Assembly: GCF_001402915.1 (NCBI RefSeq)
Contig: NZ_CP012945.1
Coordinates: forward strand, 3,511,501 to 3,575,500
DNA length: 64,000 nucleotides
Source of the DNA: Devosia sp. A16
Lineage (GTDB): Bacteria > Pseudomonadota > Alphaproteobacteria > Rhizobiales > Devosiaceae
Direction of reading: 5' to 3'
Shown: positions 1-64,000 of the stretch, in pieces
How the letters are laid out: each line of letters starts with the position of its first letter
Numbering within the stretch: position 1 is the first letter of the stretch
The notes under the pieces: model-generated
The model's input: the letters and a program-made list of their open reading frames with translations, nothing else
The model's database searches: none
What the model was told of the DNA's origin: nothing
Program-made: the position numbers and the translations under genes

Positions 1-1
1 C

Positions 2-1243
2 TACCAGATCGAAGGCGGCCAGACCGATGGTCGCGGGACGTCGATCTGGGATACCTTCTCCTCCACCCCTGGCAACGTGAAGAACCTCGATACCGGCGCC
101 GTCGCCTGCGACCACTACAACCGCTGGCCCGGCGATCTCGACCTGGTTCGCGATGGCGGCTTCGACGCCTACCGCTTCTCGTTCGCCTGGCCGCGGCTGT
201 TCCCGGAAGGTATCGGCGCGGCGAACCCGAAAGGCCTCGATTTCTACGATCGCCTGATCGACGGCATGCTCGAGCGGGGCATCAAGCCCTATGCCACGCT
301 CTATCATTGGGATCTGCCCAGCGCCTTGCAGGACAAGGGCGGCTGGATGAACCGCGACATCGCCAACTGGTTCGCCGAATACGCAACGCTGGTGGGGCAT
401 CATTTCGGCGATCGGCTCGCCGCCACCGCCACCATCAACGAGCCCTGGTGTGTCGCCTATCTCAGCCACTTCCTCGGCGTGCACGCCCCGGGCTACCGCG
501 ATCTGCGCGCAGCCGCGCGCGCCATGCACCATGTGCTGTTTGCCCATGGCACCGCCATCGACGCGCTGCGCGCCGAAAGCGTCAAGAACCTCGGCATCGT
601 CCTGAACCTCGAAAAGGCCGAAGCGTTCTCCGACCGACCGGAGGATCTCGAGGCGCAGAACCTGGGCGATGCTCTGTTCAACCGCTGGTATCTCGACGGG
701 GTGTTCAAGGGCCGCTACCCCGAAGAACTCACCAGCCGCCTTGCCGCCTATCTGCCCGATGGCTTCGAGCGCGATATGGAAGTCGTCTCCCGGCCGCTCG
801 ATTGGTTGGGCATCAACTACTATACCAGGGGTCTCTACGCTGCCGGTCCCAACGGGCTGTTCGGCGCCGAGCGTCGTTCCGGAGACCTGGAAACCAGTGA
901 CCTCGGCTGGGAGATCTACCCCAAGGGCCTCGAGGACCTGCTGGTGCGAGTCAACCGCGACTACACCAAGCTGCCGCTCTACGTCACCGAGACCGGCATG
1001 AGCGAGACCAATGACGAGCGTCGAGTGAAGTACTACGACGACCATCTGCGGGCCGTCGCCAACGCCCAGGGGCAGGGCGCCGATGTCAGGGGCTTCTTCG
1101 CCTGGTCGCTGCTCGACAACTACGAGTGGGCGCAAGGCTACACCTCGCGCTTCGGCATCGTGCATGTCGACTACGAGACGCAGATCCGCACCCCGAAGGC
1201 CAGCTACCGCGCCTTCCAGGGCATGCTGCACAACACGCGGTGA
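2..1243 (+). CDS. GH1 family beta-glucosidase, 5' end cut by the window
   Basis: Hydrolyses beta-glucosides or related beta-glycosides by the retaining GH1 mechanism. The frame is open from base 2, where the conserved N-terminal YQIEG and IWDTF motifs are already readable, so the true start lies a few codons before the window. The acid/base motif TINEP has its Glu at 440-442. The nucleophile motif reads VTETG (Glu at 989-991) where the family nearly always has TENG, so the conserved Asn after the nucleophile is Thr. The C-terminal WSLLDNYEW and RFGIVHVDY blocks are intact. About 413 of the usual 440-460 residues are present. Family certain; substrate not determinable. Confidence 0.93.
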   Translation, partial: YQIEGGQTDGRGTSIWDTFSSTPGNVKNLDTGAVACDHYNRWPGDLDLVRDGGFDAYRFSFAWPRLFPEGIGAANPKGLDFYDRLIDGMLERGIKPYATLYHWDLPSALQDKGGWMNRDIANWFAEYATLVGHHFGDRLAATATINEPWCVAYLSHFLGVHAPGYRDLRAAARAMHHVLFAHGTAIDALRAESVKNLGIVLNLEKAEAFSDRPEDLEAQNLGDALFNRWYLDGVFKGRYPEELTSRLAAYLPDGFERDMEVVSRPLDWLGINYYTRGLYAAGPNGLFGAERRSGDLETSDLGWEIYPKGLEDLLVRVNRDYTKLPLYVTETGMSETNDERRVKYYDDHLRAVANAQGQGADVRGFFAWSLLDNYEWAQGYTSRFGIVHVDYETQIRTPKASYRAFQGMLHNTR

Positions 1244-1281
1244 GGGGCGGCTGCTGAGCTCCTCGACGAGCGACCGCAGTC

Positions 1282-2097
1282 CTACATCGTCGGCGCGGGC
1301 GAGGCCGCATAAGTCACGGTGTGCTTGCCGTCGGCCCAGCTATATGTCGCCCAGCATGCGTCGTTCGCCGCAGCCTTGGGGCAGTTGCTGCCGTCGACCC
1401 ACACCCTGGCGAACGTACCCGCATCCGACTGGGTCAGCGTCGGCGCACCGCCCAGCACCTCGATCGGCTTGGCGAAACTGTCGCCCGAAACCGCAATGTC
1501 GATCTGGCACCCGCCATTGCCGCAGAACGCCGTGGCCGCGGCGCTGCACTGCAGGTTCTGCGGGTTGAGCACGTAGTCCGCGACGCCGTCCCCATCGAGG
1601 TCGGCGCTCATCGTCAGCGGCCGGTCGGCGCCCGCCACCAACGCGCCGCCCAACTGCTTGCAGCTCTCGGCATAGCCTGCGATCACCTTCTCGACGCCTT
1701 CGGGCAGCCCGGGGGAAGCGGGCTCGCCATTCTGCAAGGCGAAGAACTGCTGCATCGACGCCTCGATATTGGCCTTCAGCGCGGCGATCCGTTCGGTATA
1801 GACTTTGCGCAGGCAGGTGATGTCGGCGCCGCATTTGCCACGCGCCGCGAGGAATGCCTCCGCCTCGTCGTGCCGGGCGCCATTGGCGCCCATGAACATC
1901 GGCACCTTTTCATAGGCGAAGTAGAGCCCGCCCATCTCACTGTCGAGCGACGAGGTGACACCGTCGCGGCACACTGCCACTTCATCGGCGGCCGCCGCCT
2001 TGCTGCAGTCGAAGCTCGCGGCCTGGGCCGGAGCGGCGAAGGGCAGCAGCAGCAGGAGTGCCGAAAGGGCCGAAGCGAGGCTCAGAAGTGCGCGCAT
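1282..2097 (-). CDS. Secreted LprI-like (DUF1311-type) protein
   Basis: A 271-residue protein with a clear Sec signal peptide (basic start, Leu-rich core, cleavage near APAQA-AS at about 26). The next 80 residues have the paired-Cys pattern of the LprI/DUF1311 family: FDCSKA, VAVCRD, KCGAD, TCLR, with the characteristic R-x-x-CG-x-D-x-x-CL segment. Residues 130-271 hold a second Cys-containing part with an Asp-rich DLDGDGVADY stretch resembling a calcium-binding loop. Members of the family bind or inhibit lysozyme in some bacteria; here only a periplasmic location is safe. It converges with the beta-glucosidase gene. Start supported by AGGTGA just upstream. Confidence 0.75.
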   Translation of the reverse strand: MRALLSLASALSALLLLLPFAAPAQAASFDCSKAAAADEVAVCRDGVTSSLDSEMGGLYFAYEKVPMFMGANGARHDEAEAFLAARGKCGADITCLRKVYTERIAALKANIEASMQQFFALQNGEPASPGLPEGVEKVIAGYAESCKQLGGALVAGADRPLTMSADLDGDGVADYVLNPQNLQCSAAATAFCGNGGCQIDIAVSGDSFAKPIEVLGGAPTLTQSDAGTFARVWVDGSNCPKAAANDACWATYSWADGKHTVTYAASPAPTM

Positions 2098-2271
2098 GAT
2101 CTCACCTGTTCGATGTAAGTTGTTCCCGATAATAGCATTTTGGCGGCCGGCACTGACGCAACTCTCCGTGCGTCCTCAACAAACCCTGAACCGTCCGTCG
2201 GCCGCGCTTGCTATCGCAGCCGGCATTGGCCAAGAAACTGCTCGCCAATCATGGCCAGCCTGCGGTGCTCG

Positions 2272-3048
2272 ATGCATGTCTATGTGATCAACCTGGCGCG
2301 CCGACCCGATCGCCGGGCCTTCATGCAGGCGCAGGCGGACCGGCTGGGGCTGAGCTTCGACTATATCGATGCGGTCGATGCGCAGTCGCCGACCGCCAAC
2401 CTCAGCGAGATTGAAGTGCGAAGCGGTGCCTATGGCCGCATTTCCAATGGCGATCTCGCCTGCACTCTGAGCCACCGTAAGTTCTGGCGAACCTTCCTCG
2501 AAACCGGTGAGCCCTACGCGGTGGTGCTCGAGGACGACGCCATTCTCGCCAACGACAGCGGCCAGTTCTTCGCCGATGTGAGCTGGATCCCGGCAGATGC
2601 CGCCGTGGTCAAGCTCGAGCGCTATGGCCGCCCGCGTCCGATAGTGATGGACCGCAAGACGCAGCCGGCCCACGCCCGGCGTGTCGGCCGCTTCTACGGC
2701 AAATGCGCCGGCACGGCCGGTTATGTCGTCTCGGCTGCCGGCGCTCGCATATTGCTGGATGCCACGGCTTCAGTGGATGACCCGATCGACCAGATGATGT
2801 TCAACCCGGGCCGCTCGGCGCTGTTCAGCCGCCTCGCCCCCTATGTGCTCGAGCCGGCAATCTGCGAGCAGGAGCAGGTTGCCGTGCCCTCCGATATCCG
2901 CGGCAGGCGCCAATCGAGCCGCGGCGGTCTGCAGGGGGCGCTCAACGAGTTGCGCGCCGTGCCGCGACAGCTGGCGCATGCCGCAAGCCTCGTCCTGCCG
3001 CTATTGCAGGGTCGGCTCGAGCGCCGGGTGCTCACCTTTCGGCGGTAG
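2272..3048 (+). CDS. Glycosyltransferase family 25 (LPS/capsule glycan type)
   Basis: A 258-residue GT25 enzyme transferring a sugar from a nucleotide donor to a lipooligosaccharide or similar surface glycan. The N-terminal MHVYVINLARRPDRR and the VVLEDDA acidic motif at about 85 are diagnostic; CTLSHRKFWR is the expected His-containing helix. I chose ATG 2272 because similarity begins there; ATG 2251 is in frame but adds only seven unlike residues, and neither has a strong ribosome site. No LPS gene is adjacent; the LPS block of this window lies 47 kb away. Confidence 0.85.
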   Translation: MHVYVINLARRPDRRAFMQAQADRLGLSFDYIDAVDAQSPTANLSEIEVRSGAYGRISNGDLACTLSHRKFWRTFLETGEPYAVVLEDDAILANDSGQFFADVSWIPADAAVVKLERYGRPRPIVMDRKTQPAHARRVGRFYGKCAGTAGYVVSAAGARILLDATASVDDPIDQMMFNPGRSALFSRLAPYVLEPAICEQEQVAVPSDIRGRRQSSRGGLQGALNELRAVPRQLAHAASLVLPLLQGRLERRVLTFRR

Positions 3049-3077
3049 TCGCGACGCGATGATTCAGTCGTCGCTTC

Positions 3078-3166
3078 CCTCCCCCGCCACGCGGGGGAGG
3101 ACCAAGGAAAGGCCAGTGACCCTCCATATGCGATAGCCCACCCCTCAGGGGGAGGGGGGGCCGAGA
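3078..3166. repeat. GGGGGAGG-type intergenic inverted repeat
   Basis: Two short palindromes of the CCCTCCCCC/GGGGGAGG kind lie between the convergent GT25 and TSUP genes. Similar elements occur at about 37854-37975, 57309-57427 and 62965-63038, always outside genes. They may act as bidirectional transcription ends or be a dispersed REP-like family. Confidence 0.55.
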
Positions 3167-3178
3167 TAGAGCGGTAAT

Positions 3179-3931
3179 CTAAGGGAACACCAGCAGCTTC
3201 ACCGCCAGCGCGATCGACACCAGCACCACCAGCGGCTGGATCAGCCTTGCGCCGAAGCGGATGCCGGTCAGGGCCCCGAGATAGCCGCCGACGATCTGGC
3301 CGATGATCATCGCTATCGCCACCGGCAGCACCACATTGCCCGAGGGGATGAACAGCGCCAGCGCCCCGACATTCGAGGTGAGGTTCAGCACCTTGGTGTG
3401 GCCGGCAGCGCGCGTCACCCCCAGCCCGAACAAGGTGACGAAGCCCAGGGTCAGGAACGAGCCGGTCCCGGGCCCCAGGATGCCGTCGTAGAAGCCGATG
3501 GCAAAGCCCATCACCGGAACGAAGATCGCCGTGCTGAGCCGCGCCTGGCTGTCTTCGTCGGTGAGCTTGGGCGCAAAGGCGAAGTAGAGTGCCACCGCGA
3601 TCAACGCCACCGGCACCGCATATTGCAGCACACTGGTATCGATGGATTTGACTGCCAGCGCCCCCAAGAACGAGCCGACAAAGGTCAGCGGAATGGCGAT
3701 CGCCAATAGCTGCAGCGACACGAACCCCTTGCGCCAGTAGGTGAAGGCGGCGATCGCCGTCCCCACTACCGACTGCAGCTTGTTGGTGCCGAACGCGGTG
3801 ACCGGCGGAATGCCGACCGACAGCAGCACCGGCAGGGCGATCAGGCCGCCGCCGCCGGCAATGGCATCGACGAAGCCCGCGAGCAGCCCCACGAAGCCCA
3901 AGGCGACGAGGATCGTCAGGTCGAAGCTCAC
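3179..3931 (-). CDS. TSUP (TauE/SafE) family membrane exporter
   Basis: A 250-residue polytopic membrane protein of the TSUP family, which moves sulfite, sulfonates or other small anions across the inner membrane. The repeated family hallmarks are present: GFVDAIAGGGGLIALPVLL near residue 20 and the second-half GFYDGILGPGTGSF near 148. About eight hydrophobic segments fit the fold. It starts with GTG at 3929-3931, and that GTGA overlaps the hisG stop codon, so it is translationally coupled to the his cluster. No tie between histidine synthesis and TSUP transport is known to me; the substrate is unknown. Confidence 0.85.
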   Translation of the reverse strand: MSFDLTILVALGFVGLLAGFVDAIAGGGGLIALPVLLSVGIPPVTAFGTNKLQSVVGTAIAAFTYWRKGFVSLQLLAIAIPLTFVGSFLGALAVKSIDTSVLQYAVPVALIAVALYFAFAPKLTDEDSQARLSTAIFVPVMGFAIGFYDGILGPGTGSFLTLGFVTLFGLGVTRAAGHTKVLNLTSNVGALALFIPSGNVVLPVAIAMIIGQIVGGYLGALTGIRFGARLIQPLVVLVSIALAVKLLVFP

Positions 3932-4662
3932 AGCAGGGTGGAGATCCCCGGCGGCACTCCGCCCATGATCGACAGCAGCGCCTCGAGCTGCGCCTTCCTG
4001 AGCGGCGTCCAGTCGGCGGTGCGCGAGACGATCAGGTTCGCCTCCGACTTCATGATCAGCCCGTCCTCCAGCACTCGCAGCTGGTTGGCGGCGAGGGTAG
4101 AGCCCGTCGAAGTGATGTCGACGATCAGGTCGGCCGAGCCGGCGGCCGGCGCCGATTCCGTCGCCCCGGCGCTCTCGACGATGCGGTATTCGGCAATGCC
4201 GTATTTGGCGAAATGCCGCCGCGTCAGGTTGACGTATTTGGTTGCAACGCGCAGCCAGCGACCGTGCCGCGAACGGAAATCCGACGCCACGTCGGCGAGG
4301 TCGGTCATCTGCTGCACGTCGATCCAGCTGTCGGGCACCGCTACCACCACGTTGGCCTCGCCGAAGCCGAGCCCGCGCACGAACAGCACGTTCTCCTCGC
4401 CGTTCTCCGACGCTTCGTGGATCAGGTCCGAACCGGTGACACCGATATCGACCCCACCCAGGATCAGCTCGCGCGCAATCTCGGCCGCCGGATAGAAGCG
4501 CACCGTAACCTGCGGCTGGTTCTTGATCGAGCCGACATAGGAGCGCGCGCCGCCCGGCCGGGCGATGTTCATCCGCGCCGTGGAGAAGGCCTTGCGGGTC
4601 AGCTCCTCGAGCCGGCCTTTGCTGGGAATGGCGAGCGTCAGGCCGCCGGGCAAGGTGGTCAT
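3928..4662 (-). CDS. hisG: ATP phosphoribosyltransferase, short form
   Basis: First step of histidine biosynthesis: ATP plus PRPP to phosphoribosyl-ATP. The 244-residue length marks the short form, which lacks the C-terminal regulatory domain and needs HisZ for activity; hisZ is directly upstream. Motifs seen: LAIPSKGRL at the N-terminus, the GVDIGVTGSDL segment near 80 and the PRPP-binding DITSTGSTLAAN near 170. The start is fixed by an ATGA overlap with hisZ (bases 4659-4662); an upstream ATG at 4695 lies inside hisZ and is unlikely. Confidence 0.95.
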   Translation of the reverse strand: MTTLPGGLTLAIPSKGRLEELTRKAFSTARMNIARPGGARSYVGSIKNQPQVTVRFYPAAEIARELILGGVDIGVTGSDLIHEASENGEENVLFVRGLGFGEANVVVAVPDSWIDVQQMTDLADVASDFRSRHGRWLRVATKYVNLTRRHFAKYGIAEYRIVESAGATESAPAAGSADLIVDITSTGSTLAANQLRVLEDGLIMKSEANLIVSRTADWTPLRKAQLEALLSIMGGVPPGISTLL

Positions 4663-5744
4663 TGTTCGGCCTCCCTTTCCAGCCGGTCGACCCACAGCGC
4701 GCAGCCCGAGGCCTTCACCGGCTCGCCGGCGCCCAGCCGCTCCAGCATGCGGTCATACTCGCCGCCCGAAGCCAGCACTTCGCCGTCCGAGCCTGTCATC
4801 TCGAAGACGATGCCGGTATAGTAGTCGAGCCGCGGCGAGAAGCTCGCATCGAAGATCACGTCGGCATTGGGCGATAGCGCCGCCAGCGCCGCAGCATGGT
4901 TGCGCACCTGGTAGAGCGGCTCGTCGAAGTCGAACCCGGCCTCCTTGCACATTTCCGAGATGCGCTCGAATGCCGTCTCGGTGCTCTCAGCCACCGACAG
5001 GTAGTTCTGCAGCAGCGCCACGGTCTCGGGCGGGATCGGCGCCGATTCCAGCGCCTGCTTTTCGAGGTAGCGGTCGGCGATTTCCTCCGGCGTGCGGCTG
5101 CCGATCAGGCTCAGGCCGCCCGACAGCATGGCATCGGTGACGATCTCGATCACCGTATCCCGGCTGTCCGGGGCAGGGGCGTCGACCTTCTGCTCGGGAT
5201 TGCTGAGCCGCTCCATCAGCCGCTCCAGCGCTTCGGGGTGGCCGAAGCGGTGGCGGATGCGGCTGCGCCAGGCCACCGGAATCTCGGCCGCCTCGAGGAA
5301 GGCTTCGAACAACCCGACCCCACCGAGCCGCACGTTCGGCGCGGTAATATCGTAAATGGCCAGCGCCCAGCGTGCGAAGGTCAGCACCTGGTCGAGCGCG
5401 TTGTCCGCGTCGGGCTGACCCAGGAGCTCGAGGCCCGCCTGTTCGTATTCGACCGGCGTCGAGTTCTGCTGGCGGAAGATCGGCCCGAGATAGGTGAAGG
5501 CCGACGGCACTCCGAGCAGCCCGTCCTCGAGATATTGCTGGGCGATGGGCAGGGTGAAGTCAGGCCTCAGGCAGTATTCGAGTCCGTTATTGGTGGTGGT
5601 CAGCAGCAGGTTTCGGCCGAATTCCTCGCCGGCGAGGTCGAAATACGGTCCGGCCGGCAGCAGCAGCGCCGGCGTGGCGCGCGTCACCGTGCGCGACTCG
5701 ACCAGCCGCACCAGCGCGGCATATCGTTCCGATGCTGTCTTCAC
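4659..5744 (-). CDS. hisZ: ATP phosphoribosyltransferase regulatory subunit
   Basis: HisZ is a catalytically inactive relative of the histidyl-tRNA synthetase core that assembles with short HisG into a histidine-inhibited hetero-octamer. The 361-residue protein has the class II synthetase-like pieces [22 protein letters not shown] and [10 protein letters not shown], and ends with SGGEYDRM and GCALWVDRL. It lies between hisS and hisG and is coupled to both: its GTG start overlaps the hisS stop (GTGA, 5741-5744) and its TGA overlaps the hisG ATG. Synthetase and its paralogue being adjacent fits the descent of HisZ from HisS. Confidence 0.93.
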
Positions 5745-7186
5745 TTATGGGCGTCCAGGTAGGCGGCGACCGCCGGCAACTGGGCGATGGCCGCAACAAT
5801 GGCGTCGAGGTCGCCGTCGCATTCGAACTGGCCCGGGCGCGCCGCCTTGTACTCGGCATTGTCGGCAATCGCCTTGGCGGCCTCCTTGCCGGCGATCAGG
5901 TCCTTGATCTGCACCTTGCCGAGCTCGCGTTCCTGGGTGCCTTCGATGATCACCGCCGGCGCGTTGCGCTTGTCGGCATAGGCCACCTGCTTGCCGAAAT
6001 TCCTGGTGTTGCCCATGAACATCTCGGCCCGGATACCTGCCCGGCGCAGCCGCGAGGTGATCGCCTGGTAGCGCGCCGTCTGGTCCTTATCGAGCACCAG
6101 CACCACCACCGGCCCGAGCGGCTCCTCGGCCCCGAGATTGCCGGTCAGGCGCAGGGCATTGGCCAGGCGGGAAACGCCGATCGAAAATCCGGTCGCCGGC
6201 ACCGGCTCGGAGCGGAAGCGCGACACCAGCCCGTCATAGCGGCCACCGCCACCGACAGCACCGAACACCACGTCCTGGCCCTTCTCGTTCTGGACCTTGA
6301 AGGTCAGTTCGATCTCGAACACCGGGCCGGTGTAATATTCGAGGCCGCGGACCACGGCTGGGTCGATCTTGATCTTGTCTGCGCCATAGCCCGCCGCGTC
6401 GAACAGCGCCTGCATGACGTTGAGTTCGGCGATCCCCTCGTTGTGCTCGGGCGGCTCACCGCGCACATAGTTCAGCACCACGGCGCGTTGCGCGTCACTG
6501 AGGCCCGCGCCTTTGGTGAAATCACCGCTCTCGTCCTTGCGACCTTCGCCGAGCAGCAGCGCCACTCCGTCGGTGCCGAACTTGTCGAGCTTGTCGATGG
6601 CGCGGAGCACCGAGAGCTTCTGCCCCTCGTCGGCCACACCGGCCGAGGCCAGCACCCCGTCGAGCACCTTGCGGTTATTCACCTTCACCACGTATTTGCC
6701 GGCAAGGCCGAGCGCATCCATGGTGTCGGCCATCATCATGCACATTTCGGCATCGGCCTCGGGGCCGGCTGCGCCGACGGTGTCGGCATCGAACTGCATG
6801 AACTGGCGGAAGCGCCCCGGCCCGGGCTTTTCGTTGCGGAACACATAGCCCGCACGGTAGCTGCGGTAGGGTTTTGCCAAGTCCTGGAAATGCTCGGCGA
6901 AGTGCCGGGCCAGCGGCGCCGTCAGGTCGTAGCGCAGGCTCATCCACTGTTCGTCGTCGTCCTGCAAACTGAACACCCCGGCGTTCGGCCGGTCGGTGTC
7001 GGGCAGGAACTTGCCGAGCGTCTCGGTGTACTCGAGCAGCGGTGTCTCGACCGGATCGAAACCATAGCGCTCGTACACGGCGCGAATCTTCGCCGTCATC
7101 GCGTTCACGGCCGAGATATCGGCGGGCAAACGGTCCTCGAAGCCGCGCGGCAGCCGCGGCGCGATGAGCTTCTTCTTGTCGGTCAT
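5741..7186 (-). CDS. hisS: Histidyl-tRNA synthetase
   Basis: Charges tRNA-His with histidine; class II synthetase of 481 residues. Visible motifs: motif 1 region ETPLLEYTE, motif 2 [20 protein letters not shown], the His-specific [12 protein letters not shown] and the motif 3 GFSIGVSRL, followed by an anticodon-binding domain with [10 protein letters not shown] near 360. First gene of the coupled hisS-hisZ-hisG-TSUP run. The matching tRNA-His at 14245-14321 has the unusual G1:U72/A73 acceptor end, so this enzyme should be the alphaproteobacterial type that does not need G-1. ATG start; no upstream coding gene competes. Confidence 0.96.
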
Positions 7187-7382
7187 GGTGTCTGCTGGTC
7201 AGAGCCCGGAATCTGAGGCTGGTTCCTAACGGAAAGCCCCCGTCGACTCAAGGAAAGCACCTGTGTCTTTGCGGCAACAGTAACATGCGTGGTGCGTCAG
7301 CCTGTCGCATCAGGGGTTGGCTTCGGTTTCGAGTCGGCGTATCAGCCCCTTCGTCCAACGCCAACCACAGAGGAGGCGACGC

Positions 7383-7445
7383 ATGATTCATTCGATGTTC
7401 GTTTCCGGTCCTGGCGTGACCAAAGCTGGCCTCAATCGCGCCTAA
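7383..7445 (+). CDS. Possible 20-residue leader or microprotein
   Basis: Within the 404-base gap between hisS and the small-gene cluster an ATG at 7383 follows AGAGGAGG at ideal distance (AGAGGA then 8 bases). The frame encodes 20 residues starting MIHSMFVSG and stops at TAA 7443-7445. The ribosome site is among the best in the window, which is the main argument; the peptide has no recognisable domain. It could be a leader peptide for the small genes downstream or a chance frame. I see nothing else in 7187-7590. Confidence 0.35.
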   Translation: MIHSMFVSGPGVTKAGLNRA

Positions 7446-7574
7446 ACCGCGCCGGCCCCTCCCCAGGGCCTCTTTCTCCAGCTCTCTCTAGCCTCGACTA
7501 GTCTTCAGCAACCGGTCTCGCCATCCGGCGCCTTCGCGTCCGGATTCCGTCGCCACCACCATTGTCTCTTCACC

Positions 7575-7608
7575 AGAGGACCGGGCCGCATTGTGCCCGG
7601 ACGAAATC
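7575..7608 (+). promoter_or_regulatory. Ribosome site with hairpin between SD and start (gene 1)
   Basis: AGAGGA (7575-7580) is followed at once by a 6-bp stem, CCGGGC (7581-7586) with GCCCGG (7595-7600), then 8 bases and ATG 7609. The linear distance of 28 bases is too long for initiation, but if the hairpin folds, the SD sits 8 bases from the start. The same layout recurs at 7913-7942 and 8233-8265. Confidence 0.55.
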
Positions 7609-7851
7609 ATGACTCTCGAACTGCAGACCCGTGCTCCGGCACGTTCGCACCGCGCTCTCGCGCACACCCATGTCGGCGTCGCCGGCGCGCTGGTTTCAGC
7701 CGCCGTCACGATGCTTGCCAACGCCCAGCTGGCCCGCGCGGGGCGACGCTACAAGTCGCGCGGCTCGCCACCTGTGCCCCAGCATCTCCGTCGCGATCTC
7801 GGGCTGATGCCCGAGGTGATGGAGCCGAAAAGCCACTGGGACTATCGGTAA
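7609..7851 (+). CDS. Small DUF1127-like protein 1
   Basis: An 80-residue basic protein. Its C-terminal part carries VPQHLRRDLGL, close to the (L)LRDIGL motif of DUF1127 proteins, short alphaproteobacterial Arg-rich proteins some of which bind RNA or affect phosphate and carbon metabolism. Residues 20-45 are Ala/Val-rich and mildly hydrophobic. Start: ATG 7609, with hairpin-bridged SD. A TTG at 7591, ten bases after the same SD, is a rival start but would put coding sequence through the hairpin. Followed 91 bases later by a second gene of the same kind. Confidence 0.6.
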   Translation: MTLELQTRAPARSHRALAHTHVGVAGALVSAAVTMLANAQLARAGRRYKSRGSPPVPQHLRRDLGLMPEVMEPKSHWDYR

Positions 7852-7912
7852 GCGCCTGCTGCGGTCTCGCATGAGGCCGCAGCGGTCCGCCGTCGTCCCT
7901 CTGCTTCGCATC

Positions 7913-7942
7913 AGAGGACCGGGTTTCCGCCCGGCAATTGAG
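7913..7942 (+). promoter_or_regulatory. Ribosome site with hairpin between SD and start (gene 2)
   Basis: AGAGGA (7913-7918) is followed by CCGGGT (7919-7924), a TTCC loop and GCCCGG (7929-7934), then 8 bases to ATG 7943. The stem matches the one before gene 1 apart from a G-T wobble; the loops differ, which suggests the stem is what is conserved. The 12 bases CAGAGGACCGGG are identical in both leaders. Confidence 0.55.
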
Positions 7943-8167
7943 ATGGTTCTCATCGTACGGGACCGTGACACGTCACGCGTCCTCAGCCCGCCCCAATTCG
8001 ACATCGGGCAGATTGGCTTCATCGGCCGAATTAGGCTGTTCATCGCCCGGCGCCGCGCCGATGCGATGCTCCGTCGCTTGCTCCGGCCCTATCGCCGGGG
8101 CAGCGCCGCGCCGCTGTCGCCACACCTGCTCAGGGATATCGGGCTGCCGCCCGACTTCCGGATGTAG
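7943..8167 (+). CDS. Small DUF1127-like protein 2
   Basis: A 74-residue Arg-rich protein ending LSPHLLRDIGLPPDFRM, which matches the DUF1127 core motif well, preceded by an Arg-rich helix (RLFIARRRADAMLRRLLR). The N-terminal 24 residues differ from ordinary DUF1127 proteins. ATG 7943 lies 8 bases after a hairpin that follows an SD. An in-frame ATG at 7871 would read through that leader and is less likely. Possibly an RNA-binding or regulatory microprotein, by family only. Confidence 0.65.
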   Translation: MVLIVRDRDTSRVLSPPQFDIGQIGFIGRIRLFIARRRADAMLRRLLRPYRRGSAAPLSPHLLRDIGLPPDFRM

Positions 8168-8232
8168 GCCGAGGGGCGCCGGTCCCGGACAAGCCCTCGC
8201 CGGGCCGGTGCCCGTCACCAGATTCATCATTC

Positions 8233-8265
8233 AAGGAGCCGGCGCTGACGCGTCCGGACACGCTC
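8233..8265 (+). promoter_or_regulatory. Ribosome site with hairpin between SD and start (gene 3)
   Basis: AAGGAG (8233-8238) is followed directly by CCGGCGC (8239-8245), a TGAC loop, GCG, a bulged T and CCGG (to 8257), then 8 bases to ATG 8266. This is a different stem sequence from genes 1 and 2 but the same geometry: SD, hairpin with no gap, exactly 8 bases, ATG. Confidence 0.5.
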
Positions 8266-8412
8266 ATGTTTTTGTTCAACCGCCCCGGCCAACAGCGCCG
8301 GAAGCCACGTCCCAATCAGTCCGAGCTGCCGCGCGAGCGGCAGAAAGACGGTCTGCCGCTCGTCGGCAACATCACCGGCCTCGAACTCATGGCCCTGTTC
8401 ATGAGCCGATGA
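8266..8412 (+). CDS. 48-residue microprotein, LELMAL family copy 1
   Basis: Starts MFLFNRPGQQRRK and ends GLELMALFMSR. It is a clear paralogue of the next gene: both share MF-x(2)-R/N-x-PG-x-RR, a basic/Pro-rich middle and a C-terminal LELMAL-x(3)-R amphipathic end. I do not recognise the family. The short length, basic N-terminal part and hydrophobic C-terminus resemble small regulatory or membrane-associated peptides, but no function can be assigned. Translation seems to depend on the hairpin-bridged ribosome site upstream. Confidence 0.5.
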   Translation: MFLFNRPGQQRRKPRPNQSELPRERQKDGLPLVGNITGLELMALFMSR

Positions 8413-8438
8413 CCCAACGCATCCGAGAGGACGACACC

Positions 8439-8573
8439 ATGTTCTTCCCCCGTAAGCCCGGCCTGCGCCGCGGCCCGCAAAAGCCGAAACATCCCCTCAA
8501 CCCGGACGATGAACTGCGCCCGCAACTCAGGCTGTCCAAGCTCGAACTGATGGCGCTGCTGCTGATCAGGTAG
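8439..8573 (+). CDS. 44-residue microprotein, LELMAL family copy 2
   Basis: Starts MFFPRKPGLRRG and ends KLELMALLLIR; paralogue of the gene 26 bases upstream, conserved at both ends and divergent in the middle. Here AGAGGA (8426-8431) is 7 unstructured bases from the ATG, an ordinary ribosome site, which makes it a useful contrast to the hairpin-bridged copies. Retention of both termini in two diverged copies argues that these are real proteins. Function unknown. Confidence 0.6.
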   Translation: MFFPRKPGLRRGPQKPKHPLNPDDELRPQLRLSKLELMALLLIR

Positions 8574-8627
8574 TCGATCTGATCGATGAGAAGCGGCCTC
8601 GTGCTACGCGCACGCGCCTCAAACTCG

Positions 8628-8714
8628 GTGTCATTCCCGCGAAAGCGGGAACCTCTGTTTCCGTGCCGGCAGCGCCATCGCAAACGGAGATCCCCGCTTT
8701 CGCGGGGATGACAC
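8628..8714. repeat. GTCATTCCCGCGAAAGCGGGAA-type inverted repeat
   Basis: An 87-base imperfect palindrome whose arms (about 8628-8662 and 8680-8714) each contain a smaller CCCGC-GAAA-GCGGG hairpin. It lies between the microprotein cluster and the 3' end of tag. A shorter relative is at 59611-59642. Dispersed palindromes of this kind are common in proteobacteria; it could end transcription from both sides. Confidence 0.6.
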
Positions 8715-8740
8715 TGAGAATGGGCGCAAATACTTGGAGG

Positions 8741-9343
8741 CTATTTCGGCCGCTTCAGCGCCTGGCGCTCTCCCTCCGCCTCCGCCCGGCAGAAGCAGCC
8801 GTCGACGTGATCGTTCACCAGCCCCATCGCCTGCATGAAGGCGTAGCTGGTGGTGGGGCCCACGAACGAGAAGCCGCGCTTGCGCAGATCCTTGCTCATC
8901 GTCTTGGACGCCGCGGTTTCGGCAGGGATGCTGCCCGAGACGATCGGCCCCTTCACCGGCTCCGGCTCGAAGCTCCAGAAATATGCGGCCAATGAGCCGA
9001 ATTCCTTCTGCACCTCCAGCGCCCGTTTGGCGTTGTTGATGGTCGAGGCGATCTTGCCGCGATGCCGGATGATGCCGGCATCCTGGAGCAGCCGTTCGAT
9101 ATCGGCCTCGCCCATCGCCGCGACCTTGCCGAGATCGAAGCCATGGAACGCAGCGCGAAAGTTCTCGCGCTTCCTGAGGATGGTGATCCACGCCAGCCCC
9201 GACTGGAAGCCTTCGAGGCAGAGTTTTTCGAACAGCCTGGTATCATCGGTGACCGGCCGCCCCCATTCGCGGTCGTGATAATGCTGGTATAGCGCGTCGC
9301 TCCCCGCCCAGCTGCAGCGCGTCACCTCGTTCGGCGTTGACAT
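8741..9343 (-). CDS. tag: DNA-3-methyladenine glycosylase I
   Basis: Removes 3-methyladenine from alkylated DNA in base-excision repair. The 200-residue length is normal for Tag. The zinc ligands are present: Cys in the N-terminal TRCSWAG, His in YHDREWG, and the C-terminal H-x3-C of VNDHVDGCFC. The LEGFQSGLAW and HRGKIASTINNA helices fit the HhH-glycosylase fold. ATG 9343 has AGGAG upstream; longer frames to 9511 run into the divergent regulator gene. Confidence 0.94.
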   Translation of the reverse strand: MSTPNEVTRCSWAGSDALYQHYHDREWGRPVTDDTRLFEKLCLEGFQSGLAWITILRKRENFRAAFHGFDLGKVAAMGEADIERLLQDAGIIRHRGKIASTINNAKRALEVQKEFGSLAAYFWSFEPEPVKGPIVSGSIPAETAASKTMSKDLRKRGFSFVGPTTSYAFMQAMGLVNDHVDGCFCRAEAEGERQALKRPK

Positions 9344-9498
9344 GGTTAACTCCTGGTAAATAGATGGCCCCGCGTGGCGGGATGAAGCAAGTCGCCGACT
9401 TTTCGTCTCCAACCTCGCGGCGAGCAACCCGGATTGGACGTCCGCGCGCTTCGACCTCGCGACCATGACTGGCGAAGCGGCTGGGGGGCCAAACGCCG

Positions 9499-9933
9499 AT
9501 GATTCTGCCACAGGACCTCAAAGCGCTTGTCGTCGACGACAATGCCTATGCGCGCGCCGCCGTGGCGGCAACCCTGCGCAAGCTCGGCCTCGTCTCGATC
9601 GATGAGCTCACCGGCGCGGCGGCGGCCGTGGGTGCCATCCAGGCGACGCGCTACGACATCATGTTCATGGATTGGTACATGCCGGAAATGAATGGCGCGG
9701 CGCTGCTCGAAGTCATCCGCGATCCCCGGTTTTCTGCCCATGGCCGGGTCCCCGTGGTGATGATCACCGCCTATCCAAACCGCGAGACCATGGCGCGCGC
9801 CAGGCAGCTGGGCGCCGGCGAGGTGCTCACCAAGCCGTTCACGATCGCCCATGCCGCCGCTGCCCTGGCTCGCCTGTTGCCGGATGGCTGGCAGATCCCC
9901 GCGGACGCGGACCCGGGGCAGGTGCTGTTGTAG
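9499..9933 (+). CDS. Single-domain response regulator (CheY-like)
   Basis: A 144-residue receiver domain with no output domain. All catalytic residues are visible: acidic pocket VVDDN, phosphoacceptor Asp in FMDWYMPEMNG, Thr in MITAYP and Lys in TKPF. It probably relays phosphate or acts by protein contact. No kinase is adjacent; the nearest kinase-like gene (14546) lacks its His. Divergent from tag across about 155 bases. Confidence 0.9.
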   Translation: MILPQDLKALVVDDNAYARAAVAATLRKLGLVSIDELTGAAAAVGAIQATRYDIMFMDWYMPEMNGAALLEVIRDPRFSAHGRVPVVMITAYPNRETMARARQLGAGEVLTKPFTIAHAAAALARLLPDGWQIPADADPGQVLL

Positions 9934-9935
9934 GC

Positions 9936-9964
9936 TTGACCATTAATAACCAAATAGTTATAGA
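9936..9964 (+). promoter_or_regulatory. Sigma-70-type promoter before the SRPBCC gene
   Basis: TTGACC (9936-9941), a 17-base spacer and TATAGA (9959-9964), in a notably AT-rich patch. ATAAC at 9946 and GTTAT at 9957 form an inverted repeat across the spacer and -10 region, and GGTTAT recurs at 9972; this could be an operator. Confidence 0.55.
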
Positions 9965-9991
9965 ACATTCAGGTTATAGATGGAGACCCCA

Positions 9992-10471
9992 ATGTCCGCA
10001 GCTCTCACAATCACCCACCCGTCAGACAACGCCGTCACCGTGTCGCGCAGCTTCGATGCGCCTCAGGACCTGGTCTTTGCCTGCCACACCCAGCCCCAAC
10101 TGGTGCAGCGCTGGCAGCTCGGCCCGCCGGGCTGGAGCATGCCGATCTGCGAGATCGACCTCAGGGTCGGTGGCGCCTATCGCTATGTCTGGCGCAGCGA
10201 CGCTGACGCCTCCGAGTTCGGCTTTACTGGCCGGTTCCGTGAGATCGTCGTCCCCGTGCGCATCGTTCACACCGAGGGCATGATCGGCACCCCCGGCGAG
10301 GCGGTGGTCACCACCACCTTCGAGGAGCGAGCCGGCCGCACGGTGCTGACCCTCACCATGAGCTTCGAAAGCCAGGAGGTTCGCGACCAGGTCCTGCTCA
10401 CCGGCATGACGGATGGCATGGCCCAGAGCTACGACCGCCTGGATGAACTGTTGTCCGAGAAGGTCGCGTAA
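9992..10471 (+). CDS. SRPBCC / AHSA1 domain protein
   Basis: A 159-residue START-like fold protein of the activator-of-Hsp90-ATPase type. Hallmarks: ITVSRSFDAP-like strand at the N-terminus (VTVSRSFDAPQDLVF), the W-x-GP helix, DLRVGGAYRY near 50, and the long C-terminal helix GMTDGMAQSYDRLDELL. In bacteria these are often paired with an ArsR regulator and may bind small hydrophobic ligands; no regulator is adjacent here. I prefer ATG 9992 (GGAG just before) to ATG 9980, since the latter falls inside the probable leader. Confidence 0.88.
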   Translation: MSAALTITHPSDNAVTVSRSFDAPQDLVFACHTQPQLVQRWQLGPPGWSMPICEIDLRVGGAYRYVWRSDADASEFGFTGRFREIVVPVRIVHTEGMIGTPGEAVVTTTFEERAGRTVLTLTMSFESQEVRDQVLLTGMTDGMAQSYDRLDELLSEKVA

Positions 10472-10491
10472 CTCACCCTGTTGCCGCAGTG

Positions 10492-10519
10492 GTTGATGGC
10501 GCTGGCGAGCGCCGTCAAC
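10492..10519. terminator. Hairpin after the SRPBCC gene
   Basis: GTTGATGGCGCT, a GGCG loop and AGCGCCGTCAAC form a 12-bp stem with one mismatch, 20 bases after the stop codon. There is no T tract, so intrinsic termination is uncertain. Confidence 0.45.
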
Positions 10520-10649
10520 AGACGAGCGGGCGTCGGCGCCTCACTTTCACTTAACCACCTTCCTTCACGCCCCGTTCGATATTGTCATAAATACTGCGCA
10601 GCGCCCGGCCTCCGTCGGGCGCTCGCGTATCAATGATGAGTGTGCGCCA

Positions 10650-11273
10650 ATGCTGCGTTTGTCCCGAGCGGTGCTCGCCGCCGCCGCCTGCCTCGTGTCC
10701 TTCTCGGTCTTCGCCGATACTGCCAGCGCCGCGCAGGGCCTGTTCATGTTCGATCTGCAGTCGCGCCCGTCGCTGCACGACTCCAAGCCCCGTGCGGGCT
10801 ACAAGCTAAAGAGCAGCAAGGTGCGCCTTGCCCCCGAGTTCCGGCGGCAGATCGTCGCCTACAAGACCAACCAGAAGCCCGGCACCATCATCGTCAACAC
10901 CGGCGAGAAGCACCTCTATCTGGTGCTTGGTGACGGCAAGGCGCTGCGCTACGGCATCGGCACCGCTCGCAGCGGTTTCGAATGGAGCGGTACGCACAAG
11001 GTTTCCAACAAGCGCGAATGGCCCGGCTGGACGCCGCCGGCGGAGATGAAGCGCCGCCAGCCGAACCTGCCGGACTACATGCCCGGCGGCATCAACAATC
11101 CGCTCGGCGCCCGCGCCATCTATATCGGCTCGACTCTCTACCGCATCCACGGCACCAACGAGCCCTGGACTATCGGCCAGGACGTCTCGTCCGGGTGCAT
11201 CCGCATGGTCAACGATGATGTCGAAGACCTCTACGCGCGCGTCAAAATTGGCGCGAAGGTGATTGTGCTTTAG
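10650..11273 (+). CDS. L,D-transpeptidase (YkuD domain)
   Basis: Periplasmic peptidoglycan enzyme forming 3-3 cross-links or attaching proteins to the wall. The 207-residue protein has a signal peptide (cleavage near ASA-AQ, about 27) and the YkuD domain from about 85. The catalytic motif is complete: YRIHGTNEPWTIG followed by SSGCIRM, with the catalytic Cys and the upstream His. A GCGCCCG/CGGGCGC hairpin (10601-10622) sits in its leader. Monocistronic by spacing. Confidence 0.92.
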   Translation: MLRLSRAVLAAAACLVSFSVFADTASAAQGLFMFDLQSRPSLHDSKPRAGYKLKSSKVRLAPEFRRQIVAYKTNQKPGTIIVNTGEKHLYLVLGDGKALRYGIGTARSGFEWSGTHKVSNKREWPGWTPPAEMKRRQPNLPDYMPGGINNPLGARAIYIGSTLYRIHGTNEPWTIGQDVSSGCIRMVNDDVEDLYARVKIGAKVIVL

Positions 11274-11324
11274 TTAGGATTTTCAGCGACACTAACGCCG
11301 GAATTCTGGGGGCTTTCCGGCGTC

Positions 11325-13214
11325 ATGCGCGGCACTTTCGACCTTCTCAAGCGGTTCCGCGCCGATGAGCGCGGCGCATTTGCGGTCATCTTCGGCCTGC
11401 TGGCGATCGTCCTCGTCGCCATGGCCGGCGCCGCCGTGGACTACACCGGGATGGAAACGGCCCGAGCCAAGGCGCAGATCGCGCTGGACTCCGCCGCTCT
11501 GGGTCTCGCTCCCAAGATTTACGCCCAGACTGAAGAGCAACTGCGCAAGTCCGCCGAGGATCTCGTCAAGGAGCGACTGAACGATTCCACCCTGACGGTC
11601 TCCGTCGACTCCGCCGACGCGACGACCGCCACCGGGACGTTGAAGCTCGAGGGCAAGATCACCGTCCCGATGGCGTTCGTGCAACTTATCGGCATTCCCA
11701 CGATGACCACGAAGCTCACTTCAGAGGCGACCCGCGGCTCTATCAATCTCGAAGTGTCAGTGGCGCTCGATACCACAGGGTCGATGGGATCGACCGGCAT
11801 CTCCACTTTGCAGACGGCGCTCTCGACGCTTATCCCATTGGTCGTCAAGGACCAGCAGGTGCCAACCTATTCCAAGATGGCGTTGGTGCCGTATTCGACA
11901 GCTGTGAACGTGGGTGCCGACTATGCCGTCGGGGCACGCGGGCCAGTCGTGCCGCCAAAGACGATAACTGCCATTGATTGGAAGAACGGCGTCGTAAGAA
12001 ACATCAAGAGTATTAGCAAGACCAACCCGGCCGTGGTAACGACGACCGCGAACCATGGTTATATTACCGGAGAATTCGTCTACATCGCTGGCGTTGGCGG
12101 TATGAACCAGGTGAATAGCAAGAAATATAAGGTGGTCGTGCTTACGAACACCACTTTCTCGCTTCAGACTGTGGCCGGAGTGGGGGTTAACGCCACGGGA
12201 TATTCCACCGCAAGCAACAACACCGGGACGTCCCAGCGCTGCTATCTCGCCACATGCGACATCGTCGTGACGACGTCAGACGATCACGGACTGGTGACCG
12301 GACAAACTGCCATGTTCACCGGTGTCAACGGAATGACGCAGCTGAACTTCGACTTTACCACGAAGACCTCATCCGCGACCTACAATAAGCCATGGTTCGT
12401 GGTGACCAGGCTGACGAACAATATGTTCGCACTGGACGGAACCGACGGAACAGATTCTAGCAAGGGAGGTGGCTACGGCGCCTATACCTCCGGCGGATTG
12501 TCATATTGCGTACTGTATGGGTGCACCTACTATCGCTACCGTACAGACAGGCCACCCTATAAGGCCACGGCGAGCTGCGTTACCGAGCGGATGACGAACA
12601 GCTTCAACGACGTTGCGCCGAGCAACACTCTGCTCTCCATCAACTATACCAGCGACGGCGTCTGCGGCATCAACGAGAAGATGTTGCCATTGACGTCGGA
12701 CAAGGCGGAACTGCAGAAGTACACCGCCTCCGGCGCGCTCAAGGCTAGCGGCAATACCGCCGGACAGATCGGCACGGCCTGGGCCTGGTACCTCGTGGCG
12801 CCAACTTTTGGAGAGTTGTTCGCCACCCCCGGCAAGCCCGCCACCTACGACGCGCCCAACACGCTTAAGATCGTCATCATCATGACCGATGGCGCCTACA
12901 ATCAGGAGTATTGCCGAGGCGTCGTCGCTGGTAATACTGCGACCTCCGCAACCTGTAGCGCTCCGGACGGCACCACCGGCACCATGACCGGTCCTTTTGG
13001 CCAAGCCGAGGACCTCTGTTACAACATGAAGCAGAAGGGGGTCGTAATTTACACCGTCGGCTTTAACCTCGGTACCAGTGGCAACGAAGTCGATCTGCTG
13101 AAGAAGTGTGCGTCAGATCCCGATAAGGCAAAACTGGCCAACGACAATGCCGGTCTGGTGAAAGCCTTCCGCGAGATCGGCGAGAATATCTCCGACCTGC
13201 GCCTGTCGCAGTAG
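11325..13214 (+). CDS. TadG-like vWA protein with phage-type repeat insert
   Basis: A 629-residue protein of the Flp-pilus TadE/TadG type: a type II-like anchor at 16-40 (DERGAFAVIFGLLAIVLVAMAG) followed by the TadG helix and a von Willebrand A domain. The MIDAS motif DTTGS is at 149-153 and the third MIDAS segment IIMTDG near 525. Between them, at about 228-392, two repeats share the pattern V-x-TT-x(2)-HG-x-x-TG-x(8)-GV-x-GM-x-QLN, which resembles the E1 FCCH-like domains of phage tail proteins. The insert is poorer in GC: 91 of 180 bases at 12001-12180 are G or C against 39 of 60 at 11341-11400. No other tad gene is in the window. Confidence 0.8.
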   Translation: MRGTFDLLKRFRADERGAFAVIFGLLAIVLVAMAGAAVDYTGMETARAKAQIALDSAALGLAPKIYAQTEEQLRKSAEDLVKERLNDSTLTVSVDSADATTATGTLKLEGKITVPMAFVQLIGIPTMTTKLTSEATRGSINLEVSVALDTTGSMGSTGISTLQTALSTLIPLVVKDQQVPTYSKMALVPYSTAVNVGADYAVGARGPVVPPKTITAIDWKNGVVRNIKSISKTNPAVVTTTANHGYITGEFVYIAGVGGMNQVNSKKYKVVVLTNTTFSLQTVAGVGVNATGYSTASNNTGTSQRCYLATCDIVVTTSDDHGLVTGQTAMFTGVNGMTQLNFDFTTKTSSATYNKPWFVVTRLTNNMFALDGTDGTDSSKGGGYGAYTSGGLSYCVLYGCTYYRYRTDRPPYKATASCVTERMTNSFNDVAPSNTLLSINYTSDGVCGINEKMLPLTSDKAELQKYTASGALKASGNTAGQIGTAWAWYLVAPTFGELFATPGKPATYDAPNTLKIVIIMTDGAYNQEYCRGVVAGNTATSATCSAPDGTTGTMTGPFGQAEDLCYNMKQKGVVIYTVGFNLGTSGNEVDLLKKCASDPDKAKLANDNAGLVKAFREIGENISDLRLSQ

Positions 13215-13215
13215 C

Positions 13216-13440
13216 TCAGCCCTGCAGTACGAACCGTCTGCCGCCGGGGAAGGCGGCGAGCGCGGCGCGCTGCTCGGCTTCGGTCAGGCCTTCGAAACGG
13301 ATCGCCATCGGTAGTTCCGGCGCGTCGATCGGCGCCACCGGACTGGTCGGTTGCAGCCGCCCGTCGTGCGCTGCCGCCAGCCACGACTTGGCCCTGCGGC
13401 TCGCGGCCGGTGAGGTCAGTCTGAAAGCGCGGCGATCCAT
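13216..13440 (-). CDS. Small hypothetical protein, 74 residues
   Basis: Start ATG 13440 has CGGAG eight bases upstream. The product begins MDRRAFRLTSPAASRRAKS, basic, and ends with a short helix EGLTEAEQRAALAAFPGG. No family recognised. It lies tail to tail with the vWA gene, one base apart, and has codon use like its neighbours. Moderate support only. Confidence 0.45.
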   Translation of the reverse strand: MDRRAFRLTSPAASRRAKSWLAAAHDGRLQPTSPVAPIDAPELPMAIRFEGLTEAEQRAALAAFPGGRRFVLQG

Positions 13441-13584
13441 TGCGAATACTCCGTGGACGAGGGGCACTGCAGTAACGCGGCGATGCTACGACAGGTTGCC
13501 GGTCAACCGGGTCATTTCGCAGTCAACTCCGCGTCAGCGTGCGATCCTGTCACCCGGCGCTTGAACCCTCCACCAACGTGGCAT

Positions 13585-14148
13585 TCATACACCGTTCACC
13601 ATCGGGGCAATCCCGAGGCCGATCAGTGAGCGCACCATGGCCACTCGTTCCTCCAGCGGCAGGGCAGGGATCCGCACCAGCTCGAAGCCGAGACGCTCGT
13701 ACGCCGCGATGTGGAAGCGTTCGAAGCGCCGCGACTCATCGAGGCTGATCCGCCGTGCCTCGGTCCTGGTAATGAACCCCAGGAGGTCGACGAACAGCAC
13801 CCGCCGCTCGTACTGGGCCGACGCGACCATCGACGCGATCGATTCGATGAGCGCATCCGGCACCGGGTGTCCCAGATATTCAGCCAGCGCCAGCGTGCAG
13901 ACCAGCGAGCGGTCGGACACGCGCACGTTGCCGGTCGCCGGCCGAGCGGCCCGCTGCAGCTGCAACCGCGCGATGTCGTCGATGAACTCAGGTCGACGCC
14001 ATGATTCGTCGATCCCGCGCCCCTGGTCCAGCGCGATCACGTCGGTCGCCGCCTCCTCGACCACATCGATGCCGCCGGCTTCGAGCGCCCTGACAATGAC
14101 GGTTTTGCCGGCGCCAGGGGCACCGGTCAGGATGAATTCGCGGGCCAT
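13585..14148 (-). CDS. AAA_28-type P-loop NTPase
   Basis: A 187-residue NTPase with a textbook Walker A (FILTGAPGAGKT at 5-16), the EEAATDVI segment near 31 that is typical of the AAA_28/NadR-like kinase group, and a Walker B-like VLFVDLLGF near 118. Proteins of this group are predicted nucleoside or cofactor kinases; none is characterised well enough to name a substrate. It precedes tRNA-His on the same strand at about 100 bases. Confidence 0.78.
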   Translation of the reverse strand: MAREFILTGAPGAGKTVIVRALEAGGIDVVEEAATDVIALDQGRGIDESWRRPEFIDDIARLQLQRAARPATGNVRVSDRSLVCTLALAEYLGHPVPDALIESIASMVASAQYERRVLFVDLLGFITRTEARRISLDESRRFERFHIAAYERLGFELVRIPALPLEERVAMVRSLIGLGIAPMVNGV

Positions 14149-14244
14149 GGCCTCGCTCCATGTGAGGGATATGCAGGACCGGACAGGCCAGCGTCAGGTC
14201 AGTTCAGCGGGGGATTTTTGCCTGGTGCCGGGCCAGTGCGGGAA

Positions 14245-14321
14245 TGGTACCGCCTCCCCGGATCGAACGGGGGACCTCTAGATCCACAATCTAGCGCTCT
14301 AACCAACTGAGCTAAGGCGGC
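14245..14321 (-). tRNA. tRNA-His (anticodon GTG)
   Basis: Full cloverleaf: acceptor GCCGCCT with AGGCGGT, D arm, anticodon stem CTAGA/TCTAG around TTGTGGA (anticodon GTG), T stem CCCCG/CGGGG, and an encoded CCA. Position 1 is G facing U72 and the discriminator is A73, not the C73 that normally pairs with G-1. A G does stand at -1 in the genome, but it would face A73. This is the derived histidine tRNA known from many alphaproteobacteria. Confidence 0.95.
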
Positions 14322-14337
14322 CCGGCAAGCGCGGCGG

Positions 14338-14366
14338 ACCATAGTTTCAGTTCTCGCTGCTGGCAA
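14338..14366 (-). promoter_or_regulatory. Promoter of tRNA-His
   Basis: Read on the minus strand: TTGCCA (14361-14366), a 17-base spacer and TATGGT (14338-14343), 16 bases before the mature 5' end. Confidence 0.55.
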
Positions 14367-14545
14367 GCGCCGATTTGGCCTGTTTTCATCCCCTGTTGAC
14401 GAGACCCGGTTTAACCATTGGCGACGAATGACGGCCGCTCACCTCCGGGCGATATGGACCGTGCCGGAGCCCCGGGATATTTAGAGAAGATTAAGTTCCG
14501 AGTTCGCTTTGTGTCGATTTGGCACAAGGCAGGAAAAGAGTACGC

Positions 14546-17365
14546 GTGCAGGCAGAGTGGATCAAATCGCCGACGGCCCGGCTGGTGCTGGTGCACTGGG
14601 CCGACGCGCGCCCCGCCTGGCTGTGGTCGCAGGATGGCGAAACGCTGCTCTGGCGCAACGACGCGGCACGCTACTTCCATGGCAAGATCAAGAAGCATGG
14701 GCTGAAGCTGGCGCCCGAGGCGGTGCCGATCAAGGGCCAGATCGCGCGTCTGATCCGGCTCGGCTCGATGGGCCGCGCCAGCCTGAGCCGCATCCAGTTC
14801 CTCGCCGGCGAGCGCCCGATCTCGACCACCTGCACCTGCACGCCGCTCGAACTGGCAGGCGGTGACACCGGCCTGCTGATCGTCGGCGTCGATCCGATCG
14901 AACCCGAACTGCTCGAAGCGCATGATCCGCTGCGCGTCGACGCGGTGACCGCCGGATTGCTGCCTGAGGGCGCCGAATTCCTGCTGGTCAGCGAGGATGG
15001 CCAGATCGCCGGCGGTTCGCGCCATGCCCTCGAGCATTACGGCCCCATCATCGAGAGCGAAGGCCTGCCTGCCGAAGGCGCCGACGCGATCGAGCTCGCC
15101 GGCCAGCCGTTGCAGCTGACCCGCTTCAAGGCCAGCCCGCATGATGCCATGCTGCTGCTGTTCGAGCCTCGTTCCGGGACGCCGGCCGCCGCTCCGCAGA
15201 TCGCCGATATTCGCGCTGACGAAGGGATAGTCGCGCTCGAAGACGCGTTCCCGCTGCCGGCGCCTGGGGTGCCCGAGCCCGAGCCGCTGCTGCCGATGGG
15301 CTTGCCGCCGCTCGAACGCGCCGACGACGAACCGGCAATCGCCGAGGAAGACAACTGGGTCGAGCCGATTCCGGCCGCCCCCGAGGTGCCGGGCACGCTC
15401 GCCTCGCTGTTCGACCGCCTCGCCGACGATGGCGGCCTCTACACTGCGCTCAATCCCGGCGACGAGCACTTCGCCGGGCCGCCGCCCGCGATCGTCGAGC
15501 AACCGCTGGTGCCCGAGCTGATCGAAACTGAGGTCGCCCCGGCTCCCGAGTTGCCGGATGAACCGATCGCCGCAGCTGTTCCGGCAGTGCCCCAGCTCGA
15601 CGTCATTGCCGCCCTGATCGACTTCGCCGAAGAAGAGGAAAGCCTCGCCGGCTCTGAGACGGTCGAAGAACCGCAGGCTGCTCCGCCGACGGTATGGCGT
15701 GTGATCGGCCGTGGCTTCGCCGCGATCGATCAGGATCAGCCGGCCGAGCCTCCGCCGCCGGAGCTGCCGGCGGCCGACGACGAGGCGGCCGAAGCGGCCG
15801 CCGCGATACCGGATGCCGAGACGGTCGAGCGGGTCTCGCGTTACAATTTCGACGAGTTGAGCCGGATCCTCACCGACCGGGTCAGCGCCCACCCGGTCGC
15901 ACCGCCGGCGGATGAGCCGGCTGCCCCGCCGGCTGCGGCCAATGACGGCGCGCTGATCAACCTCACCGGCGAGACCTTCATCCTCAACCGGCTGCCGCTC
16001 GGCATCCTGGTGTTCCGCGACCAGCAGGTCCTGTTCGCCAATCGCGCGCTGACCGACCTGACCGGCTACGAGTCGGTCGAAAGCCTGCGTGCCGCCGGCC
16101 TCACCGCCATCTTCCCTTCGGAGGATGCGGCCTCCGCCGGCCCGGTGACACAACTGGTGCGCCGCGATGGCAGCCTTGCTTCGGTCAATGCCCGGCTGCA
16201 ATCGATCACCTGGCAGGGGCGCCCGGCGCTGATGCTGTCGGCGAGCGTCGCCGAGAACCGCATCGGTCACGAGGCGGCAGTTCGCACCTTCGCCGAGCTT
16301 GCTGCAGAGACCGGCGACGATGGCTTTCTCGCCGCCGACCGTTCCGGCACCATCACCTCGGTCTCGCTGCACGGTCGCATCATTCTGCGCCAGGCTGAAG
16401 ACGACACCGTCGGCAAGCCGCTCGCCAGCCTGATCGAGCCGTCGCAACTGGGCGACCTCAAGCGTTTCCTCGAACGCCCGGCCCGCTTTGCCGAGACGGC
16501 GCGCCCAGCCATCACCTTCGTCGGCACGGCCCCCAACACCCGCATCACCCTGTTCGCCGAAGGCCAGGCGGGCATCGTCGCCGGTTACTATGGCTTCATC
16601 CGCAAGATGGCGGGGGCGGCCTCCGTCGCTCCAGCGGCGCCGTCGCGATCGGACGATGTCGAGCCGTCCATGCTGACCCGCATCTCGCGTGGCGTCCGCC
16701 GACCGCTCAACACGGTGATCGGCTTTGCCGACCTGATCCGTTCGGCCGCCTTCGGTTCGATCGAGAACCAGCGCTACCTGGAATATGCGCAGGACATCAA
16801 GACAGCCGGCCAGGAGATCGCGACGCTGGTCGACGAACTCGATGACTACACGCGTTTGCGCGAGGGACGTTACCCGGCCCAGGCCAACGATATCGACCTG
16901 GTGACGCTGCTCGAAAGCTGCCTGATGCGCGTCCGCGGCCAGGCCGGCGAGGCGCGCGTGCTGGTGCGCAACGCCGTATCGGAGCGGCTGCCGCGCATTA
17001 CGGCCGACACCGCCTCGCTGACCCAGGCCATCCTCAACCTGCTGGCCAGCGCCATCGACCAGACGCCGGTTGGCGGCTCGGTCATCCTGTCCGCCCAGCA
17101 GGAGGACGACGGCGCTGTCATCGTCAATGTCCGAGACGGCGGCGAAGCGCGCCACGACCTGGGGGAACGCTTCGTGGTGTTCCGCGATGGCGTCGGCAAG
17201 GACGGCGAGGCGCTGCAGCCGGTACGCTCCAGCGTCGGGCTGGCGCTGACCCGCTCGCTGCTCGCCGTCAATGCCCTCCAGCTGTCCGTGGACCCGGCGG
17301 TCGGCGTCGGCACCATGTTCTCGTTGCTGATCCCGGCCGACCTGGTGCGCGAGATCGGCCAATGA
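14546..17365 (+). CDS. PAS-domain pseudo-histidine kinase
   Basis: A 939-residue cytoplasmic protein. Residues 1-190 are an uncharacterised N-terminal domain, about 220-430 is an acidic Pro/Ala-rich linker, then a PAS domain (about 455-560), a second PAS-like domain (about 580-680) and a kinase core. In the core the H box reads RISRGVRRPLNTVIGF where kinases have SHELRTPLN; the phosphoacceptor His is Arg (codon 16688-16690, residue 715). The N box reads NLLASA, losing its second Asn, and the G1 box is DGGEA instead of DTGIG. Phosphotransfer seems impossible. DivL-type pseudokinases are the nearest precedent. GTG 14546 follows AGGAAAAGA; TTG 14519 is an alternative. Confidence 0.8.
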   Translation: MQAEWIKSPTARLVLVHWADARPAWLWSQDGETLLWRNDAARYFHGKIKKHGLKLAPEAVPIKGQIARLIRLGSMGRASLSRIQFLAGERPISTTCTCTPLELAGGDTGLLIVGVDPIEPELLEAHDPLRVDAVTAGLLPEGAEFLLVSEDGQIAGGSRHALEHYGPIIESEGLPAEGADAIELAGQPLQLTRFKASPHDAMLLLFEPRSGTPAAAPQIADIRADEGIVALEDAFPLPAPGVPEPEPLLPMGLPPLERADDEPAIAEEDNWVEPIPAAPEVPGTLASLFDRLADDGGLYTALNPGDEHFAGPPPAIVEQPLVPELIETEVAPAPELPDEPIAAAVPAVPQLDVIAALIDFAEEEESLAGSETVEEPQAAPPTVWRVIGRGFAAIDQDQPAEPPPPELPAADDEAAEAAAAIPDAETVERVSRYNFDELSRILTDRVSAHPVAPPADEPAAPPAAANDGALINLTGETFILNRLPLGILVFRDQQVLFANRALTDLTGYESVESLRAAGLTAIFPSEDAASAGPVTQLVRRDGSLASVNARLQSITWQGRPALMLSASVAENRIGHEAAVRTFAELAAETGDDGFLAADRSGTITSVSLHGRIILRQAEDDTVGKPLASLIEPSQLGDLKRFLERPARFAETARPAITFVGTAPNTRITLFAEGQAGIVAGYYGFIRKMAGAASVAPAAPSRSDDVEPSMLTRISRGVRRPLNTVIGFADLIRSAAFGSIENQRYLEYAQDIKTAGQEIATLVDELDDYTRLREGRYPAQANDIDLVTLLESCLMRVRGQAGEARVLVRNAVSERLPRITADTASLTQAILNLLASAIDQTPVGGSVILSAQQEDDGAVIVNVRDGGEARHDLGERFVVFRDGVGKDGEALQPVRSSVGLALTRSLLAVNALQLSVDPAVGVGTMFSLLIPADLVREIGQ

Positions 17366-17398
17366 GCCGCGGCGCCGGCCGTTCACGATCCGGTTTGT

Positions 17399-17413
17399 TG
17401 ACTTGCCCGGTCA
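17399..17413 (+). promoter_or_regulatory. RirA-like iron box 1 (TGA-N9-TCA)
   Basis: TGACTTGCCCGGTCA, 53 bases before the start of the first iron-binding protein and overlapping a possible -35 (TTGACT). TGA-N9-TCA is the published shape of the RirA iron-responsive operator of Rhizobiales. The extended match TTGTTGAC-N8-GTCAGAA is shared with box 2. Confidence 0.55.
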
Positions 17414-17465
17414 GAAAAAGCAAAAACCACCGCGAGCGGAAAGTTCCCGCGATCCGGATCCGATC

Positions 17466-18497
17466 ATGACCAGCAGCTTGCGCCTCGTACCCGTCCTCCT
17501 TCTCACGCTGGCGGCGGGACCGGCTTTCGCGCAGAGCGGCGAAGTCAATGTCTACAGCTACCGCGAACCGGGGCTGATCCAGCCGCTGCTCGACAAGTTC
17601 ACCGCTGAGACCGGCATCAAGACCAACGTGCTGTTTGCCGGCGATGGCCTGCTCGAGCGCGTCGCGGCGGAGGGCGAGCTGTCGCCGGCCGACGTGGTGC
17701 TCACCGTCGATATCGGCAACCTCGCCAATGCCAAGGATTTCGGCATCACCCAGACCATTCCGGCCGAGGCGCAGGCGCGGGTGCCCGCTGCCTACCAGGA
17801 TCCGGACGGGCAGTGGATCGCGTTGTCCCTGCGGGCCCGCGTCTTCTACGCCAGCAAGGACCGCGTCGCCGAGACGGCCCTCACCTACGAGGATATCGCC
17901 AAGCCGGAATGGAAGGGGCGGCTGTGCACGCGCTCCGGCCAGCACGTCTACAATATCGGGCTGATCGCCACGCGCATCGCCCATTGGGGCGTCGACAAGA
18001 CGCGCGACTGGCTGACCAAGGTGCGCGACAACCTGAATGGTCCGGTGTCGGGCGCCGACCGCGATCAGGTGAAGAAGATTCTCGACGGCAGCTGCGACCT
18101 CGCGATCGGCAACACCTATTACATGGGGCTGATGCTCAACAACGACGCTGAGCCCGAACAGAAGACCTGGGCCGCCGCGGCCCGCATCATCTACCCGGAT
18201 CCTGACGGCGACGGCACCCAGGTCAACGTTTCCGGCGCGGTGATCGCCAAATATGCCCCCAACCAGGCCAACGCGCAGAAGCTGGTGGAATTCCTGCTCT
18301 CAGACGAAGCCCAACACCTTTATGCCAGCGGCAACTACGAGTTCCCCGTGGTCGCCGGCGTGCCGCCTTCCGACCTTGTCGCCAGTTGGGGCGAGCTCAA
18401 GGCCGACAAGACCCCGCTGACCGAGATCGCGGCGCATCGCAAGGAGGCCAGCGCGCTGGTCGACGAACTGCGCTTCGACGAAGGCCCGCAACCCTGA
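17466..18497 (+). CDS. Fe(III) ABC transporter substrate-binding protein, copy 1
   Basis: Periplasmic ferric-iron binding protein (FutA/FbpA type), 343 residues with a signal peptide ending FAQS. Motifs: NVYSYREPGLIQPLLDKF at the mature N-terminus, the DVVLTVDIGNLANA segment, and the Tyr pair in GNTYYMGLM that binds iron in this family. The next gene is a close paralogue and the third is the permease; no FbpC-type ATPase is nearby. ATG 17466 opens the signal peptide; the frame extends to 17403 only as leader. Preceded by a RirA-like box. Confidence 0.9.
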   Translation: MTSSLRLVPVLLLTLAAGPAFAQSGEVNVYSYREPGLIQPLLDKFTAETGIKTNVLFAGDGLLERVAAEGELSPADVVLTVDIGNLANAKDFGITQTIPAEAQARVPAAYQDPDGQWIALSLRARVFYASKDRVAETALTYEDIAKPEWKGRLCTRSGQHVYNIGLIATRIAHWGVDKTRDWLTKVRDNLNGPVSGADRDQVKKILDGSCDLAIGNTYYMGLMLNNDAEPEQKTWAAAARIIYPDPDGDGTQVNVSGAVIAKYAPNQANAQKLVEFLLSDEAQHLYASGNYEFPVVAGVPPSDLVASWGELKADKTPLTEIAAHRKEASALVDELRFDEGPQP

Positions 18498-18630
18498 TCG
18501 GACACGTTGCCGCAGTCCCGGATGCAGTGGCCGGCGCGGAAACCGGCGGCTTGGCTGGCGACTCCCTGCTCGTTCTGGAACGGTTCTAAAAGACTGTCGC
18601 AAACCGCCGGCAATCTGCGTCGACGGATTG

Positions 18631-18645
18631 TTGACATTGGGCGTC
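18631..18645 (+). promoter_or_regulatory. RirA-like iron box 2 (TGA-N9-TCA)
   Basis: TGACATTGGGCGTCA, 60 bases before the second iron-binding protein, overlapping a perfect -35 hexamer (TTGACA 18630-18635). Same spacing and flanks as box 1, so each copy of the gene seems to carry its own iron control. Confidence 0.55.
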
Positions 18646-18704
18646 AGAATTCGTGTTTGCCCCTGTCACCGGCGCCTCCTGGGCGCCGTTCGCAGGAGAT
18701 TCAG

Positions 18705-19751
18705 ATGACCATGACGATGCGACTGTCCGCTGCGCTGCTTGGCGCCGCGATGATTGCCGGCACCGCCGGGCCGAGCTTTGCCCAGAGTGGCGAAGTCAAT
18801 ATCTACAGCTACCGTGAGCCCGGCCTGATCCAGCCGCTGCTCGACAAATTCTCTGCCGCCACCGGCGTCAAGGCCACCGTGCTCTATGCCGGCGACGGCC
18901 TGCTCGAACGCGTCGCGGCCGAAGGCGAACTGTCGCCCGTCGATGTGGTGCTGACCGTCGATATCGGCAATCTGGTCGGCGCCAAGACGCAGGGGCTCAC
19001 CCAGCCGATCACCGCCGCCGCGTTGACCGAGCGCCTGTCGCCCGAGTTCCGCGACGCCGAGGGCCACTGGGCCGCGCTGTCGCTGCGCGCCCGCGTCTTC
19101 TACGTCAGCAAGGACCGCGTCGACGCTACCGCGCTGACCTACGAGGATATCGCCAAGCCGGAGTGGAAGGGGCGCCTCTGCACCCGTCCGGGCGACCACG
19201 CCTACAATATCGGCCTCGTCGCCAACCGCATCGCCGCCTGGGGCGAGGACAAGACCCGCACTTGGCTCGCCGCGGTGCGTGACAACATGTCGGCGCCGCC
19301 CGCCGGCAACGACCGCGCCCAGGTCAAGGCAATCCTCGAAGGCTCGTGCGATCTCGCCATCGCCAATACTTACTACATGGGCCTGATGCTGAATAACGAC
19401 GCCGAGCCCGAGCAGAAGCAGTGGGCCGCTTCGGCGCGCATCGTCTACCCCGACGCCGAGGGCGAGGGCACCCAGGTAAACGCCGCCGGCGCGTTCATCG
19501 CCAAATACGCGCCGAACCTCGAGAACGCCAACAAACTGGTCGAATTCCTGCTCTCCGACGAGGCGCAGCAGCTTTACGCCGATGCCAACTACGAGTATCC
19601 GGCGGTGACCAGCGTCCAGCCGGCCGAACTGACCCAGAGTTGGGGCACGCTCAACCCCTCGAAGGTCTCGCTCACCGCCACTGCCGATTTCCGCGACGAA
19701 GCGGCGGCGCTGATCGATGAGCTGAAGTTCAACGAGGGCGCGCAGAACTAG
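18705..19751 (+). CDS. Fe(III) ABC transporter substrate-binding protein, copy 2
   Basis: A 348-residue paralogue of the preceding gene, near identical in long blocks such as YSYREPGLIQPLLDKF, YEDIAKPEWKGRLCTR and TYYMGLMLNNDAEPEQK, with changes spread evenly, so an old tandem duplication. The signal peptide ends SFAQS. ATG 18705 follows AGGAG. The two copies may differ in affinity or in the chelator they accept; this cannot be read from sequence. Both likely deliver iron to the permease at 19866. Confidence 0.9.
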   Translation: MTMTMRLSAALLGAAMIAGTAGPSFAQSGEVNIYSYREPGLIQPLLDKFSAATGVKATVLYAGDGLLERVAAEGELSPVDVVLTVDIGNLVGAKTQGLTQPITAAALTERLSPEFRDAEGHWAALSLRARVFYVSKDRVDATALTYEDIAKPEWKGRLCTRPGDHAYNIGLVANRIAAWGEDKTRTWLAAVRDNMSAPPAGNDRAQVKAILEGSCDLAIANTYYMGLMLNNDAEPEQKQWAASARIVYPDAEGEGTQVNAAGAFIAKYAPNLENANKLVEFLLSDEAQQLYADANYEYPAVTSVQPAELTQSWGTLNPSKVSLTATADFRDEAAALIDELKFNEGAQN

Positions 19752-19865
19752 CGAGGGGAGGAGGCGGCGCACTCGGCGCCCCCCCTTCACCAGCGGAACC
19801 ATAGCGGAGGCTGAACCATCAGCCGGACGACCGCAACAGTAACGAGATCCGGAACCGGCGGGGGC

Positions 19866-21461
19866 ATGCTCCCGCCGCTTTCGGCCATTCTGCTGCTGGC
19901 CCTGATGGGCCTGCCGATCCTGTGGCTGGCCGTCGCGGCGCTCGACACCACCGGCGCCGGTGGTCTCGCTGCCGCCATGCTGCCGACGGCGCTGCGCGAG
20001 ACGGCGACGCTGATGGCATGGGTCGGGCTGATCACCGGCATTCTCGGCCTCGTCTCTGCCTGGCTGGTGACCCATTTCGAGTTCCCGGGCCGTCGCATCT
20101 TCGAATGGGCGCTGGTGCTGCCGCTGGCCACCCCGACCTATCTGGCGGCCTACACCTACGTCGAGTTCCTCGATTTCACCGGTCCGATCCAGCAGGCGCT
20201 GCGCGCCGTCATCGGTGGGGAAACCATCAAGGATTACTGGTTCCCGCAGATCAAAAGCCCCACCGGCGCCGCCTTCGTGCTCTCGATGGTGCTCTATCCC
20301 TACGTCTACGCCTCCTGCCGGGCCTTCTTCGTCATGCAGTCGGGCTCCATTTCGGCGGCCGCCCGGACGCTTGGGGCAGGGGGCTTTCGCGCCTTCTTCT
20401 CGGTTACCTTGCCGCTCAGTCGTCCCGCCCTCGTCGTCGGCATCACGCTGGCCATGATGGAGGTGGTGAACGACCTGGGCGCCGTGCAATATTTCGGCGT
20501 CAACAGCCTCACCGCGGTGATCTATTCCACCTGGATCAACCGCTCGAACTTCGGCGGCGCCGCGCAACTGGCGGTGATGATCGTGCTCATCATCGGCCTG
20601 TTGATCCTGCTCGAACAATGGGCCCGCCGCGACCGCGTCTACGCGCTGCATCGCGACAGCCGCGTCGCTCCGCCGCGCGAGCAACTGGTCGGCGCCGAAC
20701 GCGCCCTCGCCATCGGCTTCTGCACCATCCTGCTGCTGCTCGGCTTTGGCGTTCCGGTGGGCGAGCTGCTGGTGCTCGCCATCCGCAATCTCGGCCCGGA
20801 TGCGCTCGGCCTTACCCTCAATGCCGGCCTCACCACGGTGACGCTGGCGGCGCTCGGCGCCTTCATTACCGTGTGCGTCGGGCTCATCGCCGCGCGCCTC
20901 GCGAGGTCGCGCTCGGCCCACGGGCTGATCCGCATCGCCACCCTCGGCTACGCCATTCCGGGCACCGTGCTGGCGCTGGGCCTGCTGCAACCGCTTGGCC
21001 AGGCCGATCTGTGGTTCAACCGCCTGACCATGGCCGTCGCCAATTGGCGCCCCGGCCTCATCCTCTCCGGCTCGATCGCCGCGCTGCTTTATGTCTACGC
21101 CATCCGTTTTCTCGCCGTGTCGCACTCCACCATCGATGCGGCGATCAGGAAGCGTGGCGATACCATGCTCGATGCCGGCCGCGTACTTGGCGTGACCGGC
21201 TGGCGACTGTTGTTGCGGGTCGATCTGCCGACCCTGTCGCCGGCTCTGCTGACGGCAGCGACGCTGGTCTTCGTCGAGATCGTCAAGGAGCTCCCGGCAA
21301 CGCTGTTGCTGCGGCCGCTCGGCGTCGAAACACTGGCCACCGTTGTCTACGCCCGCGCCAATGTGAGCCTGTTCACTGAAGCGGCGCTGCCGGCGCTGAC
21401 GATTGTCTTGGTCGGTCTGGTGCCGGTGGTGCTTTCCACCCGTTTCAGCGATCGGCGCTGA
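19866..21461 (+). CDS. Fe(III) ABC transporter permease (FbpB/SfuB type)
   Basis: A 531-residue inner-membrane permease with two fused permease halves, about 12 transmembrane segments, and two EAA-type coupling loops (ISAAARTLGAGGFRAFFSVTLPLSRPA near 165 and DAGRVLGVTGWRLLLRVDLPTL near 440). It should pair with the two binding proteins upstream; its ATPase is not in the window. Start is unclear: ATG 19866 has no good SD, while a strong GGAGG (19806-19810) sits seven bases before an in-frame ATC at 19818 that would add 16 residues rich in Arg/Thr. Confidence 0.9.
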   Translation: MLPPLSAILLLALMGLPILWLAVAALDTTGAGGLAAAMLPTALRETATLMAWVGLITGILGLVSAWLVTHFEFPGRRIFEWALVLPLATPTYLAAYTYVEFLDFTGPIQQALRAVIGGETIKDYWFPQIKSPTGAAFVLSMVLYPYVYASCRAFFVMQSGSISAAARTLGAGGFRAFFSVTLPLSRPALVVGITLAMMEVVNDLGAVQYFGVNSLTAVIYSTWINRSNFGGAAQLAVMIVLIIGLLILLEQWARRDRVYALHRDSRVAPPREQLVGAERALAIGFCTILLLLGFGVPVGELLVLAIRNLGPDALGLTLNAGLTTVTLAALGAFITVCVGLIAARLARSRSAHGLIRIATLGYAIPGTVLALGLLQPLGQADLWFNRLTMAVANWRPGLILSGSIAALLYVYAIRFLAVSHSTIDAAIRKRGDTMLDAGRVLGVTGWRLLLRVDLPTLSPALLTAATLVFVEIVKELPATLLLRPLGVETLATVVYARANVSLFTEAALPALTIVLVGLVPVVLSTRFSDRR

Positions 21462-21479
21462 TGCGATACATTGGAAATT

Positions 21480-21509
21480 AACCGGTCATTGACTAAGCAT
21501 TAGCCGGTT
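21480..21509. repeat. AACCGG/CCGGTT inverted repeat
   Basis: AACCGG (21480-21485) and CCGGTT (21504-21509) flank 18 AT-richer bases including TTGACT, between the iron permease and the peptide-type operon. It could be an operator for the downstream operon or a weak terminator. Confidence 0.3.
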
Positions 21510-21550
21510 CGGTCTTTCCTCAACTTGGTCGGTTCCTGGGGCGCCGGGGC

Positions 21551-22396
21551 ATGCGAGATTACGTCCTCACGCGGCTCGCGTTGGCAGCGGCAACCATCCT
21601 CGGAGCCGCGGTGCTGCTGTTCGTCGTCCTCGACCTCCTGCCCGGCGCCGGAGCCGGCGACCGTTCCCCCTGGGCCCGCTTTGCTGGACTGTTCACCGGC
21701 GACACCGGAGCGCCCAACACGTTTGGCGAGCGGCTCGCCGTCACTCTGCCGCTGGCCCTCCTGGCATTGCTGGTGGCCACTCTCGTCGGCATTGGTCTCG
21801 GGCTCGCGGCCGGGCGCTTCCCCGGCTTGATCGACAGGCTGGTGCGCCTCGCCGCGGCGCTGCTGGCGCTGCTGCCGCCGTTCTGGCTCGGCATGTTGCT
21901 GGCGTTGCTGTTCGCCGGGCTGCTGCGGCTGTTGCCGGCGAGCGGTTTCGTGCCCTGGGGCGACAGCCCACCTGCCGCCTTTGCGTCGTTGCTGTTGCCG
22001 GCCGCCGCTCTTGGCCTCCCCTATGCCGGTCAACTGGCGCTGCGTGTTCGTCGCGAGCTCGCCGCCATCGATGCCCGCGAGCTGTTTCGGTTGCGCGCCG
22101 ACGGCGTCGCCGCCGCCGAGGCGACATGGCGCCTCGGCCTTGCCCGGCTGCGAGCCGACCTGCCGCAGACTTTGGGGCGCACCTTTGCCGCATTGCTGAT
22201 CGGCTCGGCCCTGGTCGAGAGCGTGTTCTACCTGCCGGGCTTGGGGCGGCAGATTCTGGGAGCAGCCGAGCAGCACGACCTTGCGCTGCTGCGCGGTGGC
22301 CTGTTCCTGCTGATCGTGGTTGCGACTATCGGGGCTTTGCTGCTGGCCCTCCTGCGCCTGCTGATCGATCCCGCGATGCGTGGGGAGCCACGATGA
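21551..22396 (+). CDS. Peptide/nickel-type ABC permease 1 (DppB-like)
   Basis: A 281-residue membrane permease of the dipeptide/oligopeptide class: YVLTRLALAAATILGAAVLLFVVLDLLPG is the usual DppB opening, followed by about six transmembrane helices and the ALVESVFYLPGLGRQIL segment near the C-terminus. It is shorter than typical DppB (about 310-340), mostly in the first periplasmic loop. First gene of a three-gene run with ATGA overlap to the next. No substrate-binding protein is nearby, and the ATPase at the end of the operon is degenerate, so activity is doubtful. Confidence 0.82.
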   Translation: MRDYVLTRLALAAATILGAAVLLFVVLDLLPGAGAGDRSPWARFAGLFTGDTGAPNTFGERLAVTLPLALLALLVATLVGIGLGLAAGRFPGLIDRLVRLAAALLALLPPFWLGMLLALLFAGLLRLLPASGFVPWGDSPPAAFASLLLPAAALGLPYAGQLALRVRRELAAIDARELFRLRADGVAAAEATWRLGLARLRADLPQTLGRTFAALLIGSALVESVFYLPGLGRQILGAAEQHDLALLRGGLFLLIVVATIGALLLALLRLLIDPAMRGEPR

Positions 22397-23202
22397 GCCT
22401 CGAGGCGGCGCCGGCACGGCCAGGGATTGACCTGCGAGTGATATTCGGCGCGGCGCCGGCGCTGCTTGTCGTTGCGCTTGCCCTAGTCTCGCTGGCCTGG
22501 ACCCCGCACGGCGCCGCGCTGCTGACGCCGCTGGCCGAGCCGGATGCAGCGCACTGGATCGGCACCGATGCGGCTGGGAGAGACGCCGCCTCGCTGCTCA
22601 TGTCGGCGACGCTGACCACTCTGCTGCTGGCCTTGTTCGGCACGCTTGCCAGCCTGTTCATCGGTGTTCCGGTCGGTGTCGCGCTTGCCGTCCTGCGGCC
22701 GGCTGGCGCGTTGACCAGCCATGCCGTCGCGATGCTGCCGCCGGCGCTGCTCATCGGCATGGTGGCGAGCGGGCTGGGCGCATCGGCCAACCTCACGATC
22801 TTTCTCGGCATCGCTGTTCCCGGCGTGATCATCGCCGGCATCATCACCCGTCACCTGCTCGTGCCATTGTGGCAGCGCGACTACGTTCTGGCGGCACGGC
22901 TGGCCGGACTGCGGCCGCTCGCTACGGCGCAGCGCCACGTGCTGCCATGCCTGTGGCCGCAATTGGCCGCCCTCGCCCTCGAACTGCTGGCCATCTCCAT
23001 CCTGGTCGAGGTGAGTCTCTCGTTTGCCGGCCTCGGGACCCTGGCGCCGGGCGCCAGCCTTGGGCTGATGCTGCGCGAGGCCCAGCAGTTCATGGCGATC
23101 CGCCCGCTGCTGGCTCTCGCTCCTGGCACGGTCGCCGTCGCCACGGCGCTGGCACTGATGCTGGCCGCCACCGGCCTCAGGGGAGCACCTCGCAGTGCTT
23201 GA
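22393..23202 (+). CDS. Peptide/nickel-type ABC permease 2 (DppC-like)
   Basis: A 269-residue partner permease. The DppC signature GTDAAGRDAASLL is at about 57-69, the EAA loop DYVLAARLAGLRPLATAQRHVLP near 165, and VEVSLSFAGLG follows as expected. ATG 22393 overlaps the previous stop (ATGA) with GGGGAG upstream. The end overlaps the ATPase start by 8 bases. Confidence 0.85.
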   Translation: MSLEAAPARPGIDLRVIFGAAPALLVVALALVSLAWTPHGAALLTPLAEPDAAHWIGTDAAGRDAASLLMSATLTTLLLALFGTLASLFIGVPVGVALAVLRPAGALTSHAVAMLPPALLIGMVASGLGASANLTIFLGIAVPGVIIAGIITRHLLVPLWQRDYVLAARLAGLRPLATAQRHVLPCLWPQLAALALELLAISILVEVSLSFAGLGTLAPGASLGLMLREAQQFMAIRPLLALAPGTVAVATALALMLAATGLRGAPRSA

Positions 23203-24733
23203 GCTCGCTGGTCTCGGCATCGCCATCGCCGGCAACCGCCCCATCGCGGGGCTTGCTCTCACGCTGCCCGACGGCGCCGCCCTTGCCATCGTCGGCCGCG
23301 CCAATAGCGGCAAGAGCGTGCTGGCTGAGGCCATCGCCGGGCTGCTGCCGATCGAGGCGAGCATCGAGGGAGCCGGGCTCCCGGCAAGAGGCGCCGGCTT
23401 CGTCGGACCCGACGCCGATCTGGCAGACCTCGCTCGCCGTCTCGACCGCGGTGCCACGCTCCTGGTATGCGACGAGCCGGGCCGCGCCCTGGGACCTCTT
23501 GCGCAGCGCGAACTGCTGACGGCACTGCTCGAGGCCAACCGCGATCGACGGACGACGCTGCTCATCTTCACCCGCGACTTCCGCCTGCCCCTCGCCTTGG
23601 GGCTTGAAGTCGCCATCCTGAGCGACGGCAAGCTGGTGGAACGCGGCCCGGCTGTGGCCCTGCAGGAGCGTCCGCAGCATGCCGCGACCCGCGAACTGGT
23701 CGCCGCGGGTCGGCCGCGCACCCGCACCATGGCCCGCCCGCCCGTCGGCGAACCCCTGCTCGAGCTGCAAGACGTCGGCAGTCGCTTCGTCGACCCGCCT
23801 TTTCGTATCTGGCCGCGCCGCCCGTCGTTTGCGGCGCTCGAGAACATCACCCTCTCGGTGCGCCGGGGCGAGGCCGTCGGCCTGCTTGGCGCCGCCGGTG
23901 CCGGCAAGACGCAATTGCTGCGCCTGGTTGCCGGAGCCGGTCGCGCCAGCACTGGAAAGCTGGCGTTCGACCGCACATCCTACCGTGGGGATGATCTCGC
24001 CCGCGAGGCGCAGGCCCGTATCGGCCTGGTGTTTCCCAATCCGCGGGCCGCCTTCAACCCTGCGCTGCCCGTGGGCCTGTCGCTGACCGAGCCGCTGCGG
24101 GTCGAAGAGCAGTTGCTGATCGACGAACAGGCCGACCGCCTTGTCGAGGCGGTGCGGGTCGTCGGGCTGACCCCCGACGTGCTCGACCATCTGCCTGGCC
24201 AGTTCTCCGTCGCAGAGTTGCAGCGCCTCGCGCTGGCCCGTGCGCTGGTCGGTCGTCCGAGCCTCATCGTGCTTGACGAACCAACCGCGAGGCTCGATCC
24301 GGTGGAGACAGCCGAGTTTGTCATCCTGTTCAACCGTGTCCGCTCGGACTATGGCCTCGCCGTGCTCTGCGCCAGCCGGGATTTCGACGTGCTGCGCCTC
24401 GTCGCAGACCGCGTCCTGGTGCTCGATGCGGGCCGCCTCGTCGAAAGCGGCAAGCCATCCGAGCTGGCCGAAACCGGCCGGCATCCGGCGACCCTGGCGC
24501 TGCTGGCGGCGCGCTACCCCGAGCCGCTGCCGGCCACGCCACCGGCGCCTGTGTCGGCGCCGGCTACCGTGCTAGAGCACGGCTCCGACGAAGGCGCCGA
24601 AGGCAGGCAGGTCGAGATCCCCGTCGCCGATGGGAGCGGCGACCGAGCCGGGCGCGTCGATGCCCTTGACCCCGATCCCGTCGGGCAGGGGGACGGCGAT
24701 CGGGCCGCCAGTCATGTTGAAGGCACACAATAG
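23195..24733 (+). CDS. Fused, degenerate peptide-type ABC ATPase
   Basis: A 512-residue protein with two ABC halves. Half 1 has a Walker A (GRANSGKS, 34-41) but its Walker B (TLLVCDEP, about 88-95) follows after only about 50 residues instead of about 120: the Q loop, helical domain and signature are missing, and the switch His is Arg (FTRDF). Half 2 keeps Walker A (GAAGAGKT, 232-239) and B (SLIVLDEP, 356-363), but the Q-loop Gln is Pro (VFPNP), the signature is FSVAE instead of LSGGQ, and the switch His is Arg (ASRDF). Starts at GTG 23195 after GGGAG. The last about 54 residues are read antisense to the glucosidase gene, so the original end was probably lost. Confidence 0.75.
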   Translation: MLELAGLGIAIAGNRPIAGLALTLPDGAALAIVGRANSGKSVLAEAIAGLLPIEASIEGAGLPARGAGFVGPDADLADLARRLDRGATLLVCDEPGRALGPLAQRELLTALLEANRDRRTTLLIFTRDFRLPLALGLEVAILSDGKLVERGPAVALQERPQHAATRELVAAGRPRTRTMARPPVGEPLLELQDVGSRFVDPPFRIWPRRPSFAALENITLSVRRGEAVGLLGAAGAGKTQLLRLVAGAGRASTGKLAFDRTSYRGDDLAREAQARIGLVFPNPRAAFNPALPVGLSLTEPLRVEEQLLIDEQADRLVEAVRVVGLTPDVLDHLPGQFSVAELQRLALARALVGRPSLIVLDEPTARLDPVETAEFVILFNRVRSDYGLAVLCASRDFDVLRLVADRVLVLDAGRLVESGKPSELAETGRHPATLALLAARYPEPLPATPPAPVSAPATVLEHGSDEGAEGRQVEIPVADGSGDRAGRVDALDPDPVGQGDGDRAASHVEGTQ

Positions 24734-26266
24734 GGTGTCAGCGCCCGCGGTGCGGGTGAACATCAGCACTCCCTGAGGCGCGTCGAGCGTCTTGATCGTA
24801 CCCTTCACCAGCGCCTGGTGCTCGCGCCTAAACTGCAGCGTCGCCCGGTAGTGGTGCAGCAGCGAGTCATTCTGCTTTTCCTGCAGGTCCGGCGCCTTGA
24901 GCAGGTGATCGCCGGGGACCGGCAGCCAGGCACGCGGCGCCGTCGAAAAACCGCCCAGATGGGCCGTCGATTGCCACACCATCGGTGTGCGGCATCCGTC
25001 GCGCCCTTTGAACTGCGGCCAGAACTCGATGCCGTAGGGATCCACCAGGTCCTCGAACGCCAGCTCGGCTTCGGTCAGCCCCAGCTCTTCGCCCTGGTAG
25101 AGGCAGACCGAGCCGCGCATCGTCAGCAGCATCGTGGCGGTCAGCCTGCCGAAAGCGTCACGGTCGCCATGGCTCATCCAGCGGCTCACGTGGCGCACCA
25201 CGTCGTGGTTGGAAAAGGCGAGGCAGATCCAGCCGTTCGGCGCATCCTTTTCGGTGAGGTCGATCGATTTCCTGAAATGGTCGGCATCGAACGCTCCGCC
25301 CAGATAGTCGAAGGTATAGGCCATATGCAGCCTGTCATTGCCCGAGGTGTACTGCGCCATCACCTCCAACTGGTGCTGGCTGTCGCCGATCTCGCCGACC
25401 GAAGTGCGGCCCGGATACTCGTCGAGCAGCGAGCGGATACGAGTGAGGAATTCGAGGTTCTCCGGCCGGCTCTTGTCGTAGAGATGCTCCTGGAAATTGT
25501 AGGGGTTCACTGCCGGAGCGGTGGAGGCGTTGAAGTCTTCCGGCTTCACCACCGGATTGGACTCGAGGCCGAGCGAAGCGAAGTAGAAATTCACCGTGTC
25601 GAGCCGGAAACCATCCACCCCGCGCTCGAGCCAGAACCGCATGTCGCCCAGCACCGCATCCTGCACGTCCGGATTGTGGAAATTGAGGTCCGGCTGCGAG
25701 GTCAGGAAATTGTGCATGTAGTACTGCATGCGCCGGCTGTCCCAGGTCCAGGCCGAGCCGCCAAAGATCGACAGCCAGTTGTTGGGCGGCGTGCCGTCCG
25801 GGTTCGGATCCGCCCACACGTACCAGTCATGTCGCGGGTTGGTCCGGTTCTGCCGGCTTTCCGAGAACCACGGGTGCTTGTCCGAGGTGTGCGAGATCAC
25901 CTGGTCGATGATCACCTTCAGTCCGCGCGAATGCGCCTTTTCCAGCAGGCGGTCGAAATCGCCGAGCGTGCCGAAGATCGGGTCGACGTCGCGATAGTTG
26001 GAAACGTCGTAGCCGAAATCCTTCATCGGTGAGGTGAAGAACGGGCTGAGCCAGATCGCGTCGACGCCGAGGTCGGCGACATAATCGAGCCGTTCGGTGA
26101 TCCCCACCAGGTCGCCGATGCCGTCGCCGTTATGGTCCTGAAACGAGCGAGGGTAGATCTGGTAGATCACCGCACCACGCCACCAGTCCTTGTCGAGCGG
26201 TTGTTCCGGGTTGGACTTCTGCTCCGTCATCGGCGGAACGGCCATCATCGGCGGCACAACGCTCAT
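24572..26266 (-). CDS. GH13 alpha-glucosidase
   Basis: A 564-residue cytoplasmic GH13 enzyme, probably alpha-glucosidase acting on maltose, sucrose or short oligosaccharides (GH13_23-like by IYQIYPRSFQDHNGDGIGDL). Catalytic residues: nucleophile Asp in DGFRLDTVNFY, acid/base Glu in TSVGEIGDS, and the stabilising Asp in AFSNHDVVRH. The C-terminal beta domain is complete. ATG 26266 has AGGAG upstream. Its 3' end overlaps 162 bases of the convergent ABC ATPase frame; the glucosidase C-terminus looks natural, so it is the ATPase that runs over. No sugar transporter is adjacent. Confidence 0.93.
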   Translation of the reverse strand: MSVVPPMMAVPPMTEQKSNPEQPLDKDWWRGAVIYQIYPRSFQDHNGDGIGDLVGITERLDYVADLGVDAIWLSPFFTSPMKDFGYDVSNYRDVDPIFGTLGDFDRLLEKAHSRGLKVIIDQVISHTSDKHPWFSESRQNRTNPRHDWYVWADPNPDGTPPNNWLSIFGGSAWTWDSRRMQYYMHNFLTSQPDLNFHNPDVQDAVLGDMRFWLERGVDGFRLDTVNFYFASLGLESNPVVKPEDFNASTAPAVNPYNFQEHLYDKSRPENLEFLTRIRSLLDEYPGRTSVGEIGDSQHQLEVMAQYTSGNDRLHMAYTFDYLGGAFDADHFRKSIDLTEKDAPNGWICLAFSNHDVVRHVSRWMSHGDRDAFGRLTATMLLTMRGSVCLYQGEELGLTEAELAFEDLVDPYGIEFWPQFKGRDGCRTPMVWQSTAHLGGFSTAPRAWLPVPGDHLLKAPDLQEKQNDSLLHHYRATLQFRREHQALVKGTIKTLDAPQGVLMFTRTAGADTLLCAFNMTGGPIAVPLPDGIGVKGIDAPGSVAAPIGDGDLDLPAFGAFVGAVL

Positions 26267-26410
26267 CGGGGGGACTCCTGGGTGGATTTCGCCCACGTTT
26301 GGCGCGGCGCGCGGGCCGGTGTCAATCGCGACCCGGCGCGCAGGAGCCCTGCAGATGAGGCTCGAAGTCGGTCCATGCGCAGTGGGCCCTCTGAGAGAAC
26401 CGGCTTCCCA

Positions 26411-26449
26411 AACGAAAGGGCGGCCCGTCGGACCGCCCTCCCGTTCGTG
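26411..26449. terminator. Hairpin between groEL and the glucosidase gene
   Basis: AGGGCGG (26417-26423) and CCGCCCT (26433-26439) form a 7-bp stem, extended by ACGAA/TTCGT with an internal bulge. One of three inverted repeats in the 324-base gap 26267-26590, which holds no gene. Confidence 0.4.
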
Positions 26450-26520
26450 ACCTTCGTGAGAAGATCGGATGTCGTCTTGCCCGAAGGGCCACGGCCGTGG
26501 GCCGCCCCCGCGGAGGTCCA

Positions 26521-26544
26521 GCATTCGGGCCGAAGCCCGAATGC
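26521..26544. terminator. Perfect 10-bp hairpin downstream of groEL
   Basis: GCATTCGGGC, loop CGAA, GCCCGAATGC: a perfect stem with a tetraloop, about 50 bases after the groEL stop. Followed by no T run on either strand, so it may stabilise the mRNA 3' end more than terminate. Confidence 0.45.
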
Positions 26545-26572
26545 GGTGCGGACCGTGAGCGCCAAGAACTCT

Positions 26573-28243
<1,671 letters not shown>

Positions 28244-28286
28244 TTACGAAGTTGAGGGGGAGGGTCGGAACCGGCCTGGCGCCTGG

Positions 28287-28574
28287 TTACGCGATCACGC
28301 CCATGATGTCGGATTCCTTCATGATCAGGAGGTCCTGACCATTGAGCTTCACCTCGGTGCCGCTCCACTTGCCGAACAGAATCCGGTCGCCTTCCTTGAC
28401 GTCCAGCGGCACGATCTTGCCGGCCTCGTCACGGGCGCCCGGGCCCACGGAGACGATCACGCCCTCGGAGGGCTTTTCCTTGGCGGTGTCGGGGATGATG
28501 ATGCCGCCAGCCGATTTCTCTTCGCTGTCGACACGCCGGACGACCACGCGGTCGTGCAGGGGACGGAAAGCCAT
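28287..28574 (-). CDS. groES: Co-chaperonin GroES (Hsp10)
   Basis: The 95-residue lid of the GroEL cage. [12 protein letters not shown] at the N-terminus, the mobile loop [18 protein letters not shown] and the C-terminal [13 protein letters not shown] are all typical. ATG 28574 has AGGAG; a longer in-frame start at 28592 lacks a ribosome site. Transcribed from a sigma-70-type promoter with CIRCE about 40 bases upstream. Confidence 0.98.
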
Positions 28575-28611
28575 TTTTGCTCCTATCAGCAACTAAGTGA
28601 TTTCGCGTCTG

Positions 28612-28638
28612 TTAGCACTCGTGATCGAGGAGTGCTAA
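28612..28638 (-). promoter_or_regulatory. CIRCE element (HrcA operator)
   Basis: Perfect TTAGCACTC-N9-GAGTGCTAA, immediately downstream of the groES promoter. HrcA bound here represses groESL until heat shock. The palindrome extends one base further on each side (G/C). Confidence 0.97.
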
Positions 28639-28650
28639 CAGCTGGCAGGG

Positions 28651-28679
28651 GATATAGGAGGGGGGCCAAAGCGAGTCAA
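28651..28679 (-). promoter_or_regulatory. groESL promoter
   Basis: On the minus strand: TTGACT (28674-28679), 17-base spacer, TATATC (28651-28656), 12 bases before CIRCE, so CIRCE covers the transcription start as in other HrcA-controlled chaperonin operons. Confidence 0.75.
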
Positions 28680-28850
28680 GGACGAGGCGAGCCATACGAT
28701 GACGATGTGGCGGCTATGCGACGAATGCATGAAACGGGCGCGCTGCAGCCACGTTTGTGGTGCCGAGATAAACCGTAACCGGCCCGATGGTAAGTTGCAA
28801 AGCGTCGAGCTTGGCAGTACCTGAGGCCCTGAGATACCTCCGGAGCAGAC

Positions 28851-30002
28851 GTGACCGTCGTCCAGTTCGATAGCCATCCCCGTAAAGCCACCGAAACCTG
28901 GGTTGCCCCGCAACTCGCGGTGATCGTGCCCAGCTACAACGAGCGCGACAACGTCGCGCTGCTTTACGACAAGGTCACCGCCGCCCTCGGCAACACGCCA
29001 TTCGAGTTCATCGTGGTCGACGACAACTCTCCCGATGGCACTTCCGAAGTGGTGCGCGAGATGGCGAGGCGGCACCAGAATGTCCGCGGCATTCACCGGC
29101 TTGGTCGGCGCGGCCTGAGTTCTGCGGTGGTGGAGGGCATCCTCGCCAGTGCCGCACCCTATTTTGCAGTCATCGACGCCGACCTGCAGCATGACGAAGC
29201 CATTCTCCCCCAGATGCTGGAGAAGGCGATTGCCGGCGACCACATCGTCGTGGGTACGCGCTACAGTGGCGATGGCAGCGTCGGTGAGGGCCTGTCGAGG
29301 ACGCGCGAGGCCGGCAGCCGTTTCGCCACCAGGCTTTCCAGCCTCGTCACCGGCAAGTCGCTCAGCGACCCGATGAGCGGCTTCTTCCTGATGCGCCGCA
29401 GCGTCTTCGACGAGATCGCTCCCTCGCTCAGCGATGACGGCTTCAAGATCCTGCTCGACATCATCGTCTCCGCCGGTCGCGCCCGTGCCCGGCAGGGCAA
29501 GGAGTTGCGGATCGGCGAGGTGCCCTACACATTCCGCCCCCGCCACGCCGGCGAGAGCAAGATGAGCTCGCTCGTGGTGGTGCAGTTCCTTGGGTTGATC
29601 GTCTCCAAGCTTTCCGGCGGCCTGCTCCCCACCACCTTCCTGCTGTTCGCGCTGGTCGGCGGCCTCGGCGTCGTGGTCCATATGGGCACGCTCTGGTTCA
29701 CCCACGAGGTGCTGGCCTTCAACTTTGTCTGGTCGCAGGTGGCGGCAACGCTCCTCGCCATGACCTTCAACTTCATGCTCAACAACGAGCTGACCTACGC
29801 CAACAAGAAGCTGCGCGGCTGGCGCTATCTCACCGGCATGCTCACGTTCTACGCCGTCTGTTCCATCGGCGCCCTCGCCAACGTCTCGGTCGCCAGCTGG
29901 ATCTACGCCTTTGACGGGCAGTTCTACGTGGCCGGCCTGCTCGGCGTGCTGATGAGCGTTGTCTTCAACTACTCCGTTACAAAGGTATTCACATGGCGCT
30001 GA
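28851..30002 (+). CDS. GT2 glycosyltransferase fused to a GtrA domain
   Basis: A 383-residue dolichol-phosphate-mannose-synthase-like enzyme: the GT-A domain (about 20-250) has VIVPSYNERDN, VVDDNSPDGTSE and the DADLQHDE metal site; residues 250-383 form a GtrA domain of four transmembrane helices. Such proteins make polyprenyl-phosphate sugars and flip them for use in the periplasm. GTG 28851 follows GGAG. It is divergent from groES across about 280 bases containing the groESL promoter, and overlaps the next small gene by 10 bases. Confidence 0.9.
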   Translation: MTVVQFDSHPRKATETWVAPQLAVIVPSYNERDNVALLYDKVTAALGNTPFEFIVVDDNSPDGTSEVVREMARRHQNVRGIHRLGRRGLSSAVVEGILASAAPYFAVIDADLQHDEAILPQMLEKAIAGDHIVVGTRYSGDGSVGEGLSRTREAGSRFATRLSSLVTGKSLSDPMSGFFLMRRSVFDEIAPSLSDDGFKILLDIIVSAGRARARQGKELRIGEVPYTFRPRHAGESKMSSLVVVQFLGLIVSKLSGGLLPTTFLLFALVGGLGVVVHMGTLWFTHEVLAFNFVWSQVAATLLAMTFNFMLNNELTYANKKLRGWRYLTGMLTFYAVCSIGALANVSVASWIYAFDGQFYVAGLLGVLMSVVFNYSVTKVFTWR

Positions 30003-30175
30003 GCGCAGAACTCGAAATCAAGCTCCGCCGCACCGGTGGCGTCGGCCCCAACACCAAGTGGGACTGGAGCCTGGTCGACGCCGAGGGCACCGTGGTGAAA
30101 AAGGGGTCAGCCCTGGGCGAAGAGGCGCGCGCGTTTGCAACGGCCAAGAAGGCCCGCGACAAGCTGAAGGGTTAG
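29993..30175 (+). CDS. Small conserved-looking protein after the GT2 gene
   Basis: A 60-residue protein starting MALSAELEIKLRR with a KWDWSLVDAEGTVVKKGSA beta-hairpin and a C-terminal Ala/Lys helix (EEARAFATAKKARDKLKG). The ATG lies inside the last codons of the GT2 gene (10-base overlap), suggesting coupled translation. I do not recognise a family. Composition and the clean fold-like pattern make it likely real. Confidence 0.6.
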   Translation: MALSAELEIKLRRTGGVGPNTKWDWSLVDAEGTVVKKGSALGEEARAFATAKKARDKLKG

Positions 30176-30451
30176 ATCAGATCCTGCGGCGGCCACTGCT
30201 GGGCGCCGTGGATCACCGGAGCACCGTGATCTGGTCAGGTGCCACAGCATAGATCACGATGTACGGCGTGCCGGTGACCACGAGTTCGCGGGTGGCTGCC
30301 ACTCGTCCCAGGCGACCGCTTTCGGGAAAGGCGGCCAGTTGCCGCCGACAGTGGAGATCTTGCCGTCATTTTCGGGGGCAGCGGAGAAGTTGTCAGCGGC
30401 GATACGATCAAGAATCGCATCGCGATCCCGCTCCGAAGCCCGCGACCAGAC
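30172..30451 (-). pseudogene. Broken ParE/RelE-type toxin gene
   Basis: Three frames on the minus strand together spell one toxin of the plasmid-stabilisation (ParE/RelE) type: VWSRASERDRDAILDRIAAD (from 30451), then after a shift QLAAFPESGRLGR and TGTPYIVIYAVAPDQITVLR, then after another shift VIHGAQQWPPQDLI ending at TAA 30172-30174. At least two frameshifts break it, so no functional toxin is made. It sits directly after a truncated antitoxin gene, in normal toxin-antitoxin order. Confidence 0.75.
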
Positions 30452-30473
30452 GACTTAGCGAAGTATTCCTCGA

Positions 30474-30578
30474 TCACCTCACTGGGGATTCCGGGCCGCG
30501 GAAGCGAGCCAGGACCTCGCTTGCCTTGTCGCGGATTTCGGGATCGATGCGAGCCCGAACGAGAGAATTGCTGGCCAT
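30474..30578 (-). pseudogene. Truncated RelB/DinJ-like antitoxin gene
   Basis: Starts at ATG 30578 with AGGAGG five bases upstream and encodes MASNSLVRARIDPEIRDKASEVLA, a good RelB/DinJ N-terminus (ribbon-helix-helix DNA-binding part), then diverges and stops after 34 residues at 30474. Another frame resumes with VIEEYFAKS just downstream. The DNA-binding N-terminus may still be translated even though the toxin-binding part is lost. Confidence 0.65.
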
Positions 30579-30609
30579 GGAAGCCTCCTATGGTCAGTTC
30601 AGTGAAGCC

Positions 30610-31407
30610 TCAAGCCGCGCCCTTCTTGCCCTCGAGCTCCGCCCAGGACTGCCGCTTGCGATAGATCGTTGATGGGCTGAGCTCGAGTGCCGCGGCGGCC
30701 AGCGCGATATTGCCGCCGAAGCTCTCGATCGCTTCCTCGATGATCCGTTGCTCCTGTTGCCACATCGGCAGCACTGCCGGCCGCACCGGCGATGCCGCCG
30801 CCGCGGCGCGTCGCTCGGTCTCGCCGCCATCGAACATGGCAACGATCCGGCGCGCCACCCCCTCGAGATTCTCTGCGCTGCCCGGCAGGTCGCGTGCCAC
30901 GAATTCGAGCACGGTCTGCAGCTGGGTGGAGGCATCGATCAGGCCGGCGACACGCTCCTGCTCGGCCGGGCCGCGGAACGCTCCGGCGATCGGCCGGCCG
31001 TGCCGGTGCGCCAGCTCGCTCAGTCGCGTCGCCAGCGTCATGCCATCCAGCGGGCGCGTCACGTGCTCATGTGCGCCGGCCTGCAGAGCCGCCAGCGTCG
31101 CCGATATCGACCCGCCATCGGAGAGCACCACTACCAGCGCACCCGGGGCCAGCCGCACCAACCGCGCCACTGCATCCTCGGCTTCCGCCACGAGGTCGCG
31201 CAGGCTGTCGAGTTCGGCCAGCAGCAGATCATACGAGGCGAGCCGCAGCCGGTCCGCCGCCTCGCGGCCACCCCGGGCGAGCGCGATCTCGGGCGCGACG
31301 ATGAAACCTTGATCAAGCACTTCGATCAAAGCCCGCGCGCCCGCCTCGTCGCGATCGACGAGCAGGATGCGGGCGGCATTTTCCAGGCCGAAGCCGGGAG
31401 CGGGCAT
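30610..31407 (-). CDS. Receiver-like plus Fis-type DNA-binding protein
   Basis: A 265-residue regulator with an N-terminal receiver-like domain (1-130) and a C-terminal Fis/HTH_8 helix-turn-helix (about 219-256, with GNIALAAAALELSPSTIYRK). There is no AAA+ domain, so it is not a sigma-54 activator. The receiver is altered: where the phosphoacceptor Asp is expected the sequence is YDLLLAELDS, giving Glu65, and the KP motif is RP (VTRPL). The acidic pocket DRDE is present. It may act without phosphorylation, as Glu often mimics phospho-Asp. Divergent from the EAL-like gene. Confidence 0.8.
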   Translation of the reverse strand: MPAPGFGLENAARILLVDRDEAGARALIEVLDQGFIVAPEIALARGGREAADRLRLASYDLLLAELDSLRDLVAEAEDAVARLVRLAPGALVVVLSDGGSISATLAALQAGAHEHVTRPLDGMTLATRLSELAHRHGRPIAGAFRGPAEQERVAGLIDASTQLQTVLEFVARDLPGSAENLEGVARRIVAMFDGGETERRAAAAASPVRPAVLPMWQQEQRIIEEAIESFGGNIALAAAALELSPSTIYRKRQSWAELEGKKGAA

Positions 31408-31612
31408 GGCGACAGGTCCTTGGGCACGTGGCTGTGCTGAATGGAGTGTTGACGAACTGGGTAAATAAACCGTTCAGCCGGCGCGGACAGCAAACGCGCT
31501 GTGTCTCCCGATTAGCCACAGCTGGCGCGTTCCCGCGCCTATCGGCAGGGGCCGCCCGATGCTATGACGGGATGCGTCGAATCCCGCTGTCCCCTGGGAG
31601 CCCGAGCGTCAC

Positions 31613-32845
31613 GTGCAAGGCCTCGTCTACATCTTCATCGCGTTGGCCACGCTTGGCGTCGCGGCGGCTGCCTATTTCGGGCTGACGTTCTCGCCGATCG
31701 AAGCCTTCGTCACCGCCATCGCCTTCGGCGCCATTGCCGTGGTGCTGATGGAGCGGCGGCTGCGCCAGCGTTCCGAGGCCCGGCTCGAGCGCGCCGTCGA
31801 GGATCTGGCGCGTCTGCTGTCGACCGACGCCAAGGCCGGGCAGGTCCTGAGCCAGCGGGTCAATGCGCTTGCCGACACCAATGTCGGCAGCCGGCTCGAC
31901 GGCATCGAGGCCGACATTTCAGTCCTCGGGACGGTGACCCGACAGCTCGCCGAGGCACTGGCCGAGTTCGAGGAGGCGCGGCGGGCCGACGGCGGCGCGC
32001 GCCTTGCCGAGGCGACGGCGGCGCCGGCCGAACCCGATGACGACATCTTCCTCGACCCGATGATTCCGGAGGCCGAGCTGCGCGCCGCGCTCGATGCCAA
32101 CCGGCTGGTGTTCCATATCGAACCGCTGGTCCGCCTCCCGGCGCGCAAGCCCATCGGCTATGATCTGGTGCCGCGCCTGATGCAGGATGCCGGCGGTCTC
32201 GCCGATGCGCCGGATTTCATGCCGCGCCGCGGTGGCGAAGAGCTGATCCGCCGGATCGAGGCGATGGCGCTCGATGAAGCCGTCACCATTGCGCGGCGCG
32301 CCAGGACCTCGGGTCAGCCGATCACCCTGTTCCTGCCGCTCAGTCGCGCCACCATCCTCGACAGGAAGGCGCTCGAGCAGGTGACAGCAACGCTGGTCGC
32401 CAACCAGGCGATCACCGCTTCGCTGCACTTCGCCGTGCGTCAGACCGAGTGGAAGCCGCTCGGCCCGGCCGACAAGCGTGCGCTTTACGAGTTCCGCAAG
32501 GCCGGGGCCGGCTTCGTGCTCACCGATGCCACCTCGCTGCGGTTCGATTTCGCCGAGCTCGAAGGCCTCGGCTTCAGCGACGTGCGGTTCGATGCGACCC
32601 GCTTCCTCTCGAATCCGCAGAGCTTCACCGATTTCCACACCGCCGACATCGCGCCCTATGCCAAGCGCTTCGAGATCGAGCTCTGCGGCACCGGGGTGAT
32701 CGATGAGCAGCAGTTGCTCAGCCTGTTCGAAGATGGCATCAGCCTGGTGCAGGGCCCCCATATCGGCCGGCCCGGTCCGGTCCGTCCGGACCTGACGGCA
32801 GAGCGTCCGCGCGATGCCGAGCGCCGCGTCGAGGCGCAAGCTTAG
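31613..32845 (+). CDS. Membrane-anchored degenerate EAL-domain protein
   Basis: A 410-residue protein with two N-terminal hydrophobic segments (1-46), a helical linker (48-125) and an EAL-like domain (about 152-395). EAL enzymes hydrolyse cyclic di-GMP, but here the EAL motif is DLV (184-186 in KPIGYDLVPRL) and the DDFG(T/S)G loop is replaced by TDATSLRFD, so metal binding and catalysis should be lost. It may bind cyclic di-GMP or protein partners. GTG 31613 start. Followed by a HAD phosphatase at 12 bases. Confidence 0.8.
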   Translation: MQGLVYIFIALATLGVAAAAYFGLTFSPIEAFVTAIAFGAIAVVLMERRLRQRSEARLERAVEDLARLLSTDAKAGQVLSQRVNALADTNVGSRLDGIEADISVLGTVTRQLAEALAEFEEARRADGGARLAEATAAPAEPDDDIFLDPMIPEAELRAALDANRLVFHIEPLVRLPARKPIGYDLVPRLMQDAGGLADAPDFMPRRGGEELIRRIEAMALDEAVTIARRARTSGQPITLFLPLSRATILDRKALEQVTATLVANQAITASLHFAVRQTEWKPLGPADKRALYEFRKAGAGFVLTDATSLRFDFAELEGLGFSDVRFDATRFLSNPQSFTDFHTADIAPYAKRFEIELCGTGVIDEQQLLSLFEDGISLVQGPHIGRPGPVRPDLTAERPRDAERRVEAQA

Positions 32846-32857
32846 TAGGAAAAGACC

Positions 32858-33712
32858 ATGCAGGCACTGGCAGGACTGAGGGGCATCGCCCCCCGCTACG
32901 ATGTGGTTTTGAGCGATATCTGGGGCGTCGTGCACAACGGCATCGCCGCGCACCCGACGGCCGTCGAGGCTCTGGTCAATTATCGCCGGAACGGCGGACG
33001 TGTCGTCCTCATCAGCAACGCCCCGCGTCCGCACGGCCCGATCATCGAGATGATGGACGGGCTCGGCGTGTCGCGCGAAGCCTATGACGACGTGGTGACC
33101 TCGGGCGACGCCACCCGCGTGGTGCTCGAGCGCTATCGCGGCCAGACCGTCCATTATGTCGGCCCGGCGCACGACAATGACAGCCTGTTCGAGGGGCTCG
33201 ACATCAGCATCGGCCAGGCCGAGGACGCCAAAGCCGTCGTCGTCACCGATCTCGATACCGATCACGACGCGCCCGACATGTACAATGAGCGGATCACCCT
33301 GTGGCTCAGCCGCAATCTGCCGCTGATCGCCGCCAATCCCGACCGGGTGGTCGAGCATGGCGACCAGATTCTCTATTGCGGCGGCGCCCTTGCCGACCTC
33401 TACGAGGCCCGCGGCGGCATGATCGTGATGGTCGGCAAGCCCTACAAGCCGATCTATGCCGAGGCCCTGCGTCTGGCCGAGACGGCTGCCGGCCGGCCGG
33501 TCGATCGCGCCCGCATCCTGGCGATCGGCGACTCGGTGCGCACCGACGCGATCGGCGCCGCCGGAGCCGGGCTCGACCTGCTGTTCATAACCGGCTCGAT
33601 CCATGCGGCCGAACTTGACGCCTTCGGCAATCCCGACACCGACGCCATCGCCGCTCTTGTCGCCCCGAGCGGCGCCAACGTGGTCGGGTTCATGGCAAGA
33701 CTTGCCTGGTGA
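32858..33712 (+). CDS. HAD-superfamily class IIA phosphatase
   Basis: A 284-residue HAD-IIA hydrolase of the TIGR01459 type. Motif I is VVLSDIWGVVHNG (nucleophile Asp; the usual second Asp is Trp, as in this subfamily), motif II ISNAPR, motif III region GKPYKPIY and motif IV ILAIGDSVRTDAIGA. Relatives include the NagD group of phosphatases with unknown true substrates. Placed 12 bases after the EAL-like gene; ends just before ribF. Confidence 0.88.
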   Translation: MQALAGLRGIAPRYDVVLSDIWGVVHNGIAAHPTAVEALVNYRRNGGRVVLISNAPRPHGPIIEMMDGLGVSREAYDDVVTSGDATRVVLERYRGQTVHYVGPAHDNDSLFEGLDISIGQAEDAKAVVVTDLDTDHDAPDMYNERITLWLSRNLPLIAANPDRVVEHGDQILYCGGALADLYEARGGMIVMVGKPYKPIYAEALRLAETAAGRPVDRARILAIGDSVRTDAIGAAGAGLDLLFITGSIHAAELDAFGNPDTDAIAALVAPSGANVVGFMARLAW

Positions 33713-33801
33713 AGGCCTGCATACCAGCCTCCAACCTTAGCCGCCTTGCAACCCATGCGGTTTCTTGCCATATCGCCATCACTCTCAAGGCGGGTACGAA
33801 T

Positions 33802-34776
33802 TTGAGCGGCTTCATCAGGCTCGCTGGGCTCGACCAGGTTCCGGCGTCGCTGCGCGGGGCCATGGTCGCGATCGGCAATTTCGACGGCTGCCACCGCGGT
33901 CATCAACACGTTTTCCGGGCGCTGAAGGCTCGTGCAGCCGCGCTCGGCGTGCCGGCGATCGTTCTCACGTTCGAGCCGCATCCGCGCGACGTGTTCGCGC
34001 CTCAGCCCTTCATGTTCCGCCTGACCTATGCCGACCAGAAGGCCGAGATCGCCGAGGCGCTCGGGCTCGATGGCATCGTGGTGATGCCGTTTTCGCTCGA
34101 GTTCTCGCATATCGTCGCCGAGGACTTTGTCACCCGGTTCCTCGTCGGGGCCCTCGGGGTCACCGGCGTTTCGGTCGGCGCCGATTTCCACTTCGGCTAC
34201 AAGCGCCAGGGGACGCCGGATTTCCTCAAAGACGCCGGCCTGCGCCACGGTTTCGAGGTCGAGATCCTCGATATGCTCGACGAGGGGGACGATCACATCT
34301 CGTCTTCGCGCATCCGCGCGCTGCTCGGCGAGGGCGATGTTGCCGGCGCGGCGCAACTGCTCGGCTACCACTGGTTCCTCTCGGGCGTCGTGGTGAAGGG
34401 CGACCAGCGGGGCAGGGAGCTCGGCTTCCCCACGGCCAACACCGCGAGCCCCACCGGCTTCGGCCTGCTGCAGGGCGTCTACGCGGTCCGTGCCAAGCTC
34501 GGGGAGAGGCTGCTCGATGGCGTTGCGAGCTACGGCAAGCCGATGTTCAACAACGAGCGTCCGCCCTTCGAGACCTGGATCTTCGATTTCGACGAGGACA
34601 TCTACGGCCAGACGCTGGAAGTGGCGCTGCTCGGCACCGTCCGCGGCCAAGTGAAGTTCACCGGCCTCGACGAACTGATCGCCGCCGTCAACAACGACGC
34701 CGCCCAGGCCCGGTTGCTGCTGCAATCGACCTTGCCGGTGTCGGAGCTCGACGAGAAGCTCGGGTTCTTCCGCTGA
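33802..34776 (+). CDS. ribF: Bifunctional riboflavin kinase / FAD synthetase
   Basis: Makes FMN from riboflavin and FAD from FMN. The 324-residue form has the FAD synthetase domain first ([13 protein letters not shown], the HxGH-type site, and SSSRIRALL near 170) and the riboflavin kinase domain after about 185 ([15 protein letters not shown]). I chose TTG 33802, which gives a normal-length N-terminus ([18 protein letters not shown]) after AAGGCGGG. A GTG at 33709 overlaps the HAD gene stop but adds 31 residues unlike any RibF. Confidence 0.93.
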
Positions 34777-34879
34777 CGGCGGGACCGGTGCCGGCTGCCC
34801 ACCACCGAGCGGCCAATATGTGCTTTCACCGCGCGCCCCCGCTTGCTACAAGCCCGCAACTTCCCTTGAACATCGATCG

Positions 34880-37837
34880 ATGACGATGAACGATACTGCG
34901 ACCAGCGGCGCCGAGACCGACTATTCCGCGACGCTCTTCCTGCCCGAGACCGAGTTCCCGATGCGCGCCGGCCTGCCGGCCCGTGAGCCCGACTGGCTGA
35001 AGCGCTGGGAAGACATGGACATTTATGCCCGCCAGCGCGCCGCCTGTAAGGGCAAGCCGCTGTTCACGTTGCACGACGGCCCACCCTACGCCAACGGCAA
35101 CATCCATATCGGTCACGCGCTCAACAAGATCCTCAAGGATCTGGTGAGCCGATCCAAGACCATGCTGGGCTACAACTCGGCCTATGTGCCGGGTTGGGAC
35201 TGCCATGGCCTGCCGATCGAATGGAAGGTCGAGGAACAGTATCGCGCCAAAGGCAAGAACAAGGACGACGTCGAGATCAACGAGTTCCGCAGCGAGTGCC
35301 GCAGCTTCGCGCAGTACTGGGTCGATACCCAGCGCGAGGAGTTCAAGCGGCTCGGCGTGATCGGCGACTGGTCCAACCCGTACCTGACCATGAGCTTCGA
35401 TGCCGAGGCGCAGATCGCGCGCGAGCTGATGAAGGTCGCTGCCTCCGGGCAGCTCTATCGCGGCTCCAAGCCGGTCATGTGGTCGGTGGTCGAGCGCACC
35501 GCGCTGGCGGAAGCCGAGATCGAATACCAGGATTATGAAAGCGACGCGATCTGGGTGAAGTTCCCGATCCACTCGGCCAACGGCGCTTTCGGCACCGGCT
35601 CGTTCGAGGACTTCGGCTCCTCCTACGTCGTCATCTGGACCACCACGCCCTGGACCATCCCGGCCAACCGGGCCATCAGCTATTCGTCCAAGATCAGCTA
35701 CGGCCTCTACGAGGTCACCGGTGCCCCGGAAGGCAACTGGGCGTCCAAGGGCGAGAAATACGTCCTCGCCGACAAGCTGGCCGAAGAGACCCTCCAGAAG
35801 GCCAAGGTCGAGAGCTTCGTCCGCCTGCACGATGTCGACTGTTCGAAGATCGTCTCCTGTAGCCATCCGCTGCGCGGGCTTGCCGGCGGCTACGAGTTCG
35901 AGGTGCCGCTGCTCGATGGTGAACACGTCACCGACGATGCCGGCACGGGCTTCGTCCACACCGCCCCAAGCCACGGCCTCGACGACTTCGAGATCTGGAT
36001 GGCGTCCGGTCGCAAGCTCATCGAGCGCGGCATCGACACCTCGATCCCCTTCGTCGTCGACGATGCCGGTTTCTACACCGCCGCCGCGCCGGGCCTCGAG
36101 GGTGCCCGCGTCATCGACGATGCCGGCAAGAAGGGCGATGCCAATAACCGGGTGATCGCGGCCTTGGCCGAGCGTAACGCCATGCTGGCGCGCGGCCGTC
36201 TCAAGCACCAGTATCCGCATTCCTGGCGTTCCAAGAAGCCGATCATCTATCGCAACACCCCGCAGTGGTTCGTCTACATGGACCGCGACATCGAGGGCAA
36301 AAAGGGCGATACGCTGCGCGCGCGCTCGCTGGCTGCGATCGACGCGACCAAGTTCTACCCTCAGGCCGGGCAGAACCGCCTGCGCTCGATGATCGCCGAT
36401 CGCCCCGATTGGGTGCTGAGCCGCCAGCGCGCCTGGGGCGTTCCGATCGCCGTGTTCTACAATGAAGCGACCGACACCATCCTCAACGACGCCACGGTGA
36501 ACCACCGCATCGGCCAGGCCTTCGAGGAGGAGGGCGCCGACGCCTGGTTCAAGCCAGGCGCCAAGGAGCGCTTCCTGGGCGACGCCGTGCCCGATCCGGA
36601 GAACTGGAGCAAGATCGACGACATCCTCGATGTCTGGTTCGAGAGCGGCACCACCCATTCCTGGGTGTTGAAGAACCCGCAGAAATGGCCCGACATGCAG
36701 TTCCCGGCCGGCATGTACCTCGAAGGGTCCGACCAGCATCGCGGCTGGTTCCATTCCTCGCTGCTCGAGAGCTGCGCCACCAACGGCTTCGCTCCCTATG
36801 CGAGCGTGTTGACGCACGGCTTCACCCTCGACGGCGAGGGCAAGAAGATGTCGAAATCGCTCGGCAACACCACCGCCCCGCAGGACGTCATCAAGCAGTT
36901 CGGCGCCGATATCCTGCGCCTGTGGGTCGCCCAGTCCGACTATTCGGATGATTTGAGGATCGGCAAGGAGATCATCAACACCACCGTCGACAGCTATCGC
37001 AAGCTGCGCAACACCATCCGCTGGCTGATCGGCAACCTCGCCCATCGCAAGGCGGAGGAGACCGTCGACTACCGCGACATGCCCGAGCTCGAGCAGTTGA
37101 TCCTGTCCAGGCTCAAGGATCTCGACGTGCTGGTGCGTGACGCCTACGAGAGCTACGACTACAAGCGGATCGTCGCTGCGCTGTCGAATTTCATGAACAT
37201 CGACCTGTCGGCGTTCTACTTCGACATCCGCAAGGACGCGCTTTACTGCGACCCGATCTCTTCGGTCCGTCGCCGCGCCAGCCTCACGGTGCTCGACCAC
37301 GTGTTCGACGCGCTCACCGCCTGGCTGGCGCCGATCCTGGTCTTCACCATGGAAGAGGCCTGGCTGGAGCGTCACCCCGGCGCCGAGTCTTCGGTGCACC
37401 TCAGGGAGTTCCCGAAACTCCCCGAGGAATGGACCGACGAAAAGCTCGACGAGAAATGGGAAGCGATCCGCGAGGTCCGCAAGGTGGTCACCGGGGCGCT
37501 CGAGATCGCCCGCCGCGACAAGGTGATCGGCGCCTCGCTCGAAGCCGCGCCGAAGGTCTACATCACCGACGACAAGCTCGCTGCCGCCGTCCGCGGCACC
37601 GACATGGCCGAGATCTCGATCACCTCGGCGATCGAGATCATCGAGGGCGAAGGTCCGGCCGAGGCTTTCCGGCTCGACGACGTGCGCGGTGTGGCCGTGG
37701 TCTTCGCCAAGGCCGAGGGCCAACGCTGTGCTCGTTCGTGGCGGATCCTGCCTGAGGTCGGTACCGATCCCGAATATCCGGACCTGTCGCTGCGCGACGC
37801 GCAGGCGATGCGCGAGCTGAAGGCGGCGGGACGGTAA
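34880..37837 (+). CDS. ileS: Isoleucyl-tRNA synthetase
   Basis: Charges tRNA-Ile; class I synthetase, 985 residues. HIGH motif in [14 protein letters not shown], editing domain with the [11 protein letters not shown] threonine stretch, KMSKS motif in [10 protein letters not shown], and the C-terminal anticodon-binding helices. ATG 34880 (or 34886) begins the conserved part. Followed by an inverted repeat and lspA, the usual ileS-lspA order. A 1055-codon open frame on the opposite strand is an artefact of GC bias. Confidence 0.97.
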
Positions 37838-37853
37838 AGTTTGAACGCGAGCA

Positions 37854-37975
37854 GACGGCCCCCTCCCATCCTCCCCCATGAAGGGGGAGGTGCCGCATCG
37901 AGTGCCAGGCACGATCGAGCCACAAGCTCGACTCTTCACCTCCCCCTTCATGGGGGAGGCCGGGAGGGGGCCGTC
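37854..37975. repeat. 122-bp element with 39-nt inverted arms
   Basis: Arms 37854-37892 and 37937-37975 match at 37 of 39 positions when one is reverse-complemented; both contain CCTCCCCCATGAAGGGGGAGG, themselves hairpins. The element fills the ileS-lspA gap. It is the best preserved of the GGGGGAGG family in the window and could be a REP/BIME-like or small non-autonomous mobile unit. Confidence 0.75.
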
Positions 37976-38010
37976 TCCATCGATGGGGCACACGCAGCCG
38001 AGCGTTTGCC

Positions 38011-38556
38011 ATGCTAGCTCGCCCCCACCTGATCGCCTCCCTCTTCGCCGGTCTCGCGGCCTTCGCCCTCGACCGCGGCCACAAGTTCCTGCAGGTCAGT
38101 TCCGATTGCATCGGCGCCGCGGCGTCGCAGTGCATCGAGCACCTCGGCTTCGTCTCTCCCGCCACCCCGCTCGGCTGGCAGGGTGGGGAGGTGGTCTCGG
38201 TGACGCCGTTTTTCGACTACGTGCTGGTCTGGAATACCGGCGTCTCGTACGGGCTGCTCGGCGACCTGCCGGTCTGGGCGCTCGGCGCCATTGCCGTGGT
38301 CGCCATCCTTGCCCTGGGCATCTGGTGGTCGCGCACCTCCGACGTTCTGGTGCGCTATGGCCTGATGCTCGCCATTGGCGGCGCCGTGTCAAATGCGCTC
38401 GATCGTGTGCTTTATGGCGCCGTTGCGGATTTCTTTCACTTTCATTGGCAGGATTGGTCGTTCTACATCTTCAATCTCGCCGATGTGGCGATCACCTTGG
38501 GGGTGTTGCTGCTCCTCCTCGACTTCGTCGGGATCGGACGCCGCAAGGCCACCTGA
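38011..38556 (+). CDS. lspA: Lipoprotein signal peptidase
   Basis: Signal peptidase II, which removes signal peptides from diacylglyceryl-modified prolipoproteins in the inner membrane. 181 residues with four transmembrane helices. Catalytic aspartates sit in GGAVSNALDRVLYG and AVADFFHFHW, both intact. A short insertion near residue 30-65 includes SSDCIGAAASQCIEH, giving two extra Cys in the first periplasmic loop. A lipoprotein gene follows, a fitting substrate. Confidence 0.95.
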   Translation: MLARPHLIASLFAGLAAFALDRGHKFLQVSSDCIGAAASQCIEHLGFVSPATPLGWQGGEVVSVTPFFDYVLVWNTGVSYGLLGDLPVWALGAIAVVAILALGIWWSRTSDVLVRYGLMLAIGGAVSNALDRVLYGAVADFFHFHWQDWSFYIFNLADVAITLGVLLLLLDFVGIGRRKAT

Positions 38557-38646
38557 ACGCAAAGGCGCCTCAATCTGGTCTTACGGGCCAGCTTGGTCTA
38601 TAAGGCCCGCGCGGGGCGCGCACGGGTCGGGGAAAAGGGAAGTTTC

Positions 38647-39276
38647 ATGCTGAGTGATTTGACCGGGCGGCGGCCCACTCTCAAAGCCGTGACCCGGGGC
38701 GGATTGCTGACCGTCGGCATCGTGCTCGGCCTGGGCCTGAGCGCCTGCACCACCACCGAAGGCACCAATGCCCTCACCGATGTCGGCACGTTCGAACGCG
38801 AAGTGCTGACCGAGACCATGAAGGGCATGGGCATGATGGAGCGTGAGGAGAAGGCGGAGAACCCCGAGCGGCGCGGTCCGCTGGTGCTCCCCAAATCCAC
38901 CGCCTTGCCGCCGCCGGCCGACCCCAAGGCCGCCAAGACGGCGCTGATTCCCGAAGATTCGAGCCGCGTGCAGATCGATACGTCGAACATTTCCGATGCC
39001 GACCTGAAGCGGCTGCGCAACGCGCGCGTGGTCGACCTGCGCACCCTCAGCGGCCGGCCGTTGACCGAGGCGGAAAGCAAGCAGCTGACCGCCCGCATGA
39101 CGGCGGCCAAGCTGAAGGGCGGCCCCAAGCCGCTCTATCTGCCGCCCGACGAATATTACACCACGGTCAAGGGCCAGGACATGGTCTGCCTCGCCGCCAA
39201 TGGCGAGCTCGTGCCGCTGACCGACAAATCGTGCCCGCCGGAGGTCCGCAAGGCTCTCGCCGCGCAGGCGAAATAG
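38647..39276 (+). CDS. Putative lipoprotein
   Basis: A 209-residue protein with a lipoprotein signal (lipobox LSAC, Cys near 35: GLGLSACTTTEG). The mature part is hydrophilic with a Met-rich TMKGMGMMEREEK stretch and a C-terminal domain holding two Cys (VCLAANG and SCPPEVRK). No function recognised. ATG 38647 follows GGAAG. It is the gene directly after lspA, as lipoprotein genes often are in this group. Confidence 0.75.
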   Translation: MLSDLTGRRPTLKAVTRGGLLTVGIVLGLGLSACTTTEGTNALTDVGTFEREVLTETMKGMGMMEREEKAENPERRGPLVLPKSTALPPPADPKAAKTALIPEDSSRVQIDTSNISDADLKRLRNARVVDLRTLSGRPLTEAESKQLTARMTAAKLKGGPKPLYLPPDEYYTTVKGQDMVCLAANGELVPLTDKSCPPEVRKALAAQAK

Positions 39277-39468
39277 AGCGTTTCCGGGAAAGGCCAGTCT
39301 CCGCCAGGGCGGGGATCGCAGGTTTTTCGGTTCGGAAGCGCGACCACTCAACCCGGTAGGGCAGGTCGAGGCCTCAAAGAGGCGGCGGCCGGCCTACCAC
39401 CAAACTCGAAAGATGCGCTGACCTCCCCGGGCAATCCTGCTCGGTCCCGGTCCCGCAGGAGTTAGTAT

Positions 39469-41346
39469 ATGTCGAATGTTTCGGCCGTCCCGACGGACGG
39501 CGACCGCTTGGCCAAGGTCATTGCTCGTTCCGGTCTCTGCTCCCGTCGCGATGCCGAAGGGTGGATCAAGGACGGCCGAGTCACCGTCAACGGCAAGAAG
39601 GTCCTGACGCCGGCCTTCAACGTTTCCGAGAAAGACAAGATCAAGGTCGATGGCGAGCCGCTGGCGGCCCGCCAGGGCACTCGTGTCTGGCTCTACCACA
39701 AGCCCGCCGGTCTGGTGGTCACCGAAAAGGACCCGGAAGGGCGGCCGACGGTGTTCGAGGCGCTGGCCGAAAAAGACTTGCCGCGGGTGGTCTCGATCGG
39801 TCGGCTCGATATCAACACCGAGGGGCTGCTGCTGGTCACCAACGATGGTGGCCTGAAGCGCGTGCTCGAGCTGCCGGCTACCGGCTGGCTCCGCCGCTAT
39901 CGGGTCCGCGCCTTCGGTTCGGTTACCCAGGAGCAGCTCGATACGCTCAAGGACGGCATCGAGATCGACGGCATCCAGTATGGCCCGATCGAGGCCATTC
40001 TCGAGCGCGCCCAGGGCTCCAACAGCTGGCTGGTGCTGAGCCTGCGCGAAGGCAAGAACCGTGAGGTCAAGAACGTCCTCGGGGCGCTTGGTCTGCAGGT
40101 GAACCGCCTGATCCGCGTCAGCTACGGGCCGTTCCAGCTCGGCGACCTGCCCGAGGGCGAGGTCGAAGTGGTGGCGGCCCGCGTGCTCCGCGAGCAGCTG
40201 GGCAAGCGCCTCGCCGCCGAGGCCAACACCGATTTCGAGAGCGACATGCCCGAAGTCGCACCCAAGCGGAAACCGGCGACCAATCCCAAGCTGCGGGCCG
40301 CGGCGCCGGGCAAGGAGCTGAAAAAGGACTCGCCGCGCAAGTCGCGCGAGAACAAGTTCCGCTTCGAGGACGACGAGACCGAGGCGGCAGCTGCCGCCGC
40401 CCTGGCCGAGCGTCCGCGCCAGGATCGCCCAGGCCGGTTCGACAAGAAGCCCGCCAAAGCCCCGAGCCGCCCGCGTCCGGTCGACCCGTCGGAAATTCGC
40501 ACCATCCACTTCGAAGATGGCCGCGAGGCCGAGATTCGCGTCAAGCCGCCCCGCCCCGAGCGCGGTGACGGTGAGGCGCGCGGCAAGCGGTGGGATCCCG
40601 ACGACAGCTCGGCCAGGAACTTCGGTCGCCCCGCGCACCATGAAGATCGCCCCGCACGCGGCGCGAAACCCGATGGCGATCGTCCCCGCGGCGATCGGCC
40701 CTCTGCCGATCGGCCGCCACGTCCGTATGGCGACAAACCCAGGTTCGGCGACAAGAAGCCGTTCGGTGGCAAGGCCAAGTTCGGGGACAGGTCGCGCGGC
40801 GATCGCCCTTACGGTGATCGTCCGCTTCGCGATGGTGATCGTCCTGCTCGTAGTGGCGGCTTCGGCAAGAAACCCTATTCGCCGCGCAGCGCCGAAGCTG
40901 GCGATCGTCCGGCCCGCAAGTTCGGCGACAAGCCCTTCGGTGACCGTCCGCCCCGCGGCGATCGTCCCTATGGCGATCGTCCGCCCCGCCCTGACGGTGA
41001 CCGTCCCGCCCGGGGTGGCGGCTTCGGCAAGAAGCCCTATTCACCGCGCAACGCGGAAGCCGGAGATCGCCCGGCCCGCAAGTTTGGCGACAAGCCCTAT
41101 GGCACCCGGCCGCCGCGCGGCGATCGCCCCTCCAGCGATCGTCCGGGTCGCGACGGCGGTGACCGTAAGCCATATGGCGGCAGGGCTGGCGATGCCCCTC
41201 GCGGTGGCAAGCCGTTCGGCAAGCCGTCGGGTGGCGGTCGCCCGGCAGGTGGCGGCAGTTCTCCCGGCGGCGCTGGCCGTCCGGCCGGCGGCGCCGGGCG
41301 CCCATCCGGCGACCGTCCTCGCGGACCCAAGAAGCCGCGCGAGTAA
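39469..41346 (+). CDS. rluB: RluB-type 23S rRNA pseudouridine synthase with repetitive tail
   Basis: Isomerises a uridine of 23S rRNA to pseudouridine. Residues 10-70 form the S4 RNA-binding domain (LAKVIARSGLCSRRDAEGWI) and 70-245 the RsuA-family catalytic domain with the Asp of GRLDINTEGLLL. From about 270 to 625 the protein is a low-complexity tail of repeated GDRP, DRPxRP and GGFGKKPYSPR units, strongly basic and disordered, more than doubling the usual length. The DNA under it is nearly tandemly repeated. Named from the RsuA/RluB/E group; RluE or RsuA specificity is not excluded. Confidence 0.88.
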   Translation: MSNVSAVPTDGDRLAKVIARSGLCSRRDAEGWIKDGRVTVNGKKVLTPAFNVSEKDKIKVDGEPLAARQGTRVWLYHKPAGLVVTEKDPEGRPTVFEALAEKDLPRVVSIGRLDINTEGLLLVTNDGGLKRVLELPATGWLRRYRVRAFGSVTQEQLDTLKDGIEIDGIQYGPIEAILERAQGSNSWLVLSLREGKNREVKNVLGALGLQVNRLIRVSYGPFQLGDLPEGEVEVVAARVLREQLGKRLAAEANTDFESDMPEVAPKRKPATNPKLRAAAPGKELKKDSPRKSRENKFRFEDDETEAAAAAALAERPRQDRPGRFDKKPAKAPSRPRPVDPSEIRTIHFEDGREAEIRVKPPRPERGDGEARGKRWDPDDSSARNFGRPAHHEDRPARGAKPDGDRPRGDRPSADRPPRPYGDKPRFGDKKPFGGKAKFGDRSRGDRPYGDRPLRDGDRPARSGGFGKKPYSPRSAEAGDRPARKFGDKPFGDRPPRGDRPYGDRPPRPDGDRPARGGGFGKKPYSPRNAEAGDRPARKFGDKPYGTRPPRGDRPSSDRPGRDGGDRKPYGGRAGDAPRGGKPFGKPSGGGRPAGGGSSPGGAGRPAGGAGRPSGDRPRGPKKPRE

Positions 41347-41349
41347 GCG

Positions 41350-41904
41350 ATGCGCATCGTCGCCGGCAAGTTTCGCGGCAAGGCGCTGCTGTCGCCCGCG
41401 GATGACAGCATCCGCCCGACCTCCGACCGGGCCCGCGAATCGGTGTTCAACATCCTTGCGAGCCGGATTGGCGTCCATCTCGACGGGCTCAAGGTGCTCG
41501 ACCTGTTTGCCGGCACCGGTGCCCTTGGCCTCGAAGCCCTGTCGCGCGGCGCCTCGAGCGCGGTGTTCGTCGATAACGGCGCCGAATCCCGCGGTATCAT
41601 CCGCGACCATATCGAGGCCTTTGGCATCGCCGGCATCGCCAAGCTGCTTCGCCGCGATGCCACGGCGCTCGGGCCGGCCGGCACCATGGGCCCGTTCGAC
41701 CTGGTCTTTCTCGATCCGCCTTACGCCAAGGGCCTTGGTGAGCAGGCGCTGACTTCGCTCAAGGCCGGCAATTGGCTGGCCAGGGACGCGACCATCGTCC
41801 TCGAGGAGAGCGCCGAGGTCCAACTGGCGCTCCCCGAGGGCTTCACGCTCGAGGACCGGCGCGAGTATGGTGCGGCCGCGGTACATTTCCTCCGCGCCCG
41901 CTGA
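41350..41904 (+). CDS. rsmD: 16S rRNA (guanine-966-N2)-methyltransferase
   Basis: Methylates G966 of 16S rRNA. 184 residues, complete: MRIVAGKFRGK start, RPTSDRARESVFNIL, SAM-binding DLFAGTGALGLEALSRGA and the catalytic DPPY in VFLDPPYAKG. Starts three bases after the pseudouridine synthase stop, a common pairing of two rRNA modification genes. Confidence 0.95.
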   Translation: MRIVAGKFRGKALLSPADDSIRPTSDRARESVFNILASRIGVHLDGLKVLDLFAGTGALGLEALSRGASSAVFVDNGAESRGIIRDHIEAFGIAGIAKLLRRDATALGPAGTMGPFDLVFLDPPYAKGLGEQALTSLKAGNWLARDATIVLEESAEVQLALPEGFTLEDRREYGAAAVHFLRAR

Positions 41905-41911
41905 GACGACC

Positions 41912-42343
41912 ATGCAGTTCCGCGCCACCGTCATCCCGTCCGGCAATGCCACCGCGGTTGAAATTCCTGACGCGGTCATGCGCGAGCTCGGCCCCGAGGC
42001 GCGCCCCGCGGTGACGATTATAATCAATGGCCATACCTGGCGCAGCCGGGTCGCCATCATGAACGGCCAGCGCCTCGTCGGCATCAGTGCCGCCAATCGC
42101 ACTGCCGCCGGCATCGAGCAAGGCCAGACGATCGACCTCGACATCACGCTCGACACGGCGCCGCGCGAGGTCGAGGAGCCGGACGACCTGAAGGCCGCGC
42201 TCGAAGACCGGCCCAGTGCGCGGCGCGCCTTCGACAGTTTGCCGTTCGGTCTCAAGGCCAAACACGTGCGCGATATCGAGGCCGCGAGGACCGCCGAGGT
42301 CCGCGCGCGGCGGATCGGCAAGCTGATCGAAGCGCTGGCGTAA
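41912..42343 (+). CDS. YdeI/OmpD-associated family (DUF1905) protein
   Basis: A 143-residue protein with an N-terminal DUF1905 beta barrel (FRATVIPSGNATAVEIPDAV, then NGHTWRSRVAIMNGQRLVGIS) and a C-terminal YdeI/OmpD-associated helix (FDSLPFGLKAKHVRDIEAA ... RIGKLIEAL). Function in bacteria is unsettled; some relatives were linked to bacteriocin tolerance. ATG 41912 is 7 bases after rsmD, with GAGACGACC upstream. Converges with mutL. Confidence 0.85.
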   Translation: MQFRATVIPSGNATAVEIPDAVMRELGPEARPAVTIIINGHTWRSRVAIMNGQRLVGISAANRTAAGIEQGQTIDLDITLDTAPREVEEPDDLKAALEDRPSARRAFDSLPFGLKAKHVRDIEAARTAEVRARRIGKLIEALA

Positions 42344-42347
42344 CCGC

Positions 42348-44156
42348 CTAGCGCGTCCGCCCGAACAAGCGCTCGATATCGGCTTTCTTCAGCTCGACAT
42401 AGGTCGGCCGGCCATGGATGCACTGGCCGGAATGCGGTGTCGTTTCCATCTCGCGCAGCAGCGCGTTCATTTCCTCGACCCTGAGCCGCCGCCCCGAGCG
42501 CACCGAGCCGTGGCAGGCCATGCGGCCGATGATTGCCTCGAGCCGGTCGGCCAAAGCGGCCGAACTGTCCCATTCGGCCAGCCCATCGGCGAGGTCGCGC
42601 ACCAGCCCGTCGATATCGGCCTGGCCGAGCAGCGCCGGGGTTTCCCGCACCGCGACCGCTCGCGGTCCGAAGCGTTCGAGGTAGAGGCCCAGCCGCTCCA
42701 GCGTCGGCGCCGCGTCCTCGAGCCGCCCGCAATCGTCTTCGCTGAGTTCGATCACCACCGGGATCAGTTGCATCTGGCTGGCGACCGGTCCCGCCGCCAT
42801 CTGCGCCTTGAACCGCTCATAGACCAGCCGCTCATGCGCCGCATGCTGATCGACCAGCAACAGGCTGTCGCCGTTCTGCGCCACGATGAAATTGTCGAAC
42901 ATCTGCGCCCGCGCCGTACCGAGCGGATACTCGACGGGTTCGGCCGGAGCCGGTTCCGGTGCCTCATAGCGAGCGCTCGGCTCGGCAAATTCCGCGAACC
43001 GCAGCGGTGACGCCTGTTCTCCCCAGCGTCGCGGAGCAGGGGGCACCACAAAATCGGCTGAGGGGGGCGTCCAGCCTGACGTGGTCCGCACCGGCGCCGC
43101 CTCGTACTCCGGCACCCGGAACGCCTGCACCACATCCTCGGCCACCGTACTGGCCGCCCGATGCCCGGCGGCATCCAGTGCCTCGGTGATCGCCCGGATC
43201 ACCGCACCGCGCACCGCGCCCGGGTCACGAAACCTCAGTTCCGCCTTGGTCGGATGGACGTTCACATCGACATCCGCGGGATCCACCGCGAGGAAGATCG
43301 CCGCCACCGGAAACCGGTCGCGGAACACGAAATCCCCATAGGCCGCGCGGATGGCGCCAACCAGTACCTTGTCGCGCACCGCGCGGCCGTTGACGAAGAA
43401 GTACTGGCTGAGCGAATTGGCCCGCGTGTAGGTCGGCAACCCCGCGAGCCCGGTGACCACCATGCCGTGCCGCATCGTCGCCAGCGGCACGGCATTGTCG
43501 CCGAAGTCGCCGCCCATGACGTCGCCGAGTCGCGCCCTGAGCGCTCCGTCGCCTTCGCGCCCCGGCCAGTTCGCCGGCGTGCGGTCGGCGCCGTCCAGGA
43601 TGAACTGCACCTGCGGGTTGGCCATGGCCAGCCGCTTCACCATGTCGGTGATCGCACCCGCTTCGGCCCGCTCGGATTTGAGGAATTTACGTCGCGCCGG
43701 CACATTGCCAAACAGCTCACGCACCTCGACGATGGTGCCGCGGTTCATCGCCAGCGGCGCCGGTCGCGACTTCAGCCCGTGCTTCACCGTGAGCCGCAGC
43801 CCGGTGTCGTCCTCGGCCCGCCGCGAAGCGATGCCGAGCTCGGCCACTGCTCCGATCGAGGCCAGCGCCTCGCCGCGGAAGCCGAGCGTCCGGATATCGT
43901 CCAATCCGTCATCGGCAAGCTTGGACGTCGCATGCCGTTCCACCGACAGCACCAGGTCGGCTTCATCCATGCCGACGCCGTCATCCTCGATCCGGATCAG
44001 GCTTTGTCCGCCCCCCGCCGTGGTGATGTGCACCCGGCCCGAGCCAGCATCGATGGCGTTCTCGACCAGCTCCTTCACCACGCTTGCCGGCCGCTCCACC
44101 ACTTCGCCGGCGGCGATGCGGTTGATCAGGTCTTCGGGAAGCTGGCGGATGGGCAA
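42348..44156 (-). CDS. mutL: DNA mismatch repair protein MutL
   Basis: Couples MutS mismatch recognition to strand incision. The 602-residue protein has the GHKL ATPase N-terminus (LINRIAAGEVVERPASVVKELVENAIDAGS, DDGVGM, GFRGEALASI) and the C-terminal dimerisation domain with the DQHAAHERL motif. I place the start at TTG 44154-44156: it opens PIRQLPEDLINR and has AGGAG eight bases upstream, while upstream ATGs (44207, 44213) add unlike residues. Divergent from tadA. Confidence 0.93.
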   Translation of the reverse strand: MPIRQLPEDLINRIAAGEVVERPASVVKELVENAIDAGSGRVHITTAGGGQSLIRIEDDGVGMDEADLVLSVERHATSKLADDGLDDIRTLGFRGEALASIGAVAELGIASRRAEDDTGLRLTVKHGLKSRPAPLAMNRGTIVEVRELFGNVPARRKFLKSERAEAGAITDMVKRLAMANPQVQFILDGADRTPANWPGREGDGALRARLGDVMGGDFGDNAVPLATMRHGMVVTGLAGLPTYTRANSLSQYFFVNGRAVRDKVLVGAIRAAYGDFVFRDRFPVAAIFLAVDPADVDVNVHPTKAELRFRDPGAVRGAVIRAITEALDAAGHRAASTVAEDVVQAFRVPEYEAAPVRTTSGWTPPSADFVVPPAPRRWGEQASPLRFAEFAEPSARYEAPEPAPAEPVEYPLGTARAQMFDNFIVAQNGDSLLLVDQHAAHERLVYERFKAQMAAGPVASQMQLIPVVIELSEDDCGRLEDAAPTLERLGLYLERFGPRAVAVRETPALLGQADIDGLVRDLADGLAEWDSSAALADRLEAIIGRMACHGSVRSGRRLRVEEMNALLREMETTPHSGQCIHGRPTYVELKKADIERLFGRTR

Positions 44157-44255
44157 AGGCGATTCTCCTGGACGCCGAATGTAGCGACGCGCCGCCGCCG
44201 GTGCCATGGCCATCAACCGGTGGTTGTCGGCGACGGCGAATGCTACACACCACCC

Positions 44256-44696
44256 ATGCCAACCCCCATGGACCAGGCCCTGGCTCTCGCCGAAGTCGCC
44301 GCCGCCGCCGGTGAAGCGCCCGTCGGCGCCGTGATCGTCGAACACGGTCGTATCCTCGCCGCCGAGCGCAACCGCATGCGGGAGCTGAACGATCCCACCG
44401 CCCATGCCGAGTTCCTCGCCATTCGCGCGGCGCTCGCCATGCGCGGCACCGGCCGGCTTGATGGCTGCGACCTGTACGTAACGCTCGAACCCTGTGCCAT
44501 GTGCGCCGGCGCCATCGCCCACACCCGCCTGCGCCGCGTCTATTACGGTGCCGAAGACCTGAAGGCCGGCGCCGTCGACAACGGCGTCCGGCTATTTGAA
44601 AGCCCCAGTTGCCACCACCGCCCCGAGGTCATCGGCGGGGTCGGAGCCAGGCGCTCGGGTGAACTGTTGCGGGAGTTCTTTGCCAGGCTGCGTTGA
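44256..44696 (+). CDS. tadA: tRNA-specific adenosine deaminase
   Basis: Converts A34 to inosine in tRNA-Arg(ACG). The 146-residue zinc enzyme has HAE (AHAEFLAIR, near 52) and PCxxC (EPCAMCAGAIAHTRL), with APVGAVIV upstream, all intact. Start ATG 44256 is about 100 bases from the divergent mutL start. Confidence 0.94.
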   Translation: MPTPMDQALALAEVAAAAGEAPVGAVIVEHGRILAAERNRMRELNDPTAHAEFLAIRAALAMRGTGRLDGCDLYVTLEPCAMCAGAIAHTRLRRVYYGAEDLKAGAVDNGVRLFESPSCHHRPEVIGGVGARRSGELLREFFARLR

Positions 44697-44714
44697 CGAC
44701 CGGATTTGGCCTGC

Positions 44715-45107
44715 TTATTGGCCAAGCCACCGGTCCCAGCGTCGGTTGACGCGATACTGCACGCGGGCGTCCCGGCGCGCGTCGACCCACGGAGCAACGA
44801 CGGGCACTCGGCGATAAACATCCGTGACGACGACGGTTCTCCCGCCGGTCTGAGCATAGATGTAGTTGGCGTTCATCCAACCCCGATAGCTGGCCCATGA
44901 CACGTCGCACCAGGCCGAGTTGGAGAGGCAACCTGCGACCAGTATGCTCTGGCCCGGCGGAACCACGGCGACGACCACATGCTGGGTGCCAGGACCGGCC
45001 CTGAGATTGACGGCGTTGGCTGTCACTCCGACGGCGGCGGCATTGGCCGAAGCAATGGACAGGGAAAGGACCGCAACAACGGTGGCGAGCTGGAATGTGC
45101 GCTTCAT
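44715..45107 (-). CDS. Secreted bacterial SH3-domain protein
   Basis: A 130-residue periplasmic protein with signal peptide (cleavage near ANA-AA) and one SH3_3 domain: VNLRAGPGTQHVVVAVVPPG, then WCDVSWASYRGWMNANYI. Two Cys (AGCLSNSAWCDV) may form a disulfide. The tail is basic (VQYRVNRRWDRWLG). SH3_3 domains usually bind peptidoglycan. ATG 45107 has AAGGAG upstream. Confidence 0.85.
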   Translation of the reverse strand: MKRTFQLATVVAVLSLSIASANAAAVGVTANAVNLRAGPGTQHVVVAVVPPGQSILVAGCLSNSAWCDVSWASYRGWMNANYIYAQTGGRTVVVTDVYRRVPVVAPWVDARRDARVQYRVNRRWDRWLGQ

Positions 45108-45192
45108 GATGACTCTCCTTGCATAGGAAAGTCGCGTATCCCGCCCGAGCAATGCACCAGTATTGCAGGCATGTAACAGATTGTAGCCGGCG

Positions 45193-46176
45193 CTACCGTG
45201 CCTCGGCCCGCATCGAGTCCTGCTGCTTGCTGAGGAACGACTCGATCCGCCCATCCAGCGCGCGCTTGAAGTTGTCCTTGTCCTTTTCCACATGCGCCAC
45301 CAGCTCGCGCACGCGCCAGAACTCCAGCGCGCCGAAGGCGCTGAGGTGCGGCCGTACGTAGACGTCCGGCGGGTAGGCCGCCATCATGTGGGCGGTCAGC
45401 GAATGCATCATGATCTGCGCGGCGCCGAACCACACATCGAGCGCCTTGTGGTTGGTCTTGTTCAGCTGCTCGGACGGATCGCCGTTGACGTCGACACCGA
45501 CGAGGATGTCGGTATCGGCCGCCGCCTGGTCGAGCGGCAGGGGGTTGACCACCCCACCATCGACCAGCAGGTGATTGGCGAACGCCACGGGCTTGAACAG
45601 GCTCGGGATGGCGATCGAACCGGCGATTGCCTGGCGCAACGGACCCTCGGAGAACACCGCCTGGTGCCACGACTGAAAGTCGGTGGCCACCACATAGAAC
45701 TTGGTCTTCAGATCCTTGAACTCGACCGGGAATGGCTGGGGCAGGAAGGCGTCCACCACCTGGATCGCATCGAGTTGCACGTTGAAGCCGGACTGGAAGA
45801 AGTTGCCGAGGTTGCGCACCTGCGCGCCCCACAGTCGTCCGGCGATGATCCGCATCGTGCCCAGCACCGAGAACGAGTGCTCGCGGAGTTCCGCGCCGGT
45901 CATGCCGCTGGCCCAACCCGAACCGATCAGCGCTCCGATCGAAGTCCCCGAGATCACGTGGGGCCTCAACCCCATTTCGTCCATCGCCTCGATATAGGGA
46001 ATGTGGGTCAGGCCGCGTGCCGACCCCCCGCCCAGAGCGACCCCGATACGCGGCTCCGGCCGCGGCGCATAGCCATGCGTATGTTCGCGAAACTCGCCGC
46101 GCAAGCGATCGACAATCTCCTGCCCCCGCCGCTGCAGCGGCGTCGGCTCGACCGGCGCTGTCATCTCATGGGTCAC
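45193..46176 (-). CDS. Patatin-like phospholipase (RssA group)
   Basis: A 327-residue lipid acyl hydrolase of the patatin family. Oxyanion loop GGGSARG near 50, nucleophile Ser in GTSIG near 78 and the catalytic Asp in VDGGVVNPLP near 210 are all present. The C-terminal 80 residues are helical. It lies 40 bases after purD on the same strand and may be co-transcribed. Substrate unknown. Confidence 0.87.
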   Translation of the reverse strand: MTHEMTAPVEPTPLQRRGQEIVDRLRGEFREHTHGYAPRPEPRIGVALGGGSARGLTHIPYIEAMDEMGLRPHVISGTSIGALIGSGWASGMTGAELREHSFSVLGTMRIIAGRLWGAQVRNLGNFFQSGFNVQLDAIQVVDAFLPQPFPVEFKDLKTKFYVVATDFQSWHQAVFSEGPLRQAIAGSIAIPSLFKPVAFANHLLVDGGVVNPLPLDQAAADTDILVGVDVNGDPSEQLNKTNHKALDVWFGAAQIMMHSLTAHMMAAYPPDVYVRPHLSAFGALEFWRVRELVAHVEKDKDNFKRALDGRIESFLSKQQDSMRAEAR

Positions 46177-46216
46177 GATAAGGAGGTAGGGTAGGCTCTT
46201 CTCGTTTATAAGATGT

Positions 46217-47497
46217 TCAGGCGGATTTCGGTTCCCGCGCCAGCGCCCGCCAGCCGATGTCGCGTCGGCAGAAGCCGGCCGGCCAGTCGATCCGGTCTAC
46301 CTCGCCATAGGCCCGATCGCGCGCCTCGCTCACGGTGCGCCCCAGCGCCGTCACGTTCAGCACCCGGCCGCCATTGGCGAGCAGCTTGCCATCGCGGCGC
46401 AGCGTGCCGGCATGGAACACCACCAGGTTGTCGTCGTCCTGGCCGTTGATGCCGCCGATCTCGCTGCCTTTTTCCGGGCTCACCGGATAGCCCCTGGCCG
46501 CCAGCACCACGGTCAGCGCCACCTCGTCGCTGAACACCGGCTTCACCGTTCCGAGTGTGCCGCGCGCCGTGGCTTCGAGCAGATCGAGCGCGTCCGATTT
46601 GAGGCGCAGCATCAACACCTGGCACTCCGGGTCGCCGAACCGGACATTGTATTCGATCAGCCTGGGACCCGTTGCGGTCACCATGATCCCGGCGAACAGC
46701 ACCCCGGTGAACGGCGTGCCGCGTTCCGCCATGCGGCGGATCGAGGGGAGGATGATCTCCTCCTCGACGCGCGCCGTCATCTCAGGCGTCATCACCGGGG
46801 CAGGGGAATAGGCGCCCATGCCGCCGGTATTGGGCCCGCGATCGCCGTCCCACACCCGCTTGTGGTCCTGCGCGCTGGGCAGCATCACGACGCTCTCGCC
46901 GTCGCAGAGGGCGAAGATCGAGGCCTCTTCGCCCTCGAGATATTCCTCGATCACCACGGTCGAACCGCTGTCGCCGAACGCCCCCGAGAAGCAGTCGCGC
47001 ACCGCGTCTGCCGCCTCCTGGATGGTCATCGCCACGGTGACGCCTTTGCCGGCGGCCAGCCCATCGGCCTTGATCACGATCGGCGCACCCTGGTCGTGCA
47101 CATAGGCCAGCGCATCGCTCTCGTTGTCGAAGCGGCCATAGGCGGCCGTGGGTACGCCGGCCTCGTCGCATAGTTGCTTGGTGAAGGCTTTCGACCCCTC
47201 GAGCTGCGCCGCTGCCTTCGACGGCCCGAAACACAGCAATCCCGCCGCCCGCACATCATCGCCCAGCCCGGCCACCGCCGGTGCATCGGGTCCGATCACC
47301 ACGAAATCCACCCGGTTGGCGAGCGCGAAGTCGACCACCGCCTTGTGGTCGGTGATATCGACGGGGACGTTCTCGGCGATCTCCTCCGTCCCGCCATTGC
47401 CAGGCATCACGAACAGCTTCTCGCAGCGCGGCGAGCGGGCAATCGCCCAGGCCAGCGCATGCTCCCGGCCACCTGACCCAATCACCACAATGCGCAT
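46217..47497 (-). CDS. purD: Phosphoribosylamine-glycine ligase (GARS)
   Basis: Second step of purine synthesis: joins glycine to phosphoribosylamine with ATP. 426 residues: MRIVVIGSGGREHAL start, the IKADGLAAGKGV and EEYLEGEEASIFALCDG ATP-grasp segments, and the YNVRFGDPECQ metal site. Divergent from xseA across about 170 bases. Confidence 0.97.
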   Translation of the reverse strand: MRIVVIGSGGREHALAWAIARSPRCEKLFVMPGNGGTEEIAENVPVDITDHKAVVDFALANRVDFVVIGPDAPAVAGLGDDVRAAGLLCFGPSKAAAQLEGSKAFTKQLCDEAGVPTAAYGRFDNESDALAYVHDQGAPIVIKADGLAAGKGVTVAMTIQEAADAVRDCFSGAFGDSGSTVVIEEYLEGEEASIFALCDGESVVMLPSAQDHKRVWDGDRGPNTGGMGAYSPAPVMTPEMTARVEEEIILPSIRRMAERGTPFTGVLFAGIMVTATGPRLIEYNVRFGDPECQVLMLRLKSDALDLLEATARGTLGTVKPVFSDEVALTVVLAARGYPVSPEKGSEIGGINGQDDDNLVVFHAGTLRRDGKLLANGGRVLNVTALGRTVSEARDRAYGEVDRIDWPAGFCRRDIGWRALAREPKSA

Positions 47498-47671
47498 CAG
47501 CCATCAGCTCCGATGTTGCGTTGATCCACCCTGCCCGGCGGGGCAAGAGGCCACCCGAGGGGTGGGTAAGCGGCCGAGTGCGTGGGGCGCGGCCATTGGG
47601 CGCCCATCTAGCATCTGCTCGATTGTGCCGCCACCCTTGACGGACTCGTGCCTTTCCCGCACCTCTCACCC

Positions 47672-49219
47672 ATGCCCGCACCGCTGACCAACGCCGCCGA
47701 GTTCACCGTCTCCGAGATCGCCCAGGCGGTGAAGCGCACGGTCGAGGACGAGTTCGGCCATGTCCGCGTCCGCGGCGAGATTTCGGGTTTCCGCGGCGTC
47801 CACTCGTCGGGCCATGCCTATTTCACGCTCAAGGACGAGAACGCCTCGATCGACGCGGTGGTGTGGAAGAGTTCGTGGCCGCGGCTCACCTTCAAGCCCG
47901 AGGAGGGCATGGAGGTCATCGCGACGGGGCGGCTCACCACTTTCCCGCGCTCCTCGAAGTACCAGATCGTCATCGAACAGATCGAACCGGCCGGCGCCGG
48001 CGCGCTGATGGCGTTGCTCGAGGACAGGCGCCGCAAGCTCGCCGCCGAGGGGCTGTTCGCCAGCGAGCGTAAGCGCGAGCTGCCCTACCTGCCGCGGGTC
48101 ATCGGCGTGGTGACCTCGCCCACCGGCGCGGTGATCCGCGACATCCTGCACCGCATCTCCGATCGCTTTCCCAGCCATGTGGTGGTCTGGCCGGTCCGCG
48201 TGCAGGGCGAGACGGCGGCGCCCGAGGTGACCGCGGCCATCAACGGCTTCAATGCGCTGGCGCCGAACGGTCCGATTCCGCGCCCCGACGTGCTGATCGT
48301 TGCTCGCGGTGGCGGGTCGATCGAAGACCTCTGGGGCTTCAACGAAGAGATCGTGGTCCGCGCCGTCGCCGCGAGTCGCATCCCCGTCATCACCGCCGTC
48401 GGGCACGAGACCGACACCACGCTGGTCGACTATGCCTCGGATTATCGCGCCCCGACTCCGACGGCCGCTGCCGAAGCGGCCGTACCGGTGCGCGCCGACC
48501 TCATCGGCTATGTCGACGAGATCGGCGCCCGGCAGCGCCACGCCATGCGGCGCACCGCCGCCAACTATCGTGATCGGCTGCGCGCTGCCGCCGCCGGGCT
48601 GCCGCGCCCGCTCGATCTGGTCGCCTCGGCCCGCCAGCGCCTCGATCACGCCGCTTCCAACCTGGCCGCGGCGCTGCGTCACGCCGAGCAGAAAAAGCGC
48701 ATCGAGTTCGGCCGTTCCGCCAACAAGCTGACGCCGACCCTGCTGTCACGGCGCGCCGCCGAACTCGCGACGCGGCTCGACAATCTCCGCCGCCGTGCCG
48801 ACACCGCCGCGTCGCGTACTGCCGAGCGAAAGCGCGGGCTGTTCCTCGCCTCGGCCGGCCGACTGTCGCCCAAGGCGCTCAGCAACGAGATCCGGCATCT
48901 GCGCAGCCGCCTCGATCCGCTCGCCGCGGCCCTGCACCCGGCCATCGCCCGCTTCATCGATCAGCGTCGCCGCAGCCTCGATCTGGCGGCCCGTCTGCTC
49001 GAGGCGGCCGACTATCGCTCGATCCTCGAGCGTGGCTTTTCGGTCGTCACCGATGCTGACGGCCACATCGTCAAGCATACCGCCGATGTGAAGCCGGGCG
49101 ATCCGGTGCATATCCAGGTGTCGGACGGCACGATCGGCGCGACCATCGGCAGTGGGCTCGTAGCGCGCAAGAAAGTGCGCCCGCCGCGCGACGAGGAGGG
49201 CCAGGAAAGCCTGTTCTGA
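47672..49219 (+). CDS. xseA: Exodeoxyribonuclease VII large subunit
   Basis: Large subunit of the single-strand exonuclease ExoVII. 515 residues: N-terminal OB fold (VRGEISGFRGVHSSGHAYFTLKD), the catalytic domain with GVVTSPTGAVIRDI and ARGGGSIEDLW, and the long helical part that carries XseB subunits. ATG 47672 opens the conserved part; an in-frame GTG at 47648 adds eight residues. The small subunit gene xseB is not in the window. Confidence 0.95.
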   Translation: MPAPLTNAAEFTVSEIAQAVKRTVEDEFGHVRVRGEISGFRGVHSSGHAYFTLKDENASIDAVVWKSSWPRLTFKPEEGMEVIATGRLTTFPRSSKYQIVIEQIEPAGAGALMALLEDRRRKLAAEGLFASERKRELPYLPRVIGVVTSPTGAVIRDILHRISDRFPSHVVVWPVRVQGETAAPEVTAAINGFNALAPNGPIPRPDVLIVARGGGSIEDLWGFNEEIVVRAVAASRIPVITAVGHETDTTLVDYASDYRAPTPTAAAEAAVPVRADLIGYVDEIGARQRHAMRRTAANYRDRLRAAAAGLPRPLDLVASARQRLDHAASNLAAALRHAEQKKRIEFGRSANKLTPTLLSRRAAELATRLDNLRRRADTAASRTAERKRGLFLASAGRLSPKALSNEIRHLRSRLDPLAAALHPAIARFIDQRRRSLDLAARLLEAADYRSILERGFSVVTDADGHIVKHTADVKPGDPVHIQVSDGTIGATIGSGLVARKKVRPPRDEEGQESLF

Positions 49220-49303
49220 AAATCGCCACGAAAACCCGCTCGGTTGTCGCGGCGGTTCGGCCGGTTTCCAAGTCAGCCGATCTGACCTATATCTGGTGGT
49301 GCC

Positions 49304-49528
49304 ATGAACATTTTCGACAAGAGCTTCAGCCCTTCGGAAGCGCAGGTGCGTTACCTCGATGCCGACTATGTCGTGCTGCGGCCGGGGAGCTTCGTGCGCT
49401 GCGCTATCACCGGCGTCCCCATCGCCCTCGACGAGCTGACCTATTGGAACGTCGATCGGCAGGAGCCCTATGCCAACGCTGCGGCCGCCTACGAAGCCCA
49501 TAAGCGCTACGGTCTGGCCGGCCGCTAG
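49304..49528 (+). CDS. DUF2093 domain protein
   Basis: A 74-residue protein with the DUF2093 pattern: EAQVRYLDADYVVLRPGSFVRCAITG and PIALDELTYWNVDRQEPY. The family is nearly limited to alphaproteobacteria and commonly sits next to xseA, as here. No function is known; the single Cys in RCAITG is conserved in the family. Confidence 0.88.
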   Translation: MNIFDKSFSPSEAQVRYLDADYVVLRPGSFVRCAITGVPIALDELTYWNVDRQEPYANAAAAYEAHKRYGLAGR

Positions 49529-49563
49529 GACGGCATCGCTTCGAAGTATGACAGCCAAAGGCC

Positions 49564-51093
49564 TCAGGGCCGGAAGCCGCTCGCCAGTCGCATGAACAAT
49601 GGCACCGCAACGCGCTCACCCTTGTGGAGGCTGACATCCTCAAGCGGACCCAGCGTTGCGAACTCGGCGCTCAGCCTGGCGTCGTCGTCGACATTCCCCG
49701 GCATCCCGATAAGGATCGCGTTCCACCCCGCATAGTCCTGCGGCGGATTGAGATAGTCGAAGTGCCGCGCATCGCTGCACAGGCACAGCACCGGGACCTG
49801 CTTGCCGAACAGGGCATTGAGCTCGCCGGCGCGCACCCAGTTGAAGGTGCCGATGAACGTCTTGGGGTCGGCGGGCAGTCCGCGCGTCGCCAGTTCCGAC
49901 CGCAGCGGTTCCCATGACAGCAGCGCGTCCGTCGGATCGCTGCCGCCGAACAGCTGCAGCGTCTGCTGATCGAAACTGCCCCATCGCGCCTGCATCGTCA
50001 CCACGCTGGCGAGTGCCGCCAGCCCCAGCGCGGTGAGGATGGCGATGGCGACTGCCAGCCGGCGTGTAATCTTGCCGGCATTGGCAAGCGCTTCTCCGAG
50101 CAACGGAATGGCGAACAGCCAGCCCGGCATCTGCCAATGCGGCAGGCCGCGACCGAACAGCGTCAGCCCGGTGAAAATGACGATCGGCAGGATAGCCAGG
50201 CATACCAGCAGCCAGCGCTGTGCATTGGCCGGTCCGCCGATCAGGCCGCGAAGCAGTAACGTCCCCAGCGGCACGGCGATCCACGGCAGCAGATAGACCG
50301 CCTGCGACAGCAGCGATTCGACCGGACCGAGCAGGCGAAGTTCCGCACCGCTGCCGACCCGGCCGCGACCTGCCTGGAAGGCGAACGACACCCAGTCGTG
50401 CTGGGCATTCCACACCAGCACCGGCACGAGACAGGCCGCCGCGATCGCCGCGGCCAGCCAGGGGCCGGGAGTAAGCAGCCAGCGTCGGCCCTCACGGGTG
50501 GTCAGCAGGAACAGCAGCAGGCCCAGCAGCAACAGCACGCCATGGTATTTCGACAGCAACGCCAGCCCGGCCATGAGGCCGGCGAGGGCCCATGATCCCA
50601 GGCGCCGGCTGTCGCCGGGCTCGAGGACGATGCGCGCCACCAGCAGCGCCGTCGCCAGCGCCGCGGCCAGCAATGGCCCGTCGGGAAAGATCAGCGCGCC
50701 ATGCGCCAGGCCATACACCGGAGCGAGATTGAAGAGCACCGTCGACCACAGTCCGGCCACCGGGCCGAACAGCCTCGCTCCCAGCACGTAGATCAGCCAG
50801 CAAGACAGCGCGCCCAATCCGATGAACGGCAGCCGCAACAGCAGCAGGTCCTCGCTGCCCCACAGTTTTGCCCACGCGCCGACCAGCCATAGATGCAGCG
50901 GCGGATGGTCGAAATAGCTGAGCGAGACCTGCCGCGCGATGCCGATGCTGTAGGCCTCGTCCACCCCTACCGGCAGGATCGCGGCGAGCCCGAGCCGGGC
51001 CAGCGTCGCCACCGCGATCACGACCAGGACCCAGGCCCGCACCGATGCGTTCCGCAGGTGGGCTTCGCTATGAGGGAAGGCAGGCGCATGCAT
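49564..51093 (-). CDS. GT39/ArnT-like membrane glycosyltransferase
   Basis: A 509-residue polytopic protein of the PMT/ArnT class, transferring a sugar from a polyprenyl phosphate to lipid A, protein or glycan in the periplasm. The N-terminal acidic motif is in LPVGVDEAYSIGIARQ (DE near 45), followed by SYFDHPPLHLW, typical of the family, and about 11 transmembrane segments. It ends the LPS block, on the same strand as the O-antigen ligase but 218 bases from it, so probably with its own promoter. Confidence 0.87.
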   Translation of the reverse strand: MHAPAFPHSEAHLRNASVRAWVLVVIAVATLARLGLAAILPVGVDEAYSIGIARQVSLSYFDHPPLHLWLVGAWAKLWGSEDLLLLRLPFIGLGALSCWLIYVLGARLFGPVAGLWSTVLFNLAPVYGLAHGALIFPDGPLLAAALATALLVARIVLEPGDSRRLGSWALAGLMAGLALLSKYHGVLLLLGLLLFLLTTREGRRWLLTPGPWLAAAIAAACLVPVLVWNAQHDWVSFAFQAGRGRVGSGAELRLLGPVESLLSQAVYLLPWIAVPLGTLLLRGLIGGPANAQRWLLVCLAILPIVIFTGLTLFGRGLPHWQMPGWLFAIPLLGEALANAGKITRRLAVAIAILTALGLAALASVVTMQARWGSFDQQTLQLFGGSDPTDALLSWEPLRSELATRGLPADPKTFIGTFNWVRAGELNALFGKQVPVLCLCSDARHFDYLNPPQDYAGWNAILIGMPGNVDDDARLSAEFATLGPLEDVSLHKGERVAVPLFMRLASGFRP

Positions 51094-51311
51094 GGACGGT
51101 TGGGTCCTAACCTGCCGTTTGCGTCACTGACGCTTGGCTAGCGACTGTAGCGTCGCAAGTCAAATTACCGTCCGGCAACGAAAGTCTATCCCGCGTCGGA
51201 TCCGGGCGGAAATACTGTCTATCGCGTAGTCTTGGACATTTCGCGGCCGAGGGGCGCGGTCGCCGGCGCTCTGCCGGAGCGGATCTACCAAGGGTCGGCA
51301 CGCCACGCGCA

Positions 51312-52616
51312 TCACGCCGTGCCGGGAGTCTCCGAGGCAATGGACGATTTGCCGCCGACCGGCCGAGCCGGTGTCGTGCTCCGCAACGGAGCCTGCACGA
51401 AGCCGAGCATCACCACCGTCATGAACGCATATTGCACGGTGTGGAATTCGAACCCGATCATGATGATGGTCAGCTGGAACACCGCGTAGGCGGCGCACAG
51501 GGTCACCGAAAGGTAGAGCCGCGACATGAACAGCTCGTCGCGCGGCGTCTTCAGCACCGCGATCACCGGGGCCACCGACAGGATCAGGAAGCTGATCACT
51601 CCCGGAATCCCGGCACCGACCGCGAAGCTCAGCAGGCCGTTGTGGAGCTGGCGGAACGTCAGCATCCGCTCGACCTCGCTCTTGGGCACATAGGGCAGGA
51701 TGGCCGGCACCATGTCGGGCCAGCCATAGCCGAACACCGGCGCATGGAGGAACGCCTGGTAGCCGCCCCACAGCATGATCAGGCGCTCCCGGGTGGATTG
51801 GTCCACGGCGCCGCCCGCGATCACATCCTGCGTCACCGAAAAGCCGTCGACGGCGCGACCGAAGCCCAGCTTTGCCGCGGCGAACACCAGCACGGCAGCG
51901 GCCACCGCGACGGCGGCGGCGACCACCAGCGTCGTCGTGCGATGGCGGGCCGGCGCCAGCGCCAGCGCAAACGCCAGGGCAATGAAGCCGAGCACCGGCG
52001 CCGCGATCAGCGCGCCGCGCGTGCCGCTCAGCAGGGCCGCGAGAATGCCGAGCACCGGTCCGAGCAGGTACAGCCAGCGCCGGTTGGCGCCGGGCGCGAA
52101 TGCGCCCACCAGCGCAACAAACCCCAGCAGCATCGCCGTGTCGGCGAAGTGGAATGCGCTCATCAGTGGTGGCCCGGCCCGCTCGTAACCGAGGATCAGC
52201 ACCTGCACCACGCTGACGATCACTGCAATGCCAGCGCCGGCCAGCGCCAGCCGGCCGATCATCACCGCGCTGTCCAGCCGCGCGAATCTTTGCAGCTGCC
52301 AGCGCATCGGCAGCGCCAGCAATAGTGGCACGAAGTTGAAGGCAAACAGCAGATCGCCGGGATCCTCCGAGGTGAACAGGAACGCGATCGCCGGCAACAC
52401 CGCCGCGGTCACGAACATCAGATCGATCGGGTTGCGGCTGCGCGCCTGGAAGGCGGCGACCACCGATGGCGAGAGCAGCGCGAAAATGCCGAACAGCAGC
52501 ACGAAGTAAGTGGTGAGCCTGCCCGTAACGCAGGGCAGCGCGAACAGGAAGACGATCATCGCCAGGCAGGCCCACCGCATATAGGAGGACGTGCCGTCGC
52601 TGACCGCCGGGGTCAT
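51312..52616 (-). CDS. O-antigen ligase family membrane protein
   Basis: A 434-residue polytopic protein (about 11-12 transmembrane helices) with the Wzy/WaaL-type large periplasmic loop at about 270-360, containing [20 protein letters not shown] and the QLHNGLLS motif (His essential in WaaL). Likely joins O-polysaccharide to lipid A-core, or polymerises a glycan. ATG 52616 overlaps the kdsA stop (ATGA), so it is translated with the KDO pathway, which favours a role in LPS. Confidence 0.82.
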
Positions 52617-53461
52617 CGCCCGGAGCCTCGGGCCTTGACGATGGCGTCGAGCGCCTGCAACTCCCCGACCAGGTCGTCGATCTGGGCAAGCGGAATCATG
52701 TTGGCGCCGTCGGATGGCGCATTGTCGGGATCTTCGTGCGTCTCGATGAACACGCCGGCAATACCGACGGCCACCGCGGCCCGCGCCAGCACCGGCGCAT
52801 ACTGGCGTTCGCCGCCCGACGATTCGCCTCGTCCACCGGGTTGTTGCACCGAATGGGTGGCATCGAAGATCACCGGCTTGCCGGTCTCGGCCATGATCGG
52901 CAGCCCGCGCATGTCGACCACCAGGGTGTTGTAGCCGAAGCTGGTGCCGCGCTCGGTCAGCAGCACGCCGGATGCGCCGGCGCTGTCGAGCTTGTTGGCG
53001 ACATTCCGCATGTCCCAGGGCGCGAGGAACTGCCCCTTCTTGACATTGACCACCCGGCCGGTAGCGGCGGCAGCCACCAGCAGGTCGGTCTGCCGACTGA
53101 GGAATGCCGGTATCTGCAGGATGTCCACCACCTCGGCCACAGCGGCGCATTGCTCGCGTTCATGCACGTCGGTGGTCACGGCGAGACCGGTTTCACGCTT
53201 GACCGTCTCGAAGATGCGCAGGGCCTCGTCAATGCCGATGCCGCGAAAACTCTTCGAGCTGGTGCGGTTGGCCTTGTCGAACGACGATTTGTAGATCAGC
53301 GGAATGCCGCGCCGTCGGCCCAGCTCGGCCAGCACGGTCGCCGTTTTCAACGCGTGATCGCGGCTTTCGATCACGCATGGCCCAAGGATGAAGGCAAGCG
53401 GGAGATCCGTGCCAAACCCGACGCGCTGCCCGTTCGGCGCATCGACAAAAACCTTCTGCAT
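52613..53461 (-). CDS. kdsA: 3-deoxy-D-manno-octulosonate-8-phosphate synthase
   Basis: Condenses arabinose-5-phosphate with PEP to KDO-8-phosphate. 282 residues: [52 protein letters not shown] and [12 protein letters not shown], all complete. ATG 53459-53461 shares its A with the upstream stop (TGATG), and its own TGA overlaps the ligase ATG. Part of the coupled order kdsD-kdsB-phosphatase-kdsA-ligase. Confidence 0.96.
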
Positions 53462-54096
53462 CAAAACAAATCCGTATCGCCGGGTGTCTCGCCCGGTCGT
53501 ATGTCCCACCCAAGTAGCCGAAAGTCGGTGCCGCTGCCGACCTCCACCACACCATAACTTCCTGTACGGAATTTGACACCGGCACGGTTTTCCCCAGGCT
53601 TCAGGCCCATCGCCGCAAGGGCGAACCGTGCTGCGCCGTTGCTCGTCACCAGCAGGATCGTTCCATGAGGCAGCGCTTCAGCCGCGCGATCCACGAACTC
53701 CCGCCAGGCAACGAGACGCCATTGCGCCCCAACCTCCCAGCCTTCTGGCGCAATCAACTGTGTCTCCCACAGCGTGATGGCGTCGTTACCGAGCCGCGCG
53801 ATAACGGCGCTTTCCGGTTGCCCTTCGTCGGACCCGTGATCGATCTCGGTGAGGAACTCCGCCGTTTCGATCGGTTGGCCCGGGGCGATGGCTTCGGCCG
53901 TCCGTCGCGTGCGCTGCAGCGCGCCGCTCAGCACCCGATCGAAGCTCACGCGGTTGGCACTGAAGTGCCTGGCGAGTGCTTGCGCCTGCAGCATGCCCGT
54001 CGCGGTCAGCGGCAGGTCGGTGCGAGCCCCGATCCGGCGCGGCGGTTCGCCCGCCTCGAAGGTGTTGCCGTGCCTGACGATCACCAGCCGGGTCAT
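53461..54096 (-). CDS. Histidine phosphatase in the KDO operon, candidate KDO-8-P phosphatase
   Basis: A 211-residue histidine phosphatase (PGAM-like): RLVIVRHGN with the phospho-accepting His9, and [12 protein letters not shown]. The second catalytic-site His is Asn153 (VTSNGAARF), marking a distinct subgroup. ATG 54096 overlaps the kdsB stop (ATGA) and its TGA touches the kdsA ATG, so it is made in step with KdsB and KdsA. The pathway needs a KDO-8-phosphate phosphatase at this point and no HAD-type KdsC is in the window; I infer, without direct evidence, that this enzyme supplies it. Confidence 0.78.
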
Positions 54097-54911
54097 GAGC
54101 GCCAGTCGACGAACGGGTCGCCATGCGTGCCGATCAAACGCTCGGCGCGCTCCACGTCCGCCGGGCTGTCCACTCCGCTCATGGTGATCGGGGCCGGGTC
54201 GACCATCACCGCCCGGATATCGAGCCCCAGCTCGATCAGGCGCAACTGCTCGAGGCCCTCGAGCCGCTCGTAGTCCGATTGCGGCGCCGCCTCGAAGGCT
54301 TCGAGCGCCGCGGTTCGGTAGCAATAGAGCCCGATATGCTGCAGCACCGGCGACAGCGGTCCGGCGGCGCGCAGTTCCGCCTCCTTGCGCATGAACGGCA
54401 GCACCGTCTTGGAGAACCACAGCGCGCGACCCGCACCATCGCGGATGCAGGTCGTGCCGCTCGCCGGCGTCGTCTGCTTGTGCGCGATCAGCGCATCGAG
54501 CCGCGCCCAGTCGAGTTGCACCACCGGCGTCGTCACATCGGCCGTGGAGCTCCGCGCGGTCCGCACGATCTCGACGATATGCTCGGGCGCGGTGAACGGT
54601 GCGTCGCCCTGCAGGTTTACCACCAGCTCCGCCGAGCGCCCCGTCGCCCGCAGCGCCGCCAGCGTCCGCCCTGAGCCCGAGCTGATCTCGCTTGCCGTCA
54701 TCACCGCCTCGAGGCCGAGCCCCTGCGCCGCGGCAACGATGCGCTGGTCGTCGGTGGCGACAAGCACCTCCGCATCGCCGAGCCGCCGCGCTGCCGCCAT
54801 GGCGATCGCCGCTACCCGCTCCAGCAGCAACCGGCCGGCAATCGGGTGAAGCGGCTTGCCGGGCAGCCGGGTCGAACCGTAGCGAGCCGGAATGACGATG
54901 AGGTCGCTCAC
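54093..54911 (-). CDS. kdsB: 3-deoxy-manno-octulosonate cytidylyltransferase
   Basis: Activates KDO to CMP-KDO. 272 residues: LIVIPARYGSTRLPGKPL, VATDDQRI, VVNLQGDAPF (metal site), HIGLYCYR and LEGLEQLRLIE. Starts with GTG 54911 one base after the kdsD stop, with the next gene overlapping its own end. Slightly long compared with E. coli KdsB (248) owing to an insert near 120-135. Confidence 0.95.
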   Translation of the reverse strand: MSDLIVIPARYGSTRLPGKPLHPIAGRLLLERVAAIAMAAARRLGDAEVLVATDDQRIVAAAQGLGLEAVMTASEISSGSGRTLAALRATGRSAELVVNLQGDAPFTAPEHIVEIVRTARSSTADVTTPVVQLDWARLDALIAHKQTTPASGTTCIRDGAGRALWFSKTVLPFMRKEAELRAAGPLSPVLQHIGLYCYRTAALEAFEAAPQSDYERLEGLEQLRLIELGLDIRAVMVDPAPITMSGVDSPADVERAERLIGTHGDPFVDWRS

Positions 54912-54912
54912 C

Positions 54913-55938
54913 TCAGACAAGGCCGACCCGCAGGCAGTCGTGCACATGCACGATGCCGACCGGCCGCCGTCCGTCCATGGCGAAGATCGCGGTGATCCGT
55001 GGCGTCAGCACCGTCATCTGCCGCAACGCCTCGCTCAGCAGTGCATCGCTTCCGATGGTGCGCGGACTGACGGTCATCACCGCTGCCGCCGTCTGCTGCA
55101 GCAGGCCGTCTGCCATGTGGCGACGCAGGTCGCCATCGGTGATGATGCCCAAAAGCTCGCCCGCCGCATCGACCACGCCGGTACAGCCGAATCCCTTGGA
55201 CGTCATCTCGAGGATCGCCGCAGCGACACTTGCCTCGGCGCCGACCAGCGGCAGCTTGTCGTCGCGGTGCATCACCTCGCCCACCGTCAACAGCGCGCTG
55301 CCCAGCGCGCCGCCCGGATGGAACACGTGGAAATCGGCGGCCTGGAAGCCACGGCGCCGCAGCAGCACCACCGCGATCGCGTCGCCCAGCGCGGCCATCA
55401 TCGTCGTCGATGTCGTCGGCGCTGCCGTGATGTCGCAGGCTTCCCGCGCATCGGGGAGGCCCACCACGATATTGGCCGCCCGCCCCAGCCGGGAGTCCGG
55501 GTGCGCCGTGATCAGCGCCAGCGGAATATCGAAGCGCACGCAATAGTTGGCGAGGTCCGACAGCTCCACCGTGTCGCCTGATTTGGAGAACATCACCACC
55601 ACATCGGCGGTGGTGATCATTCCCAGGTCGCCGTGGCTGGCGTCGCCGCCATGTACGAACTGCGCGGGGGTGCCTGTAGAGGCCAATGTCGCCGCGACCT
55701 TGCGCGCGATATGGGCGCTTTTGCCGACGCCCGAAAGAATGACGCGTCCCGGGGCGCGCTGGATCAGCTCCACCAGCGCCACGAAGGCGCCGTCCAACCC
55801 CGCAGCCAGTGCTTCCAGCCCCTCGACCTCGAGCCGGATCGCCGCCTGCGCCTCCTCGAGGGCAAGCTGCTGCAGACGCGCATCGTTGGCGATCGGATAG
55901 CGCACGTGAGGACCTGGCCCGCGCCGGACTGAAGACAT
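54913..55938 (-). CDS. kdsD: Arabinose-5-phosphate isomerase
   Basis: Makes D-arabinose-5-phosphate from ribulose-5-phosphate for KDO. 341 residues from ATG 55938 (an in-frame ATG at 55956 adds six). SIS domain with GVGKSAHIARKVAATLASTG, SKSGDTVEL and FHPGGALG, then two CBS domains (VMHRDDKLPL; TDGDLRRH). First gene of the KDO run, one base before kdsB. Divergent from waaA by about 96 bases that should hold both promoters. Confidence 0.94.
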   Translation of the reverse strand: MSSVRRGPGPHVRYPIANDARLQQLALEEAQAAIRLEVEGLEALAAGLDGAFVALVELIQRAPGRVILSGVGKSAHIARKVAATLASTGTPAQFVHGGDASHGDLGMITTADVVVMFSKSGDTVELSDLANYCVRFDIPLALITAHPDSRLGRAANIVVGLPDAREACDITAAPTTSTTMMAALGDAIAVVLLRRRGFQAADFHVFHPGGALGSALLTVGEVMHRDDKLPLVGAEASVAAAILEMTSKGFGCTGVVDAAGELLGIITDGDLRRHMADGLLQQTAAAVMTVSPRTIGSDALLSEALRQMTVLTPRITAIFAMDGRRPVGIVHVHDCLRVGLV

Positions 55939-56034
55939 GTCGTGGCTTACCAGCATTCGCCGGACGCTCGCAAGGTTGTGCGCCGGGGGGCAACCGGCTA
56001 GTCAGCAGGGCAAGCCAGTTGGAGCATCCCTCGC

Positions 56035-57303
56035 GTGAGCAAAGCCGTGCCATTTCGCTGGAAGGCCTATGGCGGGCTGGTGACGGCCGCGTCCTGGCTG
56101 CACTATGCGGTGTTGTCGCGCTTCTCGAGGAGCGATGAGGGCGGCGCCGCCTGGTTCGCGAGGCGCCTCAACCCGGCGCTGCCGCACCCGGCGACCGGCA
56201 GGCGGATCTGGATCCACGCCGTCTCGGCTGGGGAATCGAAAGTCGCCGAGTTGCTCCGCAGCCGTCTGCTGGCGCTCGATCCCTCCCTCTCCGTGGTGCT
56301 TTCGGCCACCACCTATTCCGGCTACGCCCGGGTACGCGCCGTCGCCGGCGACGCCGCCAGTTTCATCATGCCGCTCGACACGCTCGGCGCGCAGCGTCGT
56401 ATCATGCAGACGGTGCGCCCCGATCTCCTGGTGCTGGTCGAATCCGAGTTCTGGCCGGCCCAGTTCGCCGCCGCGGCGGCTGCCGGCGTCCCTGTAGTGG
56501 TGGTGAACGCCACCCTGTCGCCGCGCAGTTTTGCGCGTCACCAGCGCAACCCCGCCGTGGCCAACCGCACAATTCTCCAGGCGGACCGAATCTACGCGCA
56601 GGATCAGGCCATCGCTGCGCGCTATGCCGAACTCGGCGTGCCGCGCGAGCGCGTCGACGTGGTCGGCAACCTGAAGCTCGTTCCGCTGCAGCGGGCCACT
56701 CCCGCCGGCAAGGACCGGCCGCCGCTCATTGCCTTTGGCAACATCCACCGCGACGAGATCGAGCCGCTCGCTCCGGCCATTGCAGCGCTGCGGCTGCAAC
56801 GCCCCGATGCAAAGCTGGTGCTGGTGCCGCGCTATCCCGGAAAGATCCCCGGCGAAGTGCTGAGCGCCAGCTTTGGCGCCGAGCTTGCCATTGTCGGCAG
56901 CGAGGCTGCCATCGCCGATGCCGGTGGCCTGGTCTGGCTCGATGAGATGGGGACGCTGTCCAAGATCTACGCGCGCGCCACGATCGGCATCGTCTGTGGC
57001 ACCTTCTCGCCGATCGGGGGGCACGACCTCAGTGAGCCGCTGCATCTGGGCGCTGCCAGCGTTTATGGGCCCCACATCGAACGGCAGCGGCCTCTGCACG
57101 AAGCGCTGTCGGCGATCGGTTGCACGGTTCAGGTCGGCTCGGGCGCCGAATTGCCGGGGGCGGTGCTGGCGTTGTTGGACGACCATGCGCAGCGTTTGCG
57201 AATGATCGAGGCGTTCCGCGGGATGGCGGACGAGGCAGCGGAGCGGCTTGATGCTTTGGCGGCAAGCCTTGTTGCAAAAGTTGAAAAGCCGGGCGCGGGC
57301 TGA
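56035..57303 (+). CDS. waaA: 3-deoxy-D-manno-octulosonic acid transferase
   Basis: Adds KDO from CMP-KDO to lipid A at the inner membrane (GT30). 422 residues: IWIHAVSAGESK, the ESEFWP motif with the catalytic Glu in VLVESEFWPAQ, RSFARHQRN, and SPIGGHDLSEPLHLG near the C-terminus. GTG 56035 start. The N-terminal hydrophobic segment anchors it. Divergent from kdsD, so the two transcripts together cover KDO synthesis and transfer. Confidence 0.94.
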   Translation: MSKAVPFRWKAYGGLVTAASWLHYAVLSRFSRSDEGGAAWFARRLNPALPHPATGRRIWIHAVSAGESKVAELLRSRLLALDPSLSVVLSATTYSGYARVRAVAGDAASFIMPLDTLGAQRRIMQTVRPDLLVLVESEFWPAQFAAAAAAGVPVVVVNATLSPRSFARHQRNPAVANRTILQADRIYAQDQAIAARYAELGVPRERVDVVGNLKLVPLQRATPAGKDRPPLIAFGNIHRDEIEPLAPAIAALRLQRPDAKLVLVPRYPGKIPGEVLSASFGAELAIVGSEAAIADAGGLVWLDEMGTLSKIYARATIGIVCGTFSPIGGHDLSEPLHLGAASVYGPHIERQRPLHEALSAIGCTVQVGSGAELPGAVLALLDDHAQRLRMIEAFRGMADEAAERLDALAASLVAKVEKPGAG

Positions 57304-57308
57304 CCTCC

Positions 57309-57427
57309 ACCCTTGATCCCTCCCCCTAAGAAGGGGGCGGGAGACGATCCCCTCGATGTCGGTATGAGGGTCTCCCTCCCCTCGGGGCGAACATCTTGTC
57401 GTCCCCTTAGGGGGAGGGGACAGGGGT
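57309..57427. repeat. GGGGGAGG-type inverted repeat after waaA
   Basis: Arms CCCTCCCCCTAAG (left, from about 57332) and CTTAGGGGGAGGG (right, to about 57418) face each other between the convergent waaA and DUF4170 genes, with a third CCCTCCCCTCGGGG hairpin between them. Same family as 37854-37975. Confidence 0.6.
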
Positions 57428-57477
57428 GACGGTCGGCTCGCACCGCCCTTTCGGTCAGAGCCCGCTCAGGCTGCCGG

Positions 57478-57726
57478 CTACTCCTCGTCTTCCGGGTTCA
57501 GCAGCCGGTGCAGGTGCACGACGAAATAGCGCATCTCGGCATTGTCGACCGTCAGCTGCGCCTTCTGCTTCCACACCGCATGGGCCGCGGCATAGTTGGG
57601 ATAGACCCCGACGAGGTCGACAGCATCGAGATCCTTGAAGACGATGTCTTCGCCCTTTTCCACCTCGCCGCCGATGACGAGGTGCAAGAGCTGTTGCTTG
57701 GGCTCGGATTTGTTGGGCTTGCTCAC
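57478..57726 (-). CDS. DUF4170 domain protein
   Basis: An 82-residue protein matching DUF4170: LLHLVIGGEVEKGE, VGVYPNYAAAHAVWKQKAQLTVDNAEMRYFVVHLHRLL. GTG 57726 overlaps the cysQ stop (GTGA). The family is mostly alphaproteobacterial and is found by cysQ and waaA. Function unknown; the very acidic tail PEDEE is usual. Confidence 0.85.
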   Translation of the reverse strand: MSKPNKSEPKQQLLHLVIGGEVEKGEDIVFKDLDAVDLVGVYPNYAAAHAVWKQKAQLTVDNAEMRYFVVHLHRLLNPEDEE

Positions 57727-58568
57727 GGCTTCAGACGCTCCAGATCGACTTCCTGCGGCTGCGGGCAGCCATAGACCTTGACCAGCGCAGCATGTAGCGG
57801 CGCTTTTAGCGAAGGCTCGCACAGCGCTGCAAGCGCCCCATGCCGGGTTTCCGGCCGATTGAAGCGCAAGGCACCTATGCAGACGTCCTCGAAGCTGATG
57901 CCGGCCTCGCCGAGGATGCAGGCTGCTCCCGCGACATCCCAGTCGCGCGCGCCGCGCCGGCTGACCGCCGCGTCGAGCCCGCCTGAAGCCACCTGCACCA
58001 ACTGGTAGGCGAGCGAGGGAAAGAAGGGCCCCCGCGAGTAGTCGAGCCCGGCAGCCTGCAACTCCTGGTGCACCGCTCCGGGCGCCGGGATCAGCGGCGC
58101 CGTGCGGCCGGGGGGACACCGGCGCACCAGCGGCTTGCCGTTGAGCCGCGCCCCCTCGCCGATCGCCGCGTCGTACATTTCGTCACGCACCGGCGCGTAG
58201 ACCACGCCGGCAATCGCCACGCCGTCCTCGACCACGGCCAGCGACACGGTCCAGCTGTCATCGCCGCGGATGAAGCCGCGCGTGCCGTCGATCGGATCGA
58301 TCACGAAGACGCGCCGATGGCTCAGCCGCTCCGGGTTGTCGACACTCTCCTCACTCAGCCAGCCATAGTCGGGACGCGCCGTCAGCAATGCCGAGTTGAG
58401 AAACTTGTCGAGCACGATATCCGCCTCGCTCACCGGCGAGGCGTTCTCTTTGGTCCAGGTCTTGAGGTCCTTGCGGAAATAGCCCGATGCAATGATCCCC
58501 GCCGTCACGGCAGCCGAGCGCAGCAATTCGCGGTCGTCGGCGGCAGTGGTGGGGGCAGCACTCGGCAT
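57723..58568 (-). CDS. cysQ: Inositol-monophosphatase family, CysQ-like
   Basis: A 281-residue Mg-dependent phosphatase, probably 3'(2'),5'-bisphosphate nucleotidase (PAP to AMP). Metal motifs: SEESVDN, DPIDGTRGFIRGDDSW and WDVAGAACILGEAG. ATG 58568 has GGAG upstream. Coupled to DUF4170. An inositol- or histidinol-phosphatase role cannot be excluded from sequence. Confidence 0.85.
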   Translation of the reverse strand: MPSAAPTTAADDRELLRSAAVTAGIIASGYFRKDLKTWTKENASPVSEADIVLDKFLNSALLTARPDYGWLSEESVDNPERLSHRRVFVIDPIDGTRGFIRGDDSWTVSLAVVEDGVAIAGVVYAPVRDEMYDAAIGEGARLNGKPLVRRCPPGRTAPLIPAPGAVHQELQAAGLDYSRGPFFPSLAYQLVQVASGGLDAAVSRRGARDWDVAGAACILGEAGISFEDVCIGALRFNRPETRHGALAALCEPSLKAPLHAALVKVYGCPQPQEVDLERLKP

Positions 58569-58895
58569 CAGCTCTCCGGAGTTTTCGGCTGGCCGTGCTT
58601 CTAGGCGCATCCCCTGGCTGGAACAAGGCCCGCCGCGCACCGGAACTCCCGATTTGAAGGGGGCTGCGGCGGCCACTTGGCCCGGCTACGGGCTTGCCCG
58701 CAGCCATGTGGTTAAAGCCAAGCAAGCACACGCACTTAAGACTGCGTTACACCCGGTGACGACCCGCTAACCCTTCGCAAAACAACCTAAACTTAACCCA
58801 GTTTCTTAAGCGGGGCGGCAAGGGGCGCGGGTAGATTGGGGGCATCAAAGAGGGCGGCAAAAACAAGCTCTCGAGAGTTGACAGGAAGGCTTATC

Positions 58896-59429
58896 ATGCA
58901 GGGTCGCGTTGGGATCGACGGGTCGTCGGTTGTCATGTTGTTCGGCGAGGGGCGCGCCCCACGGACACGTCCGCTGACTGCCAAATATTTCGGTCCCGCC
59001 AACGATAACGGCCCCAGGGATCCGGTGAAGACCGTGACGGTGCGCAAGACGCTCGAGAAGAGCGGTGTCGCCATCAAGATCAAGGTGCCGGTCGACGAGT
59101 TCATCGGCGTTGCGGTCTCGACGTCGATCACCGAAGAAGGGGTGCTGTCGAGCGCCATCGAGCTGGTGCACGGCGACCCCGAACTCAACTATCGGGTGTT
59201 CGAAGAGATCGGCAATTCCAACGTCGTCGCGGAGTGGCAGAACTGGGGCAAGAAGCTCCGCCTGCCGCTGTTCATCAAGGCCGGCGACGGCAATCTGCTG
59301 CCCTACTCGCAGCAGGTCGATGGTGTCGCCCTGGGCCCCAAGCACGACCGTCGTCGTCTCGCCGCCGACGCCGAACGTCGGCCCCGCTTCCTCAATCGCC
59401 GCAAGCCTGGTGAAAGCAGCGCGTCCTGA
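58896..59429 (+). CDS. Conserved hypothetical (DUF6101-like)
   Basis: A 177-residue soluble protein with no signal peptide or membrane segment; a beta-rich middle (VTVRKTLEKSGVAIKIKVPVDEFIGVAVSTSI) and a basic C-terminus. It resembles, with low certainty, the DUF6101 proteins of Rhizobiales, which also lie near ubiA. ATG 58896 has AGGAAGG upstream. The 327 bases before it (58569-58895) hold no gene; an AT-richer patch at about 58736-58815 may contain its promoter. Confidence 0.7.
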   Translation: MQGRVGIDGSSVVMLFGEGRAPRTRPLTAKYFGPANDNGPRDPVKTVTVRKTLEKSGVAIKIKVPVDEFIGVAVSTSITEEGVLSSAIELVHGDPELNYRVFEEIGNSNVVAEWQNWGKKLRLPLFIKAGDGNLLPYSQQVDGVALGPKHDRRRLAADAERRPRFLNRRKPGESSAS

Positions 59430-59539
59430 TGCAACCTTTGCGGCCCTAGGCCGTTTCTAGCAGAACAAGTCGACAGCGATCCCATGCACGTTTGAACTGT
59501 CGGCAGACTCGTAGCGACCTCCAAACTTAAGCTCGAGCC

Positions 59540-59577
59540 GGGGCCGATCCAGAAATGGGTCGGCCCCGTTTCTGTTT
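59540..59577 (+). terminator. Rho-independent terminator
   Basis: GGGGCCGATCC, loop AGAAAT, GGGTCGGCCCC (11-bp stem, one mismatch), then GTTTCTGTTT. The best intrinsic terminator in the window, about 110 bases after the hypothetical gene. Confidence 0.8.
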
Positions 59578-59610
59578 GCGGTGTTTAGGGCATGGTTTCG
59601 TCCGATACTC

Positions 59611-59642
59611 GATGTCATCCCTGCTTTCGTTGGGATGACATC
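59611..59642. repeat. GATGTCATCCC inverted repeat
   Basis: A perfect 11-bp stem (59611-59621 with 59632-59642) around TGCTTTCGTT, next to the ubiA 3' end. Shares the GTCATCCC/GGGATGAC arms with the larger element at 8628-8714. Confidence 0.6.
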
Positions 59643-59666
59643 CAGTGGGGTGGACAAAGTTTCGCG

Positions 59667-60602
59667 CTAAACCACGAGATCGAGCAACAGGGCGGCGGTG
59701 AGCGCCAGACCCACCCAGTGATTGGCGCGAAACCGCGCCAACGCATTGGCGGGATCGCGCGGATCCAGCGTACGGACCTGCCAGCCGAACAGGCCCACCA
59801 CCACCAGCATGCCGCAAAGGAACGGCCAGCCGGCACCGACCATCAGGCCGGCCACCACCCAGAACCCCACTGTCGCCGCGTAGAACAGCGCCACCAGCAA
59901 CCGGGCTCGCCGGCCGAACAGGCGCGCGGTGGATTTCACACCCACCAGGGCGTCGTCTTCGATATCCTGCAGTGCATAGATGGTGTCGTAACCGATGGTC
60001 CACAGGATCCCCCCAACATAGAGCAGCAGCGGGGGGAGGGCGAGGGAGCCGGTCTGCGAGGTCCAGCCGATCAGGGCTCCCCAGTTGAAGGCCAGGCCGA
60101 GGAACAGCTGCGGCCACCAGGTGACGCGCTTCATGAACGGGTAGATCGCCACCAGCACCAGCGAGGCTACTCCAAGCATCACCGTCGTGGCGTTGAACTG
60201 CAGCAACACTGCCAGCCCGACCAGCGATTGCAGCACCAGGAACAACAGCGCCTGCCGCTTCGTCACCTGGCCTGACGGAATTGGGCGCGAGCGGGTGCGC
60301 GCCACCTTCATGTCGATCTCGGTATCGACGATGTCGTTGAAGGTGCAACCGGCCCCCCGCATCGCCACCGAGCCGACATAGAACAGCACCAGCGCCCACC
60401 AGTCGAAACCGCGGGTCGGCTCGGCCAGCGCCGCCAGCGCCAAGGCAAAACCGCACGGCCAGAACAGCAGCAGCAGCGGCAGCGGTCGATCCCAGCGCGC
60501 CAGCCGCCCATAGGGCTTGAGCCAGGCGGGCGCATAGCGGTCGAGCCAGTTGCCTCGACTCGCATCCGCCACCGTACCTGCTGCTTTTTCAGGGGTTTGC
60601 AT
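59667..60602 (-). CDS. ubiA: 4-hydroxybenzoate polyprenyltransferase
   Basis: Attaches the polyprenyl chain to 4-hydroxybenzoate in ubiquinone synthesis. 311 residues, about eight transmembrane helices. Both Asp-rich motifs are present: NDIVDTEID near 89-97, followed by RTRSRPIPSG, and DIEDDALVGVKSTA in the second half. Divergent from rsmE by about 60 bases. Confidence 0.94.
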   Translation of the reverse strand: MQTPEKAAGTVADASRGNWLDRYAPAWLKPYGRLARWDRPLPLLLLFWPCGFALALAALAEPTRGFDWWALVLFYVGSVAMRGAGCTFNDIVDTEIDMKVARTRSRPIPSGQVTKRQALLFLVLQSLVGLAVLLQFNATTVMLGVASLVLVAIYPFMKRVTWWPQLFLGLAFNWGALIGWTSQTGSLALPPLLLYVGGILWTIGYDTIYALQDIEDDALVGVKSTARLFGRRARLLVALFYAATVGFWVVAGLMVGAGWPFLCGMLVVVGLFGWQVRTLDPRDPANALARFRANHWVGLALTAALLLDLVV

Positions 60603-60660
60603 CGTCTGTCTTGTGTGCCTTGATAGCCGGGTCGGCCATTCTCAGTTCACGCGTACCACG

Positions 60661-61410
60661 ATGCCCAGATCACACAAGACCCTGCCTCGCCTCTACATCG
60701 AGGCGCCGCTCGCGGCTGGTGCAACGCTGGAGCTTGGTCGCGACCACACCAATTACCTGCTGAGCGTGCTGCGCATGAAGGCGGCCGACGCCCTGGTGGT
60801 GTTCAACGGCGCGGACGGCGCCTGGATGGCGCGGATCGCCAGTGACCACCGCAAGGGGGCAACCCTCGAGCTGGTGGTGCAGACCCAGCACCAGACGCCG
60901 AAATCCGATCTCTGGTTCGGCTTCGCACCGCTGAAGACCGGCCGTCTCGACTACCTGGTGCAGAAGGCCACCGAGATGGGCGCCGGATTCATCCAGCCGG
61001 TGATTACCCGCTATACCCAGGTGTCGCGCCTCAAGGCCGACAAGCTCCACGCCAACATCATTGAAGCGGCCGAGCAATGCGAAGTGCTGAGCGTTCCGAT
61101 GCTCGGCGAGGAGGTGGGATTGGCCGATCTCATCGCCCATTGGCAGCACGACCACGGCCTGCGCCGGCTGATCTTTGCCGACGAGAGCGCGTCCAGCCAC
61201 GCCCCCAACGCCCAGCTGCAGGAGCTCGACGGCCTGCCCATCGGTATCCTGGTCGGCCCCGAGGGTGGGTTTTCCGATGACGAGCGGGCGCTGCTATTGG
61301 CGCAATCTTTCGTCATCCCGATCAGCCTGGGCCCCCGCATCCTGCGTGCCGACACGGCGGCGGTGGCCGCATTGGCAGTGGTTCAGTCAACCATCGGCGA
61401 TTGGCGATAA
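60661..61410 (+). CDS. rsmE: 16S rRNA (uracil-1498-N3)-methyltransferase
   Basis: Methylates U1498 of 16S rRNA; SPOUT-fold enzyme of 249 residues. LPRLYIEAPLAAG, the HTNYLLSVLRMK segment of the PUA-like domain, and the knotted SAM site ILVGPEGGFSDDE with SLGPRILRADTA. ATG 60661 begins the conserved part; upstream frame is leader. gshA follows at about 80 bases. Confidence 0.95.
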   Translation: MPRSHKTLPRLYIEAPLAAGATLELGRDHTNYLLSVLRMKAADALVVFNGADGAWMARIASDHRKGATLELVVQTQHQTPKSDLWFGFAPLKTGRLDYLVQKATEMGAGFIQPVITRYTQVSRLKADKLHANIIEAAEQCEVLSVPMLGEEVGLADLIAHWQHDHGLRRLIFADESASSHAPNAQLQELDGLPIGILVGPEGGFSDDERALLLAQSFVIPISLGPRILRADTAAVAALAVVQSTIGDWR

Positions 61411-61493
61411 AGCCCATTGCATTCGGAGCGCGGCTCAGTATTGTCCGCCGCGCCCGGCCAGGAGCCCGGCAGTCTTGCCTCACTGGAGTGCCC

Positions 61494-62858
61494 ATGGCCG
61501 GCGAAGAAAACGCACCGCTGATTGAATCGCGGGCCGACCTGATCGAGGTCATGGCGGTGGGCGCCAAGCCCCGATCCGAGTGGCGCGTCGGCACCGAGCA
61601 CGAGAAGCACGTCTATCGCAAGGCCCCGCTCGCTCCGGTTCCCTATGCCGGCGACGATGGCGTGCACGCGCTGCTCGGCGGCATCGAGGCGCGCACCGGT
61701 TGGCACCCCTTCTTCGACCGCGGCAACCCGATCGGCCTGCGCAATCTGGGCGCCGTCGGCGGCATTTCACTTGAGCCCGGCGGCCAGTTCGAGCTCTCCG
61801 GCGCCCCGCAGCCGACTATCCACGACGCTGCGGCCGAGCTAGATGCCCATCTCGAGGATTGCCGCATCGTCGGCGGTCCGCTGAACATCCATTTCCTCGG
61901 CCTCGGCGTCACCCCGCTCTGGTCGGTGGCCGAAATCGCCGCCATGCCGAAGTCGCGCTACGGCATCATGACCAGGTACATGCAACGGGTGGGCACGCTC
62001 GGCACCTCGATGATGTACCGCTCGGCCACCGTGCAGGCGAACCTCGACTTTTCCGACGAGGCCGACATGGTCAAAAAGCTGCGCGTGTCGCTGGCGCTGC
62101 AGCCGATCGTCACCGCGCTGTTCGCCAACTCGCCTTTCGTCGACGGCAAGCCGTCGGGCTACCTGAGCTTCCGCTCGCATATCTGGCTCAATACCGATAA
62201 CGCCCGCACCGGCATGCTGCCCTTTGCGTTCGAGCCGGGGTTCGGCTTCGATCGCTATGCCGAGCATGCGCTCGATGTACCGATGTACTTCGTCATCCGC
62301 AACGGCGAGTACATCGACGTCGCCGGCGAAAGCTTCCGCGCCTTCATGCAGGGCAAGCTCCCGCAGCTACCTGGCGTCCGGCCGACGGTCAAGGATTGGG
62401 AGAACCATCTCTCGACCCTGTTCCCGGAAGTTCGCCTCAAGCAGTTCCTCGAGCAGCGCGGTGCCGACATGGGCGACCGCGACCACGTGCTGGCGCTGGC
62501 CGCCATCTGGACGGGGCTGCTTTACGACAGCGAGTCGCTCGCCGCCGCGTGGGACCTGGTCAGCGACTGGACCGGGGCCGAGCGGCAGGCGCTCCGCAAT
62601 GAAGTTCCGCGCACCGCCATTCAAACGCCGTTCCGTGGCGGCACCGTCGCAGATATCGCCCGTCTGGTCGTCGATCTCGCCGACGACGGCCTGCGCCGCC
62701 GCAAGCACCTAGCAAACGGCCAGGACGAGACCATCTTCCTCGATCCGCTCAAGCAGACCCTCGACCTCGGCAAGACCCAGGCCGAACGCTGGCTCGACAA
62801 ATACAATGGCGCGTGGGCCGGCGACCTGACCCGGATTTTCGACGAAGCCGAGATCTAG
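61494..62858 (+). CDS. gshA: Glutamate-cysteine ligase
   Basis: First step of glutathione synthesis. 454 residues of the proteobacterial/plant-type (GCS2) ligase: RVGTEHEKH near 30, FDRGNPIGLRNLG, SLEPGGQFELSG (metal and substrate site), RYMQRVGTLGTSMM and SFRSHIWLNTDNARTG. ATG 61494 has GGAG five bases before. Downstream of rsmE, the arrangement usual in Rhizobiales. Confidence 0.95.
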   Translation: MAGEENAPLIESRADLIEVMAVGAKPRSEWRVGTEHEKHVYRKAPLAPVPYAGDDGVHALLGGIEARTGWHPFFDRGNPIGLRNLGAVGGISLEPGGQFELSGAPQPTIHDAAAELDAHLEDCRIVGGPLNIHFLGLGVTPLWSVAEIAAMPKSRYGIMTRYMQRVGTLGTSMMYRSATVQANLDFSDEADMVKKLRVSLALQPIVTALFANSPFVDGKPSGYLSFRSHIWLNTDNARTGMLPFAFEPGFGFDRYAEHALDVPMYFVIRNGEYIDVAGESFRAFMQGKLPQLPGVRPTVKDWENHLSTLFPEVRLKQFLEQRGADMGDRDHVLALAAIWTGLLYDSESLAAAWDLVSDWTGAERQALRNEVPRTAIQTPFRGGTVADIARLVVDLADDGLRRRKHLANGQDETIFLDPLKQTLDLGKTQAERWLDKYNGAWAGDLTRIFDEAEI

Positions 62859-62964
62859 GCGTCGAAGCCTCCCCGCGCGCGGGGAGGGCCGCTCCCTCAA
62901 AAAGCGGCGCGTTTGTCACCCCCCACCCAGCGTGGCCAGTTCGCTTCGCTCACAAGCTTTGCTG

Positions 62965-63038
62965 CCCTCCCCACAAGGGGGAGGGAGAAGGTGGTTGCGC
63001 GTTCTCGGTTCAAGCGTCTCCCTCCCCCTTGTGGGAGG
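62965..63038. repeat. GGGGGAGG-type inverted repeat after gshA
   Basis: CCTCCCCACAAGGGGGAGGGAGA (left, from about 62966) and TCTCCCTCCCCCTTGTGGGAGG (63017-63038) pair with a single base difference. Further CCTCCCC/GGGGAGG pieces occur at 62869-62888. Same family as 37854-37975. Confidence 0.65.
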
Positions 63039-63077
63039 ATCAAGGATGGGGGTGCCCCCACGCTCGATGTCTAGATC

Positions 63078-63107
63078 GCAAAGAATCATTTGCAAACAGT
63101 TCTTTGC
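63078..63107 (+). promoter_or_regulatory. Operator-like palindrome before the ArsR-type gene
   Basis: GCAAAGAA (63078-63085) and TTCTTTGC (63100-63107) form a perfect 8-bp inverted repeat around 14 bases that include TTTGCAAA, an inner palindrome. It lies 17 bases before the regulator start, the expected place for autoregulation. Confidence 0.65.
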
Positions 63108-63124
63108 AATCATAAGCTCCGGGC

Positions 63125-63739
63125 ATGAAAGCCCCGACCCGCGAGATCACCCGTATCGTCCCCGATGCGACCGCCCTCAAGGCCCTGACGCATCCGGTGC
63201 GCCTGCGCATGCTCGGCATGCTGCGCATCGATGGCCCGGCGAACGCTACCCGACTCGCCGAGCGCCTCGGGCTCAACTCCGGCGCGACCAGCTACCACTT
63301 GCGCCAGCTGGCCCAGCACGGCTTCATCGAGGAAGTCCCCGACCAGCCCTCGCGGCGCGATCGCTGGTGGCAGGCCAGGCACGAGTCGACGTCGTTCTTC
63401 GAGCCGGGCGGCACTGAGGAGCAGTTCGATTCGAGCGTCGCATTTGCCCAGGCTGCGCTTACCGAGCAGGTGAACCTGATGCAGCGCGCACAGGACGAGT
63501 TCGTCCAGCTGCCGTCCGAGTGGCAGGCCACCACGCAGATCAGCGATTTCACCATGGCGCTGACCGCCGAACAGGCCAACGCCTTGAAGAACAAGCTGCT
63601 CGAACTGCTCTGGCAGGCGATGCGCGAAGCGCCCGATCCCCGCGGCGAGCTGCCGCCCGGCGCCGCCCCCTACACCGTCATGCTGCACGCCTTCCCCTAT
63701 CCCGGGCGACTGGTGGCAGGGCAGGGGGGCGACAAATGA
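63125..63739 (+). CDS. ArsR-like winged-helix transcriptional regulator
   Basis: A 204-residue regulator: winged helix at about 15-85 (LKALTHPVRLRMLGMLRIDGPANATRLAERLGLNSGATSYHLRQL), then a helical ligand or dimerisation part. No metal-binding Cys pair is visible, so a metal sensor role is unlikely. It overlaps the MFS gene by ATGA, suggesting it controls that exporter, and a strong palindrome lies just upstream. Confidence 0.88.
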   Translation: MKAPTREITRIVPDATALKALTHPVRLRMLGMLRIDGPANATRLAERLGLNSGATSYHLRQLAQHGFIEEVPDQPSRRDRWWQARHESTSFFEPGGTEEQFDSSVAFAQAALTEQVNLMQRAQDEFVQLPSEWQATTQISDFTMALTAEQANALKNKLLELLWQAMREAPDPRGELPPGAAPYTVMLHAFPYPGRLVAGQGGDK

Positions 63740-64000
63740 ACCGCCGCCCGTTCCTCGCCTTCGCTCTTGCCGAGACCCTCTCGATCTCCGGCACGCGGCT
63801 GTCCACCATCGCCATCCCGTGGCTGGTGCTGACCACCACCGGCAGTCCGGTGCTGACCGGCGTCGTCGCCATGGCCGAGGTGCTGCCCTATGTCGTCGCC
63901 AAGGCGCTGTCCGGGCCGCTGATCGACCGCATCGGTCCCAAGCGGGTGGCCATTGGCTGCGACGCCGCCTCGGTTGTGGTGGTCGGCCTCGTTCCACTGC
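63736..64000 (+). CDS. MFS transporter, 3' end cut by the window
   Basis: First 88 codons of a major facilitator: MNRRPFLAFALAETLSISGTRLS, first helix pair, and motif A (GPLIDRIGPKRV) between helices 2 and 3. The opening resembles the MFS_3 (EntS-like) exporters often paired with ArsR-type regulators. ATG 63736 overlaps the regulator stop. Substrate unknown. Confidence 0.85.
   Translation, partial: MNRRPFLAFALAETLSISGTRLSTIAIPWLVLTTTGSPVLTGVVAMAEVLPYVVAKALSGPLIDRIGPKRVAIGCDAASVVVVGLVPL

Follow-up and report, generated by a model that had tools for sequence, protein, structure and literature searches.

Hairpins kept between Shine-Dalgarno sequence and start codon in small-gene leaders of a Devosia genome and its relatives: probable accommodated ribosome binding sites

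How does translation begin at a start codon whose Shine-Dalgarno sequence (SD) lies more than 20 nt upstream? Linear SD-ATG distances of this length are too long for initiation, and the question is raised by three adjacent small genes in the 64,000 nt stretch of Devosia sp. A16 DNA analysed here (the window), each of which has a hairpin lodged between its SD and its ATG. We suggest, with a probability of roughly four in five, that each of these leaders would be an accommodated (split) ribosome binding site, here in the form of a conserved cellular leader element. The cluster and its surroundings contain the following features, where g1 to g4 are four consecutive small genes and uORF is the upstream open reading frame.

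5741..7186, minus strand: presumably hisS, recognised from its translation, flank of the small-gene cluster
7370..7376, plus strand: strong uORF SD GAGGAGG, 6 nt before its ATG, without hairpin (sequence, hairpin scan)
7383..7445, plus strand: uORF of 20 codons, MIHSMFVSGPGVTKAGLNRA, ending 163 nt before g1 (place and distance like the duf1127_1 uORF)
7575..7580, plus strand: g1 SD AGAGGA (sequence)
7581..7600, plus strand: g1 hairpin CCGGGC, 8 nt loop, GCCCGG, -11.0 kcal/mol at 37°C (fold prediction; conserved)
7609..7851, plus strand: g1, P0001, 80 aa DUF1127-like small protein
7913..7918, plus strand: g2 SD AGAGGA (sequence), predicted also to pair with CCTCTG at 7898-7903
7919..7934, plus strand: g2 hairpin CCGGGT, 4 nt loop, GCCCGG, -9.3 kcal/mol at 37°C (fold prediction)
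7943..8167, plus strand: g2, P0002, 74 aa DUF1127-like small protein (PF06568 E 0.39, below cut-off)
8233..8238, plus strand: g3 SD AAGGAG (sequence)
8239..8257, plus strand: g3 hairpin CCGGCGC-TGAC-GCG(T)CCGG with a one-base bulge, -10.2 kcal/mol at 37°C (fold prediction)
8266..8412, plus strand: g3, P0003, 48 aa small protein, C-terminal GLELMALFMSR
8426..8431, plus strand: g4 plain SD AGAGGA, 7 nt before ATG 8439, without hairpin (sequence, hairpin scan)
8439..8573, plus strand: g4, 44 aa small protein, C-terminal end KLELMALLLIR
within 8741..9511, minus strand: other flank, presumably DNA-glycosylase-like, recognised from its translation

The original prediction had described, at 7575-7611, 7913-7945 and 8233-8268, an SD followed without a gap by a hairpin, then 8 nt and the ATG, and this layout is correct to the base, with spacers at 7601-7608, 7935-7942 and 8258-8265 leading to ATGs at 7609, 7943 and 8266. 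Its stems for g1 (CCGGGC/GCCCGG) and g2 (CCGGGT/GCCCGG) read so from the sequence, g3 indeed combines a stem of other sequence with the same geometry, to which we add the one-base bulge that had gone unmentioned, and the plain SD of g4 stands 7 bases from its start as described. The SDs of g1 and g2 match the anti-SD over only 4 consecutive nt. When the leaders are folded in a wider context (-80..+60), the outer pairs of the g2 hairpin keep probabilities of 0.91-0.97, and in g1 the first pair falls to 0.18 while the next three stay at 0.98-1.0; for g3 a competing fold beats the hairpin (0.01), which in this prediction points against the hairpin being always formed. A second hairpin, CCTCTG..CAGAGG at 7898-7917, lies directly upstream of the g2 hairpin and would be able to mask the g2 SD. 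An Rfam covariance-model search of 7150-8750 (E up to 1) gave no match at the leaders; its two weak hits, both on the minus strand, are to RNA families of eukaryotes and fall far short of their cut-offs.

None of P0001, P0002, P0003 and the g4 product reaches the Pfam cut-off for PF06568 (DUF1127); one homolog, in S. meliloti RCAM1115, carries the DUF1127 annotation. Four named records with a g1 that is 91-95% identical were found, from Devosia sp. Root413D1, D. insulae DS-56 and two Devosia MAGs. At two related loci, L004 and L005, the cluster 3' of g1 has undergone tandem expansion to five small genes, and every leader there has the order SD, hairpin, 8 or 9 nt, ATG. Downstream of g4, the intergenic sequence at 8630-8715 contains CCCGCGAAAGCGGG and CCCCGCTTTCGCGGGG and resembles a dispersed repeat element.

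To be counted, a hairpin had to abut the SD, have at least 5 pairs, reach -7 kcal/mol or better, and end 7-9 nt before the ATG. Such a hairpin is found in 110 of 114 real leaders, as against 152 of 5700 sequences in which the letters between SD and ATG had been shuffled. For 76 of the 114 leaders the start is position 1 of a protein profile, and the other 38 belong to the first genus and its close relatives; for the five proteins behind the second-genus profile, starts were chosen with the leaders in view. In a second scan, an SD-abutting hairpin ending 7-9 nt before the ATG is present in 73 of the 76 profile-defined leaders (the failures are L103, the second gene of L140, and L157) and in 38/38 of the others, of which 20, of g2 to g4 type, had been picked by a hairpin-like pattern and several more had their start selected among in-frame candidates with the hairpin in view. 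The profile-defined set leaves out partial or weak matches, the second genes of G116 and G091, the second G087 match, and L156, which does have the hairpin; outside the 114 altogether are the hairpin-less g2 of L008 and L009, g4 of L002 and L003, and the L012 gene. Four early weak protein matches (L075, L079, L083, L085) have no clear hairpin at their listed starts; in the genomes of L083 and L085 a better match (L148, L191) does have one, L076 and L193 denote a single gene, which carries the hairpin, and L080 was left out of this comparison.

The same scan found no hairpin at the window's uORF or at g4, and none in 8 tested DUF1127 paralogs of the window's genome (drawn from 12 PF06568 matches with E no higher than 1, six of the tested paralogs scoring above the cut-off). 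When SD-like tetramers lying 20-36 nt ahead of any ATG were taken throughout the window (457 placements), 15 matches resulted, six of which are g1, g2 and g3, each counted twice, with nine elsewhere. The hairpin arrangement is not due to chance.

Which quantity is held constant is seen from the geometry of the 114 leaders. The linear SD-ATG distance averages 30.2 nt (sd 2.9, range 22-41) and hairpin length runs from 14 to 29 nt, with loops of 3-8 nt and variable letters; with the hairpin folded out, the effective distance has a mean of 8.0 and an sd of 1.2. The hairpin follows the SD with a gap of 0 in 99/114 leaders and, anchored on the SD, ends exactly 8 nt before the ATG in 81/114. It is the effective and not the linear spacing that is constant, as an accommodated ribosome binding site predicts, and the leaders accordingly have the properties of a split site, namely a linear distance that is too long, and a hairpin between SD and AUG that leaves both outside and restores a functional distance. 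In folds over -60..+9 the hairpin has a probability above 0.5 in 103/114 leaders and falls below in 11. The SD itself is often predicted to pair upstream (mean unpaired probability below 0.3 in 63/114 leaders), which, as far as such folds can tell, leaves room for a switch.

Evolution has in places replaced the hairpin. The g2 leaders of the window and of L003 to L007 have it; those of L008 and L009 do not, and instead have GAGGGA 3 and 6 nt before the ATG; a plain SD would normally stand further off than the 3 nt of L008, which become 5 nt when GAGG alone is taken as the SD. Conversely, g4 has the hairpin in L004 and L005, and in the window and L003 its ATG follows a plain AGAGGA at a distance of 7 nt. 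Among these homologs, loss of the hairpin goes with a short linear SD spacing (3-7 nt), as the accommodation model predicts.

The stems were also examined for covariation. In the class without bulges, an alignment of 20 rows has 153 paired cells among 160 and shows 10 both-side changes, against a maximum of 151 in 1000 shuffles. Across all lineages, with 130 distinct hairpins, 515/520 cells of the outer four pairs are paired (1000 shuffles: mean 465, maximum 474); in these two comparisons structure is conserved by compensatory change. The internal-loop class, with 179/184 cells paired, equals its shuffled maximum of 179, and the outer four pairs of the 98-row alignment A3 (382/392) stand beside a shuffled maximum of 383. 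Pair 3 across the 130 hairpins is GC in 101, TG in 13, AT in 6, CG in 5, GT in 3 and TA in 1, with one mismatch. The letters of the stem change with lineage, to CCGAAGCG/CGCTTCGG, CCAG/CTGG, TCTGG/CCAGA, CCCGAC/GTCGGG or ACG.CCGCAC/GTGCGG.CGT. G.U pairs make up 56 of 805 helix pairs, and of the 19 distinct hairpins from Rhizobiaceae and one Phyllobacterium, 13 have T.G as their third pair; such pairs would speak for pairing in RNA rather than in DNA. We regard these shuffles as a weaker control than the shuffling of the SD-ATG segment together with the profile-defined starts, because the fold was itself the means of recognising these hairpins, and kinship among the sequences is disregarded in the shuffle.

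How far the arrangement extends was followed through three families. In the host family, the g1 profile matches in 31/136 genomes and the second-genus profile in 83/136, and another genus of the family has the stem CCAG/CTGG at the same place. An order-wide search matched 31 of 397 genomes, 11 of them from other families; in these 11 the hairpin is present in 5, absent from 5, and 1 was left out. In the second family 3/28 genomes are matched and 3/3 have the hairpin (stems ACG.CCGCAC/GTGCGG.CGT and CCGC/GCGG); in the third, the match is in 17/199 genomes and the hairpin in 14 of the 17, with stems CCTGG/CCGGG, CCCGAC/GTCGGG and TCTGG/CCAGA. We take the third family to be Rhizobiaceae because the homologs lie on 86 Sinorhizobium, Rhizobium and related replicons; its effective spacing is 10-11 in 18 of 20 passing leaders.

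Pooled, 30 of 33 leaders from other lineages pass, by a looser test that 261/1500 shuffles also pass. The 33 come from the second and third families, from further genera of the first, and from six named replicons, several of their starts having been chosen with the hairpin in view. This count excludes L198-L200 and L207, for which no start was set close to the match, L205, whose ATG has neither SD nor hairpin, as well as L227 and the match in G382; L206 and L208 duplicate L212 and L213. The failures are L201, L221 and L228. In L221 the 60 nt before the start contain an SD and hairpin, yet they also hold AAAAGG as a second, plain SD 7 nt upstream of the ATG, as though the site were being replaced. 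Judged by these comparisons, the arrangement is kept, with changing letters, in at least three bacterial families. The original prediction of structure-dependent initiation is thereby strongly supported, as far as comparison can do so (pairing kept while letters change, effective spacing near 8, hairpin length variable), and the conservation of stem and spacing in relatives, which it had proposed as a check, comes out in its favour (73/76 profile-defined starts; 515/520 outer cells paired).

A covariance model of the hairpin, run on 12 genomes with 150 candidates per genome scored, gave 97 matches at E up to 1, the strongest mostly at small-gene clusters; it reported window g1 and g3 and missed g2 and the known G129 site, so that a genome region without a match need not lack the element. 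Two sites outside the cluster are among the strongest, L160 (genome G079, E 7.6e-6) and L161 (genome G129, 6.8e-5), and each precedes a similar 27-codon ORF. Of 20 further matches examined, L166 is the cluster of another genus, and in 11 of the other 19 (L160 and L161 included) the ATG frame is open upstream for at least 50 codons, as inside coding sequence. L171 and L167 have a fitting geometry; away from the cluster, L171 (G079, contig 493234-493274) has GAGGAG, a hairpin-like stretch and an ATG that opens an ORF of 245 codons or more.

The hairpin could instead be primarily a protein-binding site, possibly for the DUF1127-type product itself, so that binding would block initiation (autoregulation) and the free hairpin would be neutral. 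The outer CCGG/CCGG is conserved beyond what pairing alone needs, which could leave room for binding by a protein; the Rhodobacter DUF1127 protein CcaF1 is described as RNA-binding (related in PMC12218461), and the best covariance-model matches fall mostly at this small-gene family. A protein-binding site would, however, sit poorly with loops that vary in length (3-8) and letters, with stem letters that differ between lineages, and with the products of g3 and g4, which by eye are without a DUF1127 tail although g3 and the g4 of L004 and L005 have the hairpin; moreover, it leaves the fixed effective spacing unexplained unless it is joined with accommodation. We consider it unlikely as the primary role, while granting it some weight.

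A repressive or switch element is the second alternative, in which upstream stems would mask the SD, the hairpin would stabilise the closed state, and uORF translation, a helicase or a shortage of ribosomes would open it. The g2 SD is predicted to be paired with CCTCTG so fully that all but its last base are below 0.02 unpaired, of the five hairpin-bearing g2 orthologs four (L003, L005, L006 and L007) show similar SD-masking arms, and SDs predicted as largely paired are frequent among the 114 leaders, as given above. The S. meliloti leader family, too, senses translation status, yet its regulation has been traced to transcription attenuation further upstream (PMC12218461). The hairpin, for its part, pairs with neither SD nor ATG, and the masking arm is missing from the g2 leader of L004. 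That the hairpin serves mainly as such a switch seems to us quite improbable.

Initiation at in-frame NTG codons inside the hairpin, such as TTG 7591 for g1, would make the SD spacing ordinary and the inverted repeat mere codons; TTG 7591 does follow the g1 SD at 10 nt, with an open frame down to the ATG, and such a codon (in frame, 4-13 nt after the SD, open to the ATG) occurs in 32/114 leaders. There is none in the remaining 82, window g2 and g3 among them, the SD-ATG length is not kept modulo 3 (48, 48 and 18 leaders), and indels separate orthologous hairpins; TTG 7591, which the original prediction had named as a possible alternative, is thus not a conserved start, and we reject NTG starts as a general account, which we hold to be very improbable. 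That the repeat is a DNA operator or mobile palindrome lying in the leader by chance is scarcely credible, for although CCGG..CCGG is palindromic in DNA, its position between SD and ATG is fixed and strand-specific, its loop length varies, G.U pairs are tolerated (56/805 overall), and a pattern of the CCGG form has 13 matches in the window's genome, 3 of them here, versus 4 for the reversed control pattern.

RNA thermometers also have structure at the initiation region, with the SD or the AUG held in a helix. An RNA thermometer was rejected for the hairpin, whose stems leave SD and ATG outside and are still at -6.6 to -7.5 kcal/mol at 55°C in prediction; this applies to the hairpin and not to the upstream SD-pairing arm. 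The response to temperature that had been proposed for the leaders is thus unsupported.

An accommodated ribosome binding site, our preferred reading, would work as follows. The mRNA would fold a short, stable hairpin directly 3' of the SD, and with this hairpin carried in folded form, SD and start codon would be effectively about 8 nt apart (mostly 10-11 in Rhizobiaceae), so that the 30S subunit could pair with the SD and set the ATG in the P site. The hairpin would presumably remain folded on the 30S subunit and, as the zero gap suggests, may stack on the SD/anti-SD helix; it would probably be required for efficient initiation.

The hairpin is probably the second, translational part of a leader that begins with the uORF. 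An SD-bearing uORF of 15-32 codons whose end lies 120-180 nt upstream is found at 66 of 69 profile-defined loci (14/3450 shuffles) and at 15 of 17 other loci, the window included (8/850 shuffles); the loci without one are L153, L157, L159, L013 and L015. The uORF peptides have GPG in the middle at 8 loci in the right orientation.

The homolog on pSymB of S. meliloti 1021 (L229) is duf1127_1 of PMC12218461, an identification that follows from the paper's dyad sequence, whose position here gives a transcription start 279 nt upstream of the ATG, in agreement with the published distance. At this locus a 29-codon uORF begins 30 nt after the transcription start and ends 159 nt upstream of the gene, and the gene's own leader consists of the SD AAAGGA, a hairpin CCTGGC..GCCGGG, 10 nt and the ATG. 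According to PMC12218461, duf1127_1 is the S. meliloti gene most strongly induced by tetracycline, its leader senses translation status by transcription attenuation upstream, premature and probably Rho-dependent termination that requires uORF translation has been proposed, with relief by inhibitors of translation reported, and translational fusions make protein; in the parts considered, the paper places attenuation at the uORF and does not discuss the SD-ATG hairpin. The small genes are homologous and the uORFs similarly placed (29 codons and 159 nt versus 20 codons and 163 nt in the window), whereas the two uORF peptides are unlike by eye. From the uORF at the same distance and the shared order of SD, hairpin and ATG, the window cluster appears to have the same two-part leader, with g2 and g3 carrying the hairpin part.

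More tentatively, and with doubt prevailing, these leaders could belong to an order-wide class of cellular ribosome binding sites in which a hairpin stacked on the SD/anti-SD helix sets the SD-AUG distance, so that translation-stress genes would be initiated or held back by the state of the ribosome (shortage, or drug-stalled initiation), as the translational partner of the uORF attenuator. For the published translation-status-sensing leader, the hairpin adds a part. More than 100 leaders in which effective spacing was kept while evolution changed much else form a natural replicate set, and a clean test of how much structure in the spacer the 30S subunit tolerates; gene finders that score linear SD spacing could misjudge such starts.

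A cellular split ribosome binding site is also known from E. coli thrS, where the hairpin is said to sit on the 5' side of the SD, separating it from a single-stranded standby stretch, and not between SD and AUG. On the thrS mRNA, a long hairpin reportedly stays folded while the ribosome accommodates it (PMC3936740). Structure at the initiation region is likewise found in the T4 genes e, soc and I-TevI, where the SD or AUG lies inside a helix (PMC3014915), whereas in our leaders neither is in the hairpin. A conserved cellular hairpin family between SD and AUG, tied to a translation-sensing leader, we did not find in the literature searched, many subscription journals lying outside it; the kind of site is known from T4. 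In T4 genes 25 and 38, linear SD-AUG distances of 27 and 22 nt are brought to 11 and 5 nt by structure between the two, mutations that weaken the structure lower initiation, and the stem of gene 25 has been retained across about 30 T-even phages (PMC3014915). The T4 sites are backed by mutants, and the present leaders are known from sequence comparison and predicted folds. Common to both is an SD too distant in line and a structure between SD and AUG that shortens the distance; unlike those of T4, the leaders described here are cellular, are found in at least three bacterial families and in up to five tandem genes per cluster, and have a hairpin that abuts the SD, is re-lettered between lineages and is linked to a uORF leader.
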